Virus record (IMG/VR): IMGVR_UViG_3300032242_001824
Span: 1-46,342 of that record
DNA length: 46,342 bases
Source: a virus
Reading direction: 5' to 3' (one strand)
The notes beneath the pieces are model-generated. The model saw nothing but the letters and a program-made list of their open reading frames with translations. It had not been told where the DNA came from and ran no database searches. How positions within the stretch are numbered: position 1 is the first letter of the stretch; each line of letters starts with the position of its first letter. The position numbers and the translations under genes are program-made. Positions 1 through 46,342 of this stretch are shown here, in pieces.

Positions 1-328
1 TACCATTTTTACTCCTAATTTTCATAGGATGGTTTTCACCTAAAAAATTGTGAGTTTTGTTGTCAATTCTTTTTTGATTTGCTTTTTTAGATAATTCAGT
101 TATTTCAATGGGTGAAAGATCCATAGTCTTTGACATAATGTAACAAGCACACCAATCACCTTGTTCATAATGTATTTTATAGTGATCTTGAATAGAAAGT
201 GCAATTAAATTTTCAATGCGGTTATCATTGTGATTTCCGTTGATATGGTGTATATCAAATGTTCTTCCGTTTGAATCTTTAGGAATTTTTCCATAATGTT
301 GTTGATAAATTTTACGATAAATACTCAT
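1..328 (-). CDS. HNH homing endonuclease, 3' end cut off by the window
   Basis: Reading the minus strand from ATG at 328 gives an open frame to the window edge (109 codons). It begins MSIYRKIYQQHYGKIPKD, followed by the HNH core DIHHINGNHNDNRIENL, in which HH, the central N and the distal H/N residues are the metal- and DNA-binding positions of the HNH nuclease family. The downstream part (NFLGENHPMKIRS) resembles the NUMOD-type DNA-binding repeats often found in phage HNH endonucleases. A Shine-Dalgarno-like AAGGA lies about 10 nt before the ATG. Such free-standing endonucleases cut related genomes and spread themselves between phages. The C-terminus is missing, so target-recognition modules cannot be judged. 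The family call is firm; activity is inferred. Confidence 0.88.
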   Translation of the reverse strand, partial: MSIYRKIYQQHYGKIPKDSNGRTFDIHHINGNHNDNRIENLIALSIQDHYKIHYEQGDWCACYIMSKTMDLSPIEITELSKKANQKRIDNKTHNFLGENHPMKIRSKNG

Positions 329-355
329 GCTGATAGTTCCTTTTAAACTGTTAGA

Positions 356-385
356 GTGTATGCGGAGTCCAGGCCGGCGATACAC
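356..385 (-). other. Stem-loop in the 5' leader of the HNH gene
   Basis: GTGTAT (356-361) and ATACAC (380-385) are perfect inverted repeats around an 18-nt GC-rich loop. On the minus strand this hairpin lies just downstream of the late-promoter-like box at 389-396 and would form at the extreme 5' end of an HNH transcript. A regulatory or mRNA-stabilising role is inferred only. Confidence 0.4.
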
Positions 386-388
386 ACT

Positions 389-396
389 TATTTATA
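389..396 (-). promoter_or_regulatory. Late-promoter-like TATAAATA box for the HNH gene
   Basis: The minus strand reads TATAAATA exactly, the T4 late-promoter -10 element recognised by the gp55/gp33/gp45 system. The HNH start lies about 60 nt downstream. The sequence is AT-rich, so an exact 8-mer can arise by chance. Confidence 0.45.
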
Positions 397-421
397 TTAC
401 TCTGAGGTTGATTAAAATTCT

Positions 422-697
422 ATGATATATCCATTTTTTAATAAGAATACCGGTGAAGTTGAAGAACATATTATGCGTCTATCAGAGTATGATGAGTTCA
501 AAGAAAATAACCCCCATTTGGAAAGATATTTCGCAACCGATGGCCTTGTTGGTCTAGGTGATGGTCAACGCATGAGTGTACCAGGAATTGGTCAGGCTCA
601 CATGGCGTTTGAAAGGGGTGTTATTCAGAGAATGAAAGAAACCATTCCTGGTAATACTATGTCTGGCCACAAAACAAAACTCCCACGCGAATGGTAA
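422..697 (+). CDS. Small FmdB-like conserved phage protein
   Basis: A 91-residue protein starting MIYPFFNKNTGEVEEHIMRL and continuing with a SEYDEFKENNPHLER segment. This opening (Y-x-F-x-N-x-x-T-G-E, then an M-S-x-x-E-y-d motif and N-P-x-L/W) recalls small proteins of T4-like environmental phages that are often labelled FmdB-family regulatory proteins. The Cys pairs of a true FmdB zinc ribbon are absent, so the regulatory label is weak. The C-terminal half is rich in Gly and Lys with no recognisable domain. The stop codon overlaps the start of the next small ORF. Function unknown. Confidence 0.7.
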   Translation: MIYPFFNKNTGEVEEHIMRLSEYDEFKENNPHLERYFATDGLVGLGDGQRMSVPGIGQAHMAFERGVIQRMKETIPGNTMSGHKTKLPREW

Positions 698-843
698 ATC
701 CTGTACAACGAATTCCCGCACTTCTTGGTGGCGGATATTACAAGCCACGGCAAGTAACACAACCAATAAAGAAGACTGTTCAACAAAAAGTGCCTGCACT
801 GCTTAGAAAGGATCATCCTGTCAACACAAAAACCTACGCATAA
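691..843 (+). CDS. 50-residue basic hypothetical protein
   Basis: A short open frame starts at the ATG at 691, overlapping the end of the preceding gene by 7 nt, and stops with TAA at 841-843. The product is rich in Pro, Lys and Gln (MVNPVQRIPALLGGGYYKP at the N-terminus) with no Cys, no membrane segment and no family I recognise. The overlap with the upstream gene suggests translational coupling, and it fills the otherwise empty gap before phoH. Evidence is positional only, so it may be spurious. Confidence 0.5.
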   Translation: MVNPVQRIPALLGGGYYKPRQVTQPIKKTVQQKVPALLRKDHPVNTKTYA

Positions 844-874
844 AACTTATAACAAACCCGTAAGGAAAGTTTCG

Positions 875-1639
875 ATGGCAAGTAATAAAAGAACAACAAC
901 CCAAAAAAGAGATGATGTGATAGATAATGATACTTATACACACGCACATCAGCCAGTATCGAATGCTCTAAAAATTAAATTAGATCATTTAAAGACTTTT
1001 GAAGCATTGACAAAGAATCAACAAAAATTCTTTGATGCATATAAAAGAGGTGATTACTTTCTTGGCCTATTAGGCTCACCCGGTGTAGGTAAAACATTCT
1101 TAGGATTATATCGTGCAATAGAAGAAGTGTTAGACAAGAGTAATCCGTTTGAACATGTGGTTGTTGTCCGTTCTGCGGTTCAGGTTCGTGACCAAGGTTT
1201 TGTGCCAGGTACTTTGGAAGAAAAGATGGAGATTTATGAGGTGCCTTACAAAGAAATTTGTGAGACTCTATTTGGTCGTAAAGATGCGTGGGAGAGATTA
1301 AAGGAGCAGGGTCATGCAAGATTTATATCTACTACTGCCATTCGTGGTATTTCTATTGATAATTCTATTATTATTGTAGATGAATGTCAGTCGATGACCT
1401 TCCATGAATTGAACTCTGTTATCTCCCGTGTTGGTCACCGTTCTAAAATTATCTTCATTGGTGACTTGAAACAGAATGACCTAATTAAGAGTAGGAATGA
1501 TGTGTCCGGTTTGTCGCAATTCTTAGAGGTTGCAAGACATATGGATGAGTTTAGTGAAATACAATTTACACCAGATGACATTGTGCGTTCGAGCCTTGTT
1601 AAATCGTGGATCGTAGCATGTGATAGAATAGGATATTGA
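875..1639 (+). CDS. phoH: PhoH-like P-loop ATPase
   Basis: A 254-residue protein with the Walker A motif GSPGVGKT at residues 67-74 and the Walker B/DExx-like motif IIIVDE ending at residue 170, followed by CQSMT. Downstream IIFIGDLKQND is the sensor-like strand typical of PhoH, related to the N-terminal part of superfamily 1 helicases. PhoH homologues are very common in T4-like phages of aquatic bacteria; the proposed link to phosphate stress comes from the E. coli gene and is unproven in phages. AAGGAAA lies about 7 nt before the ATG. The stop overlaps the next gene's start, so PhoH and the exonuclease form one translational unit. Confidence 0.93.
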   Translation: MASNKRTTTQKRDDVIDNDTYTHAHQPVSNALKIKLDHLKTFEALTKNQQKFFDAYKRGDYFLGLLGSPGVGKTFLGLYRAIEEVLDKSNPFEHVVVVRSAVQVRDQGFVPGTLEEKMEIYEVPYKEICETLFGRKDAWERLKEQGHARFISTTAIRGISIDNSIIIVDECQSMTFHELNSVISRVGHRSKIIFIGDLKQNDLIKSRNDVSGLSQFLEVARHMDEFSEIQFTPDDIVRSSLVKSWIVACDRIGY

Positions 1640-2295
1640 TGTTTAATTATTGCCCACCCAAAGTCTTAGATGACTTGAAGTCTCAGACATTTCCTGATGG
1701 TAAAAGGTACTATACTTTGTCTGATGGTACTAAGTTGCCATCTGTCACCACAGTAATTGGTGCCAAAGGTAAAAAAGCCATTATGGAATGGAGAAACCGA
1801 GTGGGTGCAGAAGAAGCCAATCGTGTTTCTAAGAAAGCATCATCTAGAGGCACCAACGTACATACACTATGTGAAAGGTATCTGAATAATCAACCATTGG
1901 GTACAATTATGCCTGATGCGTTGGAGATGTTCCTATCAGTAAAACCATTACTAAATCGTATCAATAACATCCATTACCAAGAATGTGCATTGTGGTCATT
2001 GAAATTAGGTATGGCTGGTCGAGTTGATTGTATTGCTGAGTTTGATGGTGTGCTGTCTGTAATTGACTTTAAGACATCTAAGCGAATCAAGAAGAAAGAA
2101 GAGATTGATTCTTATTTTGCTCAATGTGTGGCATATGCAAGCATGTACGAGGAACTAATAGGTAAAGGTATAGATCAGATAGTCATTATCATGGCTGTGG
2201 AAAACTCAGAACCACTTATTTTTATTGAACGAACGGAAGATCATATAAATACCTTATTGGAATACATTGAGTTCTATCGGAATGGTATCCGATAG
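1639..2295 (+). CDS. PD-(D/E)XK exonuclease, RecB/Cas4/MGME1-like
   Basis: A 218-residue protein with the nuclease core AGRVDCIAEFDGVLSVIDFKTSK: Asp of GxxD, then the D-(x)-K pair of the PD-(D/E)XK fold. An upstream RGTNVHTLCERYL segment gives the helix with the additional conserved His/Glu seen in RecB-type and mitochondrial MGME1-type exonucleases. The N-terminal KLPSVTTVIG is also typical of this family. It probably processes single-stranded or flap DNA in replication or recombination. I take ATG at 1639 as the start; a TTG three bases upstream is also in frame. The gene overlaps the phoH stop by one base. Confidence 0.85.
   Translation: MFNYCPPKVLDDLKSQTFPDGKRYYTLSDGTKLPSVTTVIGAKGKKAIMEWRNRVGAEEANRVSKKASSRGTNVHTLCERYLNNQPLGTIMPDALEMFLSVKPLLNRINNIHYQECALWSLKLGMAGRVDCIAEFDGVLSVIDFKTSKRIKKKEEIDSYFAQCVAYASMYEELIGKGIDQIVIIMAVENSEPLIFIERTEDHINTLLEYIEFYRNGIR
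2274..2295 (+). other. Perfect 8-bp stem-loop at the exonuclease gene end
   Basis: CTATCGGA (2274-2281) and TCCGATAG (2288-2295) are exact inverted repeats with a 6-nt loop, and the stop codon TAG lies inside the stem. The sequence after it (gaaattaaaataagg) is A-rich, not T-rich, so it is not a canonical intrinsic terminator. It may end or stabilise the upstream mRNA. Confidence 0.45.
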
Positions 2296-2318
2296 GAAAT
2301 TAAAATAAGGAAAAAACT

Positions 2319-3365
2319 ATGGCAACATCATTAACAAATACTGGAGTATGTTTTCCCGATGCAACAGTACAGACAACCGCTGGTGGACCCGCTACTCTTA
2401 ATGTGAATTTTGCTTGTAATAATATTTACAGCTGCATTTCTTGTAACTCCGGTGGTGGAGCAGCAGGTTGTGGTAGTAACAACACCTTTTTTGGTAAAAA
2501 CGCAGGTAATAATACTCTTACTGGCACTAACAACAATTTCTTTGGCTGCACTGCTGGCAACTCTTCCACCTCGGGTGGCGGCAACAACTACTTTGGCAAC
2601 AGCGCCGGTGCGGCCTCCACATCGGGTTTTTATAACATCTTTTTGGGAACCAACGCTGGTAGGTGCAACACTACTGGAAGCTGTAATTTCTTTTTTGGCA
2701 TAAGCAGCGGTTATAATACCACTACTAGTACCGGTAACATGTTTATTGGCTACTGCGCCGGCTATTGTAACACTACTGGTACAGAAAATATTTTCATTGG
2801 TAGTCAATGCGCTGGTTGGTGTAACACTACTGGCGCATGTAACATATTCATTGGCAGCGCTGCCGGTAGATACAATCTCTATGGTTGTAACAATATTGCT
2901 ATTGGGTATGCTTCAGGAATAAATCAAGGTGTTGGTCTGTGGGAAGGAGCTCCGTTATATAACAACACTTGTAACCTCATGGTTATGGGTAATAGTTATA
3001 TGACTTGTGCCAAAATTGCAATTGCTTGGACAGTTACTTCTGATATAAGAGATAAGTGTGTTTTTGGAAATGTGTCTCATGGTAGAAAGTTTTTTGACAA
3101 AATAAATCCAATTAAATTTGCGTTCAAAGATAGAACTACTGGTCTTATCCGAGATGTAGAAGGAAAAATGCGTTATGGTTTCTCAGCACAAGAAGTTCTG
3201 GAAGCAGAAGGAGACGAACCGGTAATTGTAAGTGCGACGAATCCCGATAAACTAATGCTAACCAGTGACCACATGTTACCTGTTGTAGTAAACGCTATTA
3301 AAGAATTGAATTCCGAAATAGATGCACTAAAAGAAAGAGTGGCATTATTGGAATCAAAAACTTGA
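2319..3365 (+). CDS. Short Cys-rich tail fibre with C-terminal S74 autochaperone
   Basis: A 348-residue protein. The N-terminus carries the fibre motif GVCFPDATVQTTAGG. Residues about 45-210 are a run of roughly nine 14-18-residue repeats of the form N-x-F-(F/I)-G-x-x-A-G-x-x-x-T-(T/S)-G, as in beta-structured adhesin shafts. Cys recurs at equivalent repeat positions. The C-terminal ~108 residues begin with SDIRDK (Ser241), the cleavage-site signature of peptidase S74 intramolecular chaperones, followed by a GFSAQEV motif and a terminal coiled coil. S74 domains trimerise the fibre and then cut themselves off. AAGGAAAAA lies before the ATG. The gene stands apart from the main tail cluster, so it may be a separate receptor-binding fibre. 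Family assignment is strong; receptor unknown. Confidence 0.87.
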   Translation: MATSLTNTGVCFPDATVQTTAGGPATLNVNFACNNIYSCISCNSGGGAAGCGSNNTFFGKNAGNNTLTGTNNNFFGCTAGNSSTSGGGNNYFGNSAGAASTSGFYNIFLGTNAGRCNTTGSCNFFFGISSGYNTTTSTGNMFIGYCAGYCNTTGTENIFIGSQCAGWCNTTGACNIFIGSAAGRYNLYGCNNIAIGYASGINQGVGLWEGAPLYNNTCNLMVMGNSYMTCAKIAIAWTVTSDIRDKCVFGNVSHGRKFFDKINPIKFAFKDRTTGLIRDVEGKMRYGFSAQEVLEAEGDEPVIVSATNPDKLMLTSDHMLPVVVNAIKELNSEIDALKERVALLESKT

Positions 3366-3390
3366 CATTTTTTTGACTGTGTTGTATACT
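3362..3390 (+). promoter_or_regulatory. Consensus sigma70 promoter of the accessory operon
   Basis: TTGACA at 3362-3367 and TATACT at 3385-3390 are separated by exactly 17 bp. The -35 box overlaps the stop codon of the preceding fibre gene. Transcription would start near 3397, about 25 nt before the first glycosyltransferase ATG. This is a host-RNA-polymerase-type, probably early, promoter. Confidence 0.8.
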
Positions 3391-3421
3391 ATGTTATAAG
3401 TACATTTTTATTGGAATTATT

Positions 3422-4066
3422 ATGAAAAAAATTTTGATTGCAACGCCATGCCTTGACCAAAAAGTCGATGCCTATTTTGTACATAGTCTTTGTGAATCCA
3501 TCAAACTTGGTATCAAAAATGATCTCGACATTCGCTGTGTCTTTCTTGCCAACGAGAGCATTCTTCCAATGGCAAGAAATGAACTCTTTGCACTAGCATA
3601 TAAAGAAAACTATGACACAATGGTTTTTATTGATGATGATGAAAGTTGGAAAGAACATGCACTAATCGAAATCATTCAATCAAACAAAGATGTTATATGC
3701 TTACCTGTCGTAAATAAAGGTGATGCTGATATTGCATTTAATGTTTGGTTAAACAAAGATATTGAAAAAGATCCATCAGATGGTTATATAAAAATCAATA
3801 AATGTGGTACAGGATTTCTAAAACTAACAAGAAAAGTAATTGAGGACCTATGGAACTCAAATACAGAGTTGGTTTTTAGAAACAAAAAACTAAAAAATAT
3901 TTGTGAATATACATATGTCAATGGTGATTTTATTGGTGAAGATGTCACACTCTGTAAAAAAATCAAAGAACTTGGATATGATATTTGGTTAAATCCAAAT
4001 CATACAGTTTCCCATATTGGCAATAAAATGTACAAGGGTGACTTTAAGACAAAAAATAATTTATGA
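3422..4066 (+). CDS. Glycosyltransferase-like protein, GT-A fold
   Basis: A 214-residue protein beginning MKKILIATPCLDQKVDAYF. The arrangement (N-terminal strand, ESILPMARNELFALA helix, then MVFIDDDESW) matches GT-A glycosyltransferases, with DDD as the metal/nucleotide-sugar DxD motif. GEDVTLCKK further on resembles the ED base region of family 2-like enzymes, and VSHIGN gives a late His. Sugar donor and acceptor are unknown. It is first in the operon behind the sigma70 promoter, and its stop overlaps the next gene by 4 nt. It could modify host surface glycan, phage protein or DNA; the neighbours favour a glycan pathway. Confidence 0.75.
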   Translation: MKKILIATPCLDQKVDAYFVHSLCESIKLGIKNDLDIRCVFLANESILPMARNELFALAYKENYDTMVFIDDDESWKEHALIEIIQSNKDVICLPVVNKGDADIAFNVWLNKDIEKDPSDGYIKINKCGTGFLKLTRKVIEDLWNSNTELVFRNKKLKNICEYTYVNGDFIGEDVTLCKKIKELGYDIWLNPNHTVSHIGNKMYKGDFKTKNNL

Positions 4067-5361
4067 TTGACGTTATTATTCCCACAATGTGGATGGCTGA
4101 AACCACAATAGATGCAATAAAAAAATATTGCAAATGTCCAAAAATCAGTAAAGTTATACTGATAGACAACAATCGAAAAATGCGACCTGAAGCATTTTCC
4201 AAAATTGCATCTAATTCAAAAATAGAATATGTGTCATACGGAAAAAACACATATGTCAATCCAGCATGGAATGAAGGTTATTACAGAAGCAAGTCCAACA
4301 TTATCGCAATCATCAACGATGACATAGTTGTGAATGATGATGTATTTGATTTAGTGTTGAATCATAATCCACAGCCTGGCGATCTGATCGGTGTAAATCT
4401 GCGTGGTTTTCAAGACAATTATAAGATTGATGACAACATAGATACTGCGGAAGAAATTGTTAAATTAAACTACAACAAAAATTATCCTATTGGTGGTCAG
4501 GCCTGGGCATTTGGAATTTGTTTGTTTATGCATAGAAAAACATATAGAGTTATTCCTAGCATATATCAGGTTTGGTACGGAGATGATTATATAGCACAGA
4601 GTGCAAAAAATATCTATGCAATCAATAGCAATAAGATAAAGGGTAAGATATCAGAAACTATTAAAAAGTTTAGTAATCCGAATGATGATATCTCTAAACG
4701 AATTGAGTTAGACTCTAAAAATTTTCTGAGGTTTAATCATTTCCAAAACGGAAAAAACTGGGATGTGCCAAAAAACATTATTAAAACCTATGAAGGCCAA
4801 CGGAAAAATGTAACGCAACATAAACAGGATGAACTCGAACTAGAATATCAACGTGCAAAAAAAACACCGAGTGATATCAATCAAAATTTACCTATACTTT
4901 ATGAATTGGCTAAAGAGTGTGAAACCATAATTGAGATGGGAGTCCGAACGGGTGTTAGTACACGAGCTTTTCTAAACACTGACGCTTCATTAATATCAAT
5001 TGATATTGAAAAAGACACAACTGTTGAAAAACTTTTTGCATTAGCTAGTGCAAAAGGAAAACTTTGTCATTATCTCGTTGCAGATGTTATGAATGTAGAA
5101 ATTCCAGAAACGGACCTGTTGTTTATTGACACACTACATACATATGAACAATTAAAACAAGAGTTAACTTTGCACGGAAATAAGGCAAAAAAGTATCTAA
5201 TTTTTCACGATACTTACACATTTGGATTGTTGGGTGAAAACGGTATCGATAAAAAAGGTCTTATGACTGCCATTATTGAATTTATAATTGCAAATCCACA
5301 TTGGAACTTTTATATCCACAAGACAAATAACAATGGTTTAACCGTTTTAAAGCGTTCGTAA
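4063..5361 (+). CDS. Glycosyltransferase-methyltransferase fusion
   Basis: A 432-residue, two-domain protein. The first ~250 residues look like a GT-A glycosyltransferase: MIDVIIPTMW, VILIDNN and IIAIINDDIVVNDDV, with NDD in the DxD position. The C-terminal part from about residue 270 is a class I SAM-dependent methyltransferase of the Methyltransf_24/CmcI-like type: IIEMGVRTGVSTRAFL (motif I, near residue 290), LISIDIE (acidic motif II), DLLFIDTLHTYEQ and YLIFHDTY. The domains are joined by a charged linker. It overlaps the preceding gene by 4 nt. The fusion suggests that a sugar is added and then methylated by one protein. Domain calls are good; substrates are unknown. Confidence 0.78.
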   Translation: MIDVIIPTMWMAETTIDAIKKYCKCPKISKVILIDNNRKMRPEAFSKIASNSKIEYVSYGKNTYVNPAWNEGYYRSKSNIIAIINDDIVVNDDVFDLVLNHNPQPGDLIGVNLRGFQDNYKIDDNIDTAEEIVKLNYNKNYPIGGQAWAFGICLFMHRKTYRVIPSIYQVWYGDDYIAQSAKNIYAINSNKIKGKISETIKKFSNPNDDISKRIELDSKNFLRFNHFQNGKNWDVPKNIIKTYEGQRKNVTQHKQDELELEYQRAKKTPSDINQNLPILYELAKECETIIEMGVRTGVSTRAFLNTDASLISIDIEKDTTVEKLFALASAKGKLCHYLVADVMNVEIPETDLLFIDTLHTYEQLKQELTLHGNKAKKYLIFHDTYTFGLLGENGIDKKGLMTAIIEFIIANPHWNFYIHKTNNNGLTVLKRS

Positions 5362-5394
5362 ATTATCATATAATTAAATTACATTGAGGAACAC

Positions 5395-6291
5395 ATGAAG
5401 TATAGCATTTTTCACGTCCAAGGCGGCATTGGTAAACATATTGCGGCGACAGCAGTTGCAAAGGCAATCAAGAACAATCATCCAGATAGAAAACTAATTG
5501 TTGTCTGTGCATATTCGGACATTTTCATTAACTTATCTTTTGTTGACCGTGTTTTTAATTTAGGTAATACGAGTTATTTTTATCAAGAATTCATTCAAGA
5601 TAAAGATTCTATAATTTTTTACCATGAGCCTTACTACACAACAAATCACATACACAAAAGAAAAAAACTTATTGAAAATTGGTGCGATTTATATGGCCTA
5701 AAATACAATGGTGAAACTCCCGAGTTGAAGTTTAATAAATTGCAATTTGATGTTTCCAAAACTGTCTGGAGTAGAAAAAAACCAATAATGGTTCTACACA
5801 CCAATGGTGGCCCAATGTCAACTGAAGTTAAGCCTTATGCTTGGACAAGAGACATGCCTATTGATATTGCACAAGAATTGGTTGAACACTACAAAAAAGA
5901 TTATCATATTTTTCAAATCACCAAAATAAATTCACCAAAATTAAAAGACGCTGAACATATATTTGCTACACCACAAAAATTTTTATCACTGATGGAATTG
6001 TTTAGTATTTTTCTCCATAGTAAAAAAAGAGTATTGATTGATTCTTGTATGCAACATGCCGCAAGTGCAATGAAACGAAAATCAACTGTGTTATGGAACG
6101 GAACAAGCCCAAAAGTCTTTGGTTACGATTTGCATGATAATATATGTACCGATATACCATATGATTTTAAACTTCCCGGAAGTTATCTATTTGATTTTGA
6201 CTTTAATGGTTATGAGGTTGAGTATCCATTCACCGATGATGTAAAATTATATGATATAAATAAAATTATAGAATCTATTGATAAACAATGA
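5395..6291 (+). CDS. Probable GT-B (family 9-like) glycosyltransferase
   Basis: A 298-residue protein starting MKYSIFHVQGGIGKHIAATA, with a Gly-rich loop after the first strand as in the N-domain of GT9/heptosyltransferase-like GT-B enzymes. The second half has PIMVLHTNGGP, YHIFQIT and VLIDSCMQHAASAMKRKSTVLW, which resembles the donor-binding C-domain (xDSxxxHxAxA) of that family. GAGGAA lies 5' of the ATG. It sits in the accessory operon between the GT-methyltransferase and the sulfotransferase. The GT-B call is by pattern only and less certain than for its neighbours; the acceptor is unknown. Confidence 0.62.
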   Translation: MKYSIFHVQGGIGKHIAATAVAKAIKNNHPDRKLIVVCAYSDIFINLSFVDRVFNLGNTSYFYQEFIQDKDSIIFYHEPYYTTNHIHKRKKLIENWCDLYGLKYNGETPELKFNKLQFDVSKTVWSRKKPIMVLHTNGGPMSTEVKPYAWTRDMPIDIAQELVEHYKKDYHIFQITKINSPKLKDAEHIFATPQKFLSLMELFSIFLHSKKRVLIDSCMQHAASAMKRKSTVLWNGTSPKVFGYDLHDNICTDIPYDFKLPGSYLFDFDFNGYEVEYPFTDDVKLYDINKIIESIDKQ

Positions 6292-6303
6292 GGGTAATAT
6301 GAA

Positions 6304-7239
6304 ATGAAAGAAATAAATAAAGAAATGATTCGTGAAGAAAAGAAATATTACTTTTTGTCCGGTCTACCTCGGTCTGGAAGCACTTTGCTTTCTTCAATTT
6401 TAAACCAAAATCCTAAGATGTATTCTGGACCAAGTTCGCCTGTCATGGCTATTATGCTTGCTTTAGAAAATGCAATCTCTGGTGAAGAGTTATTTTTGGC
6501 TTTTCCAAAAATGGCTCAAGCAAAAGGAATAATTAGTAGTGTTATTGAAAATTATTATTCAGATGTTGATAAACCGGTTATTATTGACAAAAATCGTTCA
6601 TGGGTGAATCGTATGCATTATATTCCAAATTATTTTGGAATTGAACCAAAAATTCTTTGCCCAGTCAGAAACATGGATGAAATTCTTACTTCATTTATTA
6701 GTATGCATCGTAGAAATCCAATGGAGATAAATGGTAGAATTAATTTTATAGATGAGATGTTGATTAAAAGTAATGTATCACTTACTGATGAAAATAGATG
6801 TGAAATACTATCTGGACCTAATGGTATCGTTGGACAAACTTATGTAGGTATTCAACAGGCTATACTGGAAGGTAAACAAAAACAACTTCATTTTATTGAG
6901 TATGATGATCTAATAAATGAACCGAGAGAAACGATGCGTAAAATTTACGAATTTTTAGGTGAAGATTATTTTGAACACGATTTTTCAAATATAAAAAACA
7001 TACATATAGAAAATGATGCTGGAGTATATGGTTTTTCAGATATGCATGATGTTCGCGGCAGTTTAGAAAAAGTTTTTCAAGATCCAAAAGAAATATTACC
7101 AGAATACATATATGAAAAATGTCAAGGAGCTGAATTTTGGAGAGATTTAAACGTAGATTATACTGAAGAAGTTGAAGATTACACAACAAACAAAAACGAA
7201 TCTTCAAATGAAGATGACACAAAACTTATAGGGCAGTAA
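6304..7239 (+). CDS. PAPS-dependent sulfotransferase
   Basis: A 311-residue protein. The N-terminal YYFLSGLPRSGSTLLSSIL contains the sulfotransferase 5'-phosphosulfate-binding loop (PRSGSTLL, about residues 22-29). ILCPVRNMDEILTSFISMHRR is the 3'-phosphate-binding segment (R and downstream S), as in the Sulfotransfer_3 family. Such enzymes move sulfate from PAPS to a hydroxyl or amine, often on glycans. The C-terminal 25 residues are acidic and probably disordered. GAGGG lies upstream of the ATG. It is encoded two genes before an APS kinase, the enzyme that makes PAPS, so donor synthesis and transfer appear linked. The acceptor cannot be read from sequence. Confidence 0.87.
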   Translation: MKEINKEMIREEKKYYFLSGLPRSGSTLLSSILNQNPKMYSGPSSPVMAIMLALENAISGEELFLAFPKMAQAKGIISSVIENYYSDVDKPVIIDKNRSWVNRMHYIPNYFGIEPKILCPVRNMDEILTSFISMHRRNPMEINGRINFIDEMLIKSNVSLTDENRCEILSGPNGIVGQTYVGIQQAILEGKQKQLHFIEYDDLINEPRETMRKIYEFLGEDYFEHDFSNIKNIHIENDAGVYGFSDMHDVRGSLEKVFQDPKEILPEYIYEKCQGAEFWRDLNVDYTEEVEDYTTNKNESSNEDDTKLIGQ

Positions 7240-7240
7240 A

Positions 7241-7495
7241 ATGGAAAATGAATCAAAAACACTTGAAGAAATTCGAGGCACTATTAGAGTAGCCAGAGAT
7301 AGTGTCTGGGAAATTGAAAATGAAATTAAAAAACTGACTGATGGTAAACCTCTTGACCAAGACAGTAAAGATAAGATTCATAGAAATGTTTCACACTTAG
7401 AGTGGGTTGTTTCCAATACAGATATTGTTAATTCTGGTGAAGACATTTCTGACCTTATTACAGCAATTGCCGCAGGTAAAGCAAAACTTTCTTAA
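7241..7495 (+). CDS. Small hypothetical helical protein
   Basis: An 84-residue, charged, helix-predicting protein (MENESKTLEEIRGTIRVARD, then EIENEIKKL and HRNVSHLEW). It has no Cys, no signal peptide and no motif I recognise. The start is one base after the sulfotransferase stop, so it is clearly in the same operon and is probably translationally coupled. Function unknown; a small partner of the sulfotransferase or APS kinase is possible but untested. Confidence 0.7.
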   Translation: MENESKTLEEIRGTIRVARDSVWEIENEIKKLTDGKPLDQDSKDKIHRNVSHLEWVVSNTDIVNSGEDISDLITAIAAGKAKLS

Positions 7496-7517
7496 TTTAT
7501 TTGATTTAATTTATATT

Positions 7518-8375
7518 ATGAAGAAAATTCTAATTATGGGATTGCCTGGTTCAGGTAAAACTTACCTTGCACAAAAACTTAAAACATATCTTGAATGTAA
7601 TGGTGATATTTTTAAAGTAAATCCAAGCAGATTAATGCACTATGAGGGTATGCCTTCGGGGGGTGTATTGAATGTACAAGTAGATTGGTTTAATGCAGAC
7701 CAGATACGTAAAAGATTTAATGATTGGGACTTTAGTAGAGAAGGTCGTATTCGTCAAAGTATACGAATGTTTGAATTTGCTATGAGATGTTCTGGAGATT
7801 TTGTCATATGTGATTTTGTTGCACCTTTGCCAGAAATGCGCCACAATTTTAAAGCAGATTGGACTATTTGGGTTGACACTATTCGTGAAAGTAAATACGA
7901 AGACACCAACAAAGCATTCGAACCACCAGAACAATATGATTTTCGTATTACTGAACAAGATGCAGACAAGTGGGCAGAGTTCATCGGAGAGCATATATTA
8001 TCCAATCGACGCCGACCTGTATTTGATTGGCAAAAACCAACAGTACAAATGTTGGGACGTTGGCAACCATGGCATGAAGGACATCGTAAATTGTTTGAAC
8101 GTGCTATTGCTAAGACTGGCCAAGTTGTGATTCAGATTAGAGACTGTCAGGGGTGGAACGGTACCAATCCATTCGCAACAGATCAAGTAAAGTATTTTAT
8201 CAGGCGCGATTTAGATATGCTTTATCAAGGTCAGTATGAAATTCAAGTAGTACCAAATATCACCAACATTACATATGGGCGCGATGTAGGTTATACTATT
8301 GAACAAGAAACATTTGATGACAATACTCATAGTATTAGTGCAACAGAAATTAGGAAATCTTTAGGTTTTAAATGA
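7518..8375 (+). CDS. APS kinase fused to an HxGH nucleotidylyltransferase
   Basis: 285 residues from ATG 7518; an earlier in-frame start would run through the preceding gene. Residues 1-160 are an adenylylsulfate kinase: Walker A GLPGSGKT (8-15), VDWFNADQIRKRFNDWDFS (the CysC substrate region), WTIWVDTI and the flexible lid EDTNKAFEPP. About 25 extra residues lie between the Walker A helix and the DWFNAD strand compared with compact APS kinases. Residues 172-285 are a cytidylyltransferase-like nucleotidylyltransferase: MLGRWQPWHEGHRKL (HEGH 186-189) and ISATEIR (273-279). APS kinase converts APS to PAPS. The second domain may supply APS (an ATP sulfurylase-like role) or do something else; its motifs are closer to NMNAT/PPAT-type enzymes than to classical ATP sulfurylase. 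No clear Shine-Dalgarno sequence is seen. Confidence 0.85.
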   Translation: MKKILIMGLPGSGKTYLAQKLKTYLECNGDIFKVNPSRLMHYEGMPSGGVLNVQVDWFNADQIRKRFNDWDFSREGRIRQSIRMFEFAMRCSGDFVICDFVAPLPEMRHNFKADWTIWVDTIRESKYEDTNKAFEPPEQYDFRITEQDADKWAEFIGEHILSNRRRPVFDWQKPTVQMLGRWQPWHEGHRKLFERAIAKTGQVVIQIRDCQGWNGTNPFATDQVKYFIRRDLDMLYQGQYEIQVVPNITNITYGRDVGYTIEQETFDDNTHSISATEIRKSLGFK

Positions 8376-8390
8376 TTCGTTTTAAAAAAC

Positions 8391-8419
8391 TTGACAAACG
8401 ATTGGACTTATGTTATGAT
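8391..8419 (+). promoter_or_regulatory. Consensus sigma70 promoter upstream of the tmRNA
   Basis: TTGACA (8391-8396), a 17-bp spacer and TATGAT (8414-8419). The -10 box continues GTGTCT, exactly as in the promoter at 11064-11092. Transcription would begin near 8426 and run through the small ORF into the tmRNA. Confidence 0.82.
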
Positions 8420-8455
8420 GTGTCTCCCAAACAATAATTTCATAGGACTAATTCA

Positions 8456-8587
8456 ATGAAAGTTAAAAAACTTATTCATAAGATGTATCTGGCATGTGTA
8501 CGGCATGAAGCGGAGAAAGAAAAGAAATTGTGGTTTAAGATTCTTAAAAAAAGTCTTAAACACAAGGGTACCCAAGCGGTACAATAA
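8456..8587 (+). CDS. Possible 43-residue Lys-rich peptide in the tmRNA leader
   Basis: A short frame from ATG 8456 to TAA 8587, with AGGA 8 nt upstream. It begins MKVKKLIHKMYLACVRHE and is strongly basic (many Lys). It lies between the sigma70 promoter and the tmRNA acceptor piece on what must be the same transcript. It may be a real small protein or simply the 5' leader of pre-tmRNA. No family recognised. Confidence 0.42.
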   Translation: MKVKKLIHKMYLACVRHEAEKEKKLWFKILKKSLKHKGTQAVQ

Positions 8588-8651
8588 TGATAGTAAACTT
8601 GGTATAAGAAAAGTATTTTGGACGCCGGGGCAGTACCGGCCCAGTCCACCA

Positions 8652-8682
8652 TAAGTGTATAGGCCTTTTGTGCATTTATGAT
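8652..8682 (+). other. Intervening segment of the permuted pre-tmRNA
   Basis: This segment separates the encoded CCA from the mature 5' end of the coding piece. Bases 8651-8659 can pair with 8671-8679 (9 bp, two wobble pairs) around an 11-nt loop, so that it stacks on the acceptor stem across a symmetric 3x3 internal loop. It should be removed by tRNA-type processing (RNase P at the 5' end of the coding piece, plus 3' trimming to CCA). Confidence 0.8.
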
Positions 8683-8766
8683 GGGCTGGAAATAGTTTCG
8701 ACAAAGTAACAAGTAAGATATTTGGCTATCCGTCAGAGTTGACGTAAAAACTAAATCAAAATAAAT

Positions 8767-8799
8767 GCAAACGATTCTGCATACCGCCTAGCCGCTTGA
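8767..8799 (+). other. tmRNA tag reading frame, ANDSAYRLAA-stop
   Basis: From the GCA resume codon the frame reads A-N-D-S-A-Y-R-L-A-A then TGA. With the alanine carried on the tmRNA, the tag would be AANDSAYRLAA. Compared with E. coli AANDENYALAA, the AAND start (SspB/ClpA side) and LAA end (ClpX side) are kept. Confidence 0.92.
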
Positions 8800-8816
8800 G
8801 GTTAAGCTGAGGTTTC

Positions 8817-8847
8817 GCCAACTGTCCTTATCATCCAATCAGTTGGC
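8817..8847 (+). terminator. Stem-loop after the tmRNA
   Basis: GCCAACTG (8817-8824) and CAGTTGGC (8840-8847) are a perfect 8-bp inverted repeat with a 15-nt loop. Only a weak T-containing stretch follows (actttgttatt). It may act as a partial terminator, mark the 3' processing boundary of the coding piece, or be part of the tmRNA itself. Confidence 0.45.
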
Positions 8848-8873
8848 ACTTTGTTATTAACAGGAAAGAAAAC

Positions 8874-9428
8874 ATGAAAAGTAAACCAATACTTTTGAGC
8901 ATGGTATTTTCCACAGTCATTATATTCCTCTCTTTGGTAAATGTAAACCTTTACAATCTACCATTCAAAGCTAGTTACGAATCTCTAGATAAAGAGACAC
9001 AAAAACAAGTAACATGCCTAGCCGATAATATGTATTTTGAAGCCGCTAATGAGCCACTTGATGGCCAGAAAGCCGTTGCTTTTGTTACAATTAATCGGCT
9101 ACTAACAGGAAATTATGGTAATGACATTTGTGGAGTAGTGACTCAAAAAACTGGCAGAACATGCCAATTCTCATGGTACTGTGAGAAAAAGATTACCGAT
9201 AAAAGGTTGACAGTACGTGACACTTTGTTATATAATGAGATTCGTGAGTTAGCCGTTAACATGGTCATCAATTATGAACATCTTCAGGATGTCACATTTG
9301 GTTCAACATATTATCACGCTGACTATGTTCATCCAGAATGGAAATTAGAAAAGGTGCAACAAATTGGAAGACACATCTTTTACAGAAGTAGCAAAGACGA
9401 AATTGACCGAAACAAAGGAATCATTTAA
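8874..9428 (+). CDS. SleB-like cell-wall hydrolase (endolysin) with N-terminal anchor
   Basis: A 184-residue protein. Residues about 5-26 form a hydrophobic segment (ILLSMVFSTVIIFLSLV) that serves as signal anchor or signal peptide. The rest matches the SleB/Hydrolase_2 family: CLADNMYFEAANEPLDGQKAVAFVTINRL, with the Glu of YFEA as the likely catalytic acid, then CGVVTQ and CQFSWYC, and FGSTYYHADYVHPEW. These enzymes cleave peptidoglycan glycan strands. With an N-terminal anchor it may be exported by the host Sec system and released at lysis (SAR-type). AGGAAAG stands 5 nt before the ATG. The small membrane protein that follows could be a lysis partner. The family call is strong; the SAR mechanism is inferred. 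Confidence 0.87.
   Translation: MKSKPILLSMVFSTVIIFLSLVNVNLYNLPFKASYESLDKETQKQVTCLADNMYFEAANEPLDGQKAVAFVTINRLLTGNYGNDICGVVTQKTGRTCQFSWYCEKKITDKRLTVRDTLLYNEIRELAVNMVINYEHLQDVTFGSTYYHADYVHPEWKLEKVQQIGRHIFYRSSKDEIDRNKGII
9207..9236 (+). promoter_or_regulatory. Possible internal sigma70 promoter in the endolysin gene
   Basis: TTGACA (9207-9212), an 18-bp spacer and TATAAT (9231-9236) lie inside the endolysin coding sequence, about 190 bp before the next start. It could drive the membrane protein, gp33 and gp59 independently. Being inside a gene, it may be fortuitous. Confidence 0.4.
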
Positions 9429-9429
9429 C

Positions 9430-9645
9430 ATGAATAAAGAATTTACCACAATTATGGTTTGTATTACTATTGCAGTTTGTGGAGGAATTGCAGCACTTAC
9501 AATCTATAACATCAATGACCGCAACAATATGTCAAAGAATATTGAATCTGCTATCCAAAAGGGTATCAATCCAATCTCTGTAAAGTGTGCGTATGAAACC
9601 AATGCGAATGCAGTGTGTATTGCATATTCTATGGGTAACAAGTGA
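9430..9645 (+). CDS. Small single-pass membrane protein
   Basis: 71 residues from ATG 9430, directly after the endolysin stop; a longer in-frame extension would run back through the endolysin gene. Residues about 7-26 (TIMVCITIAVCGGIAALTIY) are a transmembrane helix. A charged stretch and a C-terminal segment with two Cys (SVKCAYETNANAVCIAYS) follow. Similar short phage proteins with a C-x(8-10)-C tail occur near lysis or late genes, but I know no proven function. Position next to the endolysin makes a lysis role (holin or spanin-like) possible, though the single helix and tail do not prove it. Its stop overlaps the gp33 start by one base. Confidence 0.72.
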   Translation: MNKEFTTIMVCITIAVCGGIAALTIYNINDRNNMSKNIESAIQKGINPISVKCAYETNANAVCIAYSMGNK

Positions 9646-9866
9646 TGGCCACTAAAGACGAAATTCGTGATTTCTCTGCCATCATTAAAGAAATGGCTGA
9701 CGAACAAAAGATTCATTGCATGGAAGCAATTATTCAATATTGTGAAAAAACAGGTATAGAGGTAGAAATTGCCGCAAGTATGGTTTCTTCACACTTGAAG
9801 GCTCGCATCAAAGAAGAAGCTCAATCAATCAATCTAATTAAGAAAGCGGCTAAGTTGCCTCTATGA
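9645..9866 (+). CDS. 33: gp33-like late-promoter co-activator
   Basis: A 73-residue acidic protein. The segment IHCMEAIIQYCEKTGIEVEIAASMVSS and the following IKEEAQSINLI align by eye with T4 gp33 (MSYLEATTAFLEEN and the IIEKIQSEAIDENLL region), and the LPL C-terminus resembles the hydrophobic gp33 tail that binds the sliding clamp. gp33 bridges RNA polymerase (beta flap) and the gp45 clamp to activate late promoters. It is shorter than T4 gp33 (112 residues), lacking the N-terminal part. ATG 9645 is preferred over an in-frame GTG three bases earlier. Its presence fits the NNTAAATA late boxes found elsewhere in the window. It overlaps gp59 by 4 nt. Confidence 0.78.
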   Translation: MATKDEIRDFSAIIKEMADEQKIHCMEAIIQYCEKTGIEVEIAASMVSSHLKARIKEEAQSINLIKKAAKLPL

Positions 9867-10468
9867 CTGATAATACAGGATTTGAAGCGTATAGACTTTA
9901 CTCGGCGTTAAAGTTACATTTCACGTCCAGTTCTTATGATTTCTTTCGATATAATGGTAAGACTAACATATCACAGGATACATTCCTAAAGAACAAATCA
10001 AAGTATCAGTTCTATAAATTGTCTCGTAAGTATTCTTTGGAAGAATTGCGGAACTTCTATGTTGCCAACTTTGTATATGGTGAATCCAATTGGGTTGGTC
10101 AAATGACGGGCCCTGAAGGTGAAGCCGCATATAAGAAATGGCAAAAGATCAATCAGAGCTTAACCTATGTTTTCGAGAATGATATACTTGGTCTTATAGG
10201 CAATGATTCACCTGAAAAGATGTTGACTGTTACCGATGGTCAACATCCCATACTCCTTCGTGAAGTAATGAGTGGTACAATAACGGTTGAAACGATGGTT
10301 ATACTTAATGACATAATGAATTTCTTTCCCATGTGGAGTAGAAAGATAAGTGAGGATATTATTTGGCCCAATTGGTGCCTAAAAAGTGAAAAGTATACAC
10401 CATTCGTTACCTATGACAAAGTGAAGTTTAAGAACATATTGAAAGAAGTGATTGCAGAACATGCATAA
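9863..10468 (+). CDS. 59: gp59 helicase loader
   Basis: A 201-residue protein similar in length and order of motifs to T4 gp59 (217 residues): YRLYSALKLHFTSSSYDFFRYNGK, KYQFYKLSRKYSLEELRNFYVANFV, then WVGQM. These correspond to T4 YKLYLMIKQHM, YFFQKLSEKYKLKELALIFISNLV and WIGDI. gp59 binds forked DNA and gp32 and loads the gp41 replicative helicase, also coordinating recombination-dependent replication. It is translationally coupled to gp33 through an ATGA overlap. The stop codon TAA is embedded in the late-promoter-like box that precedes the next gene. Confidence 0.93.
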   Translation: MTDNTGFEAYRLYSALKLHFTSSSYDFFRYNGKTNISQDTFLKNKSKYQFYKLSRKYSLEELRNFYVANFVYGESNWVGQMTGPEGEAAYKKWQKINQSLTYVFENDILGLIGNDSPEKMLTVTDGQHPILLREVMSGTITVETMVILNDIMNFFPMWSRKISEDIIWPNWCLKSEKYTPFVTYDKVKFKNILKEVIAEHA

Positions 10469-10471
10469 ATA
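10464..10471 (+). promoter_or_regulatory. Late-promoter-like CATAAATA box
   Basis: CATAAATA overlaps the gp59 stop and ends 21 bp before the next ATG (10493). T4-type late promoters are TATAAATA, and cyanophage versions are written NATAAATA. The 21-23 bp spacing recurs at 37395, 44240 and 46222. Confidence 0.6.
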
Positions 10472-10492
10472 TGGTTAAACTATTTTAACACC

Positions 10493-11062
10493 ATGCAAAA
10501 CTTCAAATCATTCCTAACAGAACAAGAACTCTTATCTGAAAAAGTTCTGTCTATTGGTATAAACCCTGCACATGAGGTACACAGGGAAAAACATAGACAA
10601 GAGATTCACGATATGATTCACCAATCTTATTCTGATCCTAAGATTGGTGGTTATGGTGGTCATAAATCTGGTTCTAAAGAAGAATCGGATGCAATTCACC
10701 ACGACATTACACATTCTGCAATCAAGGCTACAAAACGTGATGGTAAAATTACTGCGGTAAACCTTTACAAGAAACAACACGGCCGAAAGTCTATTGCTTC
10801 CGCAACCAATGGTACGGATCAAGGTAAGAAAGATTGGAAGAAAACCAAGATTGAAGACCATGAACAAAAACGTGCATGGGGTGAAGTATCTGGTGCCGCT
10901 GAACACTTGCAAAGAAAAATGGGTGTCCCGGTCATTCATTCCAATCGTGCAGGTGAGTTACTCAACAAAGAAGTTACACCACACAAAAATGGTGAACATT
11001 ATGACCGCAAAATTGGTGGAGAAATACACACCAAAGTTATGATGGGACACCCTAAAAAGTAG
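10493..11062 (+). CDS. Probable internal head protein with capsid-targeting-like N-terminus
   Basis: A 189-residue basic, His- and Lys-rich protein. Its first ten residues, MQNFKSFLTE, resemble the T4 capsid-targeting sequence MKTYQEFIAE of internal proteins, which is cut after Glu by the gp21 prohead protease. The rest has no domain I recognise; it contains HKSGSKEESDAIHHDITHSA, a Lys-rich middle, and AWGEVSGAAEHLQRKMGVPV. A late-type box precedes it, whereas flanking genes have early-type promoters, which supports a virion role. If packaged, it could be injected with DNA and act on the host. The targeting call is by similarity only; its real activity is unknown. Confidence 0.6.
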   Translation: MQNFKSFLTEQELLSEKVLSIGINPAHEVHREKHRQEIHDMIHQSYSDPKIGGYGGHKSGSKEESDAIHHDITHSAIKATKRDGKITAVNLYKKQHGRKSIASATNGTDQGKKDWKKTKIEDHEQKRAWGEVSGAAEHLQRKMGVPVIHSNRAGELLNKEVTPHKNGEHYDRKIGGEIHTKVMMGHPKK

Positions 11063-11063
11063 G

Positions 11064-11092
11064 TTGACAAGTTATTCGTTATGTGTTATAAT
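11064..11092 (+). promoter_or_regulatory. Consensus sigma70 promoter giving a leaderless transcript
   Basis: TTGACA (11064-11069), a 17-bp spacer and TATAAT (11087-11092), both boxes perfect. The expected start is about 7 nt after the -10 box, i.e. at or next to the ATG at 11099. Confidence 0.85.
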
Positions 11093-11098
11093 GTGTCT

Positions 11099-11620
11099 AT
11101 GGAAAAACTTATTGTATATTGCCACGGTTATGGTTCAGGTGCTAATAGTACCAAGCTGAAAGCCCTCAAAGCCGCAGGTTTCAACGCCCATTGTTTTGAG
11201 GCTGATATTGATCCTGTTGAGGCTATATTGTATCTCACCAATAAAATCGACAACCTACTAATCGACCATCTGAATCAAGATATCGAATTGGTGTTTGTTG
11301 GTACTTCACTTGGTGCATGGATGGCATCTAAACTTGCTAAAATGTATGGCGCAAAAGCCGTAATCATCAATCCTTCGGTTGATCCTTCAACATCACTATT
11401 AAAGTATAGTGTACCTAAAGAAATCTGTGAAAAGTATCATGTATTTGCTCCACATGAAACACACAAATATTTCTTTGCAAAGTATGATGAGATAATAGAT
11501 AATCAAACCTTCAGTAAAAACTTGACAGAAGCTGGTTTTGATGTTACAGTTGTTACTGATGCAGACCATCGGTTCGAAAAACACTTTGGTTTGGTTATTG
11601 ATTATTTGAAAGATATGTAA
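11099..11620 (+). CDS. YqiA-like alpha/beta-hydrolase esterase (UPF0227)
   Basis: 173 residues from ATG 11099. An ATG at 11081 is in frame but lies upstream of the predicted transcription start, so I reject it. The protein begins MEKLIVYCHGYGSG (oxyanion HG region). The nucleophile elbow is VFVGTSLGAW (Ser70), followed by YDEIID (acid, Asp130 or Asp134) and DADHRFEK (His157), a complete triad in the order of YqiA/UPF0227 esterases. The natural substrate is unknown; the E. coli protein cleaves short acyl esters. It overlaps the HAD phosphatase gene by one base, so the two form an early operon. No ribosome binding site fits between promoter and ATG. Confidence 0.85.
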   Translation: MEKLIVYCHGYGSGANSTKLKALKAAGFNAHCFEADIDPVEAILYLTNKIDNLLIDHLNQDIELVFVGTSLGAWMASKLAKMYGAKAVIINPSVDPSTSLLKYSVPKEICEKYHVFAPHETHKYFFAKYDEIIDNQTFSKNLTEAGFDVTVVTDADHRFEKHFGLVIDYLKDM

Positions 11621-12114
11621 TGCATAAGTTTACTAAAATTTATTTGGACATGGACGGTGTTATCGCCGATTTCTCTAAGCGATATAAAGAGTTGTATCAT
11701 ATTGCTCCTGAAGAAGCCGATAAGAAAAAACAATTTGGTAAGTTCTTTAACGACTTCATTAAGACCGGACAGTTTGCTACATTGGACATGATGCCTGATG
11801 CAAAGCAGTTGCTATCCTACCTTAACTCCACAGGTGTTCCTGTAGAGATTCTTTCGTCTACTGCACGACAAGAAAGTTACAATGAAATCTCTCGCCAAAA
11901 ACAGATTTGGTTAGATAAACATAAAATCAATTACCCTGCAAATTTTGTACCAGGAAAGTCTCTGAAGTACAAATTTGCTGACCCCGAATCCATAATCATC
12001 GATGATACTCAATCTGTCATCGATGATTGGATAAAAGCAGGTGGAGTGGCAATTCATCACACCGATGCCTTGACAACCATCACCATGTTAAGTATACTCC
12101 TAGAGTGTGCATAA
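11620..12114 (+). CDS. HAD-type 5'(3')-deoxyribonucleotidase
   Basis: A 164-residue protein with the HAD motif I YLDMDGVIADF (nucleophile Asp10, acid Asp12), as in the NT5C/5'-nucleotidase family. VEILSSTARQ gives motif II (Ser/Thr), KSLKYKF the motif III Lys, and IIIDDTQSVIDDW the acidic motif IV. These enzymes dephosphorylate deoxynucleoside monophosphates and balance nucleotide pools, a plausible task in phage DNA synthesis. It is translationally coupled to the esterase gene. Its 3' end contains the gp32 promoter. Substrate preference cannot be read from the sequence. Confidence 0.85.
   Translation: MHKFTKIYLDMDGVIADFSKRYKELYHIAPEEADKKKQFGKFFNDFIKTGQFATLDMMPDAKQLLSYLNSTGVPVEILSSTARQESYNEISRQKQIWLDKHKINYPANFVPGKSLKYKFADPESIIIDDTQSVIDDWIKAGGVAIHHTDALTTITMLSILLECA
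12070..12098 (+). promoter_or_regulatory. Consensus sigma70 promoter of gene 32
   Basis: TTGACA (12070-12075), a 17-bp spacer and TATACT (12093-12098), embedded in the 3' end of the nucleotidase gene. Transcription would start near 12105, giving a leader of about 80 nt before the gp32 ATG. A further TATAAT at 12131-12136 has no -35 partner. Confidence 0.78.
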
Positions 12115-12117
12115 ATA
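12110..12117 (+). promoter_or_regulatory. Late-promoter-like CATAAATA box before gene 32
   Basis: CATAAATA ends 66 bp before the gp32 ATG. T4 gene 32 is also served by more than one promoter class, so a late start here is plausible. The spacing is longer than for the other late boxes. Confidence 0.4.
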
Positions 12118-12183
12118 TGGCTATATCATGTATAATGTGGACAATCCGTTAATATTTCAATACTCCGTTTATAAGGAAAAATT

Positions 12184-13074
12184 ATGAGTTTTGCAAACTT
12201 GAAACGCCAATCTGGCAACCTTGACAAACTATCTAAAGCCATTGAGCAACTCAATGCATCCTCAGCAGGATCAGACAGTAAAGAAAATTACTGGCGCCCT
12301 GAGGTAGATAAAGCAGGTAACGGTTCAGCCGTGATCCGTTTTCTCCCAACACCAGCAGTAGATGGCGACGACTCTCTACCATGGGCAAAAGTATTCTCTC
12401 ATGGCTTCCAAGGTCCTGGCGGCTGGTTAATTGATAACTGCCTGACAACCAAGAACGAACAGTGTCCAGTATGTGAACACAACAACAAATTGTGGAACTC
12501 TGGTATTGAAGCCAACAAAGAAATCGTTCGTAAGCAAAAGCGTAAGCTAAACTATATTGCAAACGTGTATATCGTTTCTGATCCTAAGCATCCAGAGAAT
12601 GAGGGCAAGATCAAATTGTTCAAGTTTGGTGCTAAGATTTTCGAGAAGATTACTGGTGCAATGAATCCAGCTTTTGAAGATGAAGTTGCAATCAATCCAT
12701 TTGACTTTTGGGCTGGTGCAAACTTCAAACTGCGTATCACTAAGGTCGCAGGCTATCAGAACTATGACAAGTCTGAATTCGCATCACCATCGGCTTTGTC
12801 TGATGATGAGGCTAAATTGGAAAAGATTTGGCAATCTGAATTCTCTTTGAAAGAGTTGACAGCAGCCAAAGAATTCAAGTCTTATGATGACCTCAAAGGT
12901 CGCCTAGAAAAAGTTCTTGGTTTGAATGGTGATGCACCTGTTGCCAAGACTACTGTTGAAACAATCAAAGAGCAAGTCCGTAAAGCACCTAAAGTAGATG
13001 CTGAAGATACTGGTTTCGTTGACCCGACAGAAGATGATGACCTGGCTTATTTTTCTAAGTTAGCCGAAGATTAA
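12184..13074 (+). CDS. 32: gp32 single-stranded DNA-binding protein
   Basis: A 296-residue protein, against 301 in T4. The N-terminal MSFANLKRQSGNLDKLSKAI is the basic cooperativity domain. The core has the zinc site His73 (FSHGF), Cys86, Cys94 and Cys97 (QCPVCEHN), as in T4 gp32 (His, three Cys). INPFDFWAGANFKLRIT and GYQNYDKSEF are core DNA-binding segments. The C-terminus is strongly acidic (DPTEDDDLAYFSKLAED), the region by which gp32 contacts gp59, polymerase and other partners. AAGGAAAAA lies before the ATG. It is followed by a strong intrinsic terminator and faces the minus-strand tail genes. Confidence 0.96.
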   Translation: MSFANLKRQSGNLDKLSKAIEQLNASSAGSDSKENYWRPEVDKAGNGSAVIRFLPTPAVDGDDSLPWAKVFSHGFQGPGGWLIDNCLTTKNEQCPVCEHNNKLWNSGIEANKEIVRKQKRKLNYIANVYIVSDPKHPENEGKIKLFKFGAKIFEKITGAMNPAFEDEVAINPFDFWAGANFKLRITKVAGYQNYDKSEFASPSALSDDEAKLEKIWQSEFSLKELTAAKEFKSYDDLKGRLEKVLGLNGDAPVAKTTVETIKEQVRKAPKVDAEDTGFVDPTEDDDLAYFSKLAED

Positions 13075-13098
13075 AACTTTCTTTCTTTCAAAGTTTAG

Positions 13099-13121
13099 CC
13101 CCGCTTAGTGCGGGGTTTTTT
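13099..13121 (+). terminator. Intrinsic terminator after gene 32
   Basis: CCCCGC (13099-13104), loop TTAGT and GCGGGG (13110-13115) are followed by six T. It begins 25 nt after the gp32 stop. A weaker AAACTT/AAGTTT pair precedes it. On the minus strand no T-run follows, so it should mainly stop rightward transcripts. Confidence 0.93.
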
Positions 13122-13123
13122 GT

Positions 13124-14620
13124 TTATACTTGTCTCACTAATTTCTTTAGGATATTTTGAAGTGTTGGATCATCCGTGCGAACCATGACGGAACTGTCCA
13201 TACTGATTGCTGGCGGAGGTGTACCACCACCAGCATTGACAGTAGATGAATTATCTACCATAACAGACGAGGATTTGTTTTGGTCTAGGTTCATGTCGTT
13301 GTTCTGACTGATAGCTGATTGTACACGACTGCCAGTTTCAGCGGGAGCAGCAGGCATTGGTGAAGCTGTTGCTACCGGTGTTGTTGTAGAATCTCCACCC
13401 CCATCGGAACTAACTGAAGAATCTACCCTTCTAGGATCACTTGCGGCAGCCGATGCTGAACCTCTACCACCTCCAGCAGTAGAAGGTGTTACACCTGCTG
13501 GTAGAGCTGTTGCAGTTGTCTTTTTATATACAAGTTTTCCAGTCTCATCAATACCTATTGCGCCAGAGGAACGTTCTTCTTTTGTCGTTCCTGTTTTTTC
13601 ATCCCAACCAATTTTCTTTAAGTAATCTTTTTGTAAATCGGAATCTTTCCAAGGTAAAAGTGATTTCTCATTAGACTCTCTAGCCGCAAGAAGATTATTT
13701 TTCTTTGCTTGTACAGCATTTTCATCCGATGCTTCAGTAGCAGCCATGATAGATTCTGCCATACCGCCGTCAACAGCACCTGCGTTTATAATACCTTTCG
13801 TTGTTGCTTCTGGATTAGTATCAAATTTAAGTAAGGCAAGTAATGCTGCTATTGAAGCACCAGCAAAAACCAATCCTACACCTAAAGGTGAAATTAAAAA
13901 CCCAGCAAGACGAGTTAATGCACTGATTGCATTTTTACCCAAATAACCAAGAAAATCCATTAAAGGTGACAACATCTCTTTCCACTTAGCTAGGGATTCT
14001 AATATTGGTTTTATAAAATCTCCAATCATGTTTGCTATCGCATCAAAGATACCACCCTTTTTTTCTTTTGCAGGTGATGCAGTTTGTGTACCACCACTCA
14101 TGCCAGTGATTGCTTCAACTAATTCTTTGTGCCATTTTTCACGTTCACGATCTTTACTTACAGCAAGATTCTTTTCAACTTCACGTTGGTCTTTTTGATC
14201 TGCTATGTTACTCTTAATCAAATTGTAAATACGAGCCATTACGTCAGCAAGGCCGTCATTCTTTTTCATCTTACCTTGAGCACCATCAGAGACTTTAGTA
14301 ACTAATGGATTAACTTTCATAGCCTCCATAGAACTAGCACGAACCCTTGCACCAGTGAAGTGTGCAATATCTTCTTCTCTGCGACCTGTCAGTTTACCTA
14401 CTGCATAAGCACCAAGTCTTCCACCAAATGCTTTACCAATATTCAATGGATCAAATTTCTCCTTCATTCGTGTGAATTTGGCTGTAGTCTTATCAGAGAT
14501 AGCAGATTTGATAGAACGACCTACGCCTTGACCTTGTATAATTCTATCAACCATTAACCTACCGAGACCGACATTCTTTAGTCGGTTCGCTCTCTGATAT
14601 GTCATTTTATCGCTTGCCAT
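13124..14620 (-). CDS. Tape-measure/baseplate-hub-like protein with hydrophobic segment
   Basis: A 498-residue protein. A basic N-terminal third contains an amphipathic Lys/Glu-rich segment (RIYNLIKSNIADQKDQREVE, then EREKWHKELVEAI). A hydrophobic stretch at about residues 228-265 (ISPLGVGLVFAGASIAALLA) follows, and the C-terminal half is low-complexity, rich in Ser, Thr, Ala and Gly, ending SSVMVDNSSTVNAGGG and a short helix. The coil and the VDN-rich C-terminus are shared with the gene just upstream, so the two look paralogous. Its place after gp26 and next to a transglycosylase gene suggests the T4 gp28/gp29 (hub/tape-measure) region. A membrane-interacting role at DNA ejection is inferred. 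Confidence 0.62.
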   Translation of the reverse strand: MASDKMTYQRANRLKNVGLGRLMVDRIIQGQGVGRSIKSAISDKTTAKFTRMKEKFDPLNIGKAFGGRLGAYAVGKLTGRREEDIAHFTGARVRASSMEAMKVNPLVTKVSDGAQGKMKKNDGLADVMARIYNLIKSNIADQKDQREVEKNLAVSKDREREKWHKELVEAITGMSGGTQTASPAKEKKGGIFDAIANMIGDFIKPILESLAKWKEMLSPLMDFLGYLGKNAISALTRLAGFLISPLGVGLVFAGASIAALLALLKFDTNPEATTKGIINAGAVDGGMAESIMAATEASDENAVQAKKNNLLAARESNEKSLLPWKDSDLQKDYLKKIGWDEKTGTTKEERSSGAIGIDETGKLVYKKTTATALPAGVTPSTAGGGRGSASAAASDPRRVDSSVSSDGGGDSTTTPVATASPMPAAPAETGSRVQSAISQNNDMNLDQNKSSSVMVDNSSTVNAGGGTPPPAISMDSSVMVRTDDPTLQNILKKLVRQV

Positions 14621-14621
14621 T

Positions 14622-16328
14622 TTATCCGCCTATTATTGTTGGTTTTTCTGAAGGTGTTGCAGTCTTAATCGTTTGTGGTGGTGAAGCATTCGGTGACACT
14701 ACTGTGGTCTTAGTGTTGTCAACCACAACATTGGTACCTTTGTTAGCACCTTTCAAATCTTTATTTTCAACTGAATCTGAATTTAATTTATTACCAACAT
14801 TATTTGGTTGTGATAAAATTTCAGAATATTTTTGTTGGTATTTACCAACTTTTTCAAATAAAACATCAATAACTTGTTGTACAGTTCTTGGTTTATTTTT
14901 ATCTGGTTTACCATCAACTTTATCATAGAATATGAAGTCGTTGGCCGCGGCTGCTTTAGGCATTATAGCTGAAGCATCCGCATTTTTATCACTACTGAAT
15001 AGTGTTCTGGCTCCACCAGCACCTAGAAAATGTGCGGCATAAATTGATGTTGCATCTACAGGTATTTTTGCTTTTGTTAAAATGGCTGCATTTTCTTTTA
15101 TGAATAGGGCACCAGCAATGGCATTTGCTTCTGCATCATTAGGTCCTTTTTTTAAAATTGGATATTTGCTTCCGTAGGTCTTCAACATTTGGTCCCAAGT
15201 ACCCGAAATGAATTGATAAAGTCCTTTCGCTGAACTTGTTTTTGCAGCGGCATTTGGATCAAATCCACTCTCTTGCTTAGCCATAGCATACATCAATGAT
15301 TTATCTACACCAACGGCAACAGATGCTTTATCAATTGCTGCTGCAACCGACTCGCTAGGCATCAATAATGCTCCGGCCGCCGCTGCACCTACACCAATTT
15401 TTGCTGCCGTTCCAACACCTTTTGGTACTGTAGGTAATTGTTTTGTAACAGATGGTGCCGCAGGAACCTCAGCAGCCGGTTTGGCAGTAGGAGCTTCTGC
15501 TGGTTTTGGTGCTGGCTTCGGTGCCTCAGCAGGTTTAGGTGCAGGTTTCGGTGCTTCTGCTGGTTTTGGTGCTGGCTTAGGTGCTTCTGTTGGTTTAGCC
15601 GCAGGTGCTGGTGCACCAGGCTTTGTAGGTTCTTGTTTTACAAACCTACCTTTTGTATCTCTTGCAGGCGGACCTTTTTTACCTTTTGGTGGTACAACTG
15701 GCTTCTCTTTAGCTTTCTTGATTGCCTTAATAAGCTCCTCATGTCTAGCTTTTTCTTTTTCGAAGTGTTCTTCTTCTCTGTTTTTGGTCAATTCGGAACG
15801 TAGCTTACGTTCATCATTATCTTGTTTGATGACTGCATAGATTTTTGCGCCAATGTTGGCCGCAGTATCGCCTGTACGCAGTTTAGGTTTACTTGAAGAA
15901 ACGGCATCAGCATAGAAGCCTGCGTTTACATTACCAACTTTCTTTGCTGTGTTTGGTGTTACTGCTGACGAACGCTTAGATAAACCTTTAGCAATATCTT
16001 TAGTATCTGTAGTTGTCTTTTTAGACATTATTTTAGCTACATTACCAACATTAGGCACTTTAGATTCATTAGTAATCTTATTTTGTTGCGCTTGTATTTT
16101 CTTTATCAATGGACCAAGAACATACTCTTTGTAACCAGGTTGTTTTGCTAGTTCACGCTGGCGTTTCAATATCTCCTGTTTTGACATTTTTTTACCGAGT
16201 GTAACCAACTTCTCAATTTGTTTTAAAGATAGTTCTCCACTACTCAATAATTCATTGATTTTATTTTCGGCGAACATCTTTTCAAATTCGCCGCTTTCCA
16301 TCATCTGATTAAATTTGGTGTCGTTCAT
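14622..16328 (-). CDS. Virion lytic transglycosylase, tape-measure-like
   Basis: A 568-residue protein. An N-terminal helical region is followed by a charged coil (GAKIYAVIKQDNDERKLRSE, then EKARHEELIKAIKKAKEK), a TonB-like Pro/Lys/Ala linker with repeats of AEAPKPAPKP, and a soluble lytic transglycosylase domain at about residues 330-460. That domain has QESGFDPNA, where Glu353 is the catalytic Glu, and AKGLYQFISGTWDQM, the SLT fold signature. The C-terminus KGTNVVVDNTKTTVVSPN matches the paralogue downstream. It would cut peptidoglycan during DNA injection. The start overlaps the preceding short frame (ATGA). The gp5 spike of this phage lacks a lysozyme domain, so this protein may supply that activity. 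The SLT call is strong; the tape-measure role is inferred. Confidence 0.85.
   Translation of the reverse strand: MNDTKFNQMMESGEFEKMFAENKINELLSSGELSLKQIEKLVTLGKKMSKQEILKRQRELAKQPGYKEYVLGPLIKKIQAQQNKITNESKVPNVGNVAKIMSKKTTTDTKDIAKGLSKRSSAVTPNTAKKVGNVNAGFYADAVSSSKPKLRTGDTAANIGAKIYAVIKQDNDERKLRSELTKNREEEHFEKEKARHEELIKAIKKAKEKPVVPPKGKKGPPARDTKGRFVKQEPTKPGAPAPAAKPTEAPKPAPKPAEAPKPAPKPAEAPKPAPKPAEAPTAKPAAEVPAAPSVTKQLPTVPKGVGTAAKIGVGAAAAGALLMPSESVAAAIDKASVAVGVDKSLMYAMAKQESGFDPNAAAKTSSAKGLYQFISGTWDQMLKTYGSKYPILKKGPNDAEANAIAGALFIKENAAILTKAKIPVDATSIYAAHFLGAGGARTLFSSDKNADASAIMPKAAAANDFIFYDKVDGKPDKNKPRTVQQVIDVLFEKVGKYQQKYSEILSQPNNVGNKLNSDSVENKDLKGANKGTNVVVDNTKTTVVSPNASPPQTIKTATPSEKPTIIGG
15498..15590 (-). 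repeat. Repeats encoding a Pro-Lys-Ala linker
   Basis: About three imperfect 30-bp units encode repeated AEAPKPAPKP in the transglycosylase protein. The extended, TonB-like composition suggests a stiff spacer between the coil and the enzyme domain. The same DNA creates long meaningless open frames on the opposite strand. Confidence 0.75.
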
Positions 16329-16567
16329 CTACGTTCCATGTTTTTCTGTTTTATCTTCTCATTTTCTTCTTCAATATATTGAGCAAGCATACTAACGTAA
16401 ATCTCACGCTCCCACGGCATCATATTTTCTAGCTCCGTCAAACTATACTTGTGATGCTGTATCAATGCAAAGTTGGTTGTATAATAATTCCTAAGAGTGT
16501 CGTGACGGAAGATTAACCGAAAAAATTCTCTAACCCTTCCACCTCTATCGTGTGGTGAAAACCACAC
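16325..16567 (-). CDS. Short downstream frame of gp26, probably read by -1 frameshift
   Basis: This open frame overlaps the 3' end of the gp26 gene by 55 nt and stands in the -1 frame relative to it. Its only upstream start is a GTG at 16567 without a convincing ribosome binding site. The encoded segment has YSLTELENMMPWEREIYVSM and a charged coiled tail (EEENEKIKQKNMERR); the PWER-type motif occurs in tail-assembly chaperone C-terminal parts. Reading through the T TTT TTC site at 16519-16525 would join it to gp26 as ...ENFF-RLIFRHDTL... The stop overlaps the next gene's ATG. It may instead be an independent small protein. Confidence 0.65.
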   Translation of the reverse strand: MWFSPHDRGGRVREFFRLIFRHDTLRNYYTTNFALIQHHKYSLTELENMMPWEREIYVSMLAQYIEEENEKIKQKNMERR

Positions 16568-17235
16568 TTACCACAGTCCATCTCAAGTGTCTTATTCAAC
16601 TTAGGTAGATTGCTGAAGAAATCTTCAATCTTTCCAAACTGTTCTTGATTCAGTGAGTCAATAAAATCAACCAACTCTTGGTGATCAACTTCATTTGCAT
16701 AATAGAATTGCTCACCATCATAGATGTTAACAATACTGCTGACAATCATTTCAAAAGCCATGTCGGTTGCAGTTTCAATTTCTTTTGACGCATCTAACAC
16801 GGAGAATTTTGGATAACTCAACTTGATACTGATAGTGTCAGTCAGTTGAATCTCATCTTTGATGTCATTATGGTCAACCTTAATATCAAGTAAGTTGAAC
16901 TTGGCTTCCATCAGATTGCCACACGGTTTCTCATCAACTGGGTTTTCACACTTATACTTGTTAGTAACGACTTCACCGACTGATCTTGCTCTTAATTGAA
17001 TGAAGTAATATTCAACGTCTACAATAGGAAGCGAATCAATATCTACATTCTCTGTCAAGGTACAGTTATGCAATACTTGTTTGATGTTCTTTTCCATGGT
17101 CTCTTTGTCATCGGATTCCATAGCCATCATTAGATTACGTTGTTCTTTCACTAAGAATGGACGAAAACGAATCTGTTTCTTAGACAGAGGTAAAGTCAAT
17201 TCGTATACTGGTGCATCAATTTTTGGTAAAGCCAT
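16513..17235 (-). CDS. 26: gp26-like baseplate hub assembly / tail chaperone protein
   Basis: A 240-residue protein (T4 gp26 is 208) beginning MALPKIDAPVYELTLPLSKK, with FRPFLVKEQRNLMMAMESDD, the hallmark of the T4 baseplate hub family (PF12322). A probable zinc site is made of YKCENPVDEKPCGN and, near the C-terminus, CGKCGFHH. It acts in assembly of the central baseplate hub. The gene ends in a slippery T TTT TTC site five codons before the region of its stop, where a -1 shift would extend it by about 65 residues. It lies in a minus-strand cluster with tail-tube-fold and head-completion genes. Confidence 0.85.
   Translation of the reverse strand: MALPKIDAPVYELTLPLSKKQIRFRPFLVKEQRNLMMAMESDDKETMEKNIKQVLHNCTLTENVDIDSLPIVDVEYYFIQLRARSVGEVVTNKYKCENPVDEKPCGNLMEAKFNLLDIKVDHNDIKDEIQLTDTISIKLSYPKFSVLDASKEIETATDMAFEMIVSSIVNIYDGEQFYYANEVDHQELVDFIDSLNQEQFGKIEDFFSNLPKLNKTLEMDCGKCGFHHTIEVEGLENFFG
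16519..16525 (-). other. Candidate programmed -1 frameshift site T TTT TTC
   Basis: On the minus strand the last gp26 codons read AAT TTT TTC GGT TAA, so the heptamer T TTT TTC is in the correct phase (X XXY YYZ) for tandem -1 slippage. The new frame is exactly the downstream 16325-16567 frame. A purine-rich, SD-like GGAAGGG ends 8 nt upstream, comparable to the stimulator of dnaX. No strong downstream hairpin is seen. Confidence 0.62.
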
Positions 17236-17264
17236 ATTTTATTTCCTATTCAATCAATTATAGT

Positions 17265-17993
17265 TTAATGTGTAAGTCCACCCTTAACTGCGTTTGCAAT
17301 ACCTTCAAAGTTTGGAGTTGAAGTATTCAATACTTGTTGTGAAGTATTAAGTCCTGGTAGATTTATCGAATTCGTCACATTGGAGAAGTCTGTCAGATTG
17401 GTCAAGCCACCATTCGAATTGAGAACTTGTGAAATACCAGCCTGTAGTAAGCTAGAACCAAGTTGCTGAATAGAGTTATTTTGCCAGTATCTGTATGCAA
17501 ACGTGACTGTTAATTTGTGGTGACCATCATTAGACCAATCTAGGTCTAGTTGATTAATAGAAGTGGGGAATGCATCAATCAGATTAATTGAGTATGTTAG
17601 TTTGTTGTCTACACTATATTGATTAACTGTCAAGGTAGAAATGTAATCGTTTCTGTAATTGAAATCGAATGACATAGTTGGATTAATATACTCCATCCAT
17701 GCGTCAAAGAAAATCTTTTCAGACATATCATCAGAGACAATGAAAGTCATGTCAGATTCATTATAGTTTGATTGATATGCGTGTTTTTCAAGCGGGTTTG
17801 AACCTATCTTTTGGTCAGCAGTTGCAAAAGTTCTGCTAGGTAATTGAGCAGACTCGCAGCGTAGTGAAAGATTTCTACTGGTGTTGAGGTAGACTAACAG
17901 AGGCAGCGGAGCAGGAATAGTAACATCAAACCTATTTGGTCGTGCTATGTCCTTCTTAAAAGAACCAAGGAAATCTGTAATGTTTGACGGCAT
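17265..17993 (-). CDS. Tail-tube-fold protein, gp54/gp19 family
   Basis: A 242-residue protein beginning MPSNITDFLGSFKKDIARPN and continuing with RFDVTIPAP, LSLRCESAQLPSRTF, FDAWMEYINP and VTFAYRYWQNNS. This pattern is the T4 gp19 tail-tube family (RxNxFxV, C-E-x-x-x-L-P, F-x-x-W, tailing Y-R-Y-W). In T4 the tube protein gp19 and the baseplate tube initiator gp54 share this fold. Being in the hub gene cluster next to gp26, and with gp48 encoded divergently, gp54 (baseplate-tube junction) is the better guess, but gp19 cannot be excluded. The last 70 residues are Asn/Ser-rich and probably flexible. Confidence 0.78.
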   Translation of the reverse strand: MPSNITDFLGSFKKDIARPNRFDVTIPAPLPLLVYLNTSRNLSLRCESAQLPSRTFATADQKIGSNPLEKHAYQSNYNESDMTFIVSDDMSEKIFFDAWMEYINPTMSFDFNYRNDYISTLTVNQYSVDNKLTYSINLIDAFPTSINQLDLDWSNDGHHKLTVTFAYRYWQNNSIQQLGSSLLQAGISQVLNSNGGLTNLTDFSNVTNSINLPGLNTSQQVLNTSTPNFEGIANAVKGGLTH

Positions 17994-17995
17994 TT

Positions 17996-18625
17996 TTATT
18001 CTTCTGAATCTGAGTTAAAGTGTTTCATATGTTCTTTCCACTCCAATACCGAATCTCTCCACACCTTTTGTGGTTTTGCACCTCTAAATTGCTGTATTGG
18101 TAACATCGTTGCAACATCCCATTCATTAGGTTGGATGGTCAACATCCTGGAACGAACATGATTGAACAGGTATCGTTTCAGACAAGGCCTAAACTCCGCA
18201 TATCTTTTAGATGCTTCTAGTATGTCATAGGAGATTCGCATTCTTTTAATGTCATTTTCCGCTGTCAACTGTGCAAACCTCATCAATTTGGATAAAAATG
18301 CAACACGAAATTTGACAGGCAGGTAATGTAGGTTGAGTGCCAGAAAGCCATCATTGTATCTTTCTAATATTAAAACCATTGGAAATCTATCCCAATATGG
18401 CAAATCAGCCTTGGTTTTTGGATCATAGTAGAAGCAATACATCATTCCGATACGAAACTGTGAGGTCTGTCTAAACGCCTCTTTGTTTATCGTAGATGGT
18501 ATTGCTGACGGTCTTTTGATCTCGTCAATTTTTTCTTGCAACCATGCCACGGAATCACGGGACATAGTTTTATGTCCTGCTGCCTTTTTTTGTTCTGCAA
18601 GTGAGGTGAGTTTAGATGTAGCCAT
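17996..18625 (-). CDS. Conserved T4-like virion protein of unknown role
   Basis: A 209-residue protein. After a basic N-terminus (MATSKLTSLAEQKKAAGHKT) come FRIGMMYCFYYDPKTKADLP, YWDRFPMVLILE and GFLALNLHYLPVKFRV, then a helical segment and RYLFNHVRSRML. I recognise the YYDPKTK...PYxDxFP and GFLxLNxHYLP motifs as recurrent in environmental T4-like phages, next to gene 4, but know no demonstrated function. In T4 the order 3-2-4-53 would place gp2 (DNA end protector) here; nothing in the sequence allows me to confirm that. It lies between gp4 and the tail-tube-fold gene, 2 bp from the latter. Confidence 0.7.
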   Translation of the reverse strand: MATSKLTSLAEQKKAAGHKTMSRDSVAWLQEKIDEIKRPSAIPSTINKEAFRQTSQFRIGMMYCFYYDPKTKADLPYWDRFPMVLILERYNDGFLALNLHYLPVKFRVAFLSKLMRFAQLTAENDIKRMRISYDILEASKRYAEFRPCLKRYLFNHVRSRMLTIQPNEWDVATMLPIQQFRGAKPQKVWRDSVLEWKEHMKHFNSDSEE

Positions 18626-18636
18626 CTTCTATTTAG

Positions 18637-19071
18637 TTATAGGCCTAGATGGTCTTCAGTGAATATCTTAAACTCCCAACCTCGATCAAGACAAAATTCA
18701 GTTGCGGCTTCCCATTTGGCTTGATTGACACTGTATGTTGAAACTTCTTGGAGATACTGTTTTGTTACTCGTTTCTTTTTTATCGGCTCTTGTGTCTGCT
18801 TCTTCGGCTTAACTTCTATCATCAAAGTACGTAATTTATTTTCTTTAGTTCTTACTTTGACAACAAAATCTGGAAAGTATCGGTGTCTTTTGCCATCCAC
18901 AGGAGATATATAAGGGATAATCAATTCTTCTGACGCCCATGATATAACGTCTTGGTTCTTGTCTAGCCACGACATAACCTTCGCTTCCCATGTTGAGCGA
19001 TAAATAATATTAGTATAGTCACCCACATACTTTTGTGGATTCTTGGGGATAAATCTTCCAGAATAAGCCAT
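18637..19071 (-). CDS. 4: gp4-like head completion protein
   Basis: A 144-residue protein with the T4 gp4 (gp50/65) pattern: RFIPKNPQKYVGDYTNIIYR, STWEAKVMSWLDKN, SEELIIPYISPVDGKRHRYF and PDFVVKV, then TLMIEVKPKKQT, with C-terminal KWEAATEFCLDRGWEFKIFTE. PDF...EVK gives a PD-(D/E)XK-like core similar to that of Tn7 TnsA-type nucleases. gp4 finishes the filled head before the tail joins. It is first in the minus-strand cluster, divergent from gp48 across a 33-bp gap. Its start codon overlaps the plus-strand late box, so the two units share a control region. Confidence 0.92.
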   Translation of the reverse strand: MAYSGRFIPKNPQKYVGDYTNIIYRSTWEAKVMSWLDKNQDVISWASEELIIPYISPVDGKRHRYFPDFVVKVRTKENKLRTLMIEVKPKKQTQEPIKKKRVTKQYLQEVSTYSVNQAKWEAATEFCLDRGWEFKIFTEDHLGL

Positions 19072-19076
19072 AAATA
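19069..19076 (+). promoter_or_regulatory. Late-promoter-like CATAAATA box for the wedge operon
   Basis: CATAAATA lies 28 bp upstream of the gp48 ATG in the narrow divergent region and would start the long plus-strand tail operon. I see no matching box on the minus strand for the gp4 cluster. Confidence 0.55.
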
Positions 19077-19104
19077 GTATGTATATATCTTTTTAGAGAA
19101 CTAA

Positions 19105-20256
19105 ATGGCAATCATTTCAATCCCAACAGCAGTCGGTGGTGTAGCACTTCCAGGTAAACTAGGCAGTTTAGCCAGCGGACCACTCGCTGCACTGTTTGGT
19201 GGTAAAGCATTATCTACATTTAATTATCCATCCGAGTTAGCTACCGATGCAACAAAGTCTCATTATGTAATGTTTGCAATAAAGAAAGTTGTACCGGGAA
19301 GTTATGAACATGCAGGTGCTAATATAACTGTGAAAACCGGCGGCGACTTGGCTGGCTTAGTAAATTCGGCCGGTGCAGGATTAAATTCTGTGATTCAAAA
19401 AGTTGGTGGATTTCTTGATACAAATACAACAGGACTAACCAACATAGCCTCCACAACAACAAATTTCATATCAACAAGTATAAAAGAAGGTATTGCTATT
19501 ACACCACCAGTCGGACAATTACAGTCATTAATTTCTCTGTATATGCCCGATAGTTTGGTTGCTTCATACAATGCACAATATGAAGATGTTAGTTTATCTT
19601 CTGAATTAGGTTCAACTATCAACACGCTCAGAGCAATCGACCAATTGGCAAGTAAAGGAATGGATGCCGCTCAAGGCGGTGGTTTAAATGTACAGACAGC
19701 TAAAAAAGTTTATGGTTCAGTATCTACAGACCCAGCAGCCATTGGTCTAGTAACAAATGCAATTAATGGTAGGGTTGGCACTGGTGATAACATAGGTGCT
19801 ATATTGTTACAAGGTCAAGGTTATGCAATAAATCCACAAATACAGATGTTGTATAGGGGTTTGGGTTTAAGAACCTTTTCATTATCTTTTGTTTTTAGTC
19901 CCAAGTCGCAAAAAGAAGCAAAAACGGTTAATGAGATTATTCATACATTTAAGTATCACGCAGCACCGGAACTAACCTCAGGCGCAACAGTATCAAGTCA
20001 AAGTATGTATTTGATACCACCTTCATTATTCAATGTTTCATTCATGTCTCAAGGTAAAGAAAATCCTTATTTACCAAAGTATGCGGACTGTGTGCTTGAA
20101 GATATTGAAGTTAACTTTGCACCAAATGGTTTTGCAGCACATACAGATGGCGCACCAGTTCAAACAACACTAACATTACAATTCAAAGAAACAGAGATTG
20201 TTGATAGAGCAAGACTACAAAAAGGCTTTAATAATTCTGATGGAGGACTTAGATAA
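19105..20256 (+). CDS. 48: gp48-like baseplate tail-tube cap protein
   Basis: A 383-residue protein (T4 gp48 is 364). The N-terminus contains FNYPSELATDATKSHYVMFA, typical of gp48 in environmental T4-like phages (xYPxxLxxDxxxxHYMxF). The C-terminal domain (YRGLGLRTFSLSFVFSPKSQKEA, then IIHTFKYHAAPEL and YADCVLEDIEVNFAPNGFAA) is the gp19-like tube fold with its F-x-P-x-S and cross-strand pattern. A Gly/Ala/Ser/Asn-rich insertion separates the two. gp48 caps the baseplate hub and nucleates tube polymerisation with gp54. Its stop overlaps the gp53 ATG, which ties the hub cap to the wedge genes. Confidence 0.87.
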   Translation: MAIISIPTAVGGVALPGKLGSLASGPLAALFGGKALSTFNYPSELATDATKSHYVMFAIKKVVPGSYEHAGANITVKTGGDLAGLVNSAGAGLNSVIQKVGGFLDTNTTGLTNIASTTTNFISTSIKEGIAITPPVGQLQSLISLYMPDSLVASYNAQYEDVSLSSELGSTINTLRAIDQLASKGMDAAQGGGLNVQTAKKVYGSVSTDPAAIGLVTNAINGRVGTGDNIGAILLQGQGYAINPQIQMLYRGLGLRTFSLSFVFSPKSQKEAKTVNEIIHTFKYHAAPELTSGATVSSQSMYLIPPSLFNVSFMSQGKENPYLPKYADCVLEDIEVNFAPNGFAAHTDGAPVQTTLTLQFKETEIVDRARLQKGFNNSDGGLR

Positions 20257-20912
20257 TGAAATACTTTCAAAGCCTCCCTACGATAGCAACGATTGACTAT
20301 GTTGGCAATAACATAGTTCTGACCAACTTAATGGTGCGTTCGGAAGTTATTCCTAGTCTATTGAACAACCCATTATTGTTTTATCCATACGACATACAAG
20401 ACGGCGATACACCTGAAATTATTGCTGACAAATACTATAGTGACCCATATCGTTACTGGATTGTTTTGTTTGCAAATCAAATCCTTGATCCACAATGGCA
20501 ATGGCCAATGAATCAAAATCTATTCCAAGATTACATCATTGACAAGTATACACAAGCAACGGCAAATGCATTGCACATTTCTGCAAACACAGTGTCACCA
20601 TCACAAGTTATGGCTTATACACAAGGAACAATTCACAATTATGTTAAGTCTGTAACTACAATTGATAGTTTTTTGCAGACACCAAACACTGTAATTTACA
20701 TTATTGATTCTGCTGCTTATGCTAATGTGTCGGTGAATACATTAACCACAAAAGTTGATGGTGCGACTATCAATCAAACGACAAGCAAATATTCTCAATC
20801 AATATATGATTATGAGTTGCAACAAAATGAAGTAAGACGAAATATTAATTTAGTAAACTCAATATATGTTGCACAGTTTGAAAAGCAATTTAAATCTCTG
20901 ATGAATCAATAA
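20256..20912 (+). CDS. 53: gp53 baseplate wedge protein
   Basis: A 218-residue protein (T4: 196). The N-terminal MKYFQSLPTIATIDY leads to LLFYPYDIQDGDTPEIIADK and YYSDPYRYWIVLFANQILDP, a LysM-like stretch with the invariant Y-W-I/V and N-x-I-x-D-P of gp53. The second half is less conserved. gp53 is the last wedge component added and helps wedges join around the hub. The start overlaps the gp48 stop and the end overlaps the gp27 start (TAATG both times), so expression is coupled. Confidence 0.93.
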   Translation: MKYFQSLPTIATIDYVGNNIVLTNLMVRSEVIPSLLNNPLLFYPYDIQDGDTPEIIADKYYSDPYRYWIVLFANQILDPQWQWPMNQNLFQDYIIDKYTQATANALHISANTVSPSQVMAYTQGTIHNYVKSVTTIDSFLQTPNTVIYIIDSAAYANVSVNTLTTKVDGATINQTTSKYSQSIYDYELQQNEVRRNINLVNSIYVAQFEKQFKSLMNQ

Positions 20913-22270
20913 TGGCAGATACTCAGTTACCTAAATCGGGTATAACTTATCCTAATGATTATACCTTAATAAATTTAACATTGCTTACGACAGTATCCAC
21001 TTTTGATGTGAAAAGCATCATGGTTGAATTGTCGTACAATGAAGATTTATTTGCAAGTACGGCATCCGGTTATTTGATGTTGGTTGACTCTACTGGTTAT
21101 ATTGAAAAGTTACATATGAACGGTAACGAATTCATTAGAATGACGTTTGGTAAGGTTGATGATGAAACAAACATCATCGATAAGATATTTCGTGTGTTTA
21201 AGGTAGCAAAACGCACACCTGAGAATGAAGGTAATACAGAAACCTATTCTTTATATTTCTGTTCTGAAGAATTGATACTATCAGAACAATACAAAGTTAG
21301 TAAGTCATACAAAGGTAAAGATATTACCTCAAATGTGAAGAACATACTAAACGATTATCTAAAAGTGCCAAACAAAAAACTGGCTATATTTGACCAGACT
21401 ATAGGTGTATATGACTTCATTATTCCAAATTTAAAACCACTTGACGCAATCAATTGGATGACAACATATGCTAGGCCAGACAACATGAAGTATGGTGCTG
21501 ATATGTTGTTCTATGAAGATAAGTTTGGTTATAACTACAGATCAGTACAGTCACTTCTCGGTCAAACTGTTTATAATGCATACAGTTTTAATCCCAAGAA
21601 TGTAGATAGTAAGATACAAACAATCACGCAGAAGGTTTACATTGCGTTGACGTATGAAATTTTAGATTCATTTGACACATTGGGCGCAATCAACTCAGGT
21701 ATTTTTGCGAATCAATTGATTTCGGTTGATCCTCTATTACGTAGATACAAGACAACAAACTTTGATTACGCCAATTATTCCAACAATGCAAAGACTTTAA
21801 ATAAGTATCCTATCACAAATAATCTTAAGAACAGATTTGAGGATGTTGTCAACCAAGCACCACAATCTGTACAGAAATTGATATTCTCAAACTACAATCA
21901 AACAGATTCGAGTTATGTCAAAGAACGTGGTGGTGTGGCTCACGATATTTTCGCAGAGACTTATGTACCTTATCGCACGGCACAGTTACCTCTGTTAAAC
22001 TATACAAGAATTAAGATTTCAGTTCCTGGTGACCCAGCTTTAACGATTGGTCGTGTAATAACATTCAATTTGTTATCTAAAGATCCAAACAAAAAAGAAC
22101 CTGATGATTTTTATTCAGGTAACTATCTGATTACTGCTGTCAGACATATGCTAACTGTACACGAATATAGAACTGTTCTTGAATTGGCTAAAGATAGCAC
22201 ATCAATCGAATATGCCGCTATAGATAATGAGTCACGTATATGGAAAAATACAGTTAAGGGAATCTTATAA
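20912..22270 (+). CDS. 27: gp27-like baseplate hub protein
   Basis: A 452-residue protein (T4: 391). The N-terminal half forms a beta-rich hub domain (YNEDLFASTASGYLMLVDST, then YIEKLHMNGNEFIRMTF), followed by FRVFKVAKRTPENEGNTETY and YSLYFCSEELILSEQYKVSK, features of the gp27/gpD hub family. KGKDITSNVKNILNDYLKVP is the typical helix of this family. gp27 forms the trimeric ring that receives the gp5 spike and sits under the tube. In T4 it lies beside gp26; here gp26 is inverted on the other strand, while gp27 sits beside gp53 and gp5. Coupled on both sides by TAATG. Confidence 0.85.
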   Translation: MADTQLPKSGITYPNDYTLINLTLLTTVSTFDVKSIMVELSYNEDLFASTASGYLMLVDSTGYIEKLHMNGNEFIRMTFGKVDDETNIIDKIFRVFKVAKRTPENEGNTETYSLYFCSEELILSEQYKVSKSYKGKDITSNVKNILNDYLKVPNKKLAIFDQTIGVYDFIIPNLKPLDAINWMTTYARPDNMKYGADMLFYEDKFGYNYRSVQSLLGQTVYNAYSFNPKNVDSKIQTITQKVYIALTYEILDSFDTLGAINSGIFANQLISVDPLLRRYKTTNFDYANYSNNAKTLNKYPITNNLKNRFEDVVNQAPQSVQKLIFSNYNQTDSSYVKERGGVAHDIFAETYVPYRTAQLPLLNYTRIKISVPGDPALTIGRVITFNLLSKDPNKKEPDDFYSGNYLITAVRHMLTVHEYRTVLELAKDSTSIEYAAIDNESRIWKNTVKGIL

Positions 22271-23232
22271 TGACAAAAGTGGTTAATAACTTTGCTGGCT
22301 TGAATGGTTGTATCTGGTGGATGGGTGTGATTGAGAATAGAATTGATCCATTGAAACTAGGTCGTTGCCAAGTTCGTATATTTGGTTGGCATACCGATAA
22401 TAAACAGCTAATACCTTCAGAAGATTTACCATGGGTTGCTCCAATAATTTCAGGCAATTCAGCACAAACACATAAAACACCAAAAGAAGGTGAGTATGTG
22501 GTTGGTTTGTTTATGGACTCAGACTCTGGCCAATTCCCATTTTATTTTGGTGTGTTGCCTGGAATTCCAGTTGTTGGTCCAAATCAAGGCGTTGGTTTTT
22601 CTGATCCAAGAACCAAGGAACAAGTTGCTAAAGCACCTATACCATTTGGTGGCAAACCAAGTTTGTTTCCAAATGAGCTGAATGAACCTACGACAAGCAG
22701 ATTATATAGGAATGAAAAGATCCAGGACACGATTATAGCGAGAGAAAATAATAGTCTGACAACTGGTGTGACCACAGCCGACGGAGCGACCTGGTCACAG
22801 CCTGGATCATCCTATGCTGCTGTACAACCATACAATCAAGTAACAGAAACAGAATCTGGTCATGTATTTGAATTGGATGATACACAAGGGGCAGAGCGAG
22901 TACATCTTGCACACAGAACCGGCACCTTTTTTGAAATGCATCCTGACGGATCAAAGGTCACAAAGATTGTAGGTGACAATTATGAAATTGTAGCTGGAAC
23001 TAACTTTGTTAGCATAACTGGTGATTGCAACATCACAGTTAACGGAAATGTTACCTTAAATACCTCAGGTAAAGTTATAGCGAAAGCATCAGAATTCGAC
23101 CTGACTGGCAATATCAACTTAGATGGCTCTATAAATGCAACAGGGGATGTTGTTGGTGGAGGTATCAGTCTGGAAAAACATATACATGGCGGTGTTATGT
23201 CTGGCGGATCAATCACTGGATTACCACAATAA
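22270..23232 (+). CDS. 5: gp5-like central spike, without lysozyme domain
   Basis: A 320-residue protein against 575 in T4. The N-terminal OB-fold is recognisable: IENRIDPLKLGRCQVRIFGW, EDLPWVAPIISGN, GEYVVGLFMDSDSGQFP. After a loop, HVFELDDTQGAERVHLAHRT and the repeated beta-strand segment (KIVGDNYEIVAG, SITGDCNITVNGNVTL) form the needle-like prism. The tip region has HIH at residues 304-306, a motif that binds a metal ion at the apex of other phage spikes. The T4 gp5 lysozyme domain is wholly missing. Its start overlaps the gp27 stop. It pierces the outer membrane. Confidence 0.9.
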   Translation: MTKVVNNFAGLNGCIWWMGVIENRIDPLKLGRCQVRIFGWHTDNKQLIPSEDLPWVAPIISGNSAQTHKTPKEGEYVVGLFMDSDSGQFPFYFGVLPGIPVVGPNQGVGFSDPRTKEQVAKAPIPFGGKPSLFPNELNEPTTSRLYRNEKIQDTIIARENNSLTTGVTTADGATWSQPGSSYAAVQPYNQVTETESGHVFELDDTQGAERVHLAHRTGTFFEMHPDGSKVTKIVGDNYEIVAGTNFVSITGDCNITVNGNVTLNTSGKVIAKASEFDLTGNINLDGSINATGDVVGGGISLEKHIHGGVMSGGSITGLPQ

Positions 23233-23239
23233 ATAGAAG

Positions 23240-23632
23240 ATGGCAAAATTAAACAAAATCTACGTAGACTTAGACTTAACCTTTAACCGTATACCGGCTA
23301 CAGGTGATGTAGCTTTGCGTTTCGATGACCAATCAGTGATCGCTTCGGTCAGAAATTTGTTATTGACTAACTTTTATGAGAGACCGTTTCAACCAGATTT
23401 AGGTTCAAACCTTAATTCTATTTTGTTTGAACCGGCTACAGGACTTACGGCAGGTATTCTAGATTTGGAAATAAGAAATGTGATTACCAATTATGAGCCA
23501 AGAGTTCAAATCAATGAACTTATCGTAACACCTAACTTGGATGGCAATACATTCCGTGTTGATATGTCATTCTATATTGGTAATAATACACAACCTACAG
23601 CAGTTAATTTAATTCTTCAAAGGTCCAGATAA
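23240..23632 (+). CDS. 25: gp25 baseplate wedge protein
   Basis: A 130-residue protein (T4: 132) with the gp25/GpW-like pattern: LTFNRIPATGDVALRFDDQS, VIASVRNLLLTNFYERPFQP, GSNLNSILFEP and a YEPR motif (TNYEPRVQINEL), where the E-P-R residues are conserved in gp25/TssE proteins. gp25 is a core wedge protein touching gp6 and gp53 and the start of the sheath. An AATAAATA occurs just upstream but lies only 4 nt from the ATG. Ends in TAATG overlap with gp6. Confidence 0.95.
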   Translation: MAKLNKIYVDLDLTFNRIPATGDVALRFDDQSVIASVRNLLLTNFYERPFQPDLGSNLNSILFEPATGLTAGILDLEIRNVITNYEPRVQINELIVTPNLDGNTFRVDMSFYIGNNTQPTAVNLILQRSR

Positions 23633-25710
23633 TGGCATCTAATACTAATATTCAAGTTACGGCACTAGATTTTTCTGGCCTGAAACAGAACTTCATCAAC
23701 TACTTGCAAACACAAGACACCTTTAAAGATTACAACTTTGCAGGTTCCTCATTATCTACTTTGTTAGATGTGCTGACGTATAACACACAATACAATGCAT
23801 ATTACCTGAACATGGTTGCAAATGAAATGTTCTTGGATTCTGCAATTCAACGTTCTTCTGTCGTATCTCATGCAAAGTTGATGAATTATGTTCCACAATC
23901 GGCTGTAGCTCCTGTTGCACAAATCAACCTATCATTTAGTGGTATTACAACTACCAACTTTACTATTCCAAAGTATACTAACTTCATTTCTGGTATTATG
24001 GCTGATGGGAATCATTATCCATATGTTGCAGTTGACACATATACAACCAAGGTTGTAGCAAATACAGCTACATTCACTGGTGTCGAATTGAAACAAGGAA
24101 CAGTTGCAACATATACCTACACGGTAGATTCAACATCCAATCCACAATACATCTTCGAGATTACCGATACTAATATCGATACATCTACCTTGCTCGTCAG
24201 GGTACAACAATCTATTTCAAATTCTTCATATCAAATTTTTAATTCAACAACCAATTATTTGAGCTTGACACCAACAGACACAGTATATTTCTTACAAGAA
24301 GCTGTCAATGGTAACTATCAAATCTATTTTGGTGATGGTGTTTTAGGTAAAAAATTATCTGATGGTAACATTGTTATTGTAAATTACATTTCAACAAAGG
24401 GCACAGCAGGCGGACTAGCTTCTACTTTTGGTTTGATGGACAACTTAGGCAATGCAACCGCACCATTAATTACAACATATCAAGCAGCTACACAAGGTAA
24501 AAATAGAGAAAACATTGATTCTATTAAGTTCCAAGCACCAAAGGCGTTTGCTTCACAAGGACGTGCTGTAAGTAAAAACGATTATATCACGATTATCCAA
24601 CAAAATAATATTGGTGTGCAATTTGATGCAGTATCTGTTTGGGGTGGTGAAGAAAACAATCCTCCTGTATATGGTCAAGTGTTTATTGCATTGAAACCAA
24701 AAGGTGCTTACGATTTGACACCGACACAGAAACAACTTTTGATTAGTCAAGTTATTAAACCAATCAGCGTGATGACTGTTGAACCTATTATTGTTGATCC
24801 TGATTACACATACATGCAAGTAACAGCAAATGTGTTATATTCACCTGCAATGACAACATTGACAGCAAGTTCATTGCAAACTGGTATTCAGAATGCAATA
24901 TATAATTACTCAACAACCAATCTCAATACTTTTAACTCAACATTCAGTTCTTATGACTTGTTGAGTGCTATAAATTCTTATGATAGATCAATTGTTTCTT
25001 CTGATTTTACCGTAAATTTACAGAAGAAATTCTACCCAACATTGGGAACCTCATCAACATACACACTAGACTTCAATGTACCTATCAAGAGAGGCACATT
25101 TGGTTCAGGTATAACAAGTTATCCTGGTTTTTCAACAATCGACCCAACAAATCCAACAAGCACATTGATTGGTGTTTTATTTGAAGAAATACCAGTGTTT
25201 ACAAGCAATATTGCATCAATTTCTGTCATCAACTCAGGTTATAATTACACTGCAACTCCAACTGTTGTAATCAGCGGCGACGGAACTGGTGCTACTGCAA
25301 CAGCTAGTTTGGTATCTGGTCGAGTTGTTTCTATAAATGTTACAAACGGTGGCACAGGATACTCAGGCGCAACGGCAACAATTAAGCCAGCAATTGGAGA
25401 TACTACAGGTCAAAGTGCACAAGTTCAAGTTAATTTGTTCAATCAATATGGAACTCTAAAAACATATTACAATGATTCGGTTAAGGGTCAGGTTACAGTT
25501 AATGTTAACGCTGGAACAGTTGACTACATAAATGGTGTTGTCACACTGACAAATTTTAATCCAATCAACATTGACAATCCATTGGGAGAATTAACGTTAT
25601 CGGTGAAACCAACCACTAACATCATTTCGTCAACATACAATAAAATCATCACTATTGATCCATATGATCCAAGTGCTGTCGCAGTAACGGTTAATGCAAA
25701 AAGAAGTTAA
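23632..25710 (+). CDS. 6: gp6 baseplate wedge protein
   Basis: A 692-residue protein (T4: 660). The N-terminal KDYNFAGSSLSTLLDVLTYN, TQYNAYYLNMVANEMFLDSA and VVSHAKLMNYVPQS match the gp6/gpJ helical core, the most conserved part of contractile baseplates. Later IYFGDGVLGKKLSDGNIV and GRAVSKNDYITIIQQ are also typical. The C-terminal third has a decorated beta-module with ISVINSGYNYTATPTVVIS and NVTNGGTGYSGATATI, which recurs in three other baseplate proteins of this window. gp6 dimers tie the wedges into the iris that opens on contraction. Confidence 0.93.
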   Translation: MASNTNIQVTALDFSGLKQNFINYLQTQDTFKDYNFAGSSLSTLLDVLTYNTQYNAYYLNMVANEMFLDSAIQRSSVVSHAKLMNYVPQSAVAPVAQINLSFSGITTTNFTIPKYTNFISGIMADGNHYPYVAVDTYTTKVVANTATFTGVELKQGTVATYTYTVDSTSNPQYIFEITDTNIDTSTLLVRVQQSISNSSYQIFNSTTNYLSLTPTDTVYFLQEAVNGNYQIYFGDGVLGKKLSDGNIVIVNYISTKGTAGGLASTFGLMDNLGNATAPLITTYQAATQGKNRENIDSIKFQAPKAFASQGRAVSKNDYITIIQQNNIGVQFDAVSVWGGEENNPPVYGQVFIALKPKGAYDLTPTQKQLLISQVIKPISVMTVEPIIVDPDYTYMQVTANVLYSPAMTTLTASSLQTGIQNAIYNYSTTNLNTFNSTFSSYDLLSAINSYDRSIVSSDFTVNLQKKFYPTLGTSSTYTLDFNVPIKRGTFGSGITSYPGFSTIDPTNPTSTLIGVLFEEIPVFTSNIASISVINSGYNYTATPTVVISGDGTGATATASLVSGRVVSINVTNGGTGYSGATATIKPAIGDTTGQSAQVQVNLFNQYGTLKTYYNDSVKGQVTVNVNAGTVDYINGVVTLTNFNPINIDNPLGELTLSVKPTTNIISSTYNKIITIDPYDPSAVAVTVNAKRS

Positions 25711-25713
25711 TAA

Positions 25714-28700
25714 ATGATACAGAGTAATCAGAAAACATCGTTACTGGTTCCGTACCAACTCCCGGAATTCATTCGGGATGACCCAAACTATGCCAATTTT
25801 GTTTTATTCCTTCAAGCATACTATGAGTGGATGGAAGAAACAGTATTTACTGTGGCAGCGGGAACAGGATCATATTCACAAGGTGAAACGGTAACTCAAG
25901 TAACATTCACTGCAACAGTTAAAGGTTTTGATTCACAGAACAATATTTTGTATCTGAATAATGGTTCAGGTAAACCAACTGTAGGTGTTGCAATTGTTGG
26001 AAACTCTTCAGGAACATCTAGAACATTATTGAGTTCGGGCCAATCCAATACACTAGACTTCAGTAAAAATCTATTGAACTACATGGATGTGGACACAACC
26101 ACAGACCAGTTCTTACAGTATTATGTCAATGATTTCATGTCTTATTTTCCACAAGAAATACTTGCAGATAAGACAAAGGCAATTAAGATTGCAAAGCAGT
26201 TGTATCAAAACAAAGGTACACCTGCATCATATCAATTCTTGTTTCGTATATTATATAACTCTGATGTAGATTTCTTCTATACAAAAGATGTTCTACTCAA
26301 GCCTTCAACTGGCAAATGGTATGTTCCAAAAAGTCTAAAACTTGCAACAAACGATCAAAACTTTTTACAGATTCAAAACCTGAGATTGATTGGAAATACA
26401 TCAAAATCAATTGCAACTGTTGAAAATGCAATTTATGATGGAAAGAAAACAGAAGTTTTTATCTCCAACATTGAACGCTTGTTTCAATCAGGTGAAACAG
26501 TCACTGTGGTTGATAACAGAAACCAACCAGTTTACTTTTTAAATGGTCAAATTGTACCTATGGGTACGCTTGGTGCAGAAACATTAACTGCACTTATTGT
26601 TGGTCAAATTAGTCAGGTTAATATTGATCCAAACAACAGGGGATTAACATATTTGGTTAATGACCCAATTGTTGTTTATGGTGGTTTGAATCCTAATATT
26701 GCATTCCCGGCAGGTGCAACAGCAGTAGTTGGCTCTGTAACATCTGGTGGTATTCAACGTATCACGGTTGATACAGGAGGCTATGGTTACACACTTTCAC
26801 CAGCAAATACTGTAATTGGTAGCGCTAACACCTATATGAAGTTTTCAAACTTAGTTGGTGATGGTCCACAAACTCCTATTGCCGCTGTTGGTACATTAAA
26901 TCCAATTGGTCGAGCCGATGTTAGCAAGATTCCTGTAGACAGTATACAGTTAAAACAATATCACTATATTGGCAACATTGCAACAAGCTCAGGTGCGAAC
27001 ACATATAATCCAGTGACTAAATTGTGGACTCAGCAAAGTTATCAATTCTCCAATTTATCTACAGCAAATGCAAATACTTCTCTTGCAAATGCATTTACGT
27101 TTGATAGTTTTTCTACTTATCCAATCTTCTCTGTTATTGTGCAGAACCAAGGTGGCGGTCTAACACAACAACCAACACTTGAGGCCGTATCAGAATATAC
27201 GACGGATGCATATGAACAAACGAGATTATCTAACTTAGGTATTCTTGCACCAATTATAGTTACTGATGGTGGCCGTAATTATTCAAACGGAGATGCGATT
27301 GTTATTATTGGTGGTTCAGGTTATGGTGCATATGCAAATGTAATAAGTGTAGATGCAAATGGAACAATACAGACTGTTGGTTACACATCAGACCCCACAG
27401 GAAATTATCCACCGGGTGGTTTAGGTTACAACAATGTTTTGCCAGTTCCTGTAGTTGCAAACGTTTCACCTGGTACAATTACAACAAGCAACACAAGTAA
27501 TGTGGTTACTGGAACAGGAACATCATTCACTACACACATTAAATCTGGTGCTTATCTTGTTTCCAATTCTAATGTTATTATTGGTGTTGTTAGTTCTGTT
27601 GCAAACTCAAACACTTTGTATCTAACATCAAACGCAGCAGTAAACTATACCAACAAAAACTTTTATAAAGCAAATAGCCAATTATATATTCCAAGCTATT
27701 TGGGTGTTGGAGCATCATTCACTCAAGTTTCTAACCGTGTTGGTTCTATTACAACTATCAATCTGGTAGACAATGGACAAGATTATGTTGGTGCGCCAAA
27801 TGTTTCATTGGTCGTACAAGACTTAATTGTATCTAATGTGAACCTGTTCTTGTTACCTTCTGCTGGTGACACCGTATATCAGGGTGCAAACATCAATAGT
27901 GCATCTTATATTGCAACAGTAGACTCGTTGTTTGTAATACAACCAGACATTAATCCTGCTAATTCCATCTATCAGATGCGAGTGTTTAACTATAACTCTA
28001 AACCTGTACAAAACACAGCAGGTGTAGTTACTCCTTTAAAGATAACTTCTAAAAATGCTTCAATAAATTTAGTATCAGGTTATACAATTATTCATAACAC
28101 CACATTCAACAACAGCGCAAACAATAGTAGATTTGATGCAGCGAATGGTGTTATCACTTATGGTGACGGCCATGCCAAAGCGAATGCAAAGTTCTTAAAT
28201 GGATTGGTAATTGGTCAAGGACAATACTTGGATAGTACTGGTCAACCAAGTTCATATGATGTGTTGCAAAGTACAATCTATAATAACTTTACTTATCAAA
28301 TCACGTTATCAAAAGAGATTGAAAAGTATCGTGATGTGTTGTTGAATTTGTTACACCCAACAGGTATGCAGGTCTTTGGTAGAATTGCAATGACCTCAAA
28401 TAACCATATGAATTTCATTATGGAAGATGCATTGTTCACGGGTGAGCCGATTTCATATTATACAAACCAGGCGGTTACAGCACAACTTATATCAGGAACA
28501 TTTGCAAGTCCAAGTAATAACATCATCTCATTTACAAACTTGTTAGGTGCAAATCTAGCAAACATTTTTGTTGCAAACGTATCTTCCGTAGTATTCAGTT
28601 ACGGCAGTGGTAACACCGATGTGGTAAAATCATTGGTTACATCAGTTGATGGTAATAATATTACGATTCAAGATAATGTTTGGACATATTTTGCTAATGT

Positions 28701-29094
28701 AGCCACAGGAAATGCACGAGCAGGCAATAACCAAGTCATAAATATATCAACATTGACTGGCAATTATGACATTGTTAATAATGGACAATATAGCAACACA
28801 CAATTGAAGATTGCTGATGTGATTCGCGTTGGTGACAACCTATATGTCAACGGATCATCACAAACTGTAACATCGGTTGCACTTTCTGCAAATGTGGCCA
28901 ATAGTGTTGTTACCTTGAGTGGGCCATTAGCATCCGGTGCAAACGGTGTAATATCAATTGGTAGAACTATCACCTCACTATACAACAACGTTCAGATTTT
29001 TGGACCAGTAGGAACACAATACTACTTAGAATTAACCACAGAAAGTGGTGATATATTAATAACAGAAGACGGTAACACACTTCTCATAGGATAA
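25714..29094 (+). CDS. Large baseplate wedge protein in the gp7 position
   Basis: An 1126-residue protein (T4 gp7 has 1032). The N-terminal LVPYQLPEFIRDDPNYANFV and LFLQAYYEWMEE, the KNLLNYMDVDTTTDQFLQYY segment, and ADKTKAIKIAKQLYQNKGTP followed by ASYQFLFRILYNSDVDFFYT are strongly characteristic of a wedge protein family in environmental T4-like phages. Several GGxGY beta-modules follow (near 26740-26830, 27250-27350 and 27740-27810). The segment LSKEIEKYRDVLLNLLHPTG near the C-terminus is also recurrent in the family. Position between gp6 and gp8 matches T4 gene 7; direct homology to T4 gp7 cannot be shown by eye. Confidence 0.8.
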   Translation: MIQSNQKTSLLVPYQLPEFIRDDPNYANFVLFLQAYYEWMEETVFTVAAGTGSYSQGETVTQVTFTATVKGFDSQNNILYLNNGSGKPTVGVAIVGNSSGTSRTLLSSGQSNTLDFSKNLLNYMDVDTTTDQFLQYYVNDFMSYFPQEILADKTKAIKIAKQLYQNKGTPASYQFLFRILYNSDVDFFYTKDVLLKPSTGKWYVPKSLKLATNDQNFLQIQNLRLIGNTSKSIATVENAIYDGKKTEVFISNIERLFQSGETVTVVDNRNQPVYFLNGQIVPMGTLGAETLTALIVGQISQVNIDPNNRGLTYLVNDPIVVYGGLNPNIAFPAGATAVVGSVTSGGIQRITVDTGGYGYTLSPANTVIGSANTYMKFSNLVGDGPQTPIAAVGTLNPIGRADVSKIPVDSIQLKQYHYIGNIATSSGANTYNPVTKLWTQQSYQFSNLSTANANTSLANAFTFDSFSTYPIFSVIVQNQGGGLTQQPTLEAVSEYTTDAYEQTRLSNLGILAPIIVTDGGRNYSNGDAIVIIGGSGYGAYANVISVDANGTIQTVGYTSDPTGNYPPGGLGYNNVLPVPVVANVSPGTITTSNTSNVVTGTGTSFTTHIKSGAYLVSNSNVIIGVVSSVANSNTLYLTSNAAVNYTNKNFYKANSQLYIPSYLGVGASFTQVSNRVGSITTINLVDNGQDYVGAPNVSLVVQDLIVSNVNLFLLPSAGDTVYQGANINSASYIATVDSLFVIQPDINPANSIYQMRVFNYNSKPVQNTAGVVTPLKITSKNASINLVSGYTIIHNTTFNNSANNSRFDAANGVITYGDGHAKANAKFLNGLVIGQGQYLDSTGQPSSYDVLQSTIYNNFTYQITLSKEIEKYRDVLLNLLHPTGMQVFGRIAMTSNNHMNFIMEDALFTGEPISYYTNQAVTAQLISGTFASPSNNIISFTNLLGANLANIFVANVSSVVFSYGSGNTDVVKSLVTSVDGNNITIQDNVWTYFANVATGNARAGNNQVINISTLTGNYDIVNNGQYSNTQLKIADVIRVGDNLYVNGSSQTVTSVALSANVANSVVTLSGPLASGANGVISIGRTITSLYNNVQIFGPVGTQYYLELTTESGDILITEDGNTLLIG

Positions 29095-29097
29095 AAA

Positions 29098-30930
29098 ATG
29101 TCACAAATAAAGATTTCGCAACTGCCAATCATTTCAACAATCAATGCAAACACAGCAAATACATTGTTTGCTGGTGTTGATGTTGGTACAGGAATTACTG
29201 GTCAAATAACTGCACATACATTAGCACAAGGTTTATTTTCAAATGAGGTGTTGAATGTTGGTTTAAATCCAGTATTGCTTCAAAACACCGTTGGTCAATT
29301 TTCTAGTAGCAATCCAAACTTTATTCAGATCAATTTACAAAACTTTAATTCAAATGGCGCATCAGATATGGTGTTGACAGCGGATAATGGTAATGATATT
29401 GGTGGTTATATTGACTTGGGTATTAATAACTCCACTTGGAATCCAGCGGTGTTGGGTCAAACATCTCAACTTCCATATGATGGTTATTTGATTGTAGATG
29501 GTCCAAATACTGACGCAAAAGGTAATTTGGTAATAGGTACTGCAAATCCTGGAACAAATGTTGTTTTTGCTGTAGCTGGACAATATGCGAATAACATTGT
29601 TGCAAAGATGACCGCAAATGGTCTGTCTTTGAATACACAATCATACATTGTATTTGGTGACAATACAGTACAAACTACGGCAGGTGCATCAAATGCATAT
29701 GCTCAGGCAGCGTTTGCTAAAGCTAATACGGCTGTTCAAAATACAGCAATCGTTCAGTTACAAGCATTGACTTTGACTGGTAACCTGATTGCGAATTCTG
29801 CTGGCCAAGGTATCTTTGTTGATACGTTTACTTCAAACAATGCAATATTCAGTAAAAATGTTACAGTTTTAAGTAATCTAACGGCTAACACACTGTTAGG
29901 TAATGTATTCTTTTCTAATGTAGTATCAACAACATCACAATCCAATTCTATCATTTGGTTTCCACAAGCCTCCACTGTGTCACAACAAGTTGGACAATTA
30001 TGGTATTATTCCAATACACAGTCGTTGATTTTAGATACAGATATTGCCGGGGATAGACTGTCTATTTCCAAGGTTCTTTTCTTCCGAGCGTACAATTCAA
30101 CTGGCGCAACAATTCCAGCGAACTCGTTTGTTCGTTTAATTAATGGTGTAACCGCAAACCAAATTCCTTATATTGCTTTGGCTGATGCAACTTCTTCTGC
30201 TAATGCTACTGTTGCAGGTTTTGTTAAAAATCCAATAGCTAACGGAGCATACGGCTTTGCATACTCACAAGGTATTGTTGAAGATTTAAATTCAACAGGT
30301 CTTGGCCAAAACGGAGATATTCTTTTCCTATCTACGACACCAGGCGTTGCTTCTAATGTGGCACCGCAAAGCGGCATTTCAAATACTGTTGTTCAGTTAG
30401 GTAGAATTATTTTAAATGATGCAGTTCAAGGTAAACTGTATATTCAAAATCAATTAAGACAGGCTTACGGCCGAACTAATGGTTCTGTATTATATGCATA
30501 TGCTAACAACATCACTTCTAGCAACACACTGAGTATTAATGATGCAACAGGTTACATGAATGTAAACAACATTGTTGCAAATACCTATGTCTTTGGTTCT
30601 GCAACTGCAAACTCGATGGTTACTCAGTTGACCAATAAATCTACTGCTGTAACTGCAAACGGTACTACCGGTCAAATTACAATGAACAATGCTGGTTTAG
30701 GTAGTGGTGCTTATGTAACATTTACAGTAAATAATAGTTATGTTCAACACGTTAATGATGTTCCTTTTGTTGCTATACAAAATCCAGTAACAACACCAAA
30801 TCCATATCAAGTCTCAGTCGGCGGCGTTCGTGTTGGTAGTTTTGATATTTCGATAATTAACAATGCAGGTGGCGGCGCAAAAACTGATGCAATTGTATTA
30901 AATTGGGCATTAATGAGAGTTGGAAACTAA
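29098..30930 (+). CDS. Fibre-like virion structural protein
   Basis: A 610-residue protein beginning MSQIKISQLPIISTINANTA, an N-terminal form common in phage tail proteins. The middle has GASDMVLTADNGNDIGGYID and the fibre signature YIVFGDNTVQTTAGASNAYA, followed by a short AxxxANTA coil, as in the short fibre at 2319. The second half is Asn/Thr/Ser/Gly-rich and probably beta-structured. It has no S74 domain. Located between the gp7-position protein and gp8, it probably decorates the baseplate (gp9-gp12 functional region) or is a short fibre. Function not proven. Confidence 0.65.
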   Translation: MSQIKISQLPIISTINANTANTLFAGVDVGTGITGQITAHTLAQGLFSNEVLNVGLNPVLLQNTVGQFSSSNPNFIQINLQNFNSNGASDMVLTADNGNDIGGYIDLGINNSTWNPAVLGQTSQLPYDGYLIVDGPNTDAKGNLVIGTANPGTNVVFAVAGQYANNIVAKMTANGLSLNTQSYIVFGDNTVQTTAGASNAYAQAAFAKANTAVQNTAIVQLQALTLTGNLIANSAGQGIFVDTFTSNNAIFSKNVTVLSNLTANTLLGNVFFSNVVSTTSQSNSIIWFPQASTVSQQVGQLWYYSNTQSLILDTDIAGDRLSISKVLFFRAYNSTGATIPANSFVRLINGVTANQIPYIALADATSSANATVAGFVKNPIANGAYGFAYSQGIVEDLNSTGLGQNGDILFLSTTPGVASNVAPQSGISNTVVQLGRIILNDAVQGKLYIQNQLRQAYGRTNGSVLYAYANNITSSNTLSINDATGYMNVNNIVANTYVFGSATANSMVTQLTNKSTAVTANGTTGQITMNNAGLGSGAYVTFTVNNSYVQHVNDVPFVAIQNPVTTPNPYQVSVGGVRVGSFDISIINNAGGGAKTDAIVLNWALMRVGN

Positions 30931-30944
30931 GAGATAAATAAATC

Positions 30945-32363
30945 ATGGCATACAATCTAAACATCCTCACTTCATACGCAAAAGTTTCACAAGTTGAGCT
31001 TGAGTATTACTTTCCATCTGCAACAGTACAAGGTTCTCCTGTCGGCGCATTCTATGCTTTTTTAGGTCAAGAAGATTCTTGGCCAGTCATCAACGGCGTA
31101 GAAACACCGACTCAACCTACTGAAGATCAAACATACTTGAAGAAAGTTTTCAAGAACATGTTTGCTGCAAAGTTAATTAACTCAAGCAACATGAGTCCTG
31201 TTATTCAACGTATCAATTGGGCAAATAACACAAATTATTTTGCATATATGGATAACGTAGATGTGCAAGCAAAAGATGCTAATGGTTTCTTAGTGCACAA
31301 TTTTTATATCAAGAATCGTTTTGACCAAGTTTTCAAATGTTTAGCTAATAATAATAGTGGTTTGTCTACTTCTGAACCATTCTTTCAACCTGGTTCATAC
31401 GGAACAAACAACATTTATGAGGGTTCCGACCTTTATAAGTGGAAATACATGTATACGATTGATGCGGGTTCAAAAAATAAATTTATGGATTCAGCATGGA
31501 TGCCAGTTCCAATTGGAGCAAATACTCCTCAACCGTATCTTACTAAGGCTGGTTGGGGTGACATTGAGGTCATCAACGTATTAGATGGTGGTTCTGGTTA
31601 TGATGCCGTTAACCAATACATAACTGTTACTGTAACAGGTGATGGTGTTGGCGCCAATGGTTCTATCACATCTCCACAAATTGTTGGTGGAATCATTAAA
31701 GACATTACGGTTACTAATGCAGGTAACAATTACACATACGCAAACGTGTCGGTTAATGCATATACTTCTGCAAACCTAAAGTTTCTTGCGGCAAATACAA
31801 CACCAGTGATAGCAATAGCACCAACCTCACCAATTGGAGGCCATGCTTATGATCCAATTTCCGAATTAGGTTGTTCAAACATTATGTTTTCTGTGGAGTT
31901 TAATGGTTCCGAAAACGGAGTTATTCCCACTACAGGTGTAAATTATAGACAAGTTGGACTGATTCTTAATCCACAAGTTTACGGTTCATCTGGCCCAACT
32001 CTTGCAAAAGATGCAATTTACAACCTTGCTACACAATTTATTTTGTCAGCCGGTGCAGGTAACATTTATGTTTCTGATGAAATTGTTAGACAAATAGATT
32101 TTAACAATAATTTATTATTTTCCGGTACAGTTTTGAGTTTTAATAGTTCAACCAATGTATTACAGATCATAAATACATACGGCACACCGGTTATTGGTCA
32201 ATCTGTTATTGGTCAAACTTCCGGAGCATCTAGAGTTTTGTTCTCTGAATCAACACCTACAATGATACCATTCTCGGGACTGATAACATACATAGAAAAC
32301 CGAGCTGGTGTTTTAAGAAGTGCAGACGGAATCGAACAATTCAAGTTTATATTAGGATACTAA
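30945..32363 (+). CDS. 8: gp8 baseplate wedge protein
   Basis: A 472-residue protein (T4: 334). The N-terminal half matches gp8: GAFYAFLGQEDSWPVINGVE, YLKKVFKNMFAAKLINSSNM, VIQRINWANNTNYFAYMDNV and YEGSDLYKWKYMYTIDAGSK. The extra length is due to a GGxGY-type beta-module (about 31560-31745) inserted before GCSNIMFSVEFNGSENGVIP. gp8 forms dimers in the outer wedge and binds gp7 and gp10. A GATAAATA lies only 4 nt before the ATG, too close for an ordinary late promoter of this gene. Confidence 0.9.
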   Translation: MAYNLNILTSYAKVSQVELEYYFPSATVQGSPVGAFYAFLGQEDSWPVINGVETPTQPTEDQTYLKKVFKNMFAAKLINSSNMSPVIQRINWANNTNYFAYMDNVDVQAKDANGFLVHNFYIKNRFDQVFKCLANNNSGLSTSEPFFQPGSYGTNNIYEGSDLYKWKYMYTIDAGSKNKFMDSAWMPVPIGANTPQPYLTKAGWGDIEVINVLDGGSGYDAVNQYITVTVTGDGVGANGSITSPQIVGGIIKDITVTNAGNNYTYANVSVNAYTSANLKFLAANTTPVIAIAPTSPIGGHAYDPISELGCSNIMFSVEFNGSENGVIPTTGVNYRQVGLILNPQVYGSSGPTLAKDAIYNLATQFILSAGAGNIYVSDEIVRQIDFNNNLLFSGTVLSFNSSTNVLQIINTYGTPVIGQSVIGQTSGASRVLFSESTPTMIPFSGLITYIENRAGVLRSADGIEQFKFILGY

Positions 32364-32372
32364 AGGAAAAAA

Positions 32373-35300
32373 ATGTCTCTAAATTTTAACGTTGGTCCGT
32401 ACCACGATGACTTTGACCCAACAAAAAACTTCCACCGTATCCTTTTTAAACCAGGTGTAGCGGTACAAGCTCGTGAATTAACACAATCACAAACGATACT
32501 ACAGGACCAAGTTTCTAATTTTGCATCTGCTATTTTTTCTCAAAATACACCGGTTTCTGGTGGACAAGTTACAACAAATAAAAACTGTTACTACCTAAAG
32601 TTAAATCCTACAGCTCCAAGTGGTTCAACTATTACGGCTGCTAACTTTGCAAATCAAATCATCCAAGACGCTTCAGGTGTTGTCCTGGCAAAGGTTATTG
32701 CGACAGTTGAAACAACAACAAGCGGTACAGTAGTTGGTGATCCTCCAACATTGATTATTAGTTATTTGTCTGGTGCACATTTTAACGATGGTATGTTGAT
32801 TGCCACAACGACAGCACAAACAACTCAATACGCAACTATTGCAACTTCTGTTCCAACTTCAGGAAACTACTCAACAGGATTATCTTCTACTGCTTCAATT
32901 GCTAATGGTACATTCTACATTGTCAACGGATACTCAGTCTCACAGACAAACGGCCAAAAATATAGCATTGGTAACTTTGTAAACGTATCTCAACAAACAA
33001 TCGTGTTAGACAAATACGATAACATACCTTCTGCTCGTGTTGGTTTACAGATCAATGAAACAATTTATGATTACGTTAATGATCCTTCGTTGCTAGATCC
33101 AGCAATTGGTGCAACAAATTATCAAGCGCCCGGTGCAGACCGTTATGTTATCACTCTTACATTAACGTCATTGCCATTGACTCCAGGTAATGATGATGGC
33201 TTCATTGAATTGTTGCGTATACAAAATGGTAGCATTGTTAAACAAGTTGATGGTACAGTATATTCAACTATCGATGATTACTTTGCAAAGCGTGACTATG
33301 AAACCAACGGCGACTATATCGTTGAAGGTTTAACACTGACTCCTTCCGCAAATGCTAACACTATAATTAACCAAACAAACTATGACCTAAAAGTTGGTAA
33401 AGGTGTAGCATATGTTCATGGTTACAGATTAGAAAACCAGTCACAAATTATCCTAACGAATAATAGAGCGCAGTCTACAGCAAACATCAACAATAATGCG
33501 GTGTTTGTTGACTATGGAAACTACTTTGTTGTAGATACATCAAATGGTGTATTTGATATTGGTGTAGTTCCGCAAGTTGATTTCCACTCAGTTGGTTCAG
33601 ATAACATTGTTTCCACAAACAATACAACCTATACCTCAACATTGATTGGCACCGGTTTCATGCGTAATTTTACCTACGTATCCGGAACAGGTTCAAATAC
33701 CAAAACCTACGTATATAATGCTGCCGTATCTGATATTCAATATAACACCTTGACTGGTGCAGTTACTTCAGGTACAGCAAACTCATTTGTAATTACCGAC
33801 ACAACAGGTAAATTCTCTGCTGTAGCCAATGCTTACTATAATGTAACTGTAAGTATGACAACCGGTGGTATTACTGACATAAGAAACATCGTTAACTATG
33901 TTGGTTCTACAAAAACAGCTTACGTTGATAACCTGTTCACAGTTGCACCAACTTCTTCTTCAACATTCAGTTTGAATTTCCAACAATATGATGTTGAGTC
34001 TATTGTTAAAACTGTTGGTTCCGGTAACTACAATTTAACAGCTAACGTTGGAATTAACTTAGCAACAGGTAAAGTTAATGGTTTAGTTACAGGTGATACG
34101 ATTCTTAACAATCCAGGTACACCTGAGTTGTTGTTCACAGTTGGTTATCCATATGTTGCACAATTAGCTTCCACCGCATATTACTCACAAAGAGTATATC
34201 GTCAGAAAACATTTACGGGTAATACACTGACACTACAAGCTACTTCAGGTAACAGTAGCAGCCCAATCCGTTTTGAAGGTGCAAGCACACTATCGGGTTC
34301 TGCCGCAGAACAGTTATTCATCGTTATTGATAACTCAACAGGTAGTATTCTAGATTTCACTACATCAGGTAATACAATCACAATTTCAAGTGATAAAACA
34401 ACTGCAACATTTGTTGTTGGCTCTGGTGTCGGTACAAACAAAAACGTTACAATTATTGCTGAAGTACAAGTAAGTTCAGGTGATTCTTCTAACTATGTAC
34501 TAAAATCAAAGAACTTGGTTGTTGGGAATACATCTACTGTTAGCACATCTTTTGGTGGTGCAATTAATACCAACACAAAACAAGACTTGACTAAAGGCCA
34601 AGTTATTATTGCTAAAGCTGGTATCACCACAAACAAAATGTCTCTGTATGTGAATGACGTTAAACGTATCACAAAGATCATCGATTCTGGTGTAGCAGGA
34701 ACTGATCCAACGGGCGCATTGAATAACTATACAGATGTAACAAGCTACTTCGTTGTGGATAAAGGTCAACGTGATTCTTATTACGACCATGCAACTATCT
34801 CATTGCTTCCTGGTGCTCCTGCTCCAATTGGTAACATCTTGGTTGTATTTGATTACTACTCACATACTCAAGCATCATCCGGTGATGGTTATTTCAGCAT
34901 TCAATCATATCAATCCGCAGGCTCAACTTACGGTGGTGTATCAACCTCACCTGAAGCGTATGCTCAAATCCCATCTTACACAGCAGCCGATGGTGTCATC
35001 TATAAATTGTCTGACTCGATTGACTTCAGACCATGTAGAGTAAACGGACAGACAGCATATGTTTGGGAATTTTCAGGTACGCAATCATCAACAAATGACA
35101 TTGGCGTATTGATTCCACAAAACTTATCAAACTTCACCAGCAATTACTTCTACTACTTGGGTCGTAAAGACAAGTTGGTTCTAACTAAAGATAGAAGTTT
35201 CCAAATCATTCAAGGTACACCTTCAACTGCACCTATTTTACCAGTCGAACCAACAGGCTCATTGGTACTTGCAAACTTGTCACATGATCCATACACTGCA

Positions 35301-37385
35301 TATGTGCCGGGTGAAAATGCTGGTGGCACTACACCAAATCTTTCAGTTGACAGAATAATCCACAAACGTTGGGCTAAAACAGACATTACGGACCTAGAAA
35401 CTCGTGTTAACAATCTTGAATACTATACATCATTAAGTATCTTGGAACAAAATGCACAATCATTACAAGTTCCTGATGCCAATGGTTTGAACCGTTTCAA
35501 GAATGGTATCTTGGTTGATGATTTCTCATCTTATGCTACAGCAGATACTACCAACCAAGATTATATGGCTAACATCAACGTTAGACAGAATCGTTTGACT
35601 GCAAGAGAGCATGTTAATAACTTCCAGTTGCAAAATCCAATAGTCCTTGCTTCTTTGGGTACTTTGGCTAATACCAATTCTTATGCAATAAACAGCATTA
35701 ATGGTACACAAACCAACATCTATACATTGCCATATACAACAGCAAATGTGGTTGTTCAACCTTTGGCTAGTAGCACAGTTTCTGTTAATCCATTCTCCGT
35801 TTCAGTACAACAAGGTTCTCTACAGATGAACCCTCCGATAGACAATTGGGTTGATAACAAACAGGCACCTGCAATTCTAGTTTCAGACCCTACAATTCAA
35901 ATTTATCAAGCAACCGGTGGTACAACTTTGGTTAACTCTGGTGATTGGCAAACAATTCCAGGTACTTCAAGTTCCAAATCAACAACCACAACCGGACCAA
36001 TCACAACAGGGTTAACGGTTGGTCAAACAGGAACAGTTACAACTACAACAACACAGACTTATTCAAGTCAGTTACAGAATGCAACTTCAAGTGCATATAA
36101 TCCAACATCGAGTTTATTTGCAACAAACAATGGTTATTTGACAAACATTGCAGTTCTTCCATATATTAGACCACAACAAATCATAGTTCGTGCATCCGGT
36201 CTATTGGTCAATGCTAATGTGTCTACTTTCTTTGATGGTAAAGATGTATCAAATTACATGACTAGTCCAAATACTATTGAATTAACTGATGTTAGTGGTT
36301 CATTCAAACAAGATGATGTTGTTGGTTTTTATATTAGTAACACATTCTATCCTGTTGCTCGTATAATCCAAGTTTACAACTATTCAAATGGAACACAAGC
36401 TCGCTTGTATGTTGCTGACGTTGTTGGTGCACCAAATGCTATTGGTTCAACCACACTACAGAATGCAACATTTGATTCTACAGGTGCTTATATCGGATCA
36501 ACAGCACAAGGTACAATATCTGCAAATTCTTTGATTAATGTTCACCAAAGTGGTTCAATCAGTGGCGTTGGTGGTGGATATGCAAACACACTAAATGCCA
36601 ATGCAGTAACTCAAATTTATGGCACACCAATTGTTCAAGGTTATTCTACATTTTTGAATGCTTACGGAGTTTGGGGTGATGCAACTAACGGCACATCATA
36701 CAGTGCAACAATTCCTTTAGTATTCCCTAAAGCTGCCACATGGACAATCACAGTTGGATGTAGTGGTTCTGCAACATTTTATGCTAACGGACCATCTATT
36801 GGTAACGCATTATCTAATAATCCAGGTAATACAACAACTTTCACCTACACAACTTCAGGTGCAACCACAGTGAATTTTGGTTGGGTTGCAGTAAGTTCAG
36901 GCACAACAACTTCTGCATTAGCTTGGACAATCACAGATTCTGCAAACACTGTGTATGCTAGTTCTGTTAATCCACCAGTTAATTACACAAATGCAGGAAC
37001 TCAAATAATAATGCCCTATGGCGCCGCATATTTTACAGGCGCGACTCAATTAAGACTTGATGCATCTACTGCTTCAAATGTCTCTAATTTTTATGTTGGA
37101 TCATCAATTACAGTCACAACAAAATTAATTACTCCATACAGTGCATCAGCAACATATGTTCCACCAGAAGCGATACCGAGTGCAGGACCTGGATTAATTG
37201 ATGGGAATTCTTGGGTTGACCGTGGTGGTAACAGAACATTTTCAACTCAAAATCCACCCCAGCAACCTACATTTAATGGTTCTTATCAATTCAACAGTAA
37301 TAGTAGTGATAATTGGGGTAGTAGTAATGGTGTACAAGATCCGCCAGATAGATCATGGGCAGCAGGAACTACGGGCGAAACTTAA
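32373..37385 (+). CDS. Giant DUF4815-type virion structural protein
   Basis: A 1670-residue protein. The N-terminal YHDDFDPTKNFHRILFKPGV followed by AVQARELTQSQTILQDQVSN and FASAIFSQNTPVSGGQV is the DUF4815 signature found in many contractile phages. FAKRDYETNGDYIVEGLTL and GKGVAYVHGYRLENQSQ are also typical. Later, LSVDRIIHKRWAKTDITDLE, TRVNNLEYYTSLSILEQNAQ and a DFSSYATADTTNQDY segment are the classic middle part. The last 500 residues are Ser/Thr/Asn-rich beta-structure. The family's usual C-terminal part (DPxAQSF...GVFLxS) is encoded by the next gene instead. It is probably an outer baseplate or fibre-attachment component (gp10-like place). Confidence 0.85.
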   Translation: MSLNFNVGPYHDDFDPTKNFHRILFKPGVAVQARELTQSQTILQDQVSNFASAIFSQNTPVSGGQVTTNKNCYYLKLNPTAPSGSTITAANFANQIIQDASGVVLAKVIATVETTTSGTVVGDPPTLIISYLSGAHFNDGMLIATTTAQTTQYATIATSVPTSGNYSTGLSSTASIANGTFYIVNGYSVSQTNGQKYSIGNFVNVSQQTIVLDKYDNIPSARVGLQINETIYDYVNDPSLLDPAIGATNYQAPGADRYVITLTLTSLPLTPGNDDGFIELLRIQNGSIVKQVDGTVYSTIDDYFAKRDYETNGDYIVEGLTLTPSANANTIINQTNYDLKVGKGVAYVHGYRLENQSQIILTNNRAQSTANINNNAVFVDYGNYFVVDTSNGVFDIGVVPQVDFHSVGSDNIVSTNNTTYTSTLIGTGFMRNFTYVSGTGSNTKTYVYNAAVSDIQYNTLTGAVTSGTANSFVITDTTGKFSAVANAYYNVTVSMTTGGITDIRNIVNYVGSTKTAYVDNLFTVAPTSSSTFSLNFQQYDVESIVKTVGSGNYNLTANVGINLATGKVNGLVTGDTILNNPGTPELLFTVGYPYVAQLASTAYYSQRVYRQKTFTGNTLTLQATSGNSSSPIRFEGASTLSGSAAEQLFIVIDNSTGSILDFTTSGNTITISSDKTTATFVVGSGVGTNKNVTIIAEVQVSSGDSSNYVLKSKNLVVGNTSTVSTSFGGAINTNTKQDLTKGQVIIAKAGITTNKMSLYVNDVKRITKIIDSGVAGTDPTGALNNYTDVTSYFVVDKGQRDSYYDHATISLLPGAPAPIGNILVVFDYYSHTQASSGDGYFSIQSYQSAGSTYGGVSTSPEAYAQIPSYTAADGVIYKLSDSIDFRPCRVNGQTAYVWEFSGTQSSTNDIGVLIPQNLSNFTSNYFYYLGRKDKLVLTKDRSFQIIQGTPSTAPILPVEPTGSLVLANLSHDPYTAYVPGENAGGTTPNLSVDRIIHKRWAKTDITDLETRVNNLEYYTSLSILEQNAQSLQVPDANGLNRFKNGILVDDFSSYATADTTNQDYMANINVRQNRLTAREHVNNFQLQNPIVLASLGTLANTNSYAINSINGTQTNIYTLPYTTANVVVQPLASSTVSVNPFSVSVQQGSLQMNPPIDNWVDNKQAPAILVSDPTIQIYQATGGTTLVNSGDWQTIPGTSSSKSTTTTGPITTGLTVGQTGTVTTTTTQTYSSQLQNATSSAYNPTSSLFATNNGYLTNIAVLPYIRPQQIIVRASGLLVNANVSTFFDGKDVSNYMTSPNTIELTDVSGSFKQDDVVGFYISNTFYPVARIIQVYNYSNGTQARLYVADVVGAPNAIGSTTLQNATFDSTGAYIGSTAQGTISANSLINVHQSGSISGVGGGYANTLNANAVTQIYGTPIVQGYSTFLNAYGVWGDATNGTSYSATIPLVFPKAATWTITVGCSGSATFYANGPSIGNALSNNPGNTTTFTYTTSGATTVNFGWVAVSSGTTTSALAWTITDSANTVYASSVNPPVNYTNAGTQIIMPYGAAYFTGATQLRLDASTASNVSNFYVGSSITVTTKLITPYSASATYVPPEAIPSAGPGLIDGNSWVDRGGNRTFSTQNPPQQPTFNGSYQFNSNSSDNWGSSNGVQDPPDRSWAAGTTGET

Positions 37386-37394
37386 TATAAACAC

Positions 37395-37402
37395 TATAAA
37401 TA
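37395..37402 (+). promoter_or_regulatory. Late promoter TATAAATA
   Basis: Exact T4 late-promoter octamer in the 38-bp gap before the 37424 gene, ending 21 bp before its ATG. It is the best late-box match on the plus strand and would allow the second half of the split structural protein to be expressed separately. Confidence 0.68.
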
Positions 37403-37423
37403 GTTAAAAATATTGGAAAATAA

Positions 37424-39634
37424 ATGTCAACATACGTAAAAGTAGCAAACTACACCTACACCGCAAACATTACAGCATATGATCCTGTAACAAAACTAGT
37501 TACATTAGATGCTCCTGTAAATTTGTCGTTGGGTGTCAATTCATTCTTGGGTGGTGATATTAGCTCCACATATTCTATTAACGGAGCTTTGACCAAACTA
37601 GACAGTGCAGTTCAATCAGGACAAAAACTTTCTAAGCCGACAACAGATGAAGGTGGTAACTATGTTGCTATTTTCAATGTACCTTCGACAACATTCCAAA
37701 CTGGTTCAAAAATATTCAGAATTGATAATAGAACGGTTGTAACTGATCCAACTACCGTAACAACATTTGCAGAAGGTACGTTTGTTGCTTCTGGTTTATC
37801 CACAACATCACAAAAACTAGATTTTTCACCGTCTGTTGATTCTGTAGCACAGTCATTCACACAAATTAATCAAAAATCTTCCACTCAAGTTTCTACAACC
37901 ACAACTGTTAATGTTGTCAACAATGCGGTAACAAATGGCGGCGGTGGATCAGATAGTGGCACGGATCCTGTTGCACAATCATTTATTATCTCTAAAGATA
38001 ATTATCCAAATGGTGTGTTTCTCAATTCAATTAAGTTGTTTTTCCAAAGTAAGCCTGCAAGTAATGCGCCAGTTACAGTATCTATTATTCCAACAATTAA
38101 TGGTTATCCAGATGGAACAGCATTGAGTTATTCAACTGTAACATTATCTCCTAGTCAGGTAAATGTTTCTGCTAATCCACACTATTTGGATTCTACATCA
38201 TATACACAATTCCAATTCGATGCACCGGTTTATGTCCAATCCGGCGTATTATATGCAATTGTTATTAAATCTAGTTCACCAGATTATAATTTATATTTGG
38301 CTCAACAAAATCAATTTGCTGTTCCATCTACAGCAAAAGCAAAACCAACAGATGCAAATCCTGCAAATCCTACAAAAATTGGTGCTGCACCTTATGTTGG
38401 TTCATTATTCGAATCACAAAACGCCATTACTTGGACGGCAGATCAATCTAAAGATTTGATGTTTGTTATTGATCGTTGTGTATTCGCAACTGCAAATACC
38501 GCAAAAATTCAATTTGTTGTTCCTAAGAATCTTCCTTTTAGAAAACTTGCAACGCAAGACATTCTTTACAAATTGGATGCAAATAGTGTACCACAAACAT
38601 CAGGTGTTTTTTCTAAAAGTGCTAAAGTTGATGCTTTGAATGTTACAACAACAGATTTTTCACCAGCCGGAACACAAATTAATTACACATACCAATCAAC
38701 ATTATTGAATGGTAATATTCCTACACCTGAAACAAACATTACTCCAGGTAGATTAGGCAGTCCAACACCAGAACATAATTATTTAAGTGATGGTCAAGGA
38801 GAACGTGTCTTGCAAAAGGCATCTAGCAACTCTTTCAGTTTGTATGCAACAATGTCCACAAACGATCCTAATGTATCTCCAATCATTTCGGATGACGGAG
38901 TTTCGTTGTTTACAGTTCGTTACCAAATTAACAACATGGTTATCAGTAACAACACTATTTCTCTAATTAACGGAGGAAATGGTTACTCAAGTCTTTCATC
39001 ATCTAATATTACAATTTCTACACCAGATATTGGTTCGAATACTGCAACTTTAGGCCTAACAGCTAATGCAAACGGTGCAATTACTTCCGTTTATGTTACA
39101 AATCCGGGTTCTGGTTATTTGACAACACCTACAGTTACAGTTACTGGTGCAAATAATGTCCCAGCAGTTATAACTATTGCTGGTGAAACATCACCTAAAG
39201 GTGGTAATGCGGTAGCTAAATACTTTACTAAGAAGGTTGTATTGTCTCCAGGTAATGATTCTGGTGACTTGAGAGTGTTCTATAGTGCTTATCGTCCAAC
39301 AGGAACAAATGTTTTTGTCTACTATAAGATTCTTTCTTCTCAAGATACACAACCATTTGAATCAGGTAACTGGCAACTGATGACCACACTAAAAGGTGGT
39401 TTGAATATTTATTCAACATCAAGAGATAATGTTATTGAATATGAATGTGCACCTGGTATATTTACAAGTGGTGCGGCAAATAATAACATCAGTTATTTGA
39501 GCACCAACGGACAAACTTATAATTCGTTTATTCAATTTGCTATCAAAGTTGTGTTGGCCACAAATGACAATACAACCGTTCCTTTCTTAACTGACATTCG
39601 CGCATTGGCATTACCACCCGGAACAAATATCTAA
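37424..39634 (+). CDS. Virion structural protein, C-terminal partner of the DUF4815 protein
   Basis: A 736-residue protein. From about residue 180 it carries DPVAQSFIISKDNYPNGVFL, NSIKLFFQSKPASNAPVTVS, IIPTINGYPDGTALSYSTV and FQFDAPVYVQSGVLYAIVIK, the block that normally forms the C-terminal region of long DUF4815-type baseplate proteins. It also has a GGxGY beta-module near residues 510-585 (SLINGGNGYSS, NPGSGYLTTPTVTVTG). The N-terminal 150 residues are beta-rich and not recognised. It therefore looks like a separated second half of a single ancestral polypeptide, and it has its own late box. Confidence 0.75.
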   Translation: MSTYVKVANYTYTANITAYDPVTKLVTLDAPVNLSLGVNSFLGGDISSTYSINGALTKLDSAVQSGQKLSKPTTDEGGNYVAIFNVPSTTFQTGSKIFRIDNRTVVTDPTTVTTFAEGTFVASGLSTTSQKLDFSPSVDSVAQSFTQINQKSSTQVSTTTTVNVVNNAVTNGGGGSDSGTDPVAQSFIISKDNYPNGVFLNSIKLFFQSKPASNAPVTVSIIPTINGYPDGTALSYSTVTLSPSQVNVSANPHYLDSTSYTQFQFDAPVYVQSGVLYAIVIKSSSPDYNLYLAQQNQFAVPSTAKAKPTDANPANPTKIGAAPYVGSLFESQNAITWTADQSKDLMFVIDRCVFATANTAKIQFVVPKNLPFRKLATQDILYKLDANSVPQTSGVFSKSAKVDALNVTTTDFSPAGTQINYTYQSTLLNGNIPTPETNITPGRLGSPTPEHNYLSDGQGERVLQKASSNSFSLYATMSTNDPNVSPIISDDGVSLFTVRYQINNMVISNNTISLINGGNGYSSLSSSNITISTPDIGSNTATLGLTANANGAITSVYVTNPGSGYLTTPTVTVTGANNVPAVITIAGETSPKGGNAVAKYFTKKVVLSPGNDSGDLRVFYSAYRPTGTNVFVYYKILSSQDTQPFESGNWQLMTTLKGGLNIYSTSRDNVIEYECAPGIFTSGAANNNISYLSTNGQTYNSFIQFAIKVVLATNDNTTVPFLTDIRALALPPGTNI

Positions 39635-39635
39635 T

Positions 39636-39857
39636 ATGAACTTAGTTAAAGTCACAGGCACAAATTATGCCAGAGATATTAATAGTATGGCTATCATGCC
39701 TGTGGATAATACCGAAAAGAATGAGTATTATGCTAAACTTCGTGTAATTAAGAACCAAAAAGAAGAAATAAATAAGATAAGGTCTGAAATTGACGACATT
39801 AAATCTGATGTTAGTGAAATAAAAGGTCTACTGAAACAACTCATAGGTAAAGAATAA
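39636..39857 (+). CDS. Small coiled-coil structural protein
   Basis: A 73-residue protein beginning MNLVKVTGTNYARDINSMAI, then a C-terminal coiled coil (EEINKIRSEIDDIKSDVSEI with Ile/Leu at heptad positions, ending KGLLKQLIGKE). Proteins of this size and pattern (xGTxYxRDxxSMA...NTD, then coiled coil) recur next to fibre genes in environmental T4-like phages. It may be a short trimeric connector or a fibre chaperone. It starts one base after the preceding stop and overlaps the next ATG (TAATG). Function unknown. Confidence 0.75.
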   Translation: MNLVKVTGTNYARDINSMAIMPVDNTEKNEYYAKLRVIKNQKEEINKIRSEIDDIKSDVSEIKGLLKQLIGKE

Positions 39858-42800
39858 TGGCAAATACAGTTTCTATTTTAGGTTATGCCAACACGTTTGG
39901 AGATTGGGTTGTTGCGACTAACGCCGGCTCAAATGAAATAAATTATATCGGTAAAGGCAACTGGACAAAAGATTCAGGTACATTGACTCTGAGTGGAGGT
40001 CCAACAAGTTTACTCGTTAGTAAAGATGCTATTTTTCAAGGCCAGATGCAAGTTTCTGGTACAGGTTCTTCTGCTTACATTCAAACAAACTTAACTGTAG
40101 AGAGACAAATCTACTTCTCAAACACACAACAATCTCTTTCTGCAAATGGTATTATAACTTCAAATGGTACAATCTTTGCAAGTAACGTAGGTACAGGTCT
40201 TTCAGTTTCTAATAATGCATTGGTTGGTGGTACTTTAGGTGTAACTGGTGCAGTCTCATTAGGCAATACTATAACAGTAACTGGTGCTGGAACATTCTCC
40301 AATACAGTTAATGTTGTTGGTAATACACTACTTTCTAATATACTAACAGTAACAGGAAACACATTCCTATCAAATAATCTATCTGTAACCGGCAACACAT
40401 TAATCTCTAACACACTGACTGTTGCAAGAGATACAATACTACAAGCCAATGCAAATATCAGCGGCTTTGAGATTGTACAAGGTAACATCACAGGTTGGTC
40501 TTCATTAAACATCTATAACAATGCAACTGTAAATTACTTACAAAGTAATACAGCAATGAATACGGCTGTGTTGAGTGTTGTAAATAACACGTATACAAAT
40601 GGGTTACAGGCAAATGCTTTTGTAAATACTGTTACCTCATCTACTTCAGGAACAGGATTTGTTAACGTATTGCAAGCAAACACAAGTGTTAACACCAGCA
40701 CATTAAGTGTGGTGAACAATACCTATACAAATGGGTTACAAGCCAACGCTTTTGTAAATACTGTAACATCCTCTACATCAGGCACTGCATACGCAGGTGT
40801 TCTTCAAGCCAATACATCTGCAAATACAAGTACACTGAGTGTATATAATAATACATATACAAATGGCTTGCAGGCCAATTCTTTTGTTAATACAGTAACT
40901 TCATCAACTTCTGGAACAAGTTTTACTAATGTATTACAAGCAAATACAAGTGCAAATACAAATACGTTGTCGGTTTTTGGAACAGGATTTGTTAATGTAC
41001 TTCAAGCCAATACTTCTGTTAACACAAGTACACTAAGTGTATATAATAACACCTATACCAATGGTTTACAGGCAAATGCTTTTGTTAATACAGTAACTTC
41101 TTCCGCTTCAGGTACAGGATTCGTTAATGTACTTCAAGCCAATACTTCTGTCAACACGAGTGTCTTAAGTGTAAACAACAACACATATACTAATGGTCTA
41201 CAAGCCAATGCTTTTGTAAACACGGTAACTTCATCAGCCTCAGGAACAGGTTTTGTTAATGTATTGCAAGCAAACTCTGCGGTAAATTCAACTACTATTT
41301 CTGCAACAGGTAATGTTTATGCTTCAGCTTTTGTTGCAAACTCAGCAGTCAATGCAGCAAGTTTATATGTTTCAGGCAAATCTGTACTGAATGGGCAAGC
41401 GAACACCACAAACGACATTGGTGTTGGTGGAAACATGTATGTAACTGGTTCAGCAGCGGTTGGTACAACAATTACAGTCACTACTGGTGCAACAATTGGT
41501 GGAATTAACATTACTCCTTATGCTGTAGCTTCTTACGCAGCACAAAATACCACTGCAATATTTGCCAACTCTGCATTTGACAGAGCAAACAACTCTTATG
41601 ATCGTGCGAATAGTGCATATATTGCTCAGAACATAACAGCCATTTTTGCAAATAGTGCATATATTGCTCAGAATACCACTGCAATATTTGCCAACTCTGC
41701 ATTTGACAGAGCAAACAACTCTTATGATAGAGCAAATAACTCTTATGACCGTGCAAATAGTGCATATATTGCTCAGAATACCACTGCAATATTTGCCAAC
41801 TCTGCATTTGACAGAGCAAATAATTCATATATTGCTCAGAACATAACAGCTATTTTTGCAAATTCAGCGTATGCATTAGCAAACACACTCAATACTTTAC
41901 CTGTATTTTCCCAAGCAGCATTTGATAGAGCAAACTCATCTTATATACAAGCTAATAACATTTCTGCTTATGCCAATGCACAAATTTCTATTACTCAAGG
42001 TGTTGATAATACTCAGAACACCAATATTACTAATGTAACTAATAATGCTCAAGCAGCATACAACCAAGCTAATAGTGAGCCAAAGGGAACATCAGCCGGT
42101 GTATTCGCTAATGCAGCCTTTACCGTTGCCAATACTGCAACAACGAACATTACAACAATACAAGGTGTAGATGCAACTCAGAACACCAATATTACTGCTG
42201 TAACTAATAATGCAGCGGCGGCTTACAGTCAAGCTAATACTGCAACTTCGGCGGCCAGCACAGCACAAACAACTGGAACAAATGCAGGTTCATTTGCCAA
42301 TAGTGCATATACATTAGCTAACAATATTGTAAGTGGATCTCAAACACTGAGTTCTGCATCAATAACAAATACACTTAATATGGCTGGAACTTCTTCCAGT
42401 GCAAATATATATTCACTTGTTGTTGGTTCTGGTGGCCTGAATGTTATAGGTAACTATACAATTCAAGGTTCAACAATTTACAATTTGCCAACTTTCATTC
42501 TTTCTTCTGGAACACCCATAACTGGATCAGCAACAGCGGCATATGGTGTCTTTAGAACGACTAACGGTTTAGCTAACGGAACAGCAGCTAACTCCTATAT
42601 TCGTTGGAGTGAATCAAAAGGTCGCTGGGATGCAACGGCTAATAACTTAGTTGGAAATTATTATAACTTATTATGGGCAAATGATCTTACAGACTCAGTA
42701 TCTACAGTAAGTAGCACACTGGTTGCTTCTGCAACAGCAGTCAAGACAGCTTATGACCAGGCAACTTCAGCATTGAATGCAAGTAACATCAGTTCAGGAA

Positions 42801-43579
42801 CTTTACCATCTGCTAGATTATCAGGTTCTTATTCTGGAATTACTGGTGTAGGTACACTATCTTCAGGTTCAATACCAACATCTTTGATTACTGGTCTGGC
42901 CACATCTGCAACAACAGATACAACAAATGCGAGTAACATCAGTTCAGGAACTCTACCATCCGGTAGATTATCAGGTTCTTATACAGGTATTACAGGACTC
43001 GGAACTTTAACCGCAGGCTCTATTCCATCATCTCTGATTACTGGTCTGGCTGCTTCAGCAACAACAGATACAACAAATGCAAGTAATATCAGTTCAGGAA
43101 CTCTACCATCCGGTAGATTAACTGGATCATACAATATTACTGCTACAAACATCTCCGCATATACAATTAATCAAAGTGTGGGTACAACAAACGATGTCCA
43201 ATTCAACTCCGTTGGTGTAGGTACTGCCGGCTCAGGCACAACAGGAGAGATTCGTGCGGTAGGAACAATTATTGCTTACTACTCTGATGATAGACTAAAG
43301 ACTAAACTTGGTATAATCGAAAACGCTTTAGACAAAGTTTCACAGTTGTCTGGTTTCTACTATGAAGCCAATCAGACTGCTCAAGATTTAGGTTATAAAG
43401 TTAAACGTGAAATTGGTGTTTCTGCACAACAAGTACAATCAATTTTACCTGAGATTGTTGTTCCTGCTCCAATTGACGATAAGTACTTAACTGTGCAATA
43501 TGAAAAGTTGATACCACTATTAATTGAAGCCATCAAAGAACTCAAGAGTGAAGTTGATGAGCTAAAGAAAGGTCAATAA
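39857..43579 (+). CDS. Long repeat-rich tail fibre with S74 autochaperone
   Basis: A 1240-residue protein. Residues 1-230 form a beta-rich shaft (GNTLLSNILTVTGNTFLSNN and similar). Residues about 245-490 contain 44-residue repeats (YTNGLQANAFVNTVTSS and VLQANTSVNTSTLSV). Residues about 560-680 have heptad-like AFDRANNSYDRANSAYIAQN repeats, probably trimeric coiled coil. Residues about 975-1095 have three 50-residue repeats (ASNISSGTLPSxRLxGSY). The C-terminus starts with YSDDRLKTK (Ser1143), the S74 cleavage signature, then GVSAQQVQSILPEIV and a closing coil (LIEAIKELKSEVDELKKG). The last ~98 residues should be removed after trimerisation. Probable main receptor-binding or long fibre. Confidence 0.88.
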   Translation: MANTVSILGYANTFGDWVVATNAGSNEINYIGKGNWTKDSGTLTLSGGPTSLLVSKDAIFQGQMQVSGTGSSAYIQTNLTVERQIYFSNTQQSLSANGIITSNGTIFASNVGTGLSVSNNALVGGTLGVTGAVSLGNTITVTGAGTFSNTVNVVGNTLLSNILTVTGNTFLSNNLSVTGNTLISNTLTVARDTILQANANISGFEIVQGNITGWSSLNIYNNATVNYLQSNTAMNTAVLSVVNNTYTNGLQANAFVNTVTSSTSGTGFVNVLQANTSVNTSTLSVVNNTYTNGLQANAFVNTVTSSTSGTAYAGVLQANTSANTSTLSVYNNTYTNGLQANSFVNTVTSSTSGTSFTNVLQANTSANTNTLSVFGTGFVNVLQANTSVNTSTLSVYNNTYTNGLQANAFVNTVTSSASGTGFVNVLQANTSVNTSVLSVNNNTYTNGLQANAFVNTVTSSASGTGFVNVLQANSAVNSTTISATGNVYASAFVANSAVNAASLYVSGKSVLNGQANTTNDIGVGGNMYVTGSAAVGTTITVTTGATIGGINITPYAVASYAAQNTTAIFANSAFDRANNSYDRANSAYIAQNITAIFANSAYIAQNTTAIFANSAFDRANNSYDRANNSYDRANSAYIAQNTTAIFANSAFDRANNSYIAQNITAIFANSAYALANTLNTLPVFSQAAFDRANSSYIQANNISAYANAQISITQGVDNTQNTNITNVTNNAQAAYNQANSEPKGTSAGVFANAAFTVANTATTNITTIQGVDATQNTNITAVTNNAAAAYSQANTATSAASTAQTTGTNAGSFANSAYTLANNIVSGSQTLSSASITNTLNMAGTSSSANIYSLVVGSGGLNVIGNYTIQGSTIYNLPTFILSSGTPITGSATAAYGVFRTTNGLANGTAANSYIRWSESKGRWDATANNLVGNYYNLLWANDLTDSVSTVSSTLVASATAVKTAYDQATSALNASNISSGTLPSARLSGSYSGITGVGTLSSGSIPTSLITGLATSATTDTTNASNISSGTLPSGRLSGSYTGITGLGTLTAGSIPSSLITGLAASATTDTTNASNISSGTLPSGRLTGSYNITATNISAYTINQSVGTTNDVQFNSVGVGTAGSGTTGEIRAVGTIIAYYSDDRLKTKLGIIENALDKVSQLSGFYYEANQTAQDLGYKVKREIGVSAQQVQSILPEIVVPAPIDDKYLTVQYEKLIPLLIEAIKELKSEVDELKKGQ
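40599..41324 (+). repeat. 132-bp tandem repeats in the long fibre gene
   Basis: The marker ATGG(G/T/C)(T)T(T)ACA-like core recurs at 40599, 40731, 40863, 41061 and 41193. Spacings are 132, 132, 198 and 132 bp, so one interval carries an extra 66-bp half unit. Units encode 44 residues (two 22-residue halves). Copies differ mostly at synonymous sites. Confidence 0.85.
41546..41860 (+). repeat. 21-bp-based repeats in the long fibre gene
   Basis: A block of more than 40 bp starting AATACCACTGCAATATTTGC is repeated essentially identically at 41546, 41672 and 41777. The offsets of 126 and 105 bp are multiples of 21 bp, i.e. of seven codons. Each heptad unit encodes (A/S)(F/Y)DRAN(N/S). Near-identity at the DNA level points to recent duplication. 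Confidence 0.85.
42781..43112 (+). repeat. 150-bp repeats in the long fibre gene
   Basis: The segment AGTAA(C/T)ATCAGTTCAGGAACT starts at 42782, 42932 and 43082, exactly 150 bp (50 codons) apart. It encodes NISSGTLPSxRLxGSY. Confidence 0.85.
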
Positions 43580-43929
43580 TGGCGGCATATCAAGACTTAT
43601 ATTTGGATAAAGGTATGGATTTTACGGAGAATATAACTCTGGCGGATGATTATGGGAATCCATATAACCTGTCTTTGTTTATCGTAAAAGCTCAAGGAAA
43701 AATATCATACTACACATCAAACGTGGCCTTACTTTTCACAAGTACAATTTCAGATGCAGCTAATGGTGTGGTAACTCTTAGTGCAAATAATGCAATTACT
43801 TCTAATGTAATTCCAAACAATTCCGGTAAATTGGTCTATGATGTGTTTATTAAAGATACTATCTCAAGTAAGGTGACGAGGGTTCTAGAAGGGCAAATTT
43901 TCATTTCGCCCGCAGTATCAGGATTTTAA
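43579..43929 (+). CDS. Small beta-rich tail structural protein
   Basis: A 116-residue protein (MAAYQDLYLDKGMDFTENIT; GKLVYDVFIKD; VTRVLEGQIFISPAVSG). The pattern of an N-terminal xDLYLDQGxDF strand and a C-terminal R-V-L-E-G-Q-xxxSPxV end recurs in small baseplate or fibre-associated proteins of T4-like environmental phages and recalls BppU-type N-terminal domains. It begins at the stop of the long fibre (TAATG), so stoichiometric co-expression is likely. Exact role unknown. Confidence 0.72.
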   Translation: MAAYQDLYLDKGMDFTENITLADDYGNPYNLSLFIVKAQGKISYYTSNVALLFTSTISDAANGVVTLSANNAITSNVIPNNSGKLVYDVFIKDTISSKVTRVLEGQIFISPAVSGF

Positions 43930-43932
43930 ACA

Positions 43933-44241
43933 ATGGCCATCAATGTAAAAGTTTCTGGCGGCCAAAGAATAAGTGCTGTTGTGCAAAATTCTGTCCAACA
44001 GAAAGTTTCAGCGCCAACTATTTTTATTGGCTCTACATCGGCCGGAGCAGTAGCAAACAACGCAGCAATCGTTGCTAACGCTGCATACCAACAAGCAAAT
44101 AGCGCTTATACTCAAGCAAATTCAGCATATTCTTGGGCAAATACTTCAATACAAGTAACTGGTGGAGAAATAACGGGTAATTTGATCGTGGATGGTACCA
44201 TTTATGGTAATGTGTACGTTGTGGACGCAGGTACTTTTTAA
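43933..44241 (+). CDS. Small fibre-like protein with AxxxAN coil
   Basis: A 102-residue protein starting MAINVKVSGGQRISAVVQNS, followed by AAYQQANSAYTQANSAYSWA and a final beta segment (ITGNLIVDGTIYGNVYVV). The AYxQANSAY heptads are the same type as in the long fibre, and the final beta part resembles the start of a fibre shaft. It could be a short connector between baseplate and fibre, or a truncated fibre gene. The start follows the previous stop by 3 nt, and the stop overlaps the next late box. Confidence 0.65.
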   Translation: MAINVKVSGGQRISAVVQNSVQQKVSAPTIFIGSTSAGAVANNAAIVANAAYQQANSAYTQANSAYSWANTSIQVTGGEITGNLIVDGTIYGNVYVVDAGTF

Positions 44242-44247
44242 TAAATA
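44240..44247 (+). promoter_or_regulatory. Late-promoter-like AATAAATA box
   Basis: AATAAATA overlaps the preceding stop and ends 23 bp before the tail fibre ATG (44271), which has an AAGGA ribosome binding site. The spacing matches the other late boxes. Confidence 0.5.
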
Positions 44248-44270
44248 AGAAATAATAATAAGGATTCCAG

Positions 44271-46226
44271 ATGGCCATTTCAAACACAAGCATTTTAATT
44301 AAGCGTTCTAGTGCGACAACTAATCCCGGAACACTTAAATCTGGTGAATTAGCATATTCTTATGTATCAAACACACTTTACTTTGGTACAGTAGGTGGTA
44401 ACGGAACGATGAATATTGGTGGTCAATACTACACCAGTGCAATCGATACTTCTACAAACAATTCAACTGGAGGTACTCTTGTTAAGAGGGATGCAACAGG
44501 TAATGCATCTTTCAACTACGTTAGTGCAAATATTATTGGTACAATCGTAGGTAATGCAAATAGCGCAAGTTACTTATACAATCCACAGAATTTCTCGATT
44601 TCAGGTGGAGATATTGCAGCCTCTGCCGTTGTATTTGATGGTCAACATCCTGTAGCACTAAACGCTTCTCTGAGTGCTGTGTCAGGTTTATCTGCTGGAA
44701 CTTACGGTTCTACGACATCAATTCCTGTTATTGGTCTTTCTGCAAATGGTCGCGTTACTTCTATTAGTACAGCAGCCATTTCAACATCATTCAATATTTC
44801 TGATGGTGTGAACAGCAATACAATCAATGCTGGTGCAACATTCTACCATCAAGCATCTGGTGGTATTACAACCACAGTAACTGGCAACACAGTAACAATT
44901 GGTACAAACAACACAATTTTACGTGCAAATACTGCAAGTGCTGGCCAGCAAACAATTTCTACAGACTTAACTGTTGCTGGTAACTTAATTGTTACTGGTA
45001 CACAAACAATCATCAACACCTCAACAGTATCGACAAACGATTCATTGATTAAGTTGGCGGCTAATAACTATGTTGCTGACGTAGTTGATATTGGTTTCTA
45101 TGGTGAATCTAATACAGGAACATCGATTGCCTATCACGGTTTGATCCGTGAAGGTTCTGGTGGTACTAATGCAGGTTCATTCTACCTGTTCAAAAACTTA
45201 GCAACAGACCCAACTGGAAATACAGTTAACTATGCAGGTCTATCTAAAGCTACATTATATGCAGACTTGACCGGCGCTACAGGTCTACCAGTTGCAACAG
45301 GTATTTCTGGTCTAGGTACAGGTGTTGCAACGTTCTTGGCGTCGCCAACATCAACTAATTTGTTAGCCGCTGTTGTAAGTGGTAACACAGGTACAGGTAA
45401 TCTAGTATTCAACAATACGCCAACATTCATCACACCTAATCTTGGTGTTGCAAATGCTGCACAATATAACATTGGCACTCTAACATATTCTGCATCACAA
45501 GCATTCAGTAAGTTACAGACTGATTCAAACAGCTTCTCACAAGTTGTTCTACAAAACTCAAATACAGGAACACAAGCATCTGTAGACTTTATTGTTTCTA
45601 ATGCAATTTCAGCCGATAACCATTACTATGGTGATTTTGGTATGAATGGACCAAACTTTGTTGGTGATGGAGCATTTGGTGCAGCCAATAGTGTTTATTT
45701 GTATGCAGATGGTACAGACATTGCAATTGGTACAACATCATCTAATTCAATTCACTTTGTTGTGAATAACGGAACAACTGATGCATTGAAGATTGATGCA
45801 AACGGTTTCATTTCTACAAGTCAGACATTAACAGTTCCTTATGGTGGTACTGGTGGTGCATACTTTGCACCAGGCAGCTTATTACTTGGTAATGCAACAG
45901 GAGCATTTAGTTCTCTTGCCAATTCATCATTCACTGCAACAGGTACAGGCGCCGCAAATAATACAGTAACTTCTGTAACAGTTGATGCGTATGGTAGAAC
46001 AACTGCATTGACATATTCTGCAATTACAGGTCTAACAGTTGGTCAAGGCGGTACGGGTGTAGCATCATTCACCACAAACGGTATCACATATGGTAACAGT
46101 TCAGGTCCAATGCAAGTAACAGCAGCAGCAGGAACAACAGATCAAACATGGTCTAACCAAATACTAACAGTAACTAATGCAGGTGTACCAGTTTGGTCTT
46201 CCGCACTAGATGGAGGCAATTTCTAA
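44271..46226 (+). CDS. Tail fibre protein
   Basis: A 651-residue protein. The N-terminus MAISNTSILIKRSSATTNPG followed by TLKSGELAYSYVSNTLYFG is the common baseplate-binding start of phage fibres (IxIKRSxxTxxPxxLxxGELAYS). The middle contains NTIINTSTVSTNDSLIKLAANN and VVDIGFYGESNTGTSIAYHG, also frequent in fibre shafts. The distal part is Gly/Thr/Ser/Asn-rich with GLTVGQGGTGVASFTTNG repeats. No S74 domain is present; the C-terminus ends with LDGGNF. It may be one of several alternative fibres. Confidence 0.82.
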   Translation: MAISNTSILIKRSSATTNPGTLKSGELAYSYVSNTLYFGTVGGNGTMNIGGQYYTSAIDTSTNNSTGGTLVKRDATGNASFNYVSANIIGTIVGNANSASYLYNPQNFSISGGDIAASAVVFDGQHPVALNASLSAVSGLSAGTYGSTTSIPVIGLSANGRVTSISTAAISTSFNISDGVNSNTINAGATFYHQASGGITTTVTGNTVTIGTNNTILRANTASAGQQTISTDLTVAGNLIVTGTQTIINTSTVSTNDSLIKLAANNYVADVVDIGFYGESNTGTSIAYHGLIREGSGGTNAGSFYLFKNLATDPTGNTVNYAGLSKATLYADLTGATGLPVATGISGLGTGVATFLASPTSTNLLAAVVSGNTGTGNLVFNNTPTFITPNLGVANAAQYNIGTLTYSASQAFSKLQTDSNSFSQVVLQNSNTGTQASVDFIVSNAISADNHYYGDFGMNGPNFVGDGAFGAANSVYLYADGTDIAIGTTSSNSIHFVVNNGTTDALKIDANGFISTSQTLTVPYGGTGGAYFAPGSLLLGNATGAFSSLANSSFTATGTGAANNTVTSVTVDAYGRTTALTYSAITGLTVGQGGTGVASFTTNGITYGNSSGPMQVTAAAGTTDQTWSNQILTVTNAGVPVWSSALDGGNF

Positions 46227-46229
46227 ATA
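46222..46229 (+). promoter_or_regulatory. Late-promoter-like TCTAAATA box
   Basis: TCTAAATA overlaps the previous stop codon and ends 22 bp before the last ATG. It departs from TATAAATA at two bases, so it is the weakest of the late boxes, but it has the same spacing. Confidence 0.4.
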
Positions 46230-46251
46230 CATTATTAAATAGGAGTTTGAT

Positions 46252-46342
46252 ATGAGTGATGACCGTTTTATGAAGCATTATGTTAAAGTTGCAAATGCTA
46301 CAATAAGTGAAAGTGTTCTTCGGAGTGTAAATTTACAAGCTA
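46252..46342 (+). CDS. N-terminal fragment of a virion-associated protein
   Basis: Open from ATG 46252 to the window end (30 codons), with AGGAG 7 nt before the start. It begins MSDDRFMKHYVKVANATISE and continues SVLRSVNLQA. Proteins starting MS(x)RFxxHYVxxLxxT with a coiled continuation follow fibre genes in environmental T4-like phages; function unknown. Cut by the window end. Confidence 0.65.
   Translation, partial: MSDDRFMKHYVKVANATISESVLRSVNLQA

Follow-up and report, generated by a model that had tools for sequence, protein, structure and literature searches.

Permuted tmRNA is generally regarded as a housekeeping RNA that evolves slowly. The window (i.e., the whole stretch of DNA analyzed, 46,342 bases of the IMG/VR virus record IMGVR_UViG_3300032242_001824) is a fragment of a T4-like myophage genome, with marker genes for PhoH, gp5, gp6, gp32, gp59, an exonuclease, and a late-transcription regulator. 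By gp6, the closest isolates include the Pelagibacter phages HTVC008M and Mosig and the Methylophilales phage Melnitz (~41% identity). The tmRNA gene lies in the order PhoH, exonuclease, tmRNA, endolysin, late regulator, gp59, 5' nucleotidase, gp32. Many IMG/VR contigs that carry a permuted tmRNA show this order too, complete or partial, and the gene thus holds a fixed place in the phage lineage. Its downstream neighbor, a cell-wall hydrolase (endolysin; 8874..9428, plus strand; PF07486, E 7.4e-20; phrog_938), served as the marker gene for comparing the phages. Upstream, a lysine-rich open reading frame of 43 residues (8456..8587, plus strand) stops 1 nt before the acceptor piece; many relatives have a homologue (55-66% identical) immediately upstream of their tmRNA, and in one contig (L006) a homologue is located away from it. 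The region between the exonuclease and the tmRNA (4063-8375) carries a glycosyltransferase/methyltransferase, a sulfotransferase, and an APS-kinase-like protein as cargo. In several relatives, L425 among them, an extra gene is inserted between tmRNA and endolysin; by eye, its product looks like a secreted β-barrel with a signal peptide.

A blastn search of the tmRNA region against 50,697 phage records gave no match, and the tmRNA alone gave short matches only. As tmRNA genes are, in general, frequent integration sites, the gene might be host DNA, brought in by contamination or as the attachment-site copy of a temperate phage. This origin is highly improbable: in many contigs, the gene is fixed among T4-like neighbors, with PhoH and the exonuclease upstream and the endolysin, late regulator, gp59, and gp32 downstream; isolated lytic phages carry permuted tmRNAs too, and the nearest known matches are phage contigs.

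The gene is complete and circularly permuted (8589-8856, plus strand). The Rfam model of permuted tmRNA (RF04321, tmRNA_permuted) is matched over its full length, with both pieces in the permuted order (8589-8799, model positions 1-213 of 213; 123.6 bits, cut-off 47). Among the clade models, betaproteobacterial RF01850 (beta_tmRNA) passes its cut-off of 84 narrowly, by 7.5 bits (91.5 bits, 8542-8856), and alphaproteobacterial RF01849 (alpha_tmRNA) is matched short of its full length (77.2 bits, 8568-8775 only, model positions 40-240 of 355). In cmscan over the whole window, the E values were 7.8e-24 for RF04321 and 1.8e-26 for RF01850. ARAGORN also reports a permuted tmRNA, with the tag ANDSAYRLAA. 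The initial annotation, made from the letters alone, had proposed a phage-encoded permuted tmRNA and named an Infernal scan with Rfam models as its check; that scan places the permuted model RF04321 on top by score. Neither of the two results named there as grounds for rejection, a lack of any model match and a lack of compensatory changes, was obtained.

All parts of a two-piece tmRNA can be assigned on the plus strand. The acceptor piece (8589..8651, from the RF04321 alignment and pair counts) comprises strands of helix 2 (8589-8593, 8602-8605, and 8614-8620), the T arm (8624-8640, loop GGCAGUA at 8629-8635), the acceptor 3' strand (8641-8647), A73 (8648), and an encoded CCA (8649-8651). It is followed by an intervening segment (8652..8682) that, by its position in the permuted model, is predicted to be removed, and that folds into a long helix in the minimum free energy structure. 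The coding piece (8683..8847, from the RF04321 and RF01850 alignments) begins with the acceptor 5' strand GGGCTGG (8683-8689) and the D loop (8690-8701), continues through TTTCGAC (8696-8702), helix 2 (8702-8708), and a CGTC/GACG hairpin (8731-8744), and includes the tag, the 3' pseudoknot, and a further hairpin. The tag frame (8767..8799, identified by ARAGORN and in the sequence) opens with the resume codon GCA and reads GCA AAC GAT TCT GCA TAC CGC CTA GCC GCT TGA, i.e., ANDSAYRLAA and a stop, so that with the charged alanine added the tag is AANDSAYRLAA. Within 8808..8847, a 3' pseudoknot was recognized by eye (UGAGG at 8808-8812 with CCUUA at 8826-8830), for which the RF01850 consensus pair CGGGG/CCUUG is a compensatory counterpart; the adjoining 3' stem, GCCAACUG (8817-8824) with CAGUUGGC (8840-8847), matches the 3' hairpin of RF01850. 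The acceptor stem has 7 bp and a single wobble, G3-U70. This anatomy agrees with the initial annotation in the T arm, acceptor strand, and encoded CCA (8624-8651), the complementary acceptor 5' strand, the TTTCGAC signature, the hairpin after it, the complete frame ending in LAA and a stop, the lone G-U at position 3, the pairing of 8702-8708 with 8614-8620 (the same in the covariance model), and the helix in the intervening segment.

The folding of the RNA is also supported statistically. The window's tmRNA folds better than 200/200 shuffled sequences (z-score -3.6). In 112 non-redundant phage tmRNAs, the pairing of helices 2a and 2b reaches 93-94% and includes two-sided changes, as opposed to 11-55% after a one-base slide of the partner strand. 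Pairing is 100% for the acceptor and T stems of the same set, which counts for less, as pairing was part of the selection of these sequences. The window thus carries a complete permuted two-piece tmRNA gene that has alanine identity, a full tag frame, and helices that co-vary.

A probable transcript start is marked by a σ70-type promoter, TTGACA-N17-TATGAT (8391..8419, plus strand; 11/12 consensus). The pattern TTGACA-N17-TATNAT occurs twice in the window against 0.07 expected, and a similar promoter lies just upstream of the tmRNA in three relatives (L431, L433, and L442). A second, perfect σ70 promoter (12/12, with TG before the -10 element) is located at 11064-11092. T4 late promoters (TATAAATA) occur at chance level in the window, with none just upstream of the tmRNA gene. 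The end of the small reading frame overlaps a hairpin, GTACC/GGTAC (8568..8582, plus strand); relatives have a hairpin of another sequence (CACC/GGTG) at this site, and the alpha_tmRNA model has a consensus hairpin at the same position. No match to a glutamine riboswitch, such as that of Melnitz, was found at the window's tmRNA.

Conservation in the acceptor stem suggests that the RNA is charged. All 23 of 23 distinct viral acceptor stems have 7/7 pairs and G3-U70, and G3-U70 was present in 17/17 stems of an earlier, smaller set; at least 6/7 pairs were required for inclusion in either set, and G3-U70 was not. Alanylation therefore looks selected, and the retention of G3-U70, A73, and CCA while positions 4-7 vary freely argues for a charged, working tmRNA. 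The LAA end is what ClpXP reads, and it is kept in the RLAA of the window's tag; 63 of the 85 distinct viral tags end in LAA, the others in VAA, MAA, IAA, LVA, or MVA, so that protease delivery may differ among phages. SmpB (PF01668) was not found in 13 phage records, which may be incomplete (among them the window, Melnitz, HTVC008M, Mosig, and contigs as long as 332 kb); host SmpB would thus be used.

The working model is accordingly phrased around host partners. Early in infection, the host polymerase would make one precursor from the near-consensus host-type promoter, and RNase P together with other tRNA-processing enzymes would excise the intervening segment, leaving two pieces held together by the acceptor stem and helix 2. 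The two-piece tmRNA would be charged by host AlaRS and carried to stalled ribosomes by host SmpB and EF-Tu, where the ANDSAYRLAA tag would send the unfinished protein to host proteases; such rescue might keep ribosomes free during the destruction of host mRNA. As proposed in the initial annotation, the RNA may supplement or replace the tmRNA of the host, and its tag may alter what becomes of tagged proteins. Alternatively, the RNA could be a decoy tying up the host's tmRNA partners, like the tag-less form of phage DS6A, which is described as inhibiting host tmRNA when expressed in E. coli (PMC11915505). The variable tail of the tag (RLAA, LMVA, LMAA, and LVA) would suit a decoy, but this is unlikely: the tag frame of the window and of nearly all relatives is complete, including resume signal and stop, most distinct tags end in LAA, and G3-U70 is kept in every stem.

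Comparison of related contigs shows that, as the tmRNA gene of this lineage evolves, its scaffold stays constant and two modules are exchanged. One is the tRNA-like domain, i.e., the T arm and acceptor 3' strand with the acceptor 5' strand and D loop; the other is the tag with the 3' pseudoknot. The tRNA-like domain changes jointly at two sites ~90 nt apart, and the scaffold is 97-100% identical between phages whose domains are 41-45% identical. L348 and L350, for instance, share the upstream region (99%), the intervening segment (97%), the core (100%), and the tag (100%), and are 41% identical in the T arm/acceptor 3' strand and 45% in the acceptor 5' strand/D loop. In L345 and L351, all flanks are 99-100% identical, with values of 68/55% for the domain and 60% for the intervening segment; L324/L327 against L372 provide a third, looser case (86% upstream). 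The same place of breakage is seen between L318 and L319, which have identical endolysins and 94.8% DNA identity over 2 kb. The second module is exchanged between L002 and L017 (94.6% over 7 kb), which are alike up to GCAAACGAC of the tag and then continue into a different tag and pseudoknot. Across 16 relatives, nucleotide diversity is mostly 0-0.06 in the scaffold (0.08 in a sliding window running into the T stem), compared with 0.24 in the T arm, 0.15 in the acceptor/D loop, and 0.24-0.36 in the tag/3' part.

Ordinary stepwise compensatory mutation could also diversify the tRNA-like domain, and compensatory changes are indeed present in helices everywhere. It is an improbable explanation, since ~13 of 22 T arm/acceptor positions and ~6 of 11 acceptor/D-loop positions differ while ~290 surrounding nt change by 0-3%, an identical 24+12 nt domain occurs in phages with different intervening segments, scaffolds, and tags, and no intermediates were seen. 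All exchange cases come from metagenome assemblies, each being a short-read contig from a sample with coexisting close strains, from which chimeric assembly could create mosaics. That the mosaics are such artifacts is nonetheless improbable: the domain halves, ~90 nt apart, always match (7/7 pairs, with agreeing D- and T-loop classes), and each combination was found again in independent samples. On one scaffold, all four of the 4 combinations of two domains and two tags are present, each in at least 2 metagenomes.

The window's gene is, by its sequence, such a mosaic: its elbow is alpha-type, its 3' module is ANESVYRLAA-like, and its scaffold is common to close relatives with other modules. 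In the nearest phage, L452, the neighboring proteins are 81-92% and the scaffold 93-94% identical to those of the window, and the identity is 55% in the T part, 55% in the D part, and 68% in the 3' module. In the more distant L349 (neighbors 48-78%), the corresponding values are 82%, 82%, and 90%. The combined reading, a working alanine-charged two-piece tmRNA in a lineage that exchanges two modules of its gene, is given a probability of about 0.8. No description of modular exchange with matched elbow types was found in the literature searched, which covers the field in part, and the exchange in this lineage seems to be new.

The type of elbow is a point missed in the initial annotation. The window combines the T loop GGCAGUA with AG in the D loop instead of the UUCRANY and GG of the betaproteobacterial form, although for its coding piece and 3' part the betaproteobacterial model gives the best fit. 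GGCAGUA was considered as a novelty and rejected, as GGCAGUA/AG is the alphaproteobacterial norm (the RF01849 consensus), seen throughout SAR11 genomes. In their passages on the T loop, Burks et al. 2005 report GG for the mitochondrion of Reclinomonas and, for Caulobacter, one change of this sort, without mention there of a D-loop partner (PMC1168896). In 100 distinct viral and 40 bacterial domains, for which only A or G was admitted as the D-loop base, T-loop U55 occurs with D-loop G18 in 40/40 cases and G55 with A18 in 100/100; when any D-loop base was admitted, the rule also held in 53 distinct domains. G55 is found within GGCRGUA, GGCRGAA, or UGCRANY, always with A18. The numbering of bases 18 and 55 follows the analogy with tRNA; the two bases presumably touch each other. 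The domain sequences are related, and counts of distinct domains represent neither independent events nor numbers of events; on an endolysin tree (86 rows), which may itself be affected by recombination, the T-loop class changes at least 19 times (shuffled mean 31.7), and the rule holds without exception despite these changes.

Other variation in the elbow and its bacterial counterparts was also recorded. In the permuted tmRNAs of L318, L433, L440, and L457, AAUYGAU stands in place of the universal D-loop motif UUCGAC, and helix 2 is changed to match (108-123 bits). No more than two T-arm alleles, mainly a SAR11 one, were identical between viruses and bacteria, in viruses other than that of the window. 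Bacterial comparators from the phylum sample had, where parsed, almost only alpha-type elbows. The usual lineages with permuted tmRNA are alpha, beta, and cyano; outside them fall a Sinobacteraceae MAG (L231/L316, G001; 121 bits, alpha-type T loop) and another genome of its order (L395, G028; beta-type match, 121 bits). A host-gene search in the order of a gammaproteobacterium with a beta-type match yielded 36 matching nt only. In contigs of Saccharibacteria and Omnitrophota (L196, L228, L261, and L255), TCCACCA or TCCACTA was noticed after the T-arm motif GGCAGUA; in the single genome checked among these (G003, L196), RF04321 had no match.

The exchange may be due to matching to host partners, to evasion of an enzyme that recognizes the elbow or the gene, or to hitch-hiking, with recombination being frequent. 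One tentative explanation, possible rather than probable, is that the tRNA-like domain is under diversifying selection, with matched cassettes exchanged, and G3-U70 kept for charging, so as to escape recognition or to match the SmpB proteins of different hosts. The elbow or acceptor stem may then be recognized by a tRNA/tmRNA-cutting defense, or by an integrase or homing enzyme aimed at tmRNA genes, and the permuted order would help the exchange, since in it the whole domain forms a single uninterrupted stretch between conserved motifs. Whatever the cause, near-identical phages with different, internally matched tRNA-like domains and tags constitute a natural domain-swap series, with which one can ask directly what in tmRNA must match SmpB, AlaRS, EF-Tu, or the protease. 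The series also bears on why phages keep a tmRNA and whether something attacks its tRNA half, and the U55-G18/G55-A18 pairing offers a simple, structurally testable elbow rule.

As a gene, the window's tmRNA is of a kind already known in phages. The paper on Melnitz reports its two-piece tmRNA gene, counts 53 of 133 distinct phage tmRNAs as two-piece, and finds permuted genes in 17/47 related contigs (PMC9004378). RF04321 matches Melnitz (113.4 bits), Mosig (93.6), and HTVC008M (90.6), with no match in Caulobacter phage Cr30. In IMG/VR, a degenerate pattern scan returned 68 stretches, ~59 of them with permuted tmRNAs by ARAGORN, and a T-loop pattern scan at least 120; most stretches from both scans are permuted tmRNAs by ARAGORN, among the matches listed. 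The initial annotation was right that this T4-like phage encodes a permuted tmRNA bearing a tag of its own, but mistaken in calling the form rare in such phages, because Melnitz, Mosig, HTVC008M, and very many IMG/VR contigs carry one (PMC9004378).

Compared with known systems, the window resembles Melnitz, HTVC008M, and Mosig in having a permuted tmRNA in a related T4-like myophage, and differs from them in the endolysin that adjoins the gene. The Melnitz tmRNA is alpha-type, with a glutamine riboswitch and the tag ANDNYVPVDYALAA, whereas that of the window matches the beta model best and lacks a riboswitch match. Betaproteobacterial permuted tmRNA (RF01850) is the best clade model, over its full length, and is alike in the arrangement of 3' hairpin and pseudoknot, but has the T loop UUCGAUU with GG in the D loop. 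Alphaproteobacterial tmRNA (RF01849, including SAR11) shares the T loop GGCRGUA and the D-loop AG with the window, whose tag-coding and 3' parts do not fit that model, 8568-8775 alone doing so. The IMG/VR relatives share scaffold and lineage with the window and differ from it by their tags, i.e., ANDSEYRLAA (L002/L024/L044), ANDSRFLMVA (L011/L017/L046/L059), ANESVYRLAA (L349/L435/L445), and ANDEKFALAA (L452), and more than one T-loop class is present among them.

Follow-up and report, generated by a model that had tools for sequence, protein, structure and literature searches.

A conserved slippery heptamer at the gp26-gp51 junction of an uncultured phage lineage points to a long tail assembly chaperone made by -1 frameshifting

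The window, by which we mean the whole stretch of 46,342 nucleotides analysed here (IMG/VR record IMGVR_UViG_3300032242_001824), carries on its minus strand a gene for a gp26-type protein, with a clear tail tube gene upstream and, downstream, the gene for a 568-aa SLT-domain protein, followed by that for a 498-aa protein with a TMP_2 match below the cut-off (Table 1). On this strand gp26 ends GTG GAA GGG TTA GAG AAT TTT TTC GGT TAA, and a second open reading frame, which spans 16567-16325 and lies exactly -1 to gp26, runs across this end to a stop at 16327-16325 that is overlapped by the ATG of the 568-aa gene (ATGA). The initial annotation had picked out the in-phase T TTT TTC at the end of gp26, the GGAAGGG 8 nt upstream of it, and a -1 frame with only one GTG upstream of the slip site and no clear ribosome binding site, all of which we could confirm in the window. 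When the window was scanned for in-frame X XXY YYZ heptamers in the last 60 nt of ORFs of at least 100 aa, with a -1 frame continuing for at least 30 codons past the stop, only this one emerged from 47 ORFs and 73 in-frame heptamers. No near-identical record of the window was found among sequenced phages. In the 568-aa protein, a Pro/Ala/Lys repeat linker (PKPAPKPAEAPKPAPK...) joins the N-terminal part to the lysozyme-like domain (window 15400-15630, minus strand).

Table 1. Features around the end of gp26 in the window.
Feature	Position	Strand	Basis
gp26, short form (TAC-N analogue), 240 aa	16513..17235	-	Pfam and phrog profile matches, model fold
Slippery heptamer T TTT TTC, in gp26 phase (X XXY YYZ)	16519..16525 (16525-16519)	-	Sequence, conservation
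SD-like element GGAAGGG, putative upstream stimulator, 8 nt before the heptamer	16534..16540	-	Anti-SD energy
-1 frame from slip site to gp51 stop, C-terminal extension (TAC-C analogue) of the predicted 303-aa fusion	16325..16525	-	phrog_634, phrog_150
GTG, sole start codon of the -1 frame before the slip site; probably not used	16565..16567	-	Not conserved
Next gene, 568 aa, SLT lysozyme-like domain	14622..16328	-	Profile matches
498-aa protein, possible tape measure	13124..14620	-	Weak TMP_2 match (PF06791, 8e-4), below Pfam cut-off
gp19-type tail tube protein, upstream of gp26	17265..17993	-	phrog_45, 1.3e-38

Profile matches place gp26 and the fused product in the gp26/gp51 families of T4. 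The gp26 protein matches Pfam T4_baseplate (PF12322, 1.2e-60) and phrog_150 (2.9e-65), while the -1 frame, which carries the conserved pattern FFR...NYY.TNFALMQHHKYSLTELENM.PWER, matches phrog_634 (gp51, ‘baseplate hub assembly catalyst’, 1.2e-30) and also the C-terminal end of phrog_150, at positions 229-278. When the two are joined, the 303-aa fusion aligns to phrog_150 in one stretch, residues 1-286 to positions 5-278 of 282, with 262.6 bits against 221.5 for gp26 alone, and it aligns through the junction with the single-ORF gp51 of Erwinia phage Cronus (E 6e-16). T4 itself presents the same families: its gp51 (249 aa) consists of a gp26-like domain and the same C-terminal domain and covers phrog_150 13-280, whereas its gp26 (208 aa) covers only 14-235. 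In T4 and Aeromonas phage 25, however, as in Cronus, gp26 and gp51 are separate divergent genes, and in the first two they show neither overlap nor frameshift. To judge by the sequences compared, this pattern agrees with frameshifting in the majority of T4-like groups, the T4 group instead carrying one gene for the short form and another for the long.

The fold of gp26 was approached with an AlphaFold2 model built on a 64-sequence alignment (pLDDT 88.4). In VIA-align, the model matched 3fgx, 3klu and the HK97 tail assembly chaperone 2ob9, with Z scores of 7.6, 7.4 and 7.2 that cover only about residues 1-88 and lie below the 8 advised for the tool; the next entry scored 3.0. We take 3klu (YqbN) and 3fgx to be XkdN-type phage chaperones. 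That chaperone-type entries are the sole ones above Z 3 supports a chaperone fold for the model, a Z below 8 not being proof by itself. Foldseek alone gave no significant match for the gp26 model in the PDB (HK97 2ob9 at rank 26, E 6.1), and a sequence search of solved structures with the gp26 and gp51 profiles returned nothing. The link to the G/GT chaperones put forward in the initial annotation is favoured by the modelled fold. Tail assembly chaperone would be a better name for gp26 than baseplate hub part.

Conservation at the junction was considered at increasing distance from the window. All 80 relatives with about 70-89% gp26 identity have T TTT TTC and the same -1 relation between the frames, and wider scans gave 206 distinct junctions; the gp51 frame is always in -1 phase. 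At 69% gp26 identity or more, T TTT TTC is present in 55/55 distinct junctions, and the group best matched by the window has TTTTTTC in 64 and TTTTTTT in 3. The other T4-like junctions (n=125), from cyanophages, Pelagibacter HTVC008M, Methylophilales Melnitz, Vibrio PG216/KVP40-type, Stenotrophomonas Moby, Pseudomonas Astolliot, Sinorhizobium phiM12 and Ochrobactrum OC phages, comprise 110 with TTTTTTC, 14 with TTTTTTT and one scored as having none, so that 124 of the 125 keep T TTT TTC/T. As read from these alignments, the heptamer is conserved in the relatives far beyond chance. In Pelagibacter, Methylophilales, Sinorhizobium phiM12 and Ochrobactrum phages the heptamer is T TTT TTT and not T TTT TTC, and in Pelagibacter HTVC008M it stands directly before the TAA stop (L087:3519-3525). 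In L274 the heptamer had seemed to be lost, but this was set aside as a contig artefact: an earlier stop occurs in the contig, whose junction still reads TTTTTTT.

A run of T might also be kept solely by the Phe-Phe protein sequence, which is nearly invariant in gp26 and is read as FF in the -1 frame too, with no slippage involved. We regard this as improbable in the extreme, because the synonymous freedom at TTT goes unused and a third-position T is retained before it. The gp26 protein alone would permit interchange of TTC and TTT, and the other seven Phe columns of gp26 do mix the two in the codon alignment made for the window's group; the TTT of the heptamer is the sole column without synonymous variation (zero entropy) among 61 conserved multi-codon gp26 columns. 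The codon preceding the heptamer in the 55 close relatives is AAT, AGT, TCT or GGT, i.e. its third position is always T across changes between Asn, Ser and Gly. A constraint from the -1 frame on the bases of the heptamer, moreover, arises only if that frame is translated across them.

The exception is the Ackermannviridae, where 13 junctions keep the -1 overlap and have no XXXYYYZ heptamer. Relatives of the kinds that the initial annotation took to speak against a frameshift thus do exist, namely these and some cyanophages with an ATG after the slip site, but they do not weigh against the window's clade, since the heptamer is kept wherever the overlap was found outside the Ackermannviridae. 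The gp51-like frame that follows gp26 in -1 phase in Ackermannviridae of the CBA120 type carries a conserved ATTTTCATTTAATTTTTGAAATTGATTTA (L095:4220-4405; L257-L271), has no ATG before its conserved part and has no annotation in CBA120. Synechococcus phage S-WAM2 (L083:3531-3722) has both the gp51 frame and the slip site, and there too gp51 lacks an annotation.

Whether gp51 could be an ordinary separate gene, started from the GTG or by coupled re-initiation just past the gp26 stop, with the heptamer incidental, turns on the start codons of the -1 frame. Database entries do treat gp51 as a CDS of its own in S-PM2, P-SSM2, KVP40 and others, often with an ATG that overlaps the gp26 stop or directly follows it, and 21/55 close relatives have an ATG in the -1 frame before slip+45 nt. 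In the window, however, no ATG was found in the -1 frame before the conserved block; its GTG is not conserved, being missing in most relatives, and 48/55 close relatives have no start codon upstream of the slip site at all. In 21 of the 55 there is no ATG, GTG or TTG from the opening of the -1 frame to slip+45 nt, i.e. before the conserved NYY.TNF block, and in some relatives the frame opens only at the slip site. A separate gene would also leave the invariant T TTT TTC and the SD-like site before it unexplained, and we therefore consider this explanation very improbable. Separate initiation of gp51 is nevertheless possible in the 21 close relatives with an ATG near the slip site in the -1 frame and in the many cyanophages that have one. 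In the latter the ATG comes immediately downstream of an intact heptamer, as expected if a frameshifted fusion and a free gp51 domain were both made in such lineages. That both products are made is a rather unlikely account overall, and it cannot be general because the window has no such ATG before the conserved block.

In frameshift signals of the dnaX type, a slippery heptamer is preceded, at a distance of about 10 nt, by an SD-like stimulator. The window resembles them in both respects, with a GGAAGGG whose predicted anti-SD energy is -7.3 kcal/mol. A site that binds the anti-SD at -5 kcal/mol or better, about 8-10 nt upstream of the heptamer, is found in the spacer of 62/67 members of the window's group against 14/536 control positions elsewhere in gp26, and at the same threshold in 98/124 of the other T4-like set against 123/992 control positions. 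Within the SD-like stretch the Glu codon is GAG in 48/61, compared with 23% GAG elsewhere in gp26. From these comparisons we conclude that the anti-SD-binding site is under selection, and its position suggests a stimulator of slippage.

Unlike in the dnaX-type signal, a stimulatory stem-loop downstream was not found in the window's clade: RNAalifold gave no consensus hairpin (42-48 sequences, E 0), individual folds differ, and the best local hairpin downstream in the window reaches only -0.6 kcal/mol, so that a stem-loop was rejected as stimulator there. In S-PM2-like phages, a hairpin pairs 17-22 with 44-49 nt past the heptamer start and shows some covariation, which was seen in no other set; the S-PM2-like cyanophages L117, L104 and L109 have a long hairpin right after the slip site which is absent from the window's clade. 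In the clade with at least 69% identity, the SD-like site is present in 43/44 and a hairpin of -6 kcal/mol or better in 5/44, whereas in other T4-like sequences, mostly cyanophages, the figures are 81/103 and 66/103; what is counted here are related sequences, not independent events. Within groups, no trade-off between SD strength and hairpin strength was seen (Spearman about 0). The stimulator may have been exchanged between lineages, the window's clade relying on the upstream SD-like element alone and other T4-like phages usually having both, which we offer as a tentative suggestion short of an even chance. If true, the window's clade would have a natural SD-only -1 frameshift signal setting the chaperone ratio. 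An SD-like element without a downstream hairpin in this clade is possibly a new detail.

Given the conserved heptamer, phase and SD-like element, the lack of a conserved gp51 start, the match of the fusion to single-ORF gp51 and the favourable fold match of the gp26 model, the frameshift proposed in the initial annotation is very probably right: gp26 would be the short form of a tail assembly chaperone and gp26-gp51 the long form, made by a -1 frameshift like lambda G/GT. Most ribosomes would end at the gp26 stop and yield the 240-aa product. A minority would pause with the tail of the 16S rRNA on GGAAGGG while the Phe codons TTT and TTC of the heptamer occupy the P and A sites; a backward slip of both tRNA-Phe by one base would carry translation into the -1 frame and yield the 303-aa product with the gp51 domain. 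The predicted tryptic peptides of the window's proteins are CGFHHTIEVEGLENFFR for the fusion and CGFHHTIEVEGLENFFG for the C-terminus of short gp26; in Synechococcus phage S-PM2 or Prochlorococcus phage P-SSM2 the fusion peptide would end ...LQSFFR and that of short gp26 ...LQSFFA or ...LQSFFV. By analogy with lambda gpG/gpGT, short and long forms together would coat the tape measure protein, tail tube subunits being recruited through the gp51 domain.

In lambda, the slippery site of G/GT is G GGA AAG, whereas the window has T TTT TTC. Lambda G/GT and the conserved tail-gene frameshift (Xu, Hendrix & Duda 2004) have in common with the window a -1 slip close to where the short form ends, a C-terminal extension and a position downstream of a tail tube gene, but the link runs through the modelled fold, which resembles HK97 gp13, and not through sequence.

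Frameshifting is reportedly conserved in several T4-like groups, with T4 using genes 26 and 51, a result said to come from Vladimirov, Gautam & Davidson (Virology 2022, 566:9-15). The connection of T4-like gp26/gp51 to G/GT is accordingly right but had already been published (Vladimirov et al. 2022). PolyT slippery signals in the TAC-N genes of T4-like phages are mentioned in a passage of PMC12846349, and T4-like phages in which a short gene is accompanied by a longer, fused one in place of frameshifting in a passage of the PRFect article (PMC10885494), both citing Vladimirov, Gautam & Davidson 2022. The window has the same genes and the same idea of short and long products as the published TAC-N/TAC-NC pair (Vladimirov et al. 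2022); it differs in representing an uncultured lineage, whose gp26 reaches about 39% identity at most with the records of the phage collection searched.

The comparisons strongly support frameshifting as the source of the long tail chaperone in T4-like phages other than the T4 and Ackermannviridae groups, genes 26 and 51 of T4 being the separate-gene version of the frameshifted pair. On a practical matter, many records either list gp51 as a free-standing gene or omit it, where joining it to gp26 is due. The contrast between SD-only and SD-plus-hairpin signals would, in addition, offer a natural series for the study of what sets -1 frameshift rates.
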